Below, in pieces: positions 1 to 64,000 of a DNA stretch of 64,000 nucleotides. A model generated the notes under the pieces. That model saw nothing but the letters and a program-made list of their open reading frames with translations. It made no database searches and was not told the DNA's origin. Source of the DNA: Ascidia mentula (taxonomy: Eukaryota; Chordata; Ascidiacea; Phlebobranchia; Ascidiidae); assembly GCA_947561715.1 (NCBI GenBank), contig OX387205.1, forward strand, positions 15,133,001-15,197,000, given 5' to 3'. Made by a program: the position numbers and the translations under genes. The number at the start of each line of letters is the position of its first letter. Positions within the stretch are counted from its first letter, which is position 1.

Positions 1-371
1 AGTCAACACAAATCCTATACTTTGATAACCTGTTGTACTTTGTGGACGTTTTACAAAAGTATTCTGACATGTTGTAGATATTTGCTTTTCAAAATATACG
101 TTTGTTGTTGTAAATAAGGTTGCGATGCCTGTAAACTTATAATGATCTTGATAGGATATCTGTGATCGCGAAGTAAGGACCTGCGCAGTGGGACGATCCT
201 GCCAATCATGCAATTGCATGAAATGTCTCTGTATTGTTAAAAATATTGTTTCATTTCGTGCTTGCGTTTGGGAATCCCGCTGTTCTAAAAGTTAAATCAC
301 CCTTCGTCACTTTGGTGCTTCGTGTTATGATATTGGTTATTTGTTTGAACAGAACATGGGGCTTTAGAAAG

Positions 372-575
372 CTATCAAGAAAACAGTTCATTAGTTACAC
401 TGAAACACAAGACCCTGTAAAATTACAAACGTTGGACCGTGGTATGGCAATACACGTGCACTGCAAACTACAGCTGATATTTCAGGTGGATTTTTTTGGT
501 GTTTCAAAACCAACAATTTCAAATATAGTGGAGCGCGTGACGTCATATATCTACAAACTAATCGAAAATAAACCC
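372..575 (+). mobile_element. PIF/Harbinger transposase remnant
   Basis: A reading frame here contains the stretch DFFGVSKPTISNIVERV (489-539), which closely resembles the helix-turn-helix-like segment of Harbinger/HARBI1 transposases, where a '(G)D.FGVS..T(V/I)...(V/I).RV' pattern is followed by the DDE nuclease domain. Upstream residues (about 444-488, MAIHVHCKLQLIFQV) fit the preceding helix less well. No DDE catalytic residues follow and no terminal inverted repeats were found, so this is a short decayed fragment of a plain DNA transposon, not a gene. Recognition is by motif recall only. Confidence 0.45.
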
Positions 576-641
576 AAAAATCAATCGATATCGCGCTTCA
601 CGCTTCTCTTAACACCCACCATTTCATTGTTTATCACTTAA

Positions 642-3600
642 TTATCGAATAACATAAACCGTTTCCTCTCATAATGAGGTCATACGCATGTCCCCAACAG
701 CTTTCGCGCAATAAAATCGCGCTCGCGTTCGAAACCTATTGTTTCCACCGGAAAACATTTTCGTTGAGAAACCTTTAAATGAAACGATGAGTGGTTGTAA
801 ATCTCAACCCGTTGTCTGGTTTTGATTACTTTATTGCTTAATTACCGTCACCAGTCGTAAATTACCGTTAACTTATCGCCAAACAGAGCAGGTAGGTTCC
901 TGTTGTGGGTGAGTCGGGCACAGAACACAGTGGGGCCATAAACTGTGACGTTTTAATACCAACCACCATTTCCACTTTAACGGTTGACCGTAAATCGCCA
1001 CAATCCTTAATTTATGACCATTTCCAGCTACAGTCAGTGAACAAGCACTGGTAGTGGTGTTGGTTGTTGCCTTATATGTTTTTTTTTACGAACCCGAATT
1101 GGATTTTGGAATCGATAAAAGTCACAAGATTTTGCTGCTGCCATTGCTGCCTTCAATCGTTAGTCAGAGCATAGCTGAGGATGCCTATGCTGGGTAATAG
1201 TTGGATTTACAAATGTTATTCTGCGTGTTTTTCCTGAAAGTCACTGGCAGTAACATAATTTCGTGTTTTTCCTCAGGTTATTTCGGCGCCAACAACAATC
1301 TGTTGTAAATCTCAGTGCAATTTAGCAAGTGCTATATAAAGTTCATACTTACAATAATATTAAGGCGTCCAATTCATCCACAATTTCTCTATCTTCCATG
1401 CCAGCTATCCAACGTTACTAACCGCAGTTAAAATGCTGAAGGTAGGACCGCGGTGATGTTGGTTTTCCTTCTATAACCACAACGTACTGAAGGAAATTTG
1501 CTGCATGCTGGCGCCGTCTTATTGTTCGTAAATGCCACATAAATGCAAACGTGCCATTGCTTTACATGGATGTGATTGACAGTTGAACTGTGTGGGAAAT
1601 TACTGGAACGTTGACACATATTATCGGATGGCACGTGTCACTAAGACGTGAATGGCATGTTACTAGATACTGCTCCAAAAATATTTTGCCAAAAGATAAA
1701 TTGATTTAAAAGAACAAAGCCATGTGATTTGAAATTAGGAAGGGATGCCACATCGAAGCAAAAGAGGAAAATCCAAATTAAACAGTCTCTGTTATGATGA
1801 TGTGCACAGAAAAATGTGTTAAATAGGATGACTATACTCTATCTTAAATATCACTCATACTGACAACCTGAAATTATATCACTAAAATGATTCAGACGAA
1901 TCTGCTGAACCAACAATAAGTTAAACCCATTTACGTGCAATTATCGTCAACCCAACCTAACCGATATGTTGCCTCATATGAACGATGTTGCAATATGTTG
2001 GTTCCCCCCATAGTGGAAATGTTTTGACATCCACGGTCAGGTTGAACTTGTTACGTGGGACAACCCAGGCTCGCTCACGTCCCTGGGACACGGTTTGAAA
2101 ATTTACCGTAAAGTTTTCATCAGTATTGTTTGATTGTGAGTGGAAAGAGTGGTCGCAAACACTTGCGCACAAACCTCGCTAATCTTCTATGAGCGGAAAA
2201 TCCTGATAAAGATCAGCCGCCATAACGACCTGTGTTGAGACTGTTACTCGGGTTGGAGACGCATTAACATTGGCCACGTCCGTGTTCTGCTGATATAACC
2301 TCCGCCCATGGTAAGATTCAACCTTGTCAACTTGACCTTGAACGAGCACGCGTGAAAATTTGTGAAATGGAGCGTGACGATGCGGGATCACACTCCGGGC
2401 CACAAAAATTTGAAAACAACTTTTTTAAGGCGACGTAATTATTGGAGGCACCCGCATAATTGATAATTGTGAAATTAACACTGACTATAATGTTAGAAAA
2501 CATCGTCAGTTCAAACTTACAAAACACTTGGTTTAATACAGGATCAGTCTGGTAAAGTTTTAAAGTTATATATTTCACCCTACGATCATCGTCAGTTTCT
2601 TCCCTCAGTGAAAGGAGGTTACCGCTGGTAATTTGTGGTTATTTGAGATTCACACACACACGATACCAGAAGATATTTTAAACAAGAATCTTCCGCAACT
2701 TCTCGTGTGCACTGGGTTAAAATGTATACTGAGGTTTCTGGTCGTGTGAATTGAGTTTTGGAAAACGGACAAAAATAGCTTCGACCCACCCAGCTTGAAC
2801 TTCGCGGATCTTGAACTTGTCACTAATCTCGGCTGGCGGTAGGTGGAAGAATCAACATGGCATTTAGCGACAGGTAAACACGGTCTATCAGACCATAAGG
2901 CTCACAACACGAAGTTTGGGCTTGATCGCGAATATCAATGAAGCAAAACTTCAACGTTACCATGACCTTATATTTGTTTTTGCTGAAACTGAATTATGCG
3001 GGGTTATTTTCGTGCCACAGGATTCGCTTTTTCCTGGGGATCCAGAAAATTTTTTAATTTGAAATCCGAGTTCTCGAACGCATGAAAGTTCACGTGACGA
3101 CATTGACCAATCAGAACTCACACTTGCACATGGTCCAAATTAGCTTGCAGAAAAACTTGGACAGTTCTTTGTCTTGTTGGGGCCAAACTAAGTGTTGTAG
3201 AAATTATTGTTGTGTTCGGTGGTTTGTGAATGTTTGATTTCAGGTGCAAGCGCGCTCTCCGCATAACAACAGCTGAGCGATCAAATGTAAAGCAGCCATC
3301 GATCATTCAACAAGATGGCAAACAAGGTGATCGCTCAAACTCTTAGGTTTTAAACATGGCGTTTGAAGGTCGTGATTCAAACTTGGAAGTTTTGATCCAA
3401 AATGACGAGGGTGACAAAATGTTTGCTCCCTGGAAACGATGAACTGCAGAGATTGCAACGAGAAGTTGCAAAAAAACTTAATCAACTGTTTCTGTTAGAG
3501 GTATTTTACATATCATTACCTCTGTATTTTTGTGATTCTACAAGAAACTTGAAATGCGGTTTGACACAAATAATCTCTTTCCAAATCAAGACAAGCATAT

Positions 3601-6600
3601 TATTGTTATATTTTGTTATTATGCAGCGTCATTGTTGTTCGGTTATAAATGAGCTTGTTTAACTTTTTGTCTCACAACATTTCAGCGTTCAGCCCCCACG
3701 CACGCAGCAAAACACTTCAAGGTTTGACAGGTTTTGTAAACAACTCCAACTTGGTGACGACCAGCCCTGTCAACGACTGACGGTTATAAAATGATTTACG
3801 TGCAATGATTAACCAATGTCCGTATTGTCGCTTGCGTTTTACTGTGGATGATTAAATAACAACATTGTTGACACTGAGCAGCAATCGACGTGGGGAAGTC
3901 CCGACTTAAAGGCTTACTTCCCATTTCCAACTTGAAGTGTTGCGATTTTGTGTGTAAACAAATACGACAGTGGGAGATTCCGCATTCAAAAAATAGGGAC
4001 TCAAACCTTGGAAGGAAGGAACTATTCCATCACCTTGACAACTTGCAAAGCCATACATGTGGTCCGACAATGACGTAGATACTTTTAAACTTAGGGAGTT
4101 TTTATATATGATTACGTCATCAAGCTGTTTTTCATTTCATATCTTAAGTCATCCAGTCATAATGTTTCGATCCTCAATGTCGTCTGTTTCGCCACTGTTG
4201 AGTACGTATGTGTTGAGGGATGAGCTGATATTTTGTTTCTGTCATCTCGACACCAACGCTCCGTGGGGTGGCTTTCTAGGGATTACGACTTAATTCGTCT
4301 CGTCGACGTTCAACGCTTGACATTTGACATGGCAACAGATCAACTGCCACCCCCTCATCTTCACTTATTTACAAACTTGACACCAGGACAGGTGGGGTCT
4401 GAGGTGTGCGCGCTGTCGGTCTGAGAAAGGAAACCTACGAGCGTGGTTTCAACTTCAAAGCGAGCCCCAAATTGACGCCGCGGGTGACTCGCTCATTTGT
4501 AAACTGTCACCTTCTCCAATTTCCAGTCGCTTAGAAAATGTCAATGCCAAGTTCGACGACCGCGGATTGACAGGGGTGTTTATTTTGCGTCGCCGGACCA
4601 ATTAGTATCGGCATCCGTCACTTCTACACCACGCAACTGTTTATTGAAAACCCGATTACCGCGAGTGCTTTCTCCCGAAGCTAATCTGACCGCGCCAAGA
4701 CACACCGCTAGTTATAAAAATATCGCGCGGCGTCTATTTGCTTCGAGGAATGCGAAAATCCGCGAACGCGCGCGTTTCACTTCGAAAAACAAAGAGCTGA
4801 CGGATTGTGCTTCGCGAAATCCGTTAAACCGTGCTTGCAAGTTTGTGTATGTTTGCAGGAAAGACTTTAGTACCGTCGGAATCTCGGCCTTCCGAAAAGG
4901 ACTTTAAACACACAGGAGCCCGATGGTCTTGCAGGCCATCTAAGACCTATTTTCTCCGCTAGCATCGCATTATAAGAGCAACTCAATTACTCCCTTGTTT
5001 GCCGGGCGGCGACAAGATGCAACAACTCACCGCCTCCCGCCCTAATCCGAATTTTTGCGAAGAGAAATTCACCTTTCCGCGCTTATTTTTGGAACACGGT
5101 CAACAAACAAGAGCGACCGCTACATCGAATTGCTGTCAATCATCGCCGGAGGGGGAAGTCAGCGGAGGGCGACGTATTATCCGTGAGAAGGCGATAAAAC
5201 GATTGGACGATGTTATCTAAGAACGGGCGTGGACAGTTTGACGAAAAGTATGACAACTTTTACTTCCGCGCTGAATACGTTTGGCAGCAGAGAGAGGGAC
5301 TCATTTGTTTAATGCACGCTTGCATTCTCACCACCTGCACGCTGGGGGTTTTCCTCATAATGCATTTTCCGTCAAGCACCTTTTTTCCATTCCTTTTATC
5401 CCCTGCACGTCGCGATGCCCTTTCGCAAGCGGGGCCAAGCAGCAATATAGCAATGAAGATTAATGTGGCGCGGGCTTGCTGTAGCTTTGAGCCACAAAGA
5501 GGAGTAATCAATCTCACACCTTACGCGCTTGCGTGGCGCACGAATTTGATTCTCCGTGTCGAAAATCGAGCGGGAATCCGTCGTTAGATTTTCACCACCA
5601 ATCGATCAACTGCTGCTTCATCCCGCGCATTAAAGTGCCTGTTGTTAATCCATTTTTGCGCATGTCGCATTTCTGGTGGGGTTTTTCGCCGTCCGTCAAA
5701 TCTTGCTTCTTCCTGTGGCTGCACAGAAGCGCGGTGACAACTCGAGGGGGGGGAGGGGCGTGCGGCAGAAAACCTTTTCTGCAGTTGAATTGCTTGCTTG
5801 CTGTGGGCCGAGGCCAATGTTGTGATGATAACTGAGTGCCAACTTAAACCACTTTGTTAAAGTAAATTATTAATTGCAATCGTCGAAAATGCCCTGGAAA
5901 TATGAGGTGAACTTGCTTGATGGAAATTGCATTCACATAATTTTGTGGAAGCGAAAATAGCAACAGAGACCACGTGACTCATAGTCAACTCGTTAAAACC
6001 AGCCAAGGTGAAACAATGAACTTCGCTGTAACAAGAATATTTTGTTCCTTGTGCGCTATATTGTTTAAGTGTTGGCATTTGTGGGCGAAGTTCGGGTTAA
6101 ACACGATTATATTAAAATCCACTGACGTTTTTGTGTTGGTTGAGTCGGCGACTCACAACATTGTTATAATGAGTTCGTCCTTGCTGTCAGAAGGACGGGA
6201 TGACAAACAACCAGCAGTTGAGCATCGGTACTTCTTGTCTGTTATTGATTGTTCCAACTTGCCGGATAAATGCCATTACACCTGCGGTTTCTGCGTACTG
6301 TCTTGTCTGAGCGGATGAGCGCTGATGTTAAATTACGTTTCGCTGCGACTTGTCGGTTTCTCTCGACGCGTCAATCCCTCATCCAACCTCCACCCCCCTC
6401 TCATCCTCCACGCGCGGTTTTTTGTGTTTTTAAACACGGTGTAAGTTTAAATATAGAAAGTGTTACAATCTCCCTGTACTTACCGGGCAAACAGTAACAC
6501 TTGCAACGATAAAAGCTCGACAAATTCTAGTTGCTGACAAACGAAAGCAACAAACGGGTTGAAGCCACCAACTGAGAATGTAAATAATAGTTTAATAAAT

Positions 6601-9600
6601 TGCGCCATACGATAACATATGTCATGTAACTTTTGTGACATGTGCTTAACATTTGTGCCATGTGCACATAATTTGTGTCATGCTTCAACCCTTTACGCAA
6701 AAATCTCCTATCTTTATGACTTTGAAAGCCCACTTAGCGGAACGCCCGAAGATAACCGCGATGCATTTGTGAGATCGCTTTGACCCAATTCCAAAAACAC
6801 CTCGGTGACATTTGCGTTGGAAATCCCCCCTCATCCGTTACATTACAAGTGAGTTCGGAGATGAAATATTCATGGAGGTTTGGGATATCGCAATATAACC
6901 TGTCAATAATGTAATGCACAGCAACGTTATGATGCGGACGTAACAGGCAGATGTATCTGCTTGAATGACGTCAGTCACCACTGTTGCTTCAACATCAGTG
7001 GCCTAATTCCGACAATTTGAGGACTTGCATGTTAGAAATATCGACATTGGATACGCGGGACTTTTCATTGGATGACTTACGACTTGAAAGTTTGTCACAT
7101 TACCACCTCGCTTCCCTTCGGTCAAGACCTGTTGGATTTTAGAAATCTGCATATTTGTCCTCAATAGCTCGCAGTGCTACCAGGTATCTGTCCTTTAAAT
7201 TCCTCAAAATATTTTAAAACTGGGTATTTTTGTATAACATTTAACACACTTGACGTTTGGATTATTCATTTCTTTTTTGCTTTGTACGGAAATCTTTAAT
7301 TTCCACCTCTACCTGAATCAAATTTAAGTTACAAACTCCAGTGTCCACGTGGCCGGGGGGCGACCTCATTATACTGGGATCCCACCAGCCAGTCACGTGA
7401 CTTTTCAACAACCTTTCGAAGACGTGAACTCGACTAAAGGTCAAAGTAGAACACGGAAGAAAATAGAGCTTGTTGCTCTAAGATTAGATTAGCGGTTTGC
7501 GTGAGTGACGTAACAATATAACAGCGGCAGAATTCGTATTTTTACACCAAACTGGTGGCGACGCCCGTTTGTTTTGGCGCAAACAAGATATTGTCAAACA
7601 ATGAGTCGCGCGACGCGTAAACGATTGTCCGACGCGATTACTTTAAACCCCTTGAACTCCTTGACCCCGTTTCAGTGGAAAACCTTGTCAACTTTATCCG
7701 TTTAATTTTGTTTGTGGGTAAGTTATAGATTCAGAGTCCAATGTACAGTTATATACAAGGTTACCTTCACGTGATTTCACCTCCAAGCGTTCTTGGTTTT
7801 TGCCTCCATACGTGCTTGGTTGTTCAAAAAAATACTGATTATCGGTTATAAGGCGCGGTGATGGATGTTTTCCAACTGACCACATTCAATAAAGGTCAAC
7901 CGTCCTGAATTAAATATCCTCAAAATTGTCTGACACATTGTCGATATTTCGGCAAGAGCAGCGTGATTATTTTTTATTCCATGTCAATAGGAACGCTGGT
8001 TGTAAGAGAGTACGTCCACTTACGTGACGTCACTCGTCTGACTGTATGTGTGACGTCGGTGAAAGTGTTAAATGTTAAAGTAAACCACAAACTATTAGAT
8101 TTAATGTAATACAGTGTATCAAGCCATGCAGCTTTAACAACTACAGCGTTCACAATTATAAGTGGGTCCAGATATAGAAGACGACATGATAACTTTCACA
8201 GCATCATGGAAAAATTCAACGCTCGAATTTTAAATCGCGTCTCTTCAATTATAGCCAGCACGATCCATCTCAAACTGATGGAAACGCGATCCAACGATTC
8301 CCTGTTTGCGGTTACTCCATTCATCTGTCATTGAGCACGCGCGCTCTCCATTCTAGAACGCGCGCGTCTGTCTGGGTACCACCTGGCGTGGCGGCCAACC
8401 TTGCACAGTGGGCTAAGCTTCCATCAGGCTCCGCTATGCTGTAGGTTAAACCCATTGTTATCCGTCATCTTTTCTCAGCTGGAGCTATTTTTAAAGATAA
8501 GGTTTGACAAATGCGAAATCCACTCGATCCAACCTACACTAATTGACCATGAGGAATTGATGTCTGTCATTCAAACGACCTTCACGCACGGATTTGTTTA
8601 TTTTGATTTTCTCCGGTTGTGGGTGGAGTGAAAGCAATAATGTGGATTTTTATCGTATGTTTTGCCACTGGGGTTTGATAAGATACAACACGTTTAATGC
8701 CATGTAAAGTTAGAACGGGAGATTCCACGGTAATTGTGGCTTGCCAATCACGTGACATTAAATACGACCACAACAAACTCTTACTTCTGTAAACAATGGG
8801 TTGATTGGTTTTCATACGATTTCAAACTTCGAAAACTGGCAGTAATTTAGTTGAAACCTATGTTAATCTGGTTAAGATGGCATTTGTGTGTAAATCTAAG
8901 TTTTCATTTAAGTTGATTAAGTTTGCCTCATATAAAAATATCTGTGTTTCAATACAAACTAAGCAGCAAATTGATTGCTCTTTTGTTGCCATCAGGTTGT
9001 GGAACCTCCTAATCCACTTCGGTTCGAACCTCAACGCCCAGTGAAGTCATCAACCTCTCCAAGGTTTTGGATTAAAGAATTTGTCCAGCAGACATCGCGT
9101 GACTGAGAGTTTGGTTATTTGAGCCCGGGTCTGCAGGGAAATGTTCTAGAACTGAGGAAGAAGTTGTTTTTCAATCGAAGCGCGCGACGTCTTCCTAGAT
9201 CAGGTGACAACGATTTGATTTATCAATTCTGCAACGCACGAGCGAAGGCTATCGCATCCCGGAAGTGGGGGGGATATCCTCGTACAATTCATTTATTTCA
9301 ACCCCAAATTTGTTGCCTGTATGACGTCATACCACGATGTTGTAATCGTGATTGTCGAAAAATAGTGGGGAGGGTGTGTGATAAATGGGGGGGAGGGCGA
9401 ATCAGTCAGATTCCAGGTATGATTTTGTTGGAAATTAATTGCAAAGTTTTTGTCACGTTTAAAATCGTTACCCAAGTTGTGTTCGCTGCTCGTGGCAACG
9501 AAACTTGATTAATTTGTGATGACGTAGCGGGGAAGCGCCGTTATTTAAAAAGTATTTTGCAAAATAAAATTACGTCAGCAAATGTCTGTGCTTGAAAGTC

Positions 9601-11600
9601 CAACCCTGTCACCCCCAACGCCAATAACAATTCAATGCCCGAACAATTGACTTCAATTCCAGAATGTTCGCGAGCGTTCTGCCTATCAGAAGTCAATCAA
9701 ACTCGATTTGACGCGCGCTGTTCCACAAAGCGTTCGCGTGAACCCGAATTGTTGGAGAAAGTCGTTTTGTAAGAGCGCGATATTTTGTCTGATATATTTG
9801 TCACTCGGTTTTTGTCGCAATTGAGTTTCCCCGCCGAGCGATTTTGGCACTTGGCTCGATATCAGATGGTTTTGATATCGTCTCAAACTGCCGCCAACTA
9901 CAACCTCCTAAGCGAGAGGAGAAAACGAACATTTCGGCGATTTCGTCGGCGCGCGTTTGTCATTATTAGCGGCGCGCGATTCTCGAGCAGGTTCTGGTTA
10001 TTTACACGAAAGCTTTTTCGACCAAATAATTGTTGTGAAGCCGGCGTAAACGTTGTGATGTGCCGGGAAAATATAAACAATCGATACAGGGGTAATTGGG
10101 AGTTGGTTGGACACGAAGTATTTTTAGACGAACCTTGGCGCTAAATATACTTCCAACGAATTCTAGAATCCGCCTTTTTTGCTTGTTGTCTTTCCACTTT
10201 CGCTTCGTAATCCGACTCCATTCTCACAGACGTGAAACCAAAGGTCAATGTTGATTTTCCAACCGAGTGGATGTTCCAAGTGGGCGTTTTCAATATGTTT
10301 CGCTTTGAAGCGATTTCACAACAGGATTCTCAACTTTTGTTTCTCACAAGTAATCTGCATTCTTGCTGTTCTATTACGTTTTAATACGTCACAAATTCGA
10401 ACACATCAGTGTCATAAAAATTTGGTTGATTTTGTGTTTGTCACTAGTGATGTCACAGCTGAGGTTAAAGCGGCGGAAGGAATGAAAATTATTGACATAA
10501 ATTGTTTGTTGGTCAAATTCCGTGTGAATTACTTGAGGATTTTGATCTTCGTGGCGACAATCACAAAATCATGAGAGTTTTTGGTGATTAAATGCTTTGC
10601 AAACTTGCGGCAGGTTGTACTGCACTTGACCCAAGCTTTAATCATCCCAAGCCTCATGTAATTGACGCTTGAAGTTGAGTGACACGTGGTATTGAAATTG
10701 GGGCTTCTCAAACCCAGGTACCTGTTCATTATGACCACGTGCAGAATTGCGTGACACGGTGACAGGTTGTTCTTAATCCGAAATCTTCTGCTTCGTAAAT
10801 CTCAAGCACATACCGACAAACTTCTGCGCGTCGTTACTTCAAAGCGTGCCCGACAAATACGTGGTTAGCGAACAAGTCCTTGTGTATCATTACCCGACCG
10901 AATGTGTCGCTGTCGGGCGGCGAGTTGTTGAAATTAAACGTCTCCAGTCTCATTTCCGTACTGACATCTTGCAACTAAACCTGTCTCGTCTGCCAGAAAC
11001 AATGTTAATTTTGTGGCAAGAAATATCGCGATAATCGTTCGCTTCCCGTCTGATACGATTCAGTTACCCATGGCAACGACGATATTTTTAAGTTTGAGCA
11101 ACGGTACGAGTTCGCTGGCGTAGAAAACAAAAGGAAAAGTATTTGGGAATTTTTTTAGGAACTTATTTAAATTCCATTGAGCACAAAAATAGAATTCCAA
11201 ATTAGTTCCAAAAATAGCTACATAATGACCCTGGTACATTAGCATGCGTCTCTTTATTAAAATGCATTTTCTTTCTCGCAAAATTGGGTCGGCATATTTG
11301 CATAGGACATGTGTGCAAAAGGTCGAAAGTTTTGCTCATGAGATTCCATCAAGAATAGGCGAGATAGGGAAATACTTTCTCACAACTTAAAACTGCAATT
11401 TCCGCTGAAAGGGTTTGGACCACAGTTGGCAGCCAAACCCGGCAATTCAGGCTCGCTCGTCAAATAAACCATCCGTCAGATGCATTAACAGTTGGTTCCA
11501 AGCAAACAGAGAATATCCACGTGTTCGATCCTTTGCACTCGATTCATGATTCTGCAAAAAGTTGATTAAGTTAAAATGATTCAAAATTTGAGAAACAATG
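642..11600. other. Gene-free, CpG-rich intergenic DNA
   Basis: All longer frames in this stretch lack family motifs, have no phase-compatible splice partners, and read as chance openings in both strands. Palindromic TCACGTGA-type hexamers/octamers and TGACGTCA-type sites recur (for example near 5,970, 7,391, 8,025 and 8,751). The likely role is intergenic, possibly regulatory for the zinc-finger gene at 17-21 kb; that role is inference. Confidence 0.6.
6612..6690. repeat. Short degenerate tandem repeat (about 20-bp unit)
   Basis: Three imperfect copies of a unit resembling TTTGTG(A/C/T)CATGTGC follow one another, ending in TTTGTGTCATGC. It is too short and diverged to assign to a family. Confidence 0.4.
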
Positions 11601-11610
11601 CATTTTTAAA

Positions 11611-11639
11611 CTGATGATGGCATAAGGTTTTGCCGACAC
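11611..11639 (+). repeat. Hammerhead-like relic motif
   Basis: The sequence reads CTGATGA, then a short hairpin (GGCA ... TGCC), then GACAC where a hammerhead ribozyme would have GAAAC. Core and stem II are recognisable but the second core box is altered and no stem I partner is visible. It matches the better-preserved copy at 16,583-16,611 in design. Confidence 0.4.
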
Positions 11640-14600
11640 GAATAAAAAACATGTCATAATTTTAGCAACATGCGTCTGTTTGTTCTCGGGATTATCAATA
11701 AATCCGTTATTAATGTTCCTAATGCATTCCAGTTCTGTTGTTTTTGGGGCAGGTGAAACAACTTTATTCAGAAAGTGTGCAATTCTTTTATGACAAAATT
11801 CTCATTTAAAACCTCGATCTGCTCAAAAGGAATTCGTTACAGACGTTGAAAAAGTTTTAAACCTTTTTGTGATTTTAAAACGCGAAAAAGATAAGTTACG
11901 TAAGTCATCGGACAAGTCAGGGCGAGCCAGCTTGGCAACGGCGGTAATAAGAACACTGTTTTCCCGCGGCAAGCATCAATAAATTCACGTTAATTATGCA
12001 TGAGTGGGTTTGACAGCGAACCGGGCAGCTTTGTGAGCAATATTCGAGAATTTACAGGCTTCCGTAAAAGCGAATTAACGATATTTGGCGACGAGGGACG
12101 GATCCAAACTGAAAAGCTGCCAGTGAAAATAATGCAAACAGCTCTTTACCCTCCGTACGCGGTCACCGCGCTCATCGGATATCACCGACTGCGAGGGTTT
12201 GGTAAATAAACCGATGTGATGGAACTGTGGAAATGCGTCGACGCTGACGGGAATAAAATCATTCTTTTCTTTGAATTTCGAAATAAAATCATGAAATGTC
12301 CAACACGGGGGCGTCGCTAATATGGAAATGTCCGGCAGCTGCTTTTGAGGTTGAATTTTTGTTGAATTTCTCATTGTTTTCGTGCGTTTTTATTCACACG
12401 GAGCGTGAAACTGTCCAAGGTTTAATTCCTGAACTTTATTGGGTTACGAACCGTGGTGTCGGTTTGCAATCAACTCTATGTTGAAATGTGTGCACAGCAT
12501 AAGTGCAACAACAACTTGATACTTAACTGACAAGTCAGAATAACTCCGGAAGTTTGTTGTAGGGTTTGTATTGTGACCGAACACAACCCTTTGTCATATT
12601 TTCGCAAGCACATTGACAAGGTCAAATCTTGTGTAGTTTTGTTACAGAAAGGTCAAAGTTACGACGGAGTTGTGAACAATATCTGTTAAAGGGAAGCAAG
12701 TTCAACGGATTCTTTAAGATGGAAGATTTTAATTGGGCAGAAGTCAAGCGGAACCAAAAACCACGTGACTCCTGTTGACGAATGGGATTTCTCCACGTAG
12801 TGTTGATGGAAAGGTCACGTGAGCGGAACCGTCAACAAACAGGCGCGAAAACATCTGCGCTCTCTGCTTCGATTTCATCGCGATTGATCACCGCTAATCG
12901 ACGCGAGCAGGTGTTCGAGTGTCAAATATTCATCCGCGTGTGGGGGAAGAATACAGGCGTTGGATAAAAGTTGTCAGAAGCCACCATTTTTCGCGTGTGA
13001 CGTGGGAGGCCTTGCTTAAATTTGTCTCCAATCTAAATCGGAAACTCTCAAAATTACTCACGGGTTTTTAAACATTGTTGTTTTTCCCTAGCATTTACCT
13101 TGAATGATAAATTTTTAAATTATTACCAAACAATAAAAATGCGTTACCCAACAAAACACAGTCAACCTCAATTTCCCCGTACTGACCGTCAGCTGTTGTT
13201 TAAAGTTGGCTTTCAATGATGGATGATTTGTTTATTGGGCGTTTACTTTCCAAATCGCTAATTAAAATGCGCCACTCGGGTTCACGTTTTAAATAGACAC
13301 AAACTTACCTCGCTTCGATCTATTTTAAGCTCCGTCCCAGCTTAGACACAAAAGCCGGAGTCGTCGTGTTGTGTTTGTCGGCCAACATACAAGCTGTGCA
13401 CGCTTGGAAATTGCGTTGTGTTTTGCTGAAAGCAAAGTGCTGTCAGGTTGCGGCTTCCACTGGCGAGCTTTTCTATCTGTGGCCGTCATCGTTCACCTGT
13501 GGTTTCGGTGGAGGGAAGTGTGGACGCTAACGAGGGGAGACGGCTCTCAGTAATTGCTAACATGGCCGTGATGTTAAAGGAATCGTTCCGTAATTTTCAA
13601 GTTGTGTTTTTGTGAAAAACTTTTCTGTCCCAATCTCAAACGTGTTTTTCCTCATCGAGTTCTCGCTCCAATTCGACGCTGAGGATATTTTTCTCCTTTT
13701 TACCAGGAGTTATTTCAAAACATAAGCGATCCGGATTCGGCCGAATCCGAAAACCTGCAACCAATATATTTTTTTTTAATACGGAACGAATCTGAATACT
13801 TAATGAAGTCATAAAATTACAAATTGGTCGTAGACAATCACACATATTTCACTACAGCGAAATAACTCTGTTCTTGTGTCGTTGTTCGTGAGCCAAATTT
13901 CCCAGCGTCTACTTCGTTGAATCCAATTTTCAAGTTGAAATCCAAACGAAAATGCGCGATTCCAAGCACCTTTGTTTAAATTTGATGAGATGATGTGAGT
14001 GACTGTAGTGTGATTCAAATTCATGTATTTTCCATATATCAATGCACTGCGTCAACATGGTTATGGCATGAATATATTTTTGATTGTTTTAATCCGAGGC
14101 GACCACAATCTCACACGTATTTAAATCAACGTTGAATCCTGGCCTCAGTTTTCCTACCAATGGAATTATGAAGGAGCGACGTAGTTTGGTTTTCCGCGAT
14201 GACTCGACTGATTCTGTTGTGTTCGTGGTTGGAAGGCGCGGTGTCCGCGTCAATAAACCGACGTCATTCAATCCTGGCCACAAACGTCTATCCCAGTGGT
14301 TGGAATTCATCTCATGCCTTATAAGGAGATCCGCCCGGTGAAGAAATTTCGCAAAAGTTCGACTTTTGAGCTTCTTCAATTTCGTTCGCAGCTCAGAAAA
14401 CTTTAGAGTGAAAATACACTGATATGACGTCATTGATGACGAACACGGCATCTCGGTGTCAGTCAGGTGGTCATCGAAAAACGTGTGTGGCTATTCATAG
14501 ACGTGATGTTATTTCAAAGCAACGTGACTCTATTTGACGCAATTTTCTCATCGGAACTCTGACAGACCCATACTTTTGCTTGTCACGCTATGGATGAAAC

Positions 14601-14719
14601 CTGTCATTGCCCCCGAGAACAAGCAGACTGTCTTTATAACCAGGGTTATATATGCCTCTATTCATGGTGGTCGGATGAAACCTTGACATCACTAAGCCGT
14701 GGAGAAAATTATGATATAC
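11640..14719. other. Gene-free intergenic DNA
   Basis: No coding exon, RNA gene or recognisable repeat was seen. Open frames here are short and carry no family motif. CACGTGAC-type sites occur near 12,762 and 12,815. Confidence 0.55.
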
Positions 14720-14813
14720 GTTGCTTGTGTGCGAACTGAGGGCGACGCAATATGCTTGTGTGCGAACTGAAGGCGACGCAATATGCTTGTATGTGAACTG
14801 AGGCCGACGCAAT
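14720..14813. repeat. 31-bp minisatellite, three copies
   Basis: Three consecutive copies of a 31-bp unit containing TGCTTGTGTGCGAACTGAGG followed by (G/C)CGACGCAATA. Copies 1 and 2 differ at about one position, copy 3 at a few more. The odd similarity between frames in this region is due to the repeat and does not indicate protein coding. Confidence 0.85.
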
Positions 14814-16778
14814 ATACCGGGGCGCATAATTTACAGGGTCAATATTTTGTACAAGTTTTCCCTGGATCAACTGACCAACACTGTAACGTTTGCTGCAACA
14901 TCGGTCGTGTTTGTGCAATTTAAATCTTATTTTGATAAAAATTGAAGCAATCCCATAATTTAACAAACTAAAATCCATTGCTTGAATCTTAAAATTTATA
15001 TCTTCATGCCACTGGAATATTTAAGCGGTCATGAACGCCATGAATTATTCAACTGGAATTTCAACAATAAAGTCAGTTGTGACTGATTGATTGGTTGGCG
15101 ATCACGTGTGTACAAATAACGTCAGGTTGATTGAGGATTCCCGCGGTTCGAACTTGCGTGTGGCATCTGCGTGTCACGTGATAAGGGCGGGACTTTTGAG
15201 TTGATTGACATGTTTGGATCAGTGATCCTGTCAAATCATAAAGATGATTGAAATTGGAATTTCCAACAAGTTCACTAAGTTGGTGGGATCCTAAATAAAC
15301 GAAGACTGGATGATACGTGACGGGAGCAACGTACGTGTTGTGTTCCAACCTACAGCTATTGGGATCAACCGGACACGACATTTGTCATCTGAAAGAGTAT
15401 TTCCTTTTTAAATTTTTGTTAAAAAAACACATTTGGAAGCTTTCAAAGCAAATCTGTTTCAACCACGACAAATTTTTGAATTTGTTTCAACCTGTTGTTA
15501 TTATATCTGCCCCATTATTACTTTTTTTTTTATTCCCCTAACACTTGACCATGTGTAACCTTGAGCAACACGCGCAAGGTCATCGGGGTTTACGCGTTCT
15601 TGAAGATTTCCACGAAGCCGTGAAACTCGCGTGGATTGACAGAGAGAGAGCGACGAGCAACAAACAAATTCCCACAACTCGTACAAACAACTCGCTTTAA
15701 TCGGATGATGGCGGTGATCTGACACGACAGCTCTGTTTTCCGTTGATCGACGATTCCGGCCGAATATCGAGCGCTCATCCGCCGCCCACCGCGTTTTAAG
15801 CAAGGTTTGACAGATTTGTCACCTGGAGGTCGTCAATCGTCGCCCGCTCATTGGACACCAGGATTGTCTTTATTACCTCACATAGATTGTTGTCATGGTA
15901 ACCTCAATTCAGACATCATCCCTTCTGGTCAGCCATAATGCGATTATAGAAGGTTTTTCTTCCACACGCAAATGTTGACACAATTTAATTCTTGTCGAAA
16001 ACACGCTCCTCAAGATCCTTCCATCCACCGTAGACACTTTGTGCTTCAAGGTTGCTTTAACATCTCCTGCAAATGGTTTAAATCCTGAAGGTTATTGTGA
16101 TTAAATTTGTTTTCCCTGACTTCCTTGGAATATTACTGAGTATAAATTGTCCCTCCCTGCGCATGCAGAGGAGCTGATGTATATTCCTTGAGGTTTGATG
16201 GACGAGGTTGGCTTTCGACATAAGCGGGTAATTTTCCAGTGATGGTTTCGTTCTTCTCAGAGGTCGTTCCCTGCTATTGTTATGTCACATGACACCGATG
16301 AAGCGAAACCAACATCGGAAAATTTATTGCGGGGTTTTTTGTTTGCTGGGTTGAGGTGTAAGTGGATTTTTGTCAACACGAAATATCCAACAATTTAGTT
16401 TCACGATTAAAGTGAGCTTTTCAACTTGATTACTGAAGTGCTGGCTATACTGACTCTGCCAGTCATAAAGTTAACTCTAAGTATCGGTATGATTATATTT
16501 CTATGTAAAACTTTCACGATCTGTGACGTCACTCAGGTCAGCTCCTTATAATAACGGAGTTCCACCAACCGCGTCATTCAAACTGATGATGGCAGAAGTT
16601 CTTGCCGAAACGTTTTTTCACACATGTCAAAGTTAGTAGCAGTTTGGGCCGGTCTTTTTAATTTTAAACTTTCATTATTTTAAACAAACGTGACTTGGAA
16701 AAGTTGCGGTTTTGGTAAAACCCCTTCAAACTTTCCTCACTTCTGTGAAACACGCGCGTGATTTTTCATCTTTCAAAT
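14814..16778. other. Gene-free intergenic DNA downstream of the zinc-finger gene
   Basis: No supported gene. It holds one hammerhead-like motif (16,583-16,611) and otherwise only chance open frames. The stretch lies just downstream of the minus-strand zinc-finger gene, beyond its likely polyadenylation signal. Confidence 0.5.
16583..16611 (+). repeat. Hammerhead-like motif (core boxes and stem II present)
   Basis: CTGATGA at 16,583-16,589, a hairpin with GGCA pairing to TGCC, then GAAAC at 16,607-16,611. These are the two conserved boxes and stem II of a hammerhead ribozyme. After GAAAC there is a possible two-base stem III ending in GTC, but the bases flanking the motif do not pair to make stem I, so activity is doubtful. 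Probably a relic of a dispersed repeat. Confidence 0.45.
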
Positions 16779-16784
16779 TTTATT
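16779..16784 (-). terminator. Candidate polyadenylation signal AATAAA for ZNF503/703
   Basis: AATAAA on the minus strand lies about 420 bases beyond the stop codon at 17,201. It is the first such hexamer noticed downstream of the gene. Position and strand support it, but no transcript evidence is available. Confidence 0.4.
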
Positions 16785-17200
16785 CGAGTTTTGGGTGCGA
16801 TCTCGACAAGATGAAGATTGACAGCAAATAACGTCACAATGCACAGGTCTGAGAATAAAACGGATATTTGAAAAAAAAGGCGACGCGGGCGAATATTGTG
16901 TGGACAAACAAACGAGAAGGTGCGTGAACAATGGAAACGCGCGAACTCTGCTCGGTTTGACAGAGAAGTGCGAACCTCGGGGGAATCGATTTTAATGGAT
17001 GAGTCCGAGCAATATCGAAGGTGGTGAAAGAGGCGTCGGGACTTGTCAACAACAAGTTCGAACCACAATCTGGAACTCTCAGCGCTTGTGTCGTAACAAT
17101 CAACCACCGCGGCGTCACGATTGTCGACGCGATTTCCGCATTCGGCCCCAAACCCACTCAAACAACCGCGACCCCATAAAACCGCCCACATAAGGATCGT

Positions 17201-20200
17201 TCATGGGTACGAGAAGCCAGCAGCAGCCGCACCAAGTCGTTGTCCATACAATGCGAAGGGTGAGCAGTAAGGCCCGGCACCTGCTGCTATCGGGATCGGC
17301 GGTACACCGGAGAGTTGACCCAACATATTTGAGCTCTTGTACGGGTGATATCTGCCTACTGGGCTGTGACTCCTGGATAGGAAATTACTGGCAGGGTTGG
17401 TCGCACTCGGTGAAACGGCGGCCAATGCAGCGGCGTGTTGTGATAGGTAAGCTGCGTACGGGTTGGATGCCAGTTTGTCGAGTCCGTTCAATAAATAACT
17501 GTTCGTGGCGCTGGCGACGCTGGTTGAGGGCAGGGCGTGCGTCCTGAGGTGGTTTGAAAGTTCTTCGGCTGTTGCGAACCTCTTCCCGCAGCTCCCAGAC
17601 CCAACATTGACCCAATTACAAACATGAGGCATCGGGTCGAGTCCGTTCCTCGCCGCTGCCGCCATCACCATCTGAGCGTAGTAAGTACTCGCTGCTGCCG
17701 GGTTCGCGAACGGGTAGAATGGGAGCTGACTCGACTTCAAACCCTCATAACACGAATTCCCGGGTACATGGGGTCCTTGGCAACCCATGCAAAACGGATC
17801 GTACAGGGACAGCATCGAGATCGCTTGTGGAGGTGACGATGGACTGCTTCCGTGTGCTGTGTGACGCGTTGTGTCGGTGATTGAGGTTGTAGTGAGGGGG
17901 CAACCGCATGAGCTGCTGAACGCTCGGTTGGGTGACGCAGTGGGAGAGGATTTCTGTCTCAAAGCTCCGTTGGATTCCCCGAGGTTGTGTTTTGCGGATG
18001 TGTCGTCATAAGATGTTGTGTGACGTCGTTTAACTTCCGGTGCAGTCGCGCGTTTGTGTTCGGCGCGCGACGCCTTGTCGTTCTTGATCCCGGCGATTAA
18101 GGAAGATTCGACAGATTTAATCGAATCCGGGCAAGATTTAATCGAATCCGGAGACGCGCGCGATTTGGGGGGAGATGAGGCCCCAATTCTTGCAGGGGAT
18201 TTTTCCCTCTTCGTTGGAGCTCTGGGGTTGATTGGGGACACAGAGCCACGACGGGGTGAGTTACCACCCATGGGTGGGGTCCTGGATGCTGGGGTTGTAG
18301 GTGGTTTATGGAGGGTGACGATACTGGGGGACCGTTTCCTCTCCGGGTAAATTTTGCTGCTGGACGATGTTTTCGACGTGTCTTTGCCGATCGCACTGCA
18401 GGTTTGAGCCAACAAAGCTAGGGGGCTGTTCTTGGCGTCAAGCTGTAATGAAAACAACATATGTTTAGACTTAAGTACTTAATCCCTGTTCTGTAATCAG
18501 CGTTTTGTCTAACACTTATACAACTAGGGGATAAACAGTTTTTTTTCGCATGTTGACAATTAAATTTTTACCATTAAATTGAAAAAAAAAATAGTTTAAT
18601 AAATTACTTTGACCAATTATCGGCATGCGCCAATTACTCGGGAGGTAATGATTTAGTCGTGAAGCTGACGTAGCAACAAAAATAAGATTACAACATAGGA
18701 ATGTTTGGCACACAAGCTTGCTATGTTAATCTCTTGACAAGACGTCAGGGCGTTTATTAAAACCCCATTCATGTTAAACTGCGGTAGCTGTCGGCTAATT
18801 AGTTAATCCAATTAAACCGATTCGAGCTTAAAGCGTGGTCAGGTTGCCGCGGATGTGAGGTTATTAACCTATATCAGGAGGCAGGAAGTCTTTGTGGACG
18901 GTTTATTGCATGAATTAACCTGAAACCAAATGCGGACAATCCATTTTACGACACATTTTATCCCAAAAACCTCCTGTTAACGACGGGTTTCAAAAATGGC
19001 CGCCGCTTGTACATCAGTGTACGAACCACGTCCATTAAGAGGTCACAGTTTAAATAATGAGCCGACAGCTGCATTGAAATGGCCAAATAATTGCCCCCTT
19101 TTCATGGTGGAATTTGTGACCAAACGAGAATCCGTTCTTTGCTTACATCAAACGGAGTGAAACCCAATAAAGAGAAATGGGCGTAACTGCGTTGAAAGGA
19201 TTCAATAAAGCGAAGCGTATAAAAAGCACGGCTAGCAGGTGTAAAGGAAATTTACATTCCGTCGCTTGGAAAGATCAAAGAGCGTCGCCGATTGATTGAC
19301 GCTTTATTGCGAGTGCGACTAGGCGATAAAACCAGGCTAGTGGTCGTAAATTTTCGACCTCTTGATGACGAATCCGGCGACCAATCTTTATCCGCGGTGA
19401 TATCGTCGCGCGCATTACGTAAAACAAATAAGATGGTGCCAAATATCTTTGACAAATCGACGCCGGTTGCCCGTGACACAATAAGATCACCCCTATGGTT
19501 CGAGAGATCAAAGACCCATTGTGAGGTAACAATGGACGATCGCGACAACACTGACTGCTTATCAAATTCACTCGACGAAACGCGTCGTGGATGAACGCTT
19601 TCTGTCAGCGCGGGAGCTTCGAGAAAGCGGTTATTGCGTTCTGCTGATGTGAACGCGAATCTATCGTTGATTGACGTTTGTAATGAAGGAAACTTCAAAG
19701 TGCTGACATGGTAAGTGGAGCATCTATGCCAAACGTAAGCTATCCATCCCCCCACAAGACCCCCATCAATCGCGTCAAATCTACCGAGTCTTGGAACGTT
19801 TCACCCCCTCGAACTTCTCGCGTCCGGCGCGGTAATTATCTCCACACTCCGTAAAAGATAACTCATGCATGTCTGTGCCCACCCAACCTTGTAATGACGT
19901 CATTGTCCTGTTGGAATAACTTCGGGATTAATAAAAGGGCCGGGGTGTTTTGCAGTAGCAGAGTTTCCCTTTAATAGGTGAGGAAATGAGAGAGCCTTGT
20001 GTTGTGACGTTGCGGACAATGGGGTGACGATTGATTGCTTGGGAGGGTGCTGGGTTGTGAGGAAGGGGTGGATTACTGTGCTGACTGATCGGCCTTCAAA
20101 TGCTAGCACGATCCCAAAATATTTGAAAGCAAAGGGCAGAGACCCACCAAGAAGTCTGCGTTTTGTCACAATTTAATCCCGATTCTATTCTCGTGGCTCA

Positions 20201-21343
20201 AACTCCACAGTGCGCTGCCAACTTACCCCGAGCTTTGTTGATCAATTCAACATTATTCAGGCACTGACTTAATTCTGTATTACGGATTTTGTTAAGCTTG
20301 ACATATTGCTTGTAAATATCGCGATGGCCTGAGGAAAGCGCCCGACCGGCTCCTGGCAGTGATAATTAATGGGAAATGCTCCAAGCGAACGTGGGCTTTG
20401 GGAAGCAAGTCATCCGGAATAGAGCAGACATTGCTCCTGGAGCCGGAAGAGAGAAAGGGATGCTAACGTGTGGAGGATGCTACAATCCAAAGATGATTGA
20501 ACGCAACATATTAAGGACGCGTATGATCGACAACCTTTTTACCAATTAAATCGTTTCCATTGTTTGATGCGTTGCGCGCGTTCGCCATCGAAGCGTCGGC
20601 ATTGTGCTGGAAGTTGTCGAATGCGCAACAACCGCGCGTCAAGCGAGTATCCGCGTCGCGAGCACATTCATAACCCCCCTCACTTCCGGCCCGCACTTAA
20701 AATAGTCCCATTTTAGTGTGATGGATTTCCTCATTCCGGACCTTGCAGTGGGGAACGTTCCGAACCCGAACCGCGCTTCGTTGTTCGATAATTTACAACC
20801 GCGCGCGCGACGCCGCGAGGCCCGGGACCCAATTTCGATCGCGGCGCAGGAGAGTATTGCCGGGTCAGGCTTCGGACAGGGGGGGTCAAAATTCGGTCAA
20901 TCCCATTCGCACTGCAGCAAGCTTCGCGCGTTTCACAATTCCAGAATCGATTGTTATCGGTTCTACATTCATTGATTTGCCCTTCATCAAACTCTAATCC
21001 TATTTGGTGTCACTAAATTGTCAAAATGGCGGAGCTAAAATCTTGTGATGTCAACAATAAGATTCTGTTTAAATTTGAGCTTCTCATTTAAAAGTTGAAC
21101 TAAGAATTCTTGCTGTTGAAACGCAACAAAGTCGCAGATAGTGGAACGGAATGAAGAATATACGACGTCGTGTTTTTGTGTCATCAACCCGTTAGCAGTT
21201 TTCATACCAGCATTAACGTTAGGTAATCCAGCATTTACTGGCTGAATTTTTGACAAAACTTGTAAAACTTAGCTTACCGTAGGTGGTCCAGGCGGAGGCT
21301 GGATGTATTCGTTGCGGAGAAATTGTTGCGTTCTTCCCGCCAT
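17201..21343 (-). CDS. ZNF503/703: ZNF503/ZNF703 (Nlz, NET family) zinc-finger repressor
   Basis: Two coding exons, 21,278-21,343 (22 residues, starting MAGRTQQF) and 17,201-18,442 (413 residues plus stop), joined in phase 0 across an intron with GTAAGC/CAG borders. The join gives EYIQPPPGPPT|LDAKNSPLALL; the NET family carries an 'EYLQPL...LDAK.SPLALLAQTC' stretch at its N-terminus. Residues about 23-41 are the SPLALLAQTCSAIG box. A single atypical C2H2 finger lies at about 295-324 (VCNWVNVGSGSCGKRF, ending HLRTH). The C-terminus has RYHPY, VPPIPI and a PFALYGQRL motif, all typical of vertebrate ZNF503/703. Family role: nuclear transcriptional co-repressors acting with Groucho/HDAC in hindbrain, eye and limb patterning. 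Total about 435 residues, shorter than the vertebrate proteins. No FKPY Groucho-type motif was seen. It has no neighbour within 11 kb. Confidence 0.93.
18443..21277 (-). other. Single intron of the ZNF503/703 gene
   Basis: A 2.8-kb intron, long by the standard of this window, separates the 22-residue first exon from the main exon. Frames inside it on both strands (for example around 19,252-19,755) have no family motifs and are taken as chance. It may contain enhancers; nothing specific can be shown. Confidence 0.7.
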
Positions 21344-24300
21344 TGTTTTACGCTTTTCCCGATGTCTTGTTGAGAAAGCAAAGCAAATATACCAGATTGC
21401 AGTTAAGGTTTTCACTTCAATATCTATGCAACTTCCTGAAACACAACGACATGTTATTGACGGCATGTACGCATGATCACGCGTTGACGACTGGACAAGC
21501 TGTCATGGGGGGGTTCAACGATCCCCCAGATTGTCGCTCAACCTCAAACGCTCGGTTAAACGGATCAAATTATGTCTGACACGGCGAAAATTTTGTCGAC
21601 TCGCGATCTTTCGAGGGAAGCAAGCTAACCTTTTCCTGTTCGCAACTCGACATGACAGGAGCTGAGATCACTTCGCCTACGCCAGGAAATTCTTTACTGA
21701 CATGTTGACGTTAAAACCGTGATGCTTGGAAGTTGATTCGCTGAAATTGCAAAACCCGTACCTTACGTTTGCAAGTTAAGCGGGGAAACTATTTATTCCC
21801 AGGTTTGTTAAATTATAGCGTTTTTTTTTCAGTATTTTAGCTTCGCGACGCAAATTAAATCAGTTTTTTACTTTCTGCTTGTTTTTACCCCAAGTCAATG
21901 CTGTTGTTTTAACTCCGGACAATGGCGCAAATATCTGAATCTAAACAATCTACATTAAAACTTGAACTAACTCATTTAACAACAACTGTATCTAAAATAC
22001 GATCTGTGCGCTTTCTTACACTTGAAACACAATTCTGTTCCAAAAACCGGCGCAACATAACAACATAATCCCACCCCGAGTAACACGCGGCGAACAACGC
22101 GCGAACTTCGGTGTTCTGTTCTGATTGTGATAAGCGTCTAAAGACTGAATCGCCCTCTCGCTCCGCCGGGCGCCTTCTTCTCTTCGCGCTCAGTGGATGA
22201 TTGAAAGGCAATTCATTTTTTCGGCTGTCCCTCAAACCTCCTGACAGCTCCTGCCTTTGTTCGAACATTACCATCGCTTTTTAGCGTCGCGCCTTGTTCG
22301 ATTTTCTCTGTTAGGAGCGCGAAATACTTTGTGACACCTGACTGAGTAATTGGAAGCCTAAGTTATGAATGGAAGATGAGGAGGAAGGTTTCGTAATTCG
22401 ATGCTGTTCATTCCAGACTTTGAAAACTGGCGACGTCGCCACATTCAAAGAAGCCGCATTTTTTGTCGCTCGGGAAATTCATTGTTGAAACCACGCGCGT
22501 TCCTCGCCTAAGCCTTAATTGTTCACCAACATTTGGCCGTTGTTTCGACCAACCTAAAACGTTTTGGCAGAAACATTTTGGAGGAATTCCAAACGGTTTA
22601 TCACGAATTCGTGAAAAAGTGAATCACTTTAAAATTAAACCGGCATAATTTCACGTTTCTGTTTCAGTTTACGATCCCGCTAATATCACGAATTGATACC
22701 AAGAATTATATTTCAGAACCCAACCCTGACATGATCAAAAATATTCGCCATTAAAACAATCGAGCCATCGTGTTCCATGTCATTTTGACGCAATAATGGA
22801 CGATCGACCAGCGCCTCGAGCGCTCGTAAACTTGGAGTGTTTTGACGCACCAAGGACTCAGCTGCGCCACTTAGCGGGCGGAAGCTGGACTCGGGAGTGG
22901 GGGGAGGGGGTGTGCAGGATTTTCAGCTGAAGAAAAGTCATCCGTCTTTCCCGTGTCAGGGGGACAAAGGCCCACAATGCGCCGTGGGGCAGATGAAAGA
23001 ACCCCGCTCCGCTCCGCTTATCGCATTCTTAAAATAACAGGCGCTCTCCCCGTGCTAGGAGGGCCCAGATGATGATTGATTGACAAGTCGGCAGCTTTTC
23101 TCTCCGCTACTCCCTCGCCTTAAGTGCTCTCTGCCATCTTGTTGATCTTTTCAGCTTCGCTCGTCGACACCCTAGACAGTTTACACAGCAACAAACGCGT
23201 CGTGCGCTTCTAATCGAATCTTCGACAATTCATTTCGCGCGCGCCCGTTTCTCGTCTTGTCATCGACGCTGCGCGACCTCCCCCCTTCCGTGTCGACTTC
23301 TCATTATTCGTTGGCGTTCTTTTATTAAAGAGGAAATGAAAAGATCGCGCGACTCGAGGCACTTACTTCAAATATTCTCTACTCAGAGAAGTCACCTCCA
23401 CCAACCGAGGGTGAAGCTGAAAGTTTTTTACACGTGACCTCATCGGGTGATATTCTGGAATCGCGTTCCAGGCAAACGGAAATGACGAAGTACTTCAAAT
23501 AACGTTCTAATAACCCGAACATTCCACTATATTCGAAACACCATCAAGTCGTTTCCATGTGGCGCGATTTGCCGTGGTCGAATGTTTTACTGAAAGATTT
23601 AATGTTTTTCACATGAACGTGCGCGGGAGGGGATTGAAGTGGATTCTTGGGTCGCGTCAATCCACATCCGGTAATACAACAATATTTGTTTCGGGAAAAT
23701 TCTCTTTTTATTCACGTCACGAAGGTTGGATTCGACTTTAGACAATGGAAAGCCCGACTCTATCACGTGACCGCGTTGAAGTGTTCTAGTACGTGACAAT
23801 CGGCGTCGGGCGTCGCTTTCTTGCCATTCTCAATCACGAGGCTTCAACCCTACAGCGTGAAGTCCCACAAGAGAGTGCAGAGTCTGGTGCTTACACCGGA
23901 TATTTTGTACGAGGGGCCGATGATTGACGGTTTGTGAAACCGGCTATGCTCGAAGTTGTCTTCTTCACAGCGGTCGCCGTCTGCTTTGCCTAACCCACAC
24001 ACACATTGGATCGCCCGCTTCGATTACATCCTGTAACTTAACACGAATTTTCCTGGCTGCTGTGTTCCTGAATATGAGGCTCGATGTAAAATGGAAACAC
24101 CGCAAGGTTTCTCCACGATAGCAAACGGGGTTGCGAGGAAGGGAAGATCTTCCATATCTTGTTTGTCATCCTTTCTACCGGGGTATCACGTGTGCAGGAT
24201 GGCGCATGTGATTGGTTGAGGGAAACATATGTTTCTCGCCTGCTTGTTCACCGCACCCAGGTTTTATTACGTAGTTATCAGTTACTTAAGTGCGCACTTT

Positions 24301-27300
24301 TGCCCACACTTTGATATAAGGGATAATATAGGTGTAAAATTCCTTGAATATTTCATTCTATTTTTGATAGATTCTCTTTGTACAGAATTATGTTTTGAAC
24401 ACTTTGGTGTTTGTCCAGCAACTCTTGGCAAACCAATGCCAGAATGTATTACTGCTGTGTAGGATAAACTGAGCCTACTTTACTGTTTCACTTTCTAGCG
24501 TGGCCCGCTTGTTTGTAAAACCAAATCCCCGTCCAGCCTTTCAGAAGAAACTGCAGCTTGGCAACGAGGAAGTGAATTGGGTAAAACTTACAGGAAGATT
24601 CCAATGACGTGTCAACACGAGGCCATTTTAAAGTTTCCTGCATAATTCATCACCGATGTCGCCTCGCAGTCTTGCACTGTGTCGTGATTACTAACTCGTT
24701 AAACTCGCGATCATAAATCAGGGCAGGCAGGGCTCGGTGCTGGAACGTTTGTTTTTTTAACGATTCCTAGCTCTTGTTTAATTAAAGAAAACATTCCTGG
24801 ATGAAAATCTGTGTTTGAAAAAGTTAAGAATTAAAAAATAAATTCAGTCATTTTGCGTTGAATAAAGATACGAAAACATACAGGTCTCATTTCAATGATT
24901 GCTGGACTTAACCCCGCAATATGGACGTTTTACCATAACATGACATTAATATTGCAACCAATAATTGCTTGCCACGTCACCGAACAATTACTTTTGTTGT
25001 GTGGTTTACGAAAGATCGGTTGAATGTTTTGTGTTTTTCGTAAATCCGGAGATTACTCGGTAAGCTCTCTCATCGTAAATGTCCTGATTTCACTCCGATA
25101 TAAACTTGCCACAAACCATCGTCCGTTTATAATCACAGCCGATGTAAACAACATAATATCGTCCGCTGCTTCGATTTGTTGCAGAGAATTTATCGTGAAC
25201 TAACCTCGTGGTTTCTAGCGAGGAAACTTTAGGCGAAGAAATTTCGCTTCATTTCTCAGCTGTTGGGGAGAATCGGAGGCTGAACGTAGCCTTAAACAAA
25301 CAATAGCGCGTTAAGCCTGTCAGCGCCTTGACAGCTCCGCCGAGCGTCCAATACTTATGACATGTTTTACAAACACAGCTCCACGCGCGTCTGATATTCT
25401 CGAGTGCGATCCTTTATGTGCTGAACGCGCGCGCATTAATCTCACGGCAGCCTGGAGACGAAATCCTTCTGCGTATGATTGACGGATTTTCAAAGCTTCT
25501 CGCGATTCTCGCGTCAGTTAATTCGATTCAACGAACAAACTACGGACGAAAAATCCGCGATTTATTTGTCGTCGCGTTCCATGGATAAGAAGTCGAACGT
25601 TCTAACAATCGCTCGTCGCGGTATCGCTCATTTTGTTGCTTCTTCTCCATTCCAACGTTGAAGCTTTAACCGTAGAAAAACACTTCTGCTTTGACGCGAA
25701 GTCACGTTCTGGAATTAATCACTATGGCGTCACAGAGAGAGGTCGTGCGTTACTTGCCCCCCTCCCCCCAAATTGTAAACATCCAGGATTGTTTGAGTAA
25801 AAAGTTTACGAAGCGAGAAAAATTCAACAAAGCGCGAAGGGTTTTATTTGTTATGGATGGAATGTTGTTGGATATTTCGAAAACGCTGACATGTTGAATG
25901 TGGCATGTGGCATGTGAGCACAGGTTAAGTCATCCCATGAATCCATTGCATTTAACTTTTCAGTACCTTTTTGTTTGAAATATGCGGAATTATTCAACAA
26001 AATTGTGAATCCCGCCTCCAATGAGTGGCGTTAATTGTTCTCCCGCCATTCGGGTGGAGGAAGCTGCACAAAATTTACCCCAAAATAAATAAGTTTGCCG
26101 CGGATTTGCTCCAAAATAAACGACCGCTCGTTGTCGGTAGGAATATTTGCTGCCAAATGCAGGTGTTCTATGTTTAGAATCGTAGGCGAAGATAAACAGT
26201 AACTCAGTCGTCTGTGTTTTCTTCAAGCCTAACATCCAGTGTTAATCCCCCGGTAAGAATTTTAGTCTGGAACAACTTGCCCGACTTCCCGAGAAACTCA
26301 GGTTTCTTCGAACATTCAGGGGTTAAGTTTGACCCAAACCAACAACGGTAATGAATCCTAGGCTACTAGAAGATCTTCTGCCTTACTTTAAGCAAAGATG
26401 CTCGCCTTAACCCGGGGTTAAGCCTGTAGGAGGCCCAGCAAGGTCCAGTTCATCCCAGCATGGTGAAGTTAATCAACGTCAGTTTGCTCCTTTGTCAACG
26501 TCACAAACACTTCTGTGAAAAGTTGTGACGACATAAATTGAATAAAATAAGTCGAATTTTGGTTGCCAGTTTCATTTGCTCAACTTGTGATGCCACATTT
26601 TGTTGAGAGTGCGAACTTAAATCGTTTTGTTTGGTTTCATCTTCAACCTTAACTAACTTTCCTCCGTGAAGTAAATTCTTCTAACTGGATTCTCGATATC
26701 CAAGGAAATGGTCTTCAGGCACAAATAAAGTGGATTTTATTCCACCCACGTTCCGCCTGTTCGACAACGAGGTTCCATCAACAGTCTGGACGTTTCGGTG
26801 GCGCAGACGCCACATATTTTCACATCGATTCACAAACATACCCCACCCAAGTGAGGGCGGAAAGGACCCTCATCGAAACGACGACAATCGACCCCCCGAT
26901 TGTCCCGGTTTAATTCTCGAATGTGGGGTCGCGAAGGCCGGTATCGAGTTGTCGAATCCTTCCCGCCACACACACGAAAGGGGGGGAGGGTACGCGACGA
27001 ATTGTTGTTTAGTCAACAACCCATGGTGAGAAAATGAATCCCGGACAGACAGTAGTTGGTGGAAACAGGGTTCGTTAAACTCACGACTCCACGACGCCAC
27101 ATCAAAGGCCACACGTTGAGAGGGTGGCGCGAATTTTCAATGGTTTCGGGTTGCCAGAAAGACGCGCGCGATTCTACGACGTTCGAGAATGGATCACCCC
27201 CATCACACATCGCGACCCGGTGATGGCGGTTTGAACGTTTCGACGCGTCCGGAAAATCAAAACACGTAAGTTGTTGGAGTTTGGAAGTGTGGGGGGTGGT

Positions 27301-30300
27301 TTGCCGGAAGGTGAAGCGGTCTTAAGGGGTCGGGATCTCGTCTCGCGCGCTTTTAACAATGGTCTGCGCGATAATAAATGGTGCTCCATTAACTACACGG
27401 GGTTACGGTTGCCATTCAAAACAAATCAGGACGCTTTGAAGTTGGCTGCGCTTCTTGCTCTGATGAGTTCCTTGTTTAGTGTAAAGTGATTCCTGGGCGT
27501 TCATACGCTCAGCATCTGTCAGCTCTCTCGTTCATTATGTTGGCAGGTTGACGCGCTGACTTCTCTGCTCTCTCACTCGTCAACACCACTTGATATAAAG
27601 CACCTGTTTTGAACGTTCCCCGCTCTACTGGAGTGTGTATACAGAACTACTGAGCCGGCGCTTGTTATTATTTCGCAATAACAGTGGTGTGGAATGACGT
27701 TAGAGGTGGAAGTTTTGATATTGATGTGGCACAATCATCAAATCAGGGTTGTTTACGTTAAAGCATTTGTTTATGTTAAGACGAGGAAATTAGCGCCAAC
27801 ATTTCATCAAAGGCGCCTTTCGTTTGCTTTATTTAATGAGGGCTAAATCTATCGAAAAACATAAGTTATCGGGTTATGGGACACAGCTTTCATGAGAAAA
27901 CTAAAATGTCACTCAAATTTGCAGGGCGTTTGTGTTAAAATTTTGTTAAAAACACAAGAAAAGCGGAATTTGTCGCACGGCTCGGTGAATAAACCTGTTG
28001 GTATTCAGTTGTTGGTTCGGGTTTAACGAACCCTGCGAACCCCCAGCAAGCACAGGTGACACCTCGTGTTTATACCTGGGCTTATGGGGGGTTCGGGACG
28101 CGGCAGGGGGCGCTTACCACAACAATCGACTTCGCGCGACGCTCCATCGATTTTCTGTCGCGCTTGTCGCGTTTTGAATAATGCAGTCGATTGTTCATCG
28201 GCGCGATAACGCTTTTTGAAGCGATCGCCCTATTTTTTTGACAGGGATCAATTACGTTGTGATGTCATAATTGCGACGTTGTCAGGGCACCGGATTTAAC
28301 GCTTTATTTCCATTGATTGATTGCGGAAATGGAAAAAAAAACGAATTAAAGTAAATGACAAGAGATTAACTAAAAACCGTTAGTGACAACCATTGATAAA
28401 TGCACACAATAAATGTTGATTCATAATCCTGATAACAATTGTTGTAGTTTTGTAGCAAACTCGTCGGGTTCACGAGATATTCGGATTGTGACGTTTTTAT
28501 TTGTTTTGTGACGTCAGATCAAATGAGGTCAAACCAGGGTTCAATTTCACACTAAATTTTTTAACAACCTCATATAATTTCCCCGTCGTGCAGTCGATTC
28601 GCCACACTCAGTTCAATATTCTGACTTGGTGGCGTTTTACAAGCTACCATCAGGCGAGTATTCCCAGATGGCGAGCCCACCAACCACAAGCAGTTAAGTG
28701 GCGAAAATCAAGATTTCACGGTGACTTAGTCGTCCTTTCTGTGCTTGTTTCCAATCCATCGGCGGCAGAATTTTATTTCCCTTTAATTGAGTTGAAGAAG
28801 CTGAGCAGACGTCGAATGATTTCTATGATTTCTATGATCGACTCCGGTGGTCGTTTCCTGGTGTTGACGGAGTCGCTCGAAGCGTTGCTGACATCTCGTT
28901 ATCTTCACCTACAGATAAACCTCCCCTTTTACGCTTTGGTTTAAACCGGAGTTAAGTCGCACCAAGCTGAGGAAAAATGGCGTTACTTGATGTGACATCT
29001 GACAACTGTCAAAGAATCGACCTCGGCCGTTTGTGACCCGGGGTCATGAACCGACCAAAACACGGGTCACATCTAGTTTGATCCCGAGTGACCCCAGAAA
29101 GTGACCCGGCGTCCGGTGTGGATTTGTTATTATTACTTTTGACGAAACGTGAGGAATCGGATCGGATTTGTCGGTTTTCCCACAACCCTGGGATTAATCA
29201 CAAGTCCTTGGAAATGTCGGTTGGAGGGATCTCGTTTCTATTCTGACTCATTATGTTGTTACATGGTTTGGGTTTGTAATGGATGGAGCTTGGATTTTCC
29301 ATCAATACTTGTGTCAGAATTCCTCAGTACAAGAATTTTAACTGACAACATTCTCTCAATTTGTTCATGCTTGGTGTTATTGGACGATATTTATTCCAAA
29401 GGTTACCGTCCTGACGGACATTTTTGGTTGAGAAAAACGAATTTGTGAATCTATGAATGCATAAATAAGGTTTTAGTTTCAAAATCATCCCTCACTTCAA
29501 GCAAAAAAAACAATTGCTTTCATGTTCTTCTGTCGGTTTCTGCTGCTGACCAATTTACCATTGTTTACAAATCAGATCACCAAGCAACCGTTGTGATGTC
29601 ACACGAGCGCGTCATGATCCGCGAATTCTTAGGCTCGTCTGTTGTTCTGAGGGAAGAGCTGGTCAAGAAATTCTGGAACTGGCGCGCGGCCTCGTTAATC
29701 CAATCGCCCGAAGGGGGGAGGGGCATCGTGATTGTGATGGAACAAAGAAAACGCGCGCGATCGTTCTTGATCTTGTGGGGAGAAAAATGTTGGATGTCTT
29801 GCTAGGAGCAGAGGTCAGGGGGTAACTGTCAAGCACTGGTATCTAAATCTTCATTATTTTTCATCACCCGTGGACGCAAATCCGCGGGACGCAAGTGATC
29901 CGTTCCCCGTCAACTTTGCTGGACAAGCCCGGTCTTTCCCCGCTTAATGCTTGGAAATAGGATTAACTTGACATCAAAGCGTCCACCCGCTTATTAGGGT
30001 CACTCCTCTCTGACTGGGATGGACAGTAATCGGACAAAGTCTGCGAACAAAGCGACTGTGGAACGAAATCCCTCAGGGAAACCGGTTCCAGTGTTCCCAG
30101 CTTTAAATAGATTGAGATCAGAGTCCGCCCACAGATTTCTTCCAATCTTTCCAACATAATTACTGATGATTTGTTTCACGTGGATGAAATGGCAGATGAT
30201 ATAAAATATATTGTTGAAACATTTGTGGGCATTTCGTAATTCACAAACAAGGTTTCATGAACTAACTATAGACTATTTATACATCAGATAAACGTGGAAT

Positions 30301-32594
30301 GGACACTTTCGGGTCCACGGTTTGTTGAACAAACAAACGTTCTTGTTTTGTACTTAAAAAATATCACGTTTTAACGCAAATACTTTGAATCCGGCTGTTT
30401 CCGTCAAACTCTGTGAGTTGTTTTTAGACTATTTGAATGACGTCGGAGCGAAGGGCGTTCATCTCACTTTAAAGTCATAATATTTTTACAAACGTTGGTA
30501 ACGCCCCCACTTCACATAATGTGGGGAGTTGAACCAGGGGTTGTGTTGGTGCAAAGACGGGAGGTTGATTCGCAGTTTGACGTTCTATAATGTCCAGATG
30601 TCGTTTGGTTTATCGGAGAAAATACAGCTGTAAAAACGGACAAAAATATCACATGTATTTGTCGTAGTGTTCACCCGTGTGCTGGCGATAGTTTAGCTTT
30701 GAATAAAAATTCCAGGTTTGAAAACGTTTTGAGAAAATCACATTCAACTGCTATGCGTTTCCATATTTCTCTTATTGAAGAATTTATGGAGTCCCGGGGT
30801 TTTGTGGAAATGTCCGTTCTAATCCCCATAAAACATAACCCTGTCACAGAGCGGGTGATCGAACGTCGCGATTCGACGCGCGTTCGGGGACAAACGCGTC
30901 ATAAACCTTCCTATTGTCATAAAACATAGACATCACACTTGAAACGCCCGTCAAAACATGACGTCACGCACATCGTCACGGTTGAGCGACGCCACTGACA
31001 GATGGAGTTTAGTGGGGAGGTGACCCGGGTGGTGGGGGGGTCGCGACCCTTCATCGGGGATTCTATTTGTCACAATCGCTTGAAGCGACGCCGCGACGAA
31101 ACAGTCTCTTTGTCGCGCTATTAAGTCGCCGACGGTTCGTTTGTTGTCGTTCGCGCGGCGTTCGATTACAAATCAAGCTGTCACGCACGTCACAATAGGG
31201 GCATCGCGCGTTTGGACGGGCCGAGAGAGAGGGGGGGTCGGACTACATGTGCGGTCCTCAAGACTGCAAAGTGACATTCGCGCTTTTCGCATTCCAGAAT
31301 AACGCCAGTTTCCGGTGATTGAACAATCGAGTACATCCGCTTTTAATTGTTACGTATAATGAATTGTGTTCGACAACTTTGTTCGAAAAGTTTGTTTTCA
31401 GCGAAACGCCCGAGCCAACTTTGGTTGAAAAGGTTGGAGAAGTTTAAATCTATTCTGAGCCAAGATTGAAGCAACTTTCTGACAAATTGAGACGAACGGA
31501 GATCGCCAGAAACGATAAGTTTGCTCAGTGAGGGTTTGTATCGGGTTCAGACACGACTGGAATTATTATTATTGTTTTCTTCATAGAATATTCCGATTAA
31601 AATTGTATGTGATAAATGGTGTGCTGTGTTCGAAAGTAATCTACATTCGATTATCACACCTTGTATGACATCACAATGGTGCGAGACTTGTTACTTAGTA
31701 AAGTGGGAAATCCCCCACAGCTGTCAGTTATTCCTTTTCAGGCAGTTCTAATTTTTCGAACGAAATATCTCGAACTTTTGACACCGTATTGTTACCGTTA
31801 GTTGGTTTCGAATTAATTCAAGTGAAAATATATTCCGAAAGTTCGAAGCAAACCCGGCCGACGCACGCGCGGAAGCGAAAATTCTAACAAAGAGGAAAGA
31901 AACAAAAATCTCATCTATTAGTGACCCCCCCTCCCCATTCAACCCCCCACAAGTATCGGTTCCAAAATCCCCAATGACTCACTGTTGTCTTGTAATTGAT
32001 GTTGACAGCCACAAGTAGGTGAACAAACAATAGCTAACACGCGCGATTCAACACGTCACAGTGAACACCATTGTTCAGTCACAATTACGAAGCATTCAAA
32101 CAATATGATTTTAATACAACGCGGAATTTAATATAAAATACCACGGTTTGACCACTTTGTCGTCTTTATGAAAAATAAGTTGATAAGGGAATCACTGCTG
32201 ACTCTTTGCTGCCACTTAACGGATTTATTTGTACAAAAGTTTCGACGCTTTTTACAGTTTATTTCCAACATGTTTCGACACAAAGCACTTAAACACTTTA
32301 TATATTTTAATAATGAGAAGCCAAGTCGAATTCAGATCGAGTATTTCCGTTAAAAATCACTCGACTTTCTGCGTCCGAATATTTTTCACCGATCGAAAAT
32401 ATTTTGTCTCTCACTCGTTTCAGATATTTGATCTCCTTTACCTGGAAATAAAACAGATTTTTTCACAAAACTTTAAGTTGGCATTAAAATAAAATTAATA
32501 AAACAAGGAATATTCTGGTTAAACAAACACCACGTTTAAAAACAATCATTCAGCGGAATTCTGAGCTCCACAGTCATTAGAAAAGGTGTAGGTT
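21344..32594. other. Gene-free, CpG-rich region upstream of ZNF503/703
   Basis: About 11 kb with no supported coding exon, tRNA or large repeat on either strand. The longest frames (28,501-28,944 and 24,229-24,462) have no recognisable domain or splice partners. GCGC-rich and CACGTG-type sites are frequent. It probably contains the zinc-finger gene's promoter just upstream of 21,343 and distal regulatory DNA; this is inference from position. Confidence 0.55.
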
Positions 32595-32600
32595 TTTATT
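32595..32600 (-). terminator. Candidate polyadenylation signal for the long tetraspanin gene
   Basis: Minus-strand AATAAA about 86 bases beyond the tetraspanin stop codon (32,686-32,688). Further AATAAA-like hexamers follow around 32,490-32,510, so the true site is uncertain. Confidence 0.45.
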
Positions 32601-32685
32601 CTGTTATTAAGTCTCAATTTCTAATCTACACAAACGCCTGATTTCGTTGATTGAAATCTGTTTAAAGACGATACATTTCTAATAG

Positions 32686-35066
32686 TTAGTCATTATATAT
32701 TAATAAAACATGGATCCAACCAACCATAACATAGATGCATAAGAAGTTTATGAGGAAGAGTAGGATAATCCCGAGCCAAACTCCCACCAGAAGAGGAGTT
32801 TTATTCCGCGCCCACAACGACATCCTGTCGATGCAACCCCGGCCGTGACGTAATCCTATAAAGTTGCGGTTTCTTTAAAAGTTTCCACTCAATATTTCCA
32901 TGTGATAAATTATGACGGATGTTCGCTAATGGTTCGTTGTCATGACAATGAAGGTTCGTTGTCATGACAGCGATCCTTGGAAGTTGGAAACCACTGGTGT
33001 TCAGTGATACCAAAAAAACGTTCCTCCAGAACTCGTTTTATGACGTGGACAAATGTTAAGTAAAATAGGTTAAAACAAATAAACATAAAAATTTCCCAAA
33101 CGTTTTTACAACAATATTAAAATCAAATCACTTTCACTTTGCAAGCAAAGTTACTTCACATGAACAATAAACGTGCAACATAAAATGACATCGATAAAAC
33201 CATAAGGGTTATCGAGTCAGTCGCCCTAAAACTTATTGCTTACCTGCTTTTGTCGTACAGGGAACCTGAAACACAAAGGAATCAAATTAATGATAATTTT
33301 ACATTGGAACGAAAACACAAGAAAAATTAAATGAATTTATTCACAGACAAGCTTCACATAGAAATCATACCGTGGTTTCAACACTTTTGCAGCAAGTTGG
33401 AGGAAGGTCACAAGTTTGTCCTTCACCACATCGATATTCCCTGCGCAAGAATACACGTGTTATGACGTATAGGCGAACATATTGTAGCGAATATGACGTA
33501 ACAATGGTTATAATGTTAAACTTACGCTGTGTTGTTCCAGTCACTGTAGGTTGAAAACCCACAACATTCGAATGTTTGTTGTATCTGGTCGATGGTGAAA
33601 GTCGCTGCTTTTCTCGTCGTGTGGTTGTACTCACCCACGAGGTTGGAAAACGAATTCGTCGTCTAAATATTCATCGATTAGCGCAAACGTCACGTGATCA
33701 GGTAAGTTTAAAACTCACGAATTCCTGGATGGTGGTTTTCATAATCCAAAAGGTGATTCCCCCACCGACGAAACAAAAACAAAAAATCACGAGGAAACTC
33801 CCGAAAAATCTGGAAAAAATATTTATGTTTTAACTTTTACACAATGAGGAGGTCAAACGGGTTTATCGACAGCAGGACGTCATCAAAAAAAATAGATTCC
33901 ACCCAAAATACTTGACAAAGGGCGATCAAGAAAGTCTGATAATTGTACTGAGTTTACTGAGCTTTGTGTGCTTTAGCGTGCTGGGCCCATAACCCAGAGG
34001 TCGATGGATCGAAACCATCCTCTGCTACGCTGTGATCGTATATAGTGGTTAGTACTTCACGTTGTGGCCGTGACAACCCAGGTTCGAATCCTGGTCACAG
34101 CAAGCTTTTAAATTTTTTTTTCATTAATTTCAATTATTTTATTCAATCAAACAGAGCACTCAACTCTTCCAAGTTGAAAGTGAAAAATATTTTGATGCCT
34201 TATACTGGTTACTAGTTGTTGTGTATCTTTTGCAGCACGTAACACCTAGGGTACAAAGGGGAGCGGTGGGAGACGTCAGAGAAACCTTTTATACGTTTTT
34301 TTTAACGATAAAAATACAGCAGCTTACTCTTATTTCCTACCCAGCATTTAGTGCAAAAATAAGCTGAAGAAGACGGTGTTTCAACCTTTTTAAAACCCGA
34401 AGTTAACGAGGATACAAATGAAAGCGACGAAGAACGTTACGAAAATCTTTCAACAATGAACCAGGTTTTGTGATAATCAACATTGGTTTCAAACTCACTT
34501 CAGGAGGCAGATGTTGTCACGGAGGAATCCCACAGCTCCAAGGAAACAAACAAGAGTGAGAATTACACCAAGGACGAATACAGGGAAGAGAGGATCGTAG
34601 ACGACCTTCCAGACATCCATAACTCCACTAACCATCATGTCAATGATGCCCCACAATCCCAAACCAATCAACGCCAAACCAACCTGATGGAATGAAGTTC
34701 GTGTAAAATATTAAAGATGAGTTAAACAGAATTAAATTACCCCACAATTGTGACTTAAATTTTTTTTCGTAAACACAATATTATTTGTGTGTCAAGATGA
34801 AGCTATTTTATTGCACTTATTTATTGGTAAATCTATTGACAATATTCAACGCTAAATATTTGACACAGGTGGGAACTTATTTTTAAATTAATGTTTCTGA
34901 TATAGAATCGTATACGATTGCTGGAATGTCTTACTTACGATTAGAAATATCAGGTTGATGATGAACATGAGGTGTTTGGCGAACAAATGACAACAGTTTC
35001 GTTTCATGTACTGTCTTTTGTACCACTCGATGTATTTGTCAGAGAGACCACCACCGTTTAGTTCAT
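32686..35066 (-). CDS. Tetraspanin core (C-terminal exons of the long gene)
   Basis: Seven exons encode the family core. TM1 is in 34,939-35,066 plus the next exon (HLMFIINLIFLI|VGLALIGLGLW). TM2 follows in 34,499-34,683 and ends FLRDNICLLK, a typical 'LREN..LL' tetraspanin loop. TM3 is in 33,719-33,809 (SFLVIFCFFVSVGGGITF). The large extracellular loop has ECCGF at about 33,560, then YRC, QTC, TCC, VPC and GC, giving eight cysteines in the order of the TspanC8 group (TSPAN5/10/14/15/17/33), which in vertebrates escort the protease ADAM10. TM4 is GVWLGIILLFLINFLCIYV, followed by a short tail ending IYND. NHT, NNT and NKT are possible N-glycosylation sites. TspanC8 membership is an inference from cysteine count and spacing; the usual 'VPFSCC' is LPPTCC here. 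Confidence 0.9.
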
Positions 35067-38000
35067 CTGCGTTGAAAATGTATTAAAATTTGAAGTTTTC
35101 CTTTTAGTTACCAATTGAATTGGAAACGTTACAGTTTTTGATGGTGGTTACTGTTCCAAGGTCATCAAACTATTGACCCGCCCGACTCAAATAAATATAA
35201 TTATTTTATTTTATTTAATATGTTAGTCACTAAATTTAGGCAATTTCATTTTCTTCTTTACATCCTGTTTATTGACGACGAAACTAAGAATATTGCTTTT
35301 ATATCCGCAATACATGGAGACTAGTTTGCTAACAAGTATTATATGCAACTTTTGAGAAAAAGTTTGGTGACCCCTGTTATAACTGGACGTTGGTTATTAT
35401 TCAGCAAAAACTGTTCATAGCAGATTAATTTAACCTGATTTCTTTAGTTTCCGTTTCGAATTTGTGCTTTGTAAGTCGTATTCCGAATCACTTGAAGAAT
35501 CTGATTCTCTAAAACCACACAAACATGTTAAGATTCGCGTTCGACTGTGTTTGTTACGTCACAAGTGACTTACTCCTCTTCCATCGCCTGTCTTTGTGCG
35601 TCATAATTGGTTAGATCGATTCCACTGTCACCACCATGACGTAATACCTTCTGATCGGCAGGCAGGGATCTGTCACGTGGAAACAATGTAATGACGTATT
35701 CCATGTTATGGTGATTAACATGACACAGCAATACTTTATAAAAGGTTTAAATCTCAAAACAGTGGTAAGTCCGAAAGAACACGGATACATATATTTACTT
35801 TTTGTAAAATAGACAGTTTTCTAAATTCTCAACGACATGACAGGAATATTAATTGTGGTGACGTCATTGGAAATTGGTTTGTTGTGTCGTCATTTGAAGT
35901 ACAACTGTGTTTAGGGAATTTAACCACATCTTACCTGTAACGACCATTGTGTAATGGTTGTATATTAACCACCATGTTATTAGGATGGTTCGCTTCTGCT
36001 GGTTGTACGATCATGGAACGGGTGGTTGTAATGGTTGGTTGCATGGCTGGTGCGTTGGCTTGCACTGGAACGAACACTGGTTCGACTGGTTGATGCACAA
36101 CTGGTTGCTCTATTTGTACTGGTTGGAATGGTTGAAATGGTTGAGATTGTGGTGCGATTATGACCTCAGGGTTGACGTGTTTAGGTTGAGTCTCAGATTC
36201 TGTTTAAACAAGTTTTTTGTTGACAAAAGTTTTTTTAATTAGCAAACAATCGTTTAAGGAAGTTGTAAATGCATGCTGACACCTAATCTTATCTCCACTG
36301 ACAACACAAAGTCGGTTTGGCAGTTATAAATGCTTTGTATTGGTTTGAAACTCACACCCGTGACTCATAACAATTTATCATAAAAATATGTTTGTTCTCT
36401 GCCAAAAGTTTTTCGCCCAACTAAAATCTAATTTCTTATCCTGCAGTAAATCACAGTTTAGAAGTTGTTTTATTACGTCATAAACAGCTTCGAACACGAA
36501 CCTTGTGTTGGTGGGGGTAGATCACTCGTATCTACAAGGATTGAAGGCATCTCAACCACTCTATGTTGTGGGGTTGTAAGTGGGGCCAACTCTGTTTCAC
36601 CCATGGGTGGTGGAGGGTGGGTTATGGCTTGCATTGGAACCATCGGTTGAACCTGCAGTCATACAGAGGATCGGTTAGTTGGTAGAAGGTTGATATTGTA
36701 GGGAATATTATGTGGCGAATGTTTCATTGGACGCAGGTTATTTTGCAATATTCTAGGTTGGTTACATTGATATATTGCAGATTTTTGTCATGCAGTTGAG
36801 TGAATGAAAGACGAACATCGTCATTACCTCGAAGAAAAAACGGTCCGCAATAAACTATAAGTTCATTAATCCAATCTTACAACCTGCAGTGGGGAAAAAT
36901 TTGGTGGATCGTCGAATAACTCAGGACTCATAGCATCGTCGGAAGATGGCGCTCGAGATGCAGTGGTAATGTTGAGATTGATGACGTTCGGGTCGTCCGA
37001 TGGGATGACGTTGATATGCAGGGGGTTCGGAATAACTGTAGTGTCCGTGTCAGAGTTTGTTGTGGCTCCGACAGAGAAATGAAATTGTGGAGCCTGAATA
37101 ATGGATGGATTATGTTTGGTTTGTTTGAGTAAATATTTCTCAGGGGATGTTAGGGCTGATATTCTTGTTTGCGAGTTAGTTTCAACTATTCCAGATCCGC
37201 AGTTTCATCAACCATTAAATAAGCATGTCGCTTTACATATGTCCAAGAACTATATCTATATGTATGGTTTGGTTACATTGCGCCATTAGCTGTGCAATTC
37301 CACATCACGTTTCAACTCACATTTGCGTCGCTTTCCGACTTTCGACTCTTCTTATTGGTCGGTTCCTCGTCACGTGGGTATCCTCTTGAAGCAGGGAAAT
37401 CCCCATCCGCCCCAGTTGGCCCCCTGGTAACGACGATTTGAGGGACTTGGCCAAACAAGATGGGGGGATCCTTCTCGAAATCTGGAACACTCTTGTTACG
37501 CCGCAAGGGGGCGCTCTTCTCAAACGGGAGGGACGCCATCCGCCGCTTGGAGCCGCTAGAGGGGTCGGTCAAGGGTATCGCGATTGCGTTGAGACTCGCA
37601 CGCTCTCTGTGACGTAACAGTTATGTTAGGTTTGTTTAGGAATCACGACCGAAACATGATCAAAATATACAGTGATGAATTCACTAACCAGAGAAAACCA
37701 TGAAACATTTTATTTGAATAAAATGCCCAGCAATGCTCAACATTTAAATTGACTAAAGTTGTGTTGTTTTCACAGTAATTTAGCTTAAAGATATCGTATA
37801 TTTATATTCTTGCTGTATTTACTTGGGAACCGGTTTATCTTGTTTGATTCTACGTGGAAAGGTGTTGTGGGATTTGCTGATGGCTGTGCAGATCTGGTAA
37901 TCCTCATTTACAATCGGATTCAACATCCCGTCTGTAAACACGATACATTGCAATGATGCTGAGATTACGTTTGGAATTATGGGAAAAACTCTCTGAGACA

Positions 38001-41000
38001 ATCGTGTAGTTTCGCTTGCAAGAAAATTAGTGAAAAGAAGTTTTTTATAATTTCCTCATCGCTAACTCACCAACTCTTGGCTTTGGCATATCGCTGTCAG
38101 TTTCCAAATCTGCAACCGTGTCATACGGGGTGACGTCATGATGAAGGGGGTTACCCTACGTATACAAAGATATGTCGAATTTCGATGCAAAACATTTCAA
38201 CTGAAATTTCCACTTAAACTTTTACCACTGGTTTCACTGCAACAAAGTGGGGGATCTACCTGTGGTATTTCTGTGGCGTCGGTCTCTGAGTCGAAGTCCG
38301 TGTAATCAGAGGGATAAACTTCACATAAATACTGGCTTGCGTCAAGAGATTTCGGAATGTCGCTCGGTAAAGTTGGAAATCTGTTAAAACATGAACTGAT
38401 GAACTCAGTAGTTTGATCTAAACCTCATTCGTTACCACACCGGGATTCGAACCCATGTTCTCGGGCACCGATCCCGATCAGGTTTCGTTCTGGGTTGAAA
38501 ATTTACCTAATATCTGATTCCCCAATGGATATCTCATCATCGCCATCTAGCGGATCTCGTGTAGTGGGAAGAGGGTCATCGTGGAGGGGAGATTTTCTCC
38601 TCCGTTGGGAGTTACGAGTTGTTTTGATCGGTAGATCCGGACCTTGAGGGATCGCACTGAACATAACGTAGATATGATGTTTGTTGAAATAACATAGTGT
38701 AAGGTTGAACAAAGATTCGCGTGAATCATGCACGACATGAACTTGAGTTTGTAATTCTGCCCAATTTATTAAAATTAAAAATATCGCTTTGACCTGTAAC
38801 TTAACAATATCTATTATGTTACCGATGCCGTTAGGCATGTTCATGACATAAAAACGATCGAAACGTCGAATAATCAGCGGTTTTATATTGCCAAAGGGCC
38901 CTTTTTGTAACACAAACAATCTGAACAAATCTCCTAGAGTAAAAATGTCAACATTATTTGCTTAAAATCCTCATTTTTTTATCTTACAAGGTCGGTTGTA
39001 ATATTTCTCCTACTTAGATCATTAGCATCACAATAACATAGAACAGAATATTGATTAGAATCGGTGTGAAGTAAGGAGAATGCAACAAGAATTACCTGAA
39101 CTGCAAGGGTTCGACCACTGGCACTACAGGAACCTGCAAGACAACAAGTTCCCATTACTTGTGTTTCATAAACTCACAGATCAACAACTTACAACTTGAT
39201 CATCGTCAACTGCAAGTTTGGCGAAAACCTCAGGAAAGGCGGATGTCAGATTCTTCTGTCTTGGTAAACTTTTGTTGTAGGAAGGATAAACCACGTCCAC
39301 TTGCTTGGACTTTTTATCCGGTTGCGAATGAAGATCCAAGCTAGAGATCACATAGGAGTTAAAACAGGGGTCAGCAACTTTTCACGGGCCAGAAGTTTTA
39401 AAAAAATATCAGGCCGGCCAGATTTGTTGATCCACTAAATAACAATAACCCCCTTTCTAATAAATTTAAATTAGTGATACTGACGAGTTCTTTAAATGTT
39501 AACTTTCCTCCATCTCCCCACACCTGTTAGCTTCCCTTATCAGTCTGTTAAGGTCATCCATTTCCTCATGACCTCCATCGAATTGATCAGAGTCATCGCT
39601 GTTAAGTTGGTTTGGAACGTTTGAATGAAGACTCACCATCGCCTGACGCCGGTAAATGTCGTTCAAATTATCCTTCGGGCGGCTGAAGTAAACATGTTCA
39701 AATGTATGGTGATGGCGATTAAATAAAAAAGTCTTAACTCTGACTTCAGTCAAATATTTTTACCGCGCAGAAATGATCTTGGTTTTGTAAAAAATAAGAG
39801 AAACAAACGGTAAAAAAATACTCAAACAGCAGAAATTGTGATTCGTAAATTTTAGAATTTGGAATTAAGTTTTGAACAAATAAAAAAATTGTGTAAGCTG
39901 CAGACAGATGGCCACTCTATCAACCTAAAAGTTCCTTCTTGCTGATCATAAAAAATTGTGTTGCGCTAAATGTAAACACAGAGAATGACGTCATCGTTGG
40001 AGAATGTTTCTGTTCAACAACAAACCTCAATAATTACGCATAATTATCGGTAAAGGTCGACGTCTGTAGGAAACGACCAACTGAGAAGTCGCCTATAGCT
40101 ACGGGCGATACAACCACGTGTAACTTGATACGGTGTACGTGTGTTCCACGTTGGGAGTGTTTCAACAACATAACTTGTACGTAACAATAAGAAAAGGGCA
40201 TTTTTACGAAATCAGCTTGTGGAAAATTTCTGCGAAAAGCATTAAAAAAACTTTCCAGTTCACCATAACCTCCCCGACGTAGACAAGTGTGAGAACATAT
40301 GATACCTTGGAACGTTGATGACTCTTGTTGGTGGGTCGTGGTATTGATGGGGGTTCCTCGGTCTGTTGTGTTTCTTGTGTTTCGGTTGCTGGAGGGAAAA
40401 AATAAGGGAAAAATTATCATGCAAGAAAGTGGCTACTGTTTCGTCCCATAGCTAGATCTGTACTTGTAACGTTTATTAAATTATTTTACTGCGGAGATTA
40501 ATGGAGCTGTGAAAAGATTTGTTGCTAAATTGCAAGAAAATTTGACAAAGATTATTAAAAACGTGTTTTTGTAAAACCAAAAAAATGCAAAAAGATTCAT
40601 ATCAATAGAAATCTTACCGGTTGCGAGAAATCTACAATCCTATCCGGCTGGTGGCGCACTGGTGCCGGCCTCTGTTGTCTGTGGGCAGGAGGAGGTTGGG
40701 GAGGTGAGAGTTCATCATCATCCGACCATCTTCCTCTTCCCAAGCTTGCAGTCTGTAGATGGGAACAAGATTGTATATGAGGTGGATGAAGATGAACTCC
40801 TGGAAATCCTCATTTACTTCCGGTTTCGTTTGAGTAATATCAGGATGTCAGAATGCAACTGATTTATGACGTTACAATCACCATTATCAGATAATTGTTG
40901 TTGAAACCACATTTCCTTACAGTTTGTGAGTTTCAGAATATTGGGGGCGTCACGTTGATTTTTTGAGATGGGATTGAACTTACTTAAACGGAGGAGTTGC

Positions 41001-42847
41001 AAAAAAAATAAAAAAACGTGACGTATTTGATTCAACCTTGTCATTTACTCGAAGGATGTTTGGAACAATTGGATCGCTCTTCGGTCCTGTATTCGACTTT
41101 CCTCTCATCTTGGGAGGTAGAGCCGGAGGTTGATCTGCATTGAAATCATCCGCGCTTCTTGCTTTGAGGATTGAATCATCGAAATCCTCTTCAGGAACAA
41201 CATCTTCCATCGGGACTTCTAAAACAAAGGAAGACAATATATAAGCATTCGAGAATAACAAGTGTGTTTGTTTCGTCACAGCGTTGCTATGGTGCCTCAA
41301 ACAAAATAGAATCGGAAGTTTGAGAAACGATTGATTTCAGTAATTTTACCAGCAACGATTAATGACGAAGTGAAGTATAGGTTGTTATGTCATAAAAGAG
41401 TGAAGAAATCAACAATTTAAATTGACTCGGAAACTTTAATGGTTTAATCTCTGCCCATGATAATATTTTGCTTCATTTCTATTTAAATTTGTCATGTTTA
41501 TCTTTGGAAATTTGACTTATTTTACGACATCTTTCAAGGAAGTTATTTCATTATTATTACAAGAAGGCTCATCCGACAATAATATTGATAAACATCAACG
41601 TTTCGGTTAATCTGCAGCAGACTACATCAGGATGTGATTAAATAAATGGGTGCATAGAACATAAAAATCACATTTATTTCTTTATTATTCGGAATAAAGT
41701 GTATTTTCCAACTCACCTTGAGGTTTCTCGAGTTGTTGCTGTTTCTCTCTTTCTTCCAAAGCTCTCTTCAAACACTGAGCCAAGTCCTCATCATCATCCC
41801 CACCTGGCGGAGCCTCCTCCGGCTGTTGTCTAATCACTAGAGGGCCAGAATCCTCATCATCCGACGATAAGCTGCTGGAGGAGTCGGAATCGTAGTTGTT
41901 TCCATGGAGATCATCATCTACTGGTTGACTCGCTTCTTCCTCTTGTTGATGGGGATCTTGGCTTGGAATTTCCGGAGGTTGCAGATCAGCTTCAGGTTCC
42001 TCACTCCTCTGTGGGTCTGGATGCTCCTCGTTGTTAGGGGTGATGTTATTTTGCTCATTGTCCTCTTCAGGGAGGTCTTGATCAATTCTCTCCTCATCAT
42101 CATCTCCATCCTTTTCCTGATCTTCCACATTAGGATCCATCTTATGATCCTCTTCAGGTACTCCTGATCCTTCCTCTTGATGTAGATCCTCAATCTCATC
42201 ATCTTCCGGTATCTCCTCATGTGGGATTTTTTCCTCCTCTTCTTCTGACTCCGAGTTGATACCAGGATTATCGGTAGGTGGCGCCACCGGCTCATCAATA
42301 TGATCATCTTCTGACTCGGAGGAAGATGAACTGGATTCGGATGAAGATGTTTTGTCGTCATTGTCTTCCGTCTCTGATTCCGCTTCTTCCTCAGGAATAA
42401 TATCATCTTTATCGTCTGGTAACATTGCAAATGTATTAAATATTTAACAACAACACGAGTGAGCATTTGGTTTTGGTGGTTAAAGTTAAGAAACAAAACG
42501 TTGTCGTTACAAATATAAGAGTCTGGTTCAAGTTTTGCATAGAAACAATTTTGTTATACTTTGTGTAGTTTCATCTTGATCTTGTTTATCACCAGGCGTC
42601 ACTGGAGGATTGTTTGGTTCTTCATCTTTTTGATCAAGTTCTTCACCAGGCGATGGATCCTGGAATGAAATAGACTCATTATTCTCCACATGTAATGCTT
42701 TCAACGTTTAGAGGTAAATTTAATGATAATCAATATAAGAATTTAACCAATTGGACAAATGTGGCAATGGATTTTTTTTCAAATTTCTGTGCCGCGTAGT
42801 ACCCATAGAAACCGACTTACATCTGCGATATTTGCGTGGAGATCCAT
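32686..42847 (-). CDS. Tetraspanin with a ~1,060-residue disordered N-terminal extension
   Basis: Twenty-six exons, all phase-compatible, sum to 3,909 bases (1,302 residues plus stop). Exons from the 5' end: 42821-42847, 42560-42659, 41717-42415, 41049-41218, 40618-40752, 40306-40388, 39524-39682, 39193-39340, 39096-39133, 38507-38656, 38260-38380, 38071-38155, 37823-37931, 37321-37606, 36884-37093, 36502-36652, 35935-36199, 35574-35669, 35435-35508, 34939-35066, 34499-34683, 33719-33809, 33526-33662, 33371-33440, 33244-33265, 32686-32855. The start is MDLHANIAD, split after codon 9. Residues about 10-340 are Asp/Glu/Ser-rich, about 340-1,035 low-complexity and Pro/Gln-rich, and about 1,060-1,302 a four-pass tetraspanin. 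No domain was recognised in the extension. By tetraspanin topology it would be cytoplasmic. Least certain joins: the donor at 39,524 (AG|GTGTGG) and whether the tetraspanin also has its own promoter. Confidence 0.78.
32931..32972. repeat. Direct duplication of a 22-bp unit
   Basis: GGTTCGTTGTCATGACA occurs twice in immediate succession with a 22-bp period. It lies in the last intron of the tetraspanin gene, close to the final acceptor. No function is implied. Confidence 0.7.
33960..34027 (+). pseudogene. Eroded initiator tRNA-Met (CAT)
   Basis: From GCGTGCTGGGCCCATAACCC onward the sequence matches the 3' two-thirds of a eukaryotic initiator tRNA-Met as I remember it: anticodon stem CTGGG/CCCAG around loop CCCATAA, variable region, T-arm GATGG/CCATC with the A-type loop ATCGAAA, and the acceptor 3' strand CTCTGCT plus A. 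The 5' part does not fit: AGCTTTG pairs poorly with CTCTGCT and the D-arm is about five bases short. It is one base upstream of a tRNA-His and antisense within a tetraspanin intron. Confidence 0.75.
34029..34102 (+). tRNA. tRNA-His (GTG)
   Basis: Complete 74-base cloverleaf. Acceptor GCTGTGA pairs with TCACAGC, followed by discriminator A. Anticodon stem TCACG/CGTGA encloses loop TTGTGGC with anticodon GTG. T-arm CCAGG TTCGAAT CCTGG is perfect. The D-arm (GTATATAGTGGTTAGTAC) looks slightly longer than usual. CCA is not encoded, as normal for eukaryotes. It lies antisense in the intron between tetraspanin exons 34,499-34,683 and 33,719-33,809. Confidence 0.93.
35150..35388. mobile_element. Possible hAT-type miniature element
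   Basis: The right end, read on the minus strand, begins ACAGGGGTCACCAAACTTTT, very like the CAGGGGTC(A/G)(C/G)CAAC termini of many hAT elements. A weaker inverted counterpart (CAAGGTCATCAAACTATTGA) sits near 35,157, with AT-rich DNA between. No clear 8-bp target duplication was found. It is in an intron of the tetraspanin gene. Confidence 0.35.
39363..39430 (+). mobile_element. hAT-like terminal fragment
   Basis: ACAGGGGTCAGCAACTTTTC followed by GGGCCAG and GGCCGGCCAG is the typical start of hAT-derived repeats. No matching opposite end was identified nearby, so only a fragment is called. It lies in a tetraspanin intron. Confidence 0.4.
39891..39940 (-). repeat. Worn relative of the hammerhead-bearing element
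   Basis: GTAAGCTGCAGACAGATGGC followed by CACT is nearly identical to the arm of the element at 47,591-47,742. Read on the minus strand it contains the 3' half of the ribozyme (stem III loop TGGCCAT, CTGTC cleavage site, stem I strand), but the GAAAC box reads GATAG and the CTGATGA box is lost. It is in a tetraspanin intron (sense strand). Confidence 0.75.
41599..41630 (-). repeat. Hammerhead-like relic motif
   Basis: On the minus strand the sequence reads CTGATGT, a GTCTGCTGCAGAT hairpin, then CCGAAACGTTG. It has the layout of a degenerate hammerhead core with stem II and the GAAAC box, but the first box is altered in its last base. No stem I was seen. It lies in an intron of the tetraspanin gene. 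Confidence 0.4.
41717..42415 (-). CDS. Poly-acidic/serine exon of the long tetraspanin
   Basis: This is the largest exon of the gene (233 residues) and almost entirely Asp, Glu, Ser, Pro and Gln, with runs such as SSSESSSSSSESEDD and SESEEEEEK. It ends in a short helix-prone segment (LAQCLKRALEEREKQQQ) before a GTGAGT donor. Such sequence is expected to be unfolded and rich in casein-kinase-2 sites. Two long plus-strand frames over the same bases are mirror shadows. Acidic low-complexity frames can occur by chance, but this one is bounded by consensus splice sites in matching phase on both sides. Confidence 0.75.
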
Positions 42848-43759
42848 TTCAAGTCGTCCACCAGAATGGCTGGTTCATACACAATATATATTGCTATGGT
42901 TTGCTTAATATCTGTTGCAAAGGTAAACAAACAGATGTGGAGTAGTTAAACATCTTCTATTCTGTTCACCAGGTCATATAGTGATTAGTTTTCCACTAAA
43001 CTGATTCATGTATGTCACGTGACATAGGTGAAAGCCTGACAGTCTCGTCCTCAAACTGATATTGAAGACTTTCAAATAAAATAAAAATACTGAACAACCA
43101 AATCAACACAATGCAAACTCTATCCAAGTCCTTCAATTAAATATCGTGTGTATCCCTTACTAGTTCACCTGTTTACCATTGGAATTATAACTGGATGATT
43201 TAAAGCTAGAGATTCACTGTGAACTACAACGCAACTGGTCGTTACGCGGAATGCTTCTCGTCAAACCCGTTCCAATCTTTGCCCTTGGGGCTTTTAACCT
43301 GACGCGTTCTGGTTGGGCCACATAATCGACGCGATGCCGCATTGTTTCGTCACAAGGCAATGTTAACCATCGTCGTCAACACTTGCTCATTGTGACGTTG
43401 TATCCGGTTGTTTAACCATTTCTTTAAACCCCTGAAATGGTTCAATATTTTTGCTGCTTTACATAGTGTTGGAATATCACGTGATGGTCGTTGAAAAGTG
43501 CATTGGTTTATTGTTACGTCACAATTATCGAGTTCTTACAACCGACAAAAAAGTTTTTCGGTATTATGAATGGGATTCGTCAGATTAATGACTCACTTTG
43601 ACCTTCACAATATCACGGTTACAACGAACACTCTTGTACAATGTTGCTTACATGCTGCTCGGACAAACTTCTTAAAATGCTAACCATGCACCACTGATAA
43701 TACCTAATACAACTATACCAATGAGCTGGTATATACAAACCAAATCATCACAAATAAGT
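42848..43759. other. Intergenic: tetraspanin 5' side to BOLL 3' side
   Basis: About 0.9 kb between the tetraspanin start codon and the BOLL polyadenylation signal. It must hold the tetraspanin promoter and any 5' untranslated sequence. Palindromic TCACGTGA-like sites occur near 43,016 and 43,486. No further exon was recognised. Confidence 0.5.
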
Positions 43760-43765
43760 TTTATT
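43760..43765 (-). terminator. Candidate polyadenylation signal for BOLL
   Basis: Minus-strand AATAAA about 390 bases past the BOLL stop codon, in an otherwise non-coding stretch, which would give a 3' untranslated region of ordinary length. Confidence 0.4.
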
Positions 43766-44153
43766 TACAAACAGAACAGAACCAACAACAGAAACGAACG
43801 AAACGAAACAATAGTCGTCGAACGAACCCTGGAAACTGACAAATGAACCCAAATGTTAACTTCAACCCAAAACTTACCTCAAGTATAAGATCTATGAAGA
43901 TAGGAAAATATCGTTATCGATTCGGAGATACAAATATAGATATATCAAAGATTTCGCGAATGATAAAACGTATATGCTAGGTGAGAAATGAATAGTGCAA
44001 AAAAACGTTTCGCAAGGTTCGGAAACATAGGGGGGTCGCGCGTCGGACGTTGTCGTGACAACGCGCAAAAAAATCGAAAGTCTATGTACAAAAATCGCGC
44101 TCCATAAAGAAAACAGCGACATCGCGTTGTCCATTATGTCGTCACGAATATGT

Positions 44154-47100
44154 TCATTGTTGTTGGTTGATGGAGGGGTGGGATTGGACGTGGGTAACTT
44201 GTTGTTGTTGTTCGGGGGTTAGGGGCGGGGTCAGGATGTCGTTCTCTGTCTTCACGACCCCCTGTATCATACTGGGGGGGACCTCCTGACCCTCCTGGAT
44301 CATGATGGGATTGTAGTGGGTTTGCGGGACTTCCCCTACACCCACATAATGCTGGGTTTGTACTTTTATTTGTTGGGGGGGAGGGTTGGCGTAAATCGCT
44401 GTTTGAAGCTGCATAAAAACCACAGTATGTTTACGTCATCAAACGTCACATTTGGTGCATGACGTCATGGTTTAAATAAAACTTGCCTGTTGTGTTTGGA
44501 TTGTAGCTGGTTGGACGTATGTTGTGGCGGCGTTCTGAGGTGCAATCATGCGTATCGTCTGAGGCTGTGCCGGTTGCTAGGTAACATCAAAGTTATTATT
44601 CATGGATGTAAAATTACAGACTTCTGTGCATTAAATATGTGCAAAAGATCCACAATAATCAGCTGAAGACAGGTGCACACACTGTTTCGACCTGTAACGT
44701 CTCATCAGTACAGCTGTTGACTGTGGCACTGTGGTTTATACACTGGCACTAACAAGCACGATGGCCATAGTGCGCTCCACGGTGGTTCGTCTCTGTTGTT
44801 CGGTACTCGGTACCCAACGGATCGACGTTGACCGAAAGTGGAAATGCGTCTGCCCGCTAGTGTAAAAGCTAGCCTGTGCCACAGTCACCAGCTGCACTGA
44901 TGAAACCTTACATGTCGAAATTATATTTATATGACGTCAGTATTGTTACGTCACCTCTTGATGTGGGATGAATTGCTTCTCCTGCTGGTGTGCTATGGCG
45001 CCATCTGACGGACGTGTTGGTGCGTTCACAGACTGTTGAAATATCAACATTAGTAAAATACATAAATATTCCTTCGCGCGAATAATACAAAAAAGGTAGG
45101 TTTTGTAAATAAAATCGTATTTTCTAAAGAGTTTTAACAAAATTTAATAACATAGGCTCTGGGGCGATCTACAATTACCGCCACAGGTTGGGGAGTTACG
45201 ACTGCAGCGGAGCGTGGAATGACGTAACCGCCAGCTGATAAGGCGGGGGTTGCCATGGGAACAACGTTAACTTGCTCCACAGGATGTGTTGTTGAGGGGG
45301 CGATGATTTGACCGCAAGCTCCAGGGATCTGAGGGAATAACAATGTACTTGTAGGAAGGAGACCTTTTTTATTTTATTTACAAACGACATCCAAGATTAC
45401 TATGAGGCAATCTTTCCTTTAAACAATATTGCACAACTAACGATATGGAAAGGTTATCTTATAAAATATTTTACTGATCCCAATTCGTCTAATCCCGAAG
45501 TTATTTTTGCATATTTTGCTATCATGCGCCACCAAGTGGCCAACAAGTATGAAATTTATTTTTATCATCAGGTTTTTGATTTTCCAACAAACTGACCGGT
45601 GTATGATTCCACGGCAAATGCACAGTGTTGTAAGGTTGAGTTTGGTAGGCATAACTTGTGTAATGGTTTGTTACTGGTTGGTAAGGCGCACCATTGTAAG
45701 CCATCACGTGACTGTGCGTAAAAGGCTGCAAAGAAATATTTTAAACGTTATTCTGAAAGATTCATTCCTGGACCAATCAGGAAGCAGTTTCCATGGCAAT
45801 TTTGTCGATTGCGTTTTTATCTCGGGTTCTTATCCCACATTCTTGTGATTATGTTGGTTTTAAACTGCCTTGTTCTATGTTTTTAGCGATACTGATGATG
45901 CCCAAACACAAGCGAAATTTATTTAGCAATTAAAAACCTTGTAAAACACACGACTTACATTTCAACACAAAGATTGTTATAACTGTTACTAATTCTTTGT
46001 TGGCAAAAAAGTCAGGAGAGTTTGTAAATGTAAACTCATACCTTATACAGAACACATTTAATTCGTGTACATTTTGGTCATGAATAAACCTTTTTAGCGC
46101 CACCAGCACCAGTTAACCAGTTTTGAACAAGCAACAGCAACAATAGCCTCGTTATGTTACCTGTGGTTGTTGTAGGGAGGCCACCACAGGAGATGCCGGT
46201 GCGAAGTAAGTTATTCCGTTTTGGTTTGTGTACGATGCGTAACCTCCCGGATGTAGAATCCAACTTCCTGGGGGTGGAGGAACGTGGATATCTGGGTTGA
46301 AAGCAACGGATTATTATCACGTATTGGTTAAAGATGTCGTCCATTATTCGACACTGAATCTACAGCTCGTGATTTGTGTTCGGCCGCGAAATACGACACG
46401 CAGGTAGTTCAACTTGCAACAAACAACAACACACAAAACAGAAATAAATGCGTGGATATAATCAACACAAATTAATTATTTTGTCAATTTATTTATAAAA
46501 CCTTAGCTTTTTGCATTGCTAACCTATAGCTTACCTTTAGGAAAGCAGACTTGTTGCTTTCTGATCGCTTGCCCAATGTTCAACTTCTTCCCATTTAAAT
46601 ACAAACAATCCTCCTGGAATGTAAAATTGCAATGCGAAAATATATTTTGTGTAAAAAACTGTTTCGGACATCTATGTTCAGTTAACATGTAATCAACGGT
46701 GACGTAATAACAACCATTGTATCAATAAAATGAATATGACTATATGAGATAATCGAGTTTCACCTTTTCTCGAACCTTGTTAGCTTCCTCCGCGCTTTCA
46801 AACGTCACAAACCCATATCTAGAACGTGAAGTTGTGAATTCGAGGTTTCTAATTAGAATTATCTCCAAAAATATGACTACAATTATCTGTTGAGACGTTT
46901 AAATGGAAAAGTGCGTTAATGTTATAAAACACCTCCTGTACTATGAAAAAGCGACCAGTTGGTAACCGAGATTATTCATAAACACAAAACTAACAATCCT
47001 CTAATAAAAATTTTTTTATTAAAACAGTAACACAGGTAAAAGTAATATCAGCGTGTTACCCTTTGGATATATCGGCTCTGTCTCTGATAATCTTCGTATC

Positions 47101-48269
47101 GCGAACTACTCCGAATGCACAAAAGAATTTCTGCAAATCTTCCTCTCTAGTCTGCCAACATAAACAACCTTGTGACGTCACAATATTTTGTTTAACATTT
47201 TTCAATATATAATTTCTACTGGTTTTGCTGTATTTGTTAAGTTAAACGTAGCTACAAAGAATAATAATGAGTTTAAGCAAGGGTAATATAGTATGAAAAT
47301 ATTTGGGTGGTTAACGGATTAAATTTTTACCTTGAAATCGATTCCACCAACAAATATTCGGTTTGGAATAACCGTTCCATATCTTGGGTAGTTGTTCAAA
47401 TTGTTAATTGGGGGTGCTGGGCTTCCAGCAAACACATGCGAATCAAGAGGTTGCTGCTGCTGAAAGTTTCACGTAAATAATATATTGAGCTAAAGGAAAT
47501 GATATTTCCACCAAACAGATTTAACTGCTGCGTTGCGTGCATTCTCATACAACATAATAACTGTCAAGCAATGTGGAGCCAATAATATGAATTGTGTATA
47601 AGCTGCAGACAGATGGCCACTGTTTCGACCTAAAAGGTCTCATGCCATTTGGTCAGCAAAGTCATCTTATAGTCACACCAGCTGCACTGATGAGATCTTT
47701 TAGGTCGAAACAGTGGCCATCTGTCTGCAGCTTATACACAATAATAATTGTTTTTTGAAGAAGGGGGAAAATTGCAACAAAACTTTTGTGTGTTAAGCTC
47801 TAACCGAAGTTTACCTGCTGGACAGGTTTAAAGTAATGAGTGTGCATCTGACGTTCCTTTTCGTTCATCTCCAATTCCGTTCCATTCTACACATAATAGC
47901 GGATACAGTTACACCTTATACACACACAACGATAATGAGAATGTTTGCTGCCAAATTGTATGACTTTCTCCTGGATTAAAATTCACCTTGACTGGAATAT
48001 AAGAGCTGGACGCTGGAACGCCGCTCATTGGATATTCCTTGTATTCGTGGCAATATGACTCCTGCAAAAACCCGAAACTTTCTGTCACTATACAAAGAAG
48101 CAGCAGTTTTACATGGCGGCCGAACGATGTAATTGCTACGATGCTTTCGCCTGCTTGGTAATAAACACTGCTGGTTATCACCATTAGTTCCTGTGCGTAA
48201 CGCTTATTGCCACAAACGTAAAAAGCTTCGACGTTAAACTGTAAACAGTATGAACTGTCATCTCACCAT
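44154..48269 (-). CDS. BOLL: Boule-like (DAZ family) RNA-binding protein
   Basis: Exons from the 5' end: 48267-48269 (the ATG alone), 47987-48061, 47815-47886, 47331-47459, 47060-47151, 46764-46818, 46535-46613, 46161-46291, 45597-45725, 45179-45328, 44955-45032, 44487-44576, 44154-44408; all phases agree, giving about 445 residues. RRM at about residues 75-165: GTVIPNRIFVGGIDFK (RNP2 IFVGG), then SKGYGFVTF (RNP1), then LNIGQAIRKQQV. The IPNRIFVGGIDFK and LNIG.AIRKQQV stretches are hallmarks of Boule rather than other RRM proteins. A Gln/Pro/Tyr-rich tail follows (MAYNGAPYQPVTNHY is DAZ-motif-like). Family role: germline translational regulator needed for meiosis, mainly sperm. The tail makes it much longer than human BOLL (about 283 residues from memory). 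The intron after 44,487 has a GC donor (CAG|GCAAGT). The one-codon first exon is a proposal; the internal Met of MSGVPASSSY is an alternative start. Confidence 0.9.
44661..44715 (-). ncRNA. Type I hammerhead ribozyme, sense in a BOLL intron
   Basis: Read on the minus strand: AGCTGTA (stem I), CTGATGA, GAC-GTTACAG-GTC (stem II), GAA, ACAG-TGTGTGCAC-CTGT (stem III), C as the cleavage-site base, then TTCAGCT (stem I partner, one mismatch). All core bases of the hammerhead consensus are present, including the 15.1-16.1 A-U pair and C17. The strand is that of BOLL transcription, so the BOLL pre-mRNA should contain it within an intron. Stem II has only three base pairs, so activity in cells is uncertain. 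Confidence 0.8.
44890..44921 (+). repeat. Truncated hammerhead arm
   Basis: AGCTGCACTGATGA is identical to the start of the intact ribozyme at 47,680, and GAAA follows at 44,917. Stem II is disrupted and no stem III or returning stem I strand follows. It is a broken arm of the surrounding element. Confidence 0.65.
47591..47742. mobile_element. Inverted-repeat element built from two hammerhead arms
   Basis: A 53-base left arm (47,591-47,643) and right arm (47,690-47,742) are reverse complements with one difference, separated by 46 bases. The ends read ATTGTGTATAAG...CTTATACACAAT. The right arm is most of a plus-strand hammerhead; the left arm is the matching 3' part of a minus-strand one whose CTGATGA box is lost. 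It lies in the BOLL intron between exons 47,815-47,886 and 47,331-47,459. No clear target-site duplication was found. The near identity of the arms suggests a recent insertion or arm conversion. Confidence 0.8.
47680..47732 (+). ncRNA. Complete type I hammerhead ribozyme
   Basis: Stem I 47,680-47,686 (AGCTGCA) pairs perfectly with 47,726-47,732 (TGCAGCT). CTGATGA is at 47,687-47,693. Stem II GATC/GGTC has loop TTTTA and one G-U pair. GAA is at 47,707-47,709. Stem III ACAG/CTGT (47,710-47,713 and 47,721-47,724) has loop TGGCCAT. C at 47,725 is the expected cleavage base. Every invariant core base is present. It is antisense to BOLL, so it would act only on a transcript of the plus strand. This is the best-formed copy in the window. 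Confidence 0.9.
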
Positions 48270-49109
48270 GCCTGTGTCTTTCTGTGTCTCTGCTTTCGTT
48301 AAACCTGTAGCAACATCACCTTATAAATTAATATGTACATAGTTTTGCTGTAACTATTGACCTACACCTTAGCTGCATGAATACAGCCGAAACCAAAACA
48401 CATTATAACCTAATGGTTTGGCGGGTTGTCATCTATTAAACGTAAATGAATGCAAAACACAATCTTGATCTAGCCTTGAACACTGCAGCTGTGCCTTAAT
48501 TGCAAAAAACTTTAAAACAAACAACCATACCAACTTTCTGTTGCACTATCTTAAACAGATTTTTACTATTTCTTAAAGCTCAACAGGGATGTAACTCATT
48601 ACGAAAATTTCTTTTGTTGTAGTAGCGACGTTCACAGTACTGTCTACGCGACATGCAAGAACCGCATGCAGTGGCGTCTACATTTGGCGTGTCAATCAAA
48701 CAGAAGTGCTAATGTCTACAGTGAACGTTCTGTGGCGTTCAAAAGCAAAAGGTGCCTAAACGGGCCAATGTTCGCTAATGCATTAGTCAAACTGCTGCAG
48801 GTACGGTTGGGTTTGAAAACTGATAAGTTCGACTAAAGTTTGCAATGAGTCTATGGCTGCATCTTTTGAAACGACAGAAATATTTTCTAAACGAGTGTTA
48901 CAATAACATTTGCAACTTAAACACTTTCCATCCGGTCAGTTCTTTACCATTATACGCGAACTTAATCAATATTCTTTCAGTTCAAAAACACAAGCATAAG
49001 TTTACATTTTCAACCTTTGCAACAAATTGTCACTTACCTAAAATTCCAGTGGTTGCCGAAATATTCGCACGCCCAGCAGCAAATTTCAAGTCCAACAACT
49101 TTGCAACTA

Positions 49110-49120
49110 TTGGCGCAAAA
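49110..49120. promoter_or_regulatory. E2F-like site
   Basis: TTGGCGCAAAA resembles the E2F consensus TTTSSCGC and its reverse. It is about 440 bases upstream of the RIF1 start codon. E2F control would suit a replication-timing gene; this is inference. Confidence 0.35.
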
Positions 49121-49231
49121 ATTGAACGAACAATGTATTTTGTTCTGGAATGGTTTATGCTGTCATAAAGTATCCGTGATGTCACTGGAGTTCAAGTCGC
49201 TAGAGCGAAAGTTTGTGGTTTTAGGGCCACA

Positions 49232-49242
49232 TTTGGCGCGAA
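49232..49242. promoter_or_regulatory. E2F-like site
   Basis: TTTGGCGCGAA is a very good match to the E2F consensus (TTTSGCGC). It is about 320 bases upstream of the RIF1 start codon. Confidence 0.45.
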
Positions 49243-49518
49243 TAAAACACTACACAAAAGTTACACTTTTTAATTATTTTAGCCATTCGTATGTTACAAA
49301 TGTGTTTGCGTGTATTTAATATTCGCCATAGACTTCAAGCTTATTTTTTTTTTAAATATGTGAACACGTTTTTTGTGAATGTTATTTGCACGGCCTATGC
49401 TTGCACTGTAATACAGCGAAATCCCATATTTTGTTACTAAACATTGTGTCCATTCAGCTGCTGCATGTTAAGGGTTTTTAACTAAAAGATTTCATGTGAA
49501 TTTAAAATATAAGGCTCT

Positions 49519-49535
49519 TTTTGTTTACAATTTAG
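49519..49535 (+). promoter_or_regulatory. Acceptor-like site just before the RIF1 ATG
   Basis: TTTTTGTTTACAATTTAG is a good splice acceptor ending 26 bases before the start codon. It could end a 5' untranslated intron or take a trans-spliced leader, which tunicates use. The sequence alone does not separate these. Confidence 0.4.
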
Positions 49536-49561
49536 CTGATAATGTTGTGATACGAGTTAAA

Positions 49562-52500
49562 ATGCCTGTTGCACTTTTGGACAAAGATATGAAGAAATTA
49601 ATAGTCCAACTTGTCAGTTGTGGAGATGATCCTGCCCAACACCTTTCAGTGTTAAAGAATATCAAGCGGTAAATACCGGGAGATGCTCTTAATTTTTAAA
49701 AAGTTTACATGTTCATAGAGCCTGTAATTATCCCAATTCAAGCTGGTTTCACATTATTATCGCATAACAACTTCAAATAGATGACAATTTATTTGTTTTA
49801 GATCAATCGGAAACAAACTGGTTGAAAATGAAGATGTTTCTTGTTTGATCAACCAACTCAACACAGAAATATTGTCAAGTGATGACCAACTTGTTTCAGA
49901 AGCACTTTCTATATTAAACGAGATTATTGACCCACATGGAAAACTATGGTAAGTTTATATAAATTTATTTATTGCACCATAGTCGCAAACCTATATAATT
50001 TAAATGATGTGTTTATATGCAGCTAATTTGCTTCTATAATAGGTGACACCTAAGCTAAAACTATATGTTTCGAAGCAGTTTTTTGGTCTTGGTGGTTAAA
50101 TTGGATCTGTTTTAATCATTTTGCAGTGATAAAGTGACTGTGGACCAACAAAATAACTTGTTGGAAAATTTACTTGAGATTTTGGGTAAATCCAGACAAC
50201 CAGACATACTTAAGAAGTAAGTTTTTAAACAAAACCCCAAAAACTTCCCAAAACATGTCTTTTCCACCACAGATGCATGTTGTTGTTGGAAAATCAACAG
50301 TTTAATGAAAGTGTGGTTGAACTTTTTATTGATTCCATTTTAACCGCTACCGTTCTTCCACAACTTCACCTGGAGAACGACACCATCACTGTGATCAACA
50401 GGTAGAGGGATTTTTAACTGCATTTCAAATACATTGTTTGGTTCATTTTTTCTGTGTAATTTTCAATCTGTTGAAAAAAATGCATAGTAATATTTTTGGT
50501 GGTTGACCCAATGGGTATGAATGTGTCAAATCTACCACAGTCTGCATTTTAGAAATTAGACTTGTGTCAGTATCATGTTGAGTGTTAACCTTAAGAACCA
50601 ATCTTTGCCAATTTATAACTTTCCCATGTTTGAAGACTTTTACATCAATGTCCCAAAGAAATGGAAGAGCACATTTTGTTATGGATGAAACCGCTCGTTC
50701 AACTCTCAGCCCATAATAATTCTGACACAAGAGAAATGGCCATGGCTTCATTAAAAGGGAACATGACAATGCTCGTGAAGCACAGAAAAGAAATTCTCCC
50801 TGATTGCACATCTGCATTAAAACAGGTTTGGAGATTTGCCCAATTGTTTGCAATTCATCAAGAAAAAAAAATTATGCAGTGGCAAAATATTTTAATTATG
50901 ACAATATTGCCTTAACTTTTAACATAATTTGTTAAACAACTTAATTGTTCGTACAAATGTAACAAAAAATCCTGGAAATTTCAGGATGTGTTTCCAAGAT
51001 TAAAACAACTGGCAGTTAAAGAGGAAACTCTCAAAGAAATTTTAAACTGCCTCCTTCCCCTTTACATGAAAGTTGTCGGGGAATATTTCAAGAAAAGCAG
51101 CAGTTTGTTAAATCTGCTTCTTCAATTTGTCGAAAAGGTATTCACCTATTGGTATTCACCTACTCCTATTCACCTATTGGTATTTACATTGATGTAAAAG
51201 TTGACGATCATGTTTGAAAAAGTTTGTTTCGCAATAATTACAATGCTTGTAGGATTCTCATAGTTTGAAAATGTGTTCTTTTTTCCAGGGTTTCCGACAC
51301 AACAAGGATGAGATTAAATGTTGTGCGTTTAATGCTTGGGGTTGCTTTATCGATACATTCGCTGCTAACAAAGGTCTCTTTTTTAAGTAACTGTTATTTG
51401 TTTTTATATTGCTGCAAAATCATTACAAAATTGTGTAAAACTTTGCAGAGTTGCTTGCGTCTCCGAAATACGTGAAACTATTGACTCAACCTCTTAAATT
51501 GAAATTCAAATCGTCAGAACTTGTGAAGGTTCGACTGAAAACTTTGTGGAAATTGGTTGTTTGTCTTGAGGAAAAACTACTTGATCTGTTCGAAGTGGTG
51601 AGTGTTGGCAAATAATCATGACAAGGAGTTGGTTTAACATTGAAAAAATAAATCTACACATTTTTTTATTCACACTGATCCACTGATGACTCAACAATTT
51701 CAACAATTAAATTATGAACATATTACCTCGTCAACCTTTTTTGTGTACAAACTATCCCCTGATTTTTTATGTTTATTCAGGTTTGCAAGCCCTTAATACA
51801 GATGTGCATCAGTCAAGAACAAACTTCAATTAATATTCGGTAAAACAATTGATAAACTTGCGTTAATGTCTCCAAACATTTCTTTGTTCACATAAAATGT
51901 TGATCAAGGAATAAAAGAAAATTATTCAAATTAGGAAATAATTAATCACACATTGCATTGTTTGTGATGTTGATTATATTCCTACAGCGATGGCATCATA
52001 TTAATATTTTTCCTCTCAGAAGGTTGTCAGGGAGACCATCCCAAGATCACATCTCCAACCACAATCCTCCTCCTGATGAAGGTCTGCAGGAGTTGGGAGT
52101 CGAGATGCTCGCTCATCTTTTACTAGATGTATCAAAGTACAACCATGCTTTCAAACTGCGTAAGTTTCTTGTAATTAAGGTTCCTGTAAATTTGCAATAT
52201 TGTTACTATGGTAGCCAGGATTCAAAAGTTTTGTACCATATTGGCTGATTTAGATAATGCACAATACCATGTAAATGTTAAATATATCTTCAATTTCTAT
52301 GTAATTGGTAAAAGACAGCCACACTTTTGTTTATGTTTTCATGTTAATGTATTTTTGGTTTGTTTTTATTTTAAATGCTGGAATTCAAATCCAGGGCATC
52401 CTGACCACGATCTTTTACTTTTGTTATTTTTAATGACTTTTTCACAGAGAAACTTTACTGCCCTCTACTGGCACAGGCCACAAACTTTTTGAGGTTTCAG

Positions 52501-55500
52501 TCATTCCTTATGACTTGTATATGTGACGTTATTTGCTCGTCGGATATTAAGATGCCAGGTAACTTTGGACGTTGTTTATTCATCAAACAAACTTTTAACA
52601 TTAATTTAACTTGGTTTGATAAGTTATGTGCAGTTTTGTTTGATTTGTTTAAACCATTTTTTAGATGAATTCTTGCATGGATTTTGGGACGTTTTGGTGA
52701 AAGTTGCTCAAGATTGCATCAGTCGTAAACGTGATTCTGATTTCTTCAGATCTTTGTATCAAACTATCAGCCAAATTGTAACAAGTTCCACTTTAAAACC
52801 TGAACTACTGCTCGTGAGATCATTTCTTTTTCTACTTTTACACAGACTTCGTTGGTAATTTGTTCAAAAAAAAAAATGTAAAAGGAATTGTCAGTTCCTG
52901 TTCATATAATTATTTAACAAAACATCTTTCACACTGTTTGATGTTTAAAACCTTTTTTCTTTTTATCATGCTTTCTTTTTTATATTTTCCAGATGTTTGT
53001 GAGCAGTTTAAGTAAATTTCCAAACAAGGTTCTGAACTCCAGTCTCCTCTACTCCTCGGATAAGAGACACTCTGGGTTGATGCACGGAACAGTCAACTTG
53101 GCTCTCCTTGATCTTCTTCTCACTCCCAACATCCGGAAGGAATGCATCGGACATCAGAAGTAATTTAAAGTTATTGAGATAATTATTTTTACTAAGACAC
53201 AACAAATTACAAGCAGTGTTTATATTCAATCATCAAATTCCTATTTCAAAAACAGGCTGTAACCCCCCAACATTTTTCATAAATTTTATGATGTTTTACT
53301 CTTAAATCTGTCACTATATCTATATTGGCCACAAAGTTATCAAGGGATTCCGACAATACAAACTTCCATTTGTTTCGAGATAGTTAGCATTTTTATCAAC
53401 AGTGCATCTTTAAAAATCTTGCACAAGGAAACAATGACTGCCACACTTTAAAGGTGTCAAGTAATTAATGCTCTAAATGTGACAGAGAAACATGTTTCAA
53501 GGTTTTTTGAATGTGGGCAATCCATCATCCTATGTGGTATGGAAAGGGACATGGCAACCCTGGAGTTCACCCATGCTGTTGCTAGGCATTTGTCATGTGA
53601 CCACATTGTGTACTTGAAGCTGTGGAATTTCCTCACCGAGCAACTCATGGTTTACATTAACAAGGTAAATAGTGTTTGAAATTGTCACTACCTTAAAGCT
53701 CTGTTATTGCTTGTGTGCTGTTTGAATGGAAACAATACAAAGCCCACTTACATATGTCGTGTTGTGAAATGTGATTTTTCCTGTAATATTTAGACAGGGA
53801 ATATCAACCAGGGCGACAGTTTGGAACATGATTTCTCTTCGATCTATGATCTTGTTTTATTCCCGATAGAATTTATAGTGAAAGGAAAATGTGACGTTGA
53901 ATCATTCGAGGAAACAAGTAATTGTCATTTAAATTTCATTTTTGGAAAAGATATATTTTGAAAACTTGACAAAAAAGCAGGGGAATACTGTATTATTTTG
54001 TCAATTCTTTTGCAGCTATTGAACTTTGGCAAAGTTTGGTGGAAAAATTCCTGAGTTTATCGACAGAAGTTGAAACTTCGACACCTCAGGAAGCCAGAAA
54101 CTTCATAATTTCAAACTTTCTTAACCAATTGTCCAACACAAGTGACATTGTGAGTCATAAACCACCTTTGTTTCATCATTCATGAAACATCCTGCGAGAT
54201 TGTTTTTATGTTCCAGATTCTGAACAATTGTACAAGCAAATTTTTTCAAGCTTTTGCCGTTTCACTTGTAAAGAATGCAGTGTTTCCCCCGAAACCGGTC
54301 GAGAATAAACGTCGATCACTTGTTGGATCAAATGCTTTGGTTGATTTCAAAAGTCTCATTGTAAAATTGTTGTTTCAACTTGGCTTGGTGAGTTACACTA
54401 AACCAATCTGTTGCTTGTGGTATTTGTTGAAAGTGGACACTGTTGGATCGGCAAACCGATAATTTACATATAATGACGTCATGGTTTGTTGTTAATTTTT
54501 TTCAGTTGGAATCATCACCTGAGTCATCCCCAATCGTTGTGAATATAATGCCAGCTTTGCATTGTTTGTTTTCTATCTTGCCGCCCGATCATGTGACTGA
54601 ATTCTTTATTTCGTTTTCTCCGATGCTTGCGACAATTCTACAACAAGATTCACAGTAAGATTCATGTCTATTAACTTTTATGAACAAATCGCTGATTGCT
54701 TGAGTTTGGCGATAAATTAGTTTTCGTGTTTCTGCAATACAGTTCCTATAGAAATATTTTATTACTTAAATGCTTGAATGTTTCGAAACATAGTAATAAA
54801 GTTAGTTTTATGGAAAAGTTTGTCCAACTTAAACCAGTGAACCATACCATGAAACCAGGGACAAATTAAAATATTTTATTTCTCAAAATTTAACAAATAT
54901 TTTTATATCAAGGATGTTGAAATCCTTTCAACAAGATGTAGAGGATTGCTGGAAGCAGATCTTGATGCGTCTTCCATTCACCTCCATCCTCCTGGAGGAG
55001 GAATCAGTCCTGGAAGTTTTCTCCACATCTTTCCAAGACTCCTCGTCGATAATCTTCCGATCAACTGTTGAATTCTGGGAGATGAAAGTTCTTGAAAACT
55101 TTGAACCAACTGATCTTTCTAGTGATTTTTTGTAAGTTTAAAAAGTAATTTTTGGACTGTGTTATTTCCTGAACGTACTTTCATGTTATGATTTGCTAGT
55201 TGGTTTTTACCAGCATATTTTTATTATGATTAAACTACAGACTTTATTGTTAAAGTTTTTATTGCTGTATAATGTCACACAAAGGTAATTCTTGCAAAAA
55301 ATCATTTATAATTTTTGGATTTTTGACCAAACCCTGATAATTTCCAGATCTTTGCTTTCCATCATTTATAAGAAGAGTGGATTTAAAATAAGTTGGGACA
55401 ACGAACACGAAAAAGAAGACGGAAAATTTAATGGTTTGTGAAAGTTGCAACCGAAAGTTCATTCACATTGTTGCAACACAATATCAAATAATATTTCTTT

Positions 55501-58500
55501 TAATTTTTAGTGTCAGCTTCGTCGTTGCAAAGTTCTTTGGATGATGAAGATGATGTTGTTGGGGTTTGTGACATCATAATTGAAGTGGAAAAAATTATTT
55601 TTTTCTGATATCTGCTTAAAATGTTTTCTAAATTAAAAAGCTGAAATTTAGTTTATTGCAACCAAGTTTGAACAATTTAGGAATCTTTGGTTGACGTCAC
55701 CAGAGGAAGTTCACAAGATGACGAGTGTGACGTCACAAACCAAAGCCAACAATCAAACGAGTGCGACGACTCGTTCGAAAGTCACCAACGTGTGAAATGT
55801 GATGTCACAAACGAAAGTGACGACATTACCCAATTGTCCAACGAGAACTTGGACACGTCACAATCGGCTTCGGATCGCTCCCTGGAAGAAAATAACAAGT
55901 AAATAAGAATGCTGACTCAGCAAGAATTGTTTGAGTTATTTAATATGTAAAGGGGGGTCAGATCCATGAAGTATACAAACCAGTTACTTTTTGCTTAAAA
56001 TGTGTTCGAAATATCCTTGCATCTGGTTAATTTATTTTGAACTTCTATCGTGTTCCCCATAACTGATCAAGCCACAGATAATTTACTGAAAATATGACGT
56101 AGATCCCCTGTATCGTGGTAAGTTCCACAACTATTACCAACTCCATCTATCCTTTCCTCCAGATCCCTCAACCTACGGAGTCTTGCCTCCTCATCCCAAA
56201 CTAAACGGAAGAAGGTTTCACCAACATCCGAGAGAAGGAGGAGCGCCAGACTCCGCAAAATCCTTCCTGAATCCGAACATCTTCCCACCAAAAAACCCAA
56301 ACGATCAAAAAAGGAAACTCGTGACGTCAAACGCGATGACGTCAAAGACGAGGTGGTCGTTCTCGACGACAGTGACGTCAGCCAGGACGAACGTTTTGTC
56401 TCGGCTTGTGATGTCACAAGCACGGATACGGATGATGACGTCATTGACGTGGATAAGAGCGCTTATGGCGTAGTGGATGTTGCTGAGTCTTCAGCGGATC
56501 AAAGCAGATTGCAGGAGGAGCAAGATGTGGATGAAGAGGAGAAGGAAGTCTCAATGGAGTCGGATGATACAGAGATCGATAAAAGTTCAATCGATGAGAG
56601 CGTTTATGAAGTTGTTGAAATGACAGATGTCTCGATGACGTCGAGTAAACCTCACAACGACGAGTCCAACTTGGAAGATGTGGATGCAGAGAAGAGTATG
56701 TACGAGTATGTGGAGGTTGCGGACTCATCAATTAATCCTCATCATGATAAATCAATCTCCAAGCAAGCAGAAGAAAGTATTTATGAAATTGTTGAGATGG
56801 CTGAGATGTCGGTGAATCAAACACGTCCTCTTGAAGATGAGGAACAAAACGATGTTGAGAAGAGCATATATGAGATGGTTGAGGTGGCAGAAGTCTCCAT
56901 CCACCCGGAGCATCGTGATAACCTGGAGGAGAGCAACATCCAGGAGGACACAACTGATGAGGATGTTAGTGAGAGGGAGCAAGATGATGTGTTTGTTCCG
57001 GCAACGGATGCAAGTATATATGAAGACATTCAGATGGCGGAGATGTCGATCAATACCACAAACCTCCCGGACTCCTCAGGTTGGGACATGTTGCCATGTT
57101 ACACAGCAACCTTTGTTTTGTAACAAAGGACTGCTTTTAATTTGTTACAAATGTAATTGTATATTTTTTAGCAAGAATTTTTAAGCAACAAAGCTAAGAT
57201 GGGATTTGGTCAGAATAAAAGCACAATTTCATGAAACTTAATCGTTCATTATTTATAAGTTGTATACCCAGCTAACTATTTAAGACAAGTTCAAAATTTG
57301 GCTGAATAATATCTGAAAAATTTCATCATGTCCAGGAGAAGAAGAAACTACAGCTGATGAGGAGATAAAAGATGAAGATAAAGATGAGGAGCAGATCAGT
57401 GATGAGGAGATGAAGGATGTGGAACGTGAGTTGGGAATCCAACCTCTTGATACAAGCTTCGATGGTGATGAGGAACCGATGTCCGCCGAGAAGCCAGATC
57501 ATCCAGATGAACAACCATCCCTTGCTCCTGGGAAGATTTGTGTTGAATCACCACCAGAAGAGGAGGTTACAAGGAGAATTGAGACACCGAACATCAAACA
57601 CTTCCAGGATCAATCGGATAAACATGATGAAGTTGGGGCTCCACTTCGAAGATCTCTTCGCAAGAGAGTTTCCACACCTAAAGTGGTTAGCTCGAACAAA
57701 GTGAGTATTTCAATCAGTATTGATTGATTTTACAGTTTTAAAACTTTTTCCCGTACTCCCCCTGAAGAGTTTGGTGGTTTAACCTCCCCAATCGGTAAAA
57801 TATTTTTGCAACCAATTGATATTGGGCTCTGGCAAGTAAAATATCAACGCAATGAATGAGGTGATTCAACAACACCAGTTTCCTGGGTTTACACTCACAA
57901 CGTAAAATATATATTATCTTGTTCCCAGGTGAGTGGCTTATCTGAGAAGGGAGGAAATGGACGAAGAACGCGGCAACGAATTCTCGAACAAAACACAGAA
58001 TCAGAGAGGGAAATTCCCAAAGAAGCGAACTCGCCAACTAAATCTAAACTGGATCGAAATCCTGTGGTGGTTATTGTGCGTGAGGAGAAACACGAACGAA
58101 CCCCTGACGTTGAATCTGGTGTGATTGCCGATGAAACACCTGAAGTGGTGAGTGTAGAGAAACCAGATGGTAAAACCCCGACGGATGAGCAACAAGCGGT
58201 GATAGCTGAAACCCCGATGATCGCGGGGGAGACTATAACGTCCAAAACCGAGGTTAGAAATGTGGACAGTGGGACAAGACAGGAATGCAATTCACCGACA
58301 TCGACCGGTAAGTCTAATAACGTAATACGGCAGATGATGTTTTTGCAGAAATTGTTAATATTTGGAACTGCCCAACTCCGTTTACGGAAAATTAATATTT
58401 TCGTATACATTATATTAAAGATCACGCTAATGCTTGTGCGTAATTTTAGACACTTAACAAGTAAAAGACAGAATCGTCGGTTCGACCAAACAAAACAGAA

Positions 58501-60113
58501 TGATCCCTGAAGTCTTAATGACATTTTCCCATTATGCTTTATAACTGTTTTGATATTAAATCACAGCATTTATCAAGGGAAATATATCATTCAGACAGGA
58601 ATCAGCCTATTTGCTACAGGTGGTAGCGACGGATCTGTCCTGTCGTGTCATGTATCCAAAATAACTCACAAAGAGTGGCCGTTACGGCGAAATTATTATT
58701 TCTGTGAAATTTTTAATAAAAGATCGCATTGGCGTTGATTGTCAATTACTGTTTGTGAGTGATTATGGATACTGGATTTATCAATTCTCAAATTATAATG
58801 ATTTTGTGTCGTTTGTTGTAAACAGGCCAGAATACCGAGTACGTGAGCACTCCAAAGTCCTGCACAGCTAACAGATGTAAGTAGTGGATTTGTATACGAC
58901 TAAAATCATGTCAGACCATCTGTAAGTCGCGGAGTTTGCTACAGTGTGGTAACATTCAATATTATGGTAAATATTGTTCGGTTGAAGTTGGTATTGATGA
59001 ATTCTCGTTCCAGTGGCGACACTTCGGGAAGAGGCGGCTCTGACTCCATCAAGTCCAGGAGGAATATTGAAGAGGAGAGTTTCAGAAGTCCCGAGTCCTG
59101 CAAACAAAGTATGCTTAGCAACACTTTTAGTTACGAGGCGTCCGGCAGTTTAAGATCGGAAACTTAGATAATAATGACATGAGCGCGGCGTATTTGACCG
59201 GCAACATCCACGCTTTAAGCTCCGCCGTGTTTTAGCGTTCGCTGATGAGTCATTATATCCACGAGGAATGGTGTTAATTGCGCCCAACAAACATCATTCT
59301 GCTGTACTAAGTCAAGTTTGTGTTTTGCCACTCCGTGTTACCACAACAACACTCATAATCCTTCCAGTCGCGCCGAGTTTCCTTCGCTGAACCAATCTCA
59401 GTCTCCAAAGTCCAGGAGGAAATGATCCCGTTGTCTCCAAACTCAAGTCCTCACTCGGAATGGAGGAAAAATAAGTTCTCAAGCCGGTAAATCCCCCTAC
59501 AATTGCGTCATAGTCTGTTCTTCCGTAGTTGAACTTGTTACAAATTATAGAAGTCGAGAAGTTAATTTGTTAGTGATGATGTTCCACATTAAAAAACTTT
59601 GGTCACATCCCGTCATCAGCATGGTGGTGACTTCTTCAGTTGTCACATCAACTTTACAAAATGTTTAGAATCGTGAGTCGACGCCTCAGCCTTCCCGCCC
59701 CCAAGCGAACGGTTATAGCGCCCCGTGCGGATGACGTCACCCGTTCACCGATGAGTGTTCGGAGTGCGACGGTTGCTGCCGCCATTGCTGGGATCAAGGT
59801 ATTGCCTGATAACATTTAAACAAGACAGCAAGCTTGTAGCAGCATGTTTTAATGTTCCCAGGCACGCGGTGGTGACCAGAACGTACAAACTCAGCAATCT
59901 TCCCCAACTTCGAGTGTACAAACTTCATCACGTGACCCAACCTCGCCTTCTAAATCAATCGCGCGCGTCAACCAATTGACAATTAGCCAGTTATCCAATC
60001 AAGCTCTTCTCCAAAACCTTTCCGTCAGTCAGCTTTCACATTTAACTGATAGCGTCTTGCAAGCAGCTCCTATTATTCACGCGGTTTTAATGCACAAGAT
60101 AGGCAAGACATAG
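49562..60113 (+). CDS. RIF1: RIF1, replication-timing and repair protein
   Basis: Thirty exons sum to exactly 5,349 bases (1,782 residues plus stop), with every phase matching: 49562-49668, 49802-49948, 50127-50216, 50273-50401, 50636-50825, 50985-51137, 51289-51373, 51449-51597, 51781-51839, 52020-52159, 52448-52558, 52665-52813, 52993-53159, 53454-53664, 53794-53917, 54016-54149, 54217-54387, 54506-54654, 54913-55131, 55348-55433, 55511-55563, 55681-55898, 56163-57079, 57336-57700, 57929-58307, 58826-58876, 59014-59108, 59368-59486, 59669-59798, 59862-60113. Exons 1-20 encode the helical HEAT-type N-terminal region; FNAWGCFIDTFAANK and VEFWEMKVLENFE recall vertebrate RIF1. Exons 22-25 are acidic and disordered. 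Exons 27-28 carry GILK and RVSFAEPI, the protein phosphatase 1 docking pair of animal RIF1. Family role: brings PP1 to chromatin to delay late origins and protects breaks with 53BP1. Shorter than human RIF1 (about 2,470 residues). Confidence 0.92.
51138..51187 (+). repeat. Short intronic duplication in RIF1
   Basis: TATTCACCTATTGG occurs twice and a related TATTCACCTACTCC once, immediately after the exon 6 donor. It is a local slippage-type repeat. Confidence 0.6.
56163..57079 (+). CDS. RIF1: RIF1 exon 23: acidic region with repeated YExVEMAEMS motif
   Basis: The exon begins with a basic segment (SERRRSARLRK, then KKPKRSKK, a likely nuclear localisation signal) and then becomes strongly acidic. 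Six imperfect copies of a ten-residue motif follow: AYGVVDVAES (56,461), VYEVVEMTDV (56,602), MYEYVEVADS (56,698), IYEIVEMAEM (56,779), IYEMVEVAEV (56,866) and IYEDIQMAEM (57,015), each followed by Ser. Spacing is 81-149 bases with unrelated acidic linkers. The 3' end of the open frame past 57,079 is intron, since GTTGGG is the donor and the next exon joins in phase. Confidence 0.85.
59061..59385 (+). other. RIF1: RIF1 PP1-docking motifs GILK and RVSF
   Basis: GILK is encoded at 59,061-59,072 (exon 27) and RVSF at 59,374-59,385 (exon 28). After splicing the protein reads GGILKRRVSEVPSPANK|SRRVSFAEPI. Animal RIF1 proteins carry a SILK-type motif followed closely by RVSF in the C-terminal region; the SP(V/A)NK and RRVSFA(D/E)PI surroundings also agree with the human protein as I recall it. 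Serines next to both motifs are plausible phospho-switches. Confidence 0.88.
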
Positions 60114-60800
60114 AAATCAGCATATTTTCTTTTGGTGTTGCTGGTATTGTGCGCTTATATTTTGCTTGAAACTACAGAACTCGGCACACATTGGGCTGGA
60201 AACAAGATATTCGTTTGTCCATCAATAAATTTAGTGGCTTGTTGCTGCGTGCGTGTCTTATGGTTCTTGAAACTTTTTACATTACTTGCAAAACCGGAAA
60301 GCCCCTTGCACGTTGGACGTGAGGATAGAAATTCTAGTACAGTCACAAGCGACTTTTCAATCACAGATTCAAAATTGATTGGGGTTTTCAAATCATTTTT
60401 TAATTTAAAACATAATCTGATGTTCTTTCGTATTTTTAAACAAGTTTTAAGCCAGCGACATTTCTAGCAATAAAAAAAAACTGGCTAAATATTTTGTAAA
60501 ATCAAATACATCTTAAGCCACAATGGAATTTTGTACACTGCTTATGTAATCCCCGAATATTTCCCACAGATTGTAAAATAAATTTGACAAAAAAATCGGA
60601 CGTGTCAAAATTTATTCAAAACAGTTCTGTTATTTCTCTGGAATCTGTTATATCCACGACTGTACGAAAAACAGTCGCGATTCGCCAGCAGATGTTTTGT
60701 TGCTCGAGATCGGCTGGTTATTTTTTGGTCGAGTAGTTACGCCCATTGGTCCCCTGCATACGTTTTTGTAATAGTTGAGGTTCTGTATGTGTTTGTAAAT
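60114..60800. other. RIF1 3' region and RUNDC1 promoter interval
   Basis: About 690 bases between the RIF1 stop and the RUNDC1 start. It has AATAAA hexamers at 60,469 and about 60,576 and no recognisable exon. The two genes are in the same orientation, but the gap is too wide for a typical tunicate operon pair. Confidence 0.5.
60469..60474 (+). terminator. RIF1: Candidate polyadenylation signal for RIF1
   Basis: AATAAA within an A-rich run about 355 bases past the RIF1 stop. A second AATAAA lies about 107 bases further on. Choice between them is open. Confidence 0.4.
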
Positions 60801-63601
<2,801 letters not shown>

Positions 63602-64000
63602 GTAAGTGTACATAGGATATGGGGTTTTGGGGTTGAAACCAAATGCAGATTTTTGATTCTGAGTTGTTTACAGCAATTTATAAGCTCATGGTTTAATAAA
63701 TGTTAGCGTTTAAACATACAGTCTCAAGGCATACATAATCACTGTATTTGGACCATATATTGTTTTGTTTTTTTATTTTTATCACATTGTGGATAAAAGC
63801 CAACATGCCACAAATACAAATGTTTGTGATTGATCGCCACAAAGTACCATAACCCACCACAATATTGTTTACACAAACGCAAACAACCCTATAGATTGTC
63901 ATGTAATGGCATGATGTATTACCGTGGGTGTGTGACCTTACATGAGTGCACGGCGATACTTGTAGCTCATCGAGTGTCGAATACAAGCACCCTCACACAT
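63602..64000 (+). other. RUNDC1 intron running off the window
   Basis: GTAAGT follows the codon ending at 63,601 and no further exon in matching phase was recognised before the window ends. Nothing else was seen here. Confidence 0.65.

Follow-up and report, generated by a model that had tools for sequence, protein, structure and literature searches.

The question raised by this locus of Ascidia mentula is whether one gene encodes a tetraspanin preceded by about a thousand acidic, disordered residues, or whether two neighboring genes are being read as one. The window is the whole stretch of 64,000 nucleotides (C73:15133001-15197000), and genome searches refer to a scale of 195.8 Mb in 79 contigs.

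Gene Model

Exons were assembled by eye at canonical splice sites on the minus-strand sequence. The joined model runs from 42847 to 32307 on the minus strand and contains 27 exons (4,005 nt, 1,334 codons and residues), which are separated by 26 introns, all of the GT-AG type, with lengths of 56-689 bp (median 229 bp). There are no phase errors and no internal stops. For exon 5, an acceptor near 40800 was dropped since it breaks the phase, while the one at 40752 preserves it, as judged by eye and then on the joined translation. The features are listed below, the exons being those of the joined model and any additional evidence being given in parentheses.

42821-42847, minus strand: exon 1, start codon, MDLHANIAD (gene-finder start at penalties 8-10 only)
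42560-42659, minus strand: exon 2, acidic tail
41717-42415, minus strand: exon 3, acidic tail, 233 codons, top coding score of 45 nats (codon model)
41049-41218, minus strand: exon 4
40618-40752, minus strand: exon 5
40306-40388, minus strand: exon 6
39524-39682, minus strand: exon 7
39193-39340, minus strand: exon 8
39096-39133, minus strand: exon 9
38507-38656, minus strand: exon 10
38260-38380, minus strand: exon 11; the codon split by junction 10/11 is Arg570 of an RxxTxP motif (motif scan)
38071-38155, minus strand: exon 12
37823-37931, minus strand: exon 13
37321-37606, minus strand: exon 14, two RxxSxP motifs at residues 697 and 711 (motif scan)
36884-37093, minus strand: exon 15
36502-36652, minus strand: exon 16, Pro-rich
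35935-36199, minus strand: exon 17, Pro/Gln-rich
35574-35669, minus strand: exon 18; the RxxSxP at residue 977 straddles junction 17/18 (motif scan)
35435-35508, minus strand: exon 19, final tail-only exon; an alternative in-frame donor ends it at 35492 (gene finder)
35067-35434, minus strand: intron 19, 368 bp, the one-gene-or-two junction (splice scoring and signal scan)
34939-35066, minus strand: exon 20, end of the tail (DELNGGGLSDKYIEWYKRQY), Met1056 and first half of TM1 (splice scoring)
34499-34683, minus strand: exon 21, remainder of TM1, small loop and TM2 (hydropathy)
33719-33809, minus strand: exon 22, TM3 (hydropathy)
33526-33662, minus strand: exon 23, large loop with CCG (loop comparison)
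33371-33440, minus strand: exon 24, large loop with CDLPPTCC (loop comparison)
33244-33265, minus strand: exon 25, large loop, 22 nt
32725-32855, minus strand: exon 26, final loop cysteine and TM4 (hydropathy)
32307-32441, minus strand: exon 27, C-terminal tail and stop, VKEIKY...ASHY* (acceptor score)
32224-32263, minus strand: two AATAAA past the stop, first bases 32263 and 32229 (signal scan)

The sequence-only reading had described 26 exons and 25 junctions ending at 32686. Its start ATG at 42847 and its in-frame joining are retained here, while its counts and its end are replaced by 27 exons, 26 junctions and an end at 32307. The 32686 ending is obtained when the donor of exon 26 is read through for 12 codons to a TAA (counted by hand), and an AATAAA is found downstream of it at 32600. 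It is not favored: exon 27, which contributes a 44-residue C-terminal tail, is the better C-terminus, because its acceptor has the highest leave-one-out score (8.9) among the 26 of the gene and because its stop is followed by the AATAAA signals at 32263 and 32229.

A home-made gene finder, to which the model was not supplied and which is crude, was run over a range of penalties. At penalties 8-10 it returns one gene with the start at 42847, in which every exon shares at least one boundary with the model and 16-17 of the 27 are exact; exon 19 is shortened to the in-frame donor after 35492. At penalties 3-6 it over-predicts, starting at 43687 with 32-46 exons (11-15 exact), and at penalties 11-12 the start moves to 42425, with 11 exons retained and 7 of these exact.

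Several other elements were noted in the window. A tRNA-His (GTG) lies on the plus strand at 34029-34102, within intron 21 and antisense to the gene, and a second tRNA-like stretch is apparently present near 33970-34020, seen by eye only and called by neither tRNA tool. A 419-residue open reading frame on the minus strand (17201-18460) gives one weak C2H2 zinc-finger match below the Pfam cut-off and is otherwise Ser/Pro/Ala-rich; we take it to resemble a NET-family (ZNF503/703-type) factor. On the plus strand, 56353-57123 encodes 256 acidic residues with repeated KSIYEMVEVAE-like units and has no Pfam match.

Coding Potential of the Tail

For the codon model, 20 open stretches from this genome (4,800 codons) served as the training set, namely 19 of 30 kinase loci and one tetraspanin, the other 11 kinase loci being excluded as near-duplicates or because of stops. 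As a separate observation, contigs C1 and C2 carry clusters of many kinase-like matches, which cover only about positions 44-259 of the profile (e.g., C2:1165284-1410737 and C1:1997934-2798870).

With this model the tail scores 0.19 nats per codon over residues 1-275, 0.07 over residues 276-770, and 0.03 over residues 771-1035, the core 0.00, and 11 of the 26 introns, read in three frames, -0.30 to -0.43 with stops counted at -5. Among the three forward frames the chosen one scores highest in 17 of the 19 tail exons, with a tie in one and a loss in another. It is the top of all six frames in 13 of the 19, compared with 4 of the 8 core exons, so that the tail seems no less coding than the undoubted core. 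The choice among synonymous codons, taken by itself, carries almost no information (z = 0.4, 1.5, 0.8, 2.0, and -0.4 over five segments), so the score depends on amino-acid composition and on the lack of stops. It is on amino-acid and stop-codon evidence, then, that the tail is coding.

These data also bear on the possibility that the locus is mis-modeled, i.e., that some tail exons (e.g., 5, 6, 9, 13, 17, and 19) are unused or differently bounded, which would give a somewhat different tail. Six of the 19 tail exons are not the top of six frames, codon support is weak for exons 5, 6, 9, 13, 17, and 19, and the gene finder even at its best settings misses 10-11 of the 27 exact exons and prefers a shorter exon 19. 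However, the phase is preserved at all 26 junctions with GT-AG sites, and we consider such mis-modeling unlikely.

One Gene or Two

The sequence-only reading had also taken the conservation of phase over 25 junctions to speak against a merger of two genes. The continuity of phase is confirmed, but as an argument against two genes it is weak, because only junction 19/20 decides and chance agreement there is 1 in 3. In leave-one-out scoring, the donor of this junction ranks 15 and its acceptor 12 among 26, both being average for the gene, and these scores are matched by 20 of 675 GT and 9 of 580 AG decoys. The 57 nt (19 codons) from the split codon of exon 20 to Met1056 score 5.8 nats; not one of 4,335 overlapping intronic 57-nt windows, 1,302 of them open, scores as high. 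As no in-frame ATG precedes Met1056 in exon 20, these 19 codons, if translated, must obtain their start from an upstream exon.

The first intron of ancestral tetraspanin genes sits in TM1. It is described as being of phase 0 (PMC2650405). Exon 20 likewise ends at a phase-0 intron within TM1, at most one residue from the intron of a Tspan15-like gene of the same genome, and for this reason it is probably the counterpart of the first coding exon in ordinary tetraspanins.

The genome moreover contains the exact spliced-leader (SL) sequence of Ciona, as given in PMC7986045, in 1,091 + 1,066 = 2,157 copies, with 0 + 0 in the control, and trans-splicing of the SL probably takes place. The copies are partly arranged in tandem arrays with a unit of about 720 bp (719-720 bp in those at C1:15239666-15297871), whereas 264 bp is reported for Ciona intestinalis (PMC7986045). 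The presence of the leader makes operon mates a real possibility, one that had not been weighed previously. The first gene would then encode a soluble acidic protein whose reading frame closes with KKSG* immediately after exon 19, and the second a normal tetraspanin that starts at Met1056, its mRNA receiving the leader at the acceptor of exon 20. Consistent with such an arrangement, unspliced exon 19 reads on to KKSG followed by TAA, intron 19 contains four AATAAA or ATTAAA signals, exon 20 ends as an ordinary first exon would, and Met1056 is at a place where an ordinary tetraspanin could begin; fused annotation of operon genes is, in addition, given as a known error in PMC7986045.

However, the poly(A) signals are weak evidence, since they are also found in 10 of the 25 other introns, and the coding character of the 57 nt before Met1056 and the average quality of both splice sites argue against two operon genes. 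A leader joined at 35066 would also leave a two-codon ATG-AAC-TAA ahead of Met1056. The gene finder prefers the joined gene to the split one by 7-8 nats (7.0-8.1 at five settings, and 7.1-11.7 at the three over-predicting ones). Finally, 138 bp lie between the end of the last AATAAA and the acceptor of exon 20, of which perhaps some 110 bp would be left after cleavage at the usual offset. In Ciona operons the median gap is 1 bp, and cut-offs of 68 and 84 bp were inferred for them (PMC7986045). We regard the operon arrangement as a serious rival, though quite an improbable one.

Compatible with one gene is a further alternative, in which the locus yields both the long form and a short tetraspanin, the latter from Met1056 or from a hidden first exon. 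Met1056 (MKRNCC) is in the usual position and would serve as a conventional start, and isoforms with differing N-termini are described for C. elegans tsp-14 (PMC8827444). On the other hand, the best candidate for a short first exon within intron 19 has a donor score of 1.5, compared with 1.6-6.9 for the real donors, and is no better than candidates in several other introns. Two products from this locus are thus conceivable, although we would not expect them.

The sequence evidence favors one gene, and the reading with the best support is that of a tetraspanin to which some 1,055 tail residues are attached. A single continuous mRNA across tail and core is accordingly what we would expect with fair assurance.

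Tetraspanin Core

The core comprises residues 1056-1334. PF00335 matches residues 1066-1288 with E = 2.6e-34 and 119.3 bits against a curated cut-off of 32.1, being the only Pfam family above cut-off, and the core has four hydropathy peaks (1068, 1113, 1136, and 1269) and a CCG in the large loop between TM3 and TM4; the earlier assignment to the tetraspanins is thereby borne out. Nine distinct solved sequences are matched, the best being Tspan15 (8esv, E = 3e-18), followed by Tspan7. We take 8esv to be the Tspan15-ADAM10 complex. A paralogue search with the core gave 9 matches, 7 of which are at its own locus, and the other two are 28% identical.

The large loop contains eight cysteines in the order CC-C-C-CC-C-C, which is the TSPAN15L pattern according to PMC2650405, and its C-x-x-P-x-x-CC spacing is the same as in both TspanC8 loops of this genome. 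The core may on this basis be a working TspanC8 that binds ADAM10, in which case the tail would position the complex and hence the cleavage of Notch and cadherin; that the nearest solved sequence is Tspan15 (8esv) points in the same direction. The loop itself, however, shows identities of 35%, 35%, and 37% with the loops of three TspanC8 proteins and of 34% and 39% with those of two non-members, and the CGVP and CGY motifs are lost. In the reference pairs the TspanC8 members are 54%, 54%, and 42% identical to each other, compared with 25-41% for a member and a non-member; the comparison covers a small sample of manually transcribed loops. According to PMC5473022, the variable region of the loop is the best-conserved part of TspanC8 proteins and is essential for ADAM10 binding. 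Since the loop is no closer to members in spite of this conservation, the core is, judged by its loop, a tetraspanin whose cysteine frame resembles that of TspanC8 proteins, and it is not filed as a TspanC8; a working TspanC8 appears rather doubtful.

Of the seven core introns, four are of phase 0 (after exons 20, 22, 24, and 26), while introns 1, 2, 3, 4, 4b, 4c, and 6 of TSPAN15L genes are all given as phase 0 (PMC2650405); the position compared was that of the TM1 intron. A search for the Cys-rich family of ADAM10 gave no match in this genome, but it is uninformative, since it gave none in any control genome either and introns may interrupt a domain of 56 positions. The CCG...DW pattern gave 13 matches, the same number as in the control, while the TspanC8 loop pattern gave three against none in the control. 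Two of these are TspanC8-like, and the third, on contig C71, was not recognized as a tetraspanin. The two, L061 (C73:3392500-3394700) and L063 (C52 near 8664918), have canonical TspanC8 loops with CGVPFSCC that are 54% identical to each other and 54% and 42% identical to that of human Tspan15. L061 presumably resembles Tspan15, and L063 Tspan5/14.

Composition of the Tail

The tail (residues 1-1055) contains 20% D+E, 9% K+R, and 13% Pro and has a net charge of -119, of which -85 is found in residues 1-275. It can be divided into an acidic zone (1-275), a zone of mixed charge (276-770), and a Pro/Gln-rich zone (771-1010), so that the long acidic and then Pro/Gln-rich stretch reported before TM1 is recovered by composition and hydropathy over residues 1-1055. 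The disorder proposed for it is also upheld, negative FoldIndex values covering 80% of the tail and 17% of the core. The 19-residue hydropathy reaches at most 1.19 in the tail, compared with more than 2.5 at each of the four core peaks, and shows no hydrophobic span in residues 1-1055.

No Pfam domain was found above cut-off in residues 1-1055. Matches to Pfam SPRING1 (E = 0.12) and NCBIfam MamI (E = 0.4) fell below cut-off and were dismissed as noise. The search of solved structures with residues 1-1035 gave no relative, its single match (E = 0.78) being taken as noise, and no second copy of the tail was found in the genome, where 17 of 17 matches are at its own locus (best 16 candidates scored). 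RxxS/TxP motifs, which we take to be 14-3-3 motifs, occur four times (residues 570, 697, 711, and 977) compared with 0.8 expected; the uncorrected P is 0.007, and as 13 motif types were tried, the excess does not survive correction for multiple testing. The basic-directed [RK][RK]x[ST], CK2, two SH3, EVH1, WW, YxxPhi, dileucine, SxIP, NPxY, DSG, and PTAP/PSAP motifs of the tail do not exceed shuffles at 0.05.

Proposed Origin and Role

The explanation that we find best as a whole is that of one gene for a 1,334-residue tetraspanin with a fusion history and a cytosolic, disordered docking tail, and we incline toward it with somewhat better than even confidence. What the sequence establishes is the exon structure, the coding signal, the identity of the core, and the order of its cysteines. 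The topology, the history, and the single mRNA are what we infer, while the docking and the partners are conjecture. An ordinary tetraspanin gene would have gained 19 upstream exons, joined in frame onto the ancestral first coding exon, with the ancestral start Met possibly retained as residue 1056. Residues 1-1055 would be cytosolic and largely disordered, a location suggested by the lack of a membrane span before TM1, by the basic residues just before TM1, and by the topology of the family.

Through its core the protein would be located in tetraspanin membrane domains, where the tail could act as a flexible, multivalent docking platform that positions the complex under the control of phosphorylation. 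By conjecture, multivalent phosphorylation-controlled docking is the most likely use of so long and disordered a tail. Adaptors of the 14-3-3 type may be the first candidate partners to consider, in view of the four RxxS/TxP motifs, which we treat as a lead and not as a result. The complete proposal, in which a tunicate gene fusion gave rise to a disordered scaffold some 1,000 residues long, anchored in the membrane and binding 14-3-3-type adaptors phospho-dependently, which thereby provides a cytosolic regulatory arm for tetraspanin domains, is speculative, and we would not count on all of it being correct.

If true, a regulatory-arm architecture of this kind would be undescribed for tetraspanins in the literature covered. 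The function of the TspanC8 tails was stated to be unknown in 2017 (PMC5473022), and a tail more than 10 times the length of the longest one cited for this family (77 residues) would make the capabilities of a tetraspanin tail directly testable, in the chordate group that contains the laboratory model Ciona. The importance of the fusion would be decided by whether it is the oddity of one species or an old tunicate trait. Should the locus instead hold two operon genes, it would be a useful warning about fused tunicate gene models.

Comparison with Known Tetraspanins

A tetraspanin with a similar tail was not found in the literature on tunicate and long-tailed tetraspanins and on TspanC8 tails, as covered by titles and the openings of abstracts, with subscription journals mostly outside. 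The length given for tetraspanins is 200-300 residues (PMC2650405). The N-terminal tails of 10-20 residues quoted earlier for ordinary members agree with most of the family (10-15 residues in PMC5473022), but not with TspanC8 proteins, fungal Tsp2, or L001, a single-exon tetraspanin of this genome with about 27 residues before TM1. The predicted tail of about 1,055 residues is far beyond the lengths cited for all three.

The TspanC8/TSPAN15-like proteins (Tspan5, 10, 14, 15, 17, and 33) share with the present protein the four-pass core, the CCG, and the order of the eight cysteines (PMC2650405) and are known for longer tails, with a mean of 29 and a maximum of 77 residues (PMC5473022), compared with about 1,055 here; they differ in the loop, which is no closer to theirs than to those of the other tetraspanins compared and lacks CGVP and CGY. 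Fungal Tsp2 also has a large intracellular N-terminal tail, which is, however, of 83-200 residues and is reported from basidiomycetes only in PMC2278132. C. elegans TSP-14A/B likewise has eight loop cysteines and an N-terminal extension that alters its location, the extension of TSP-14B being of 24 residues compared with about 1,000 here (PMC8827444). TSP-14B shows that where such a tetraspanin is located can depend on an extension at its N-terminus.
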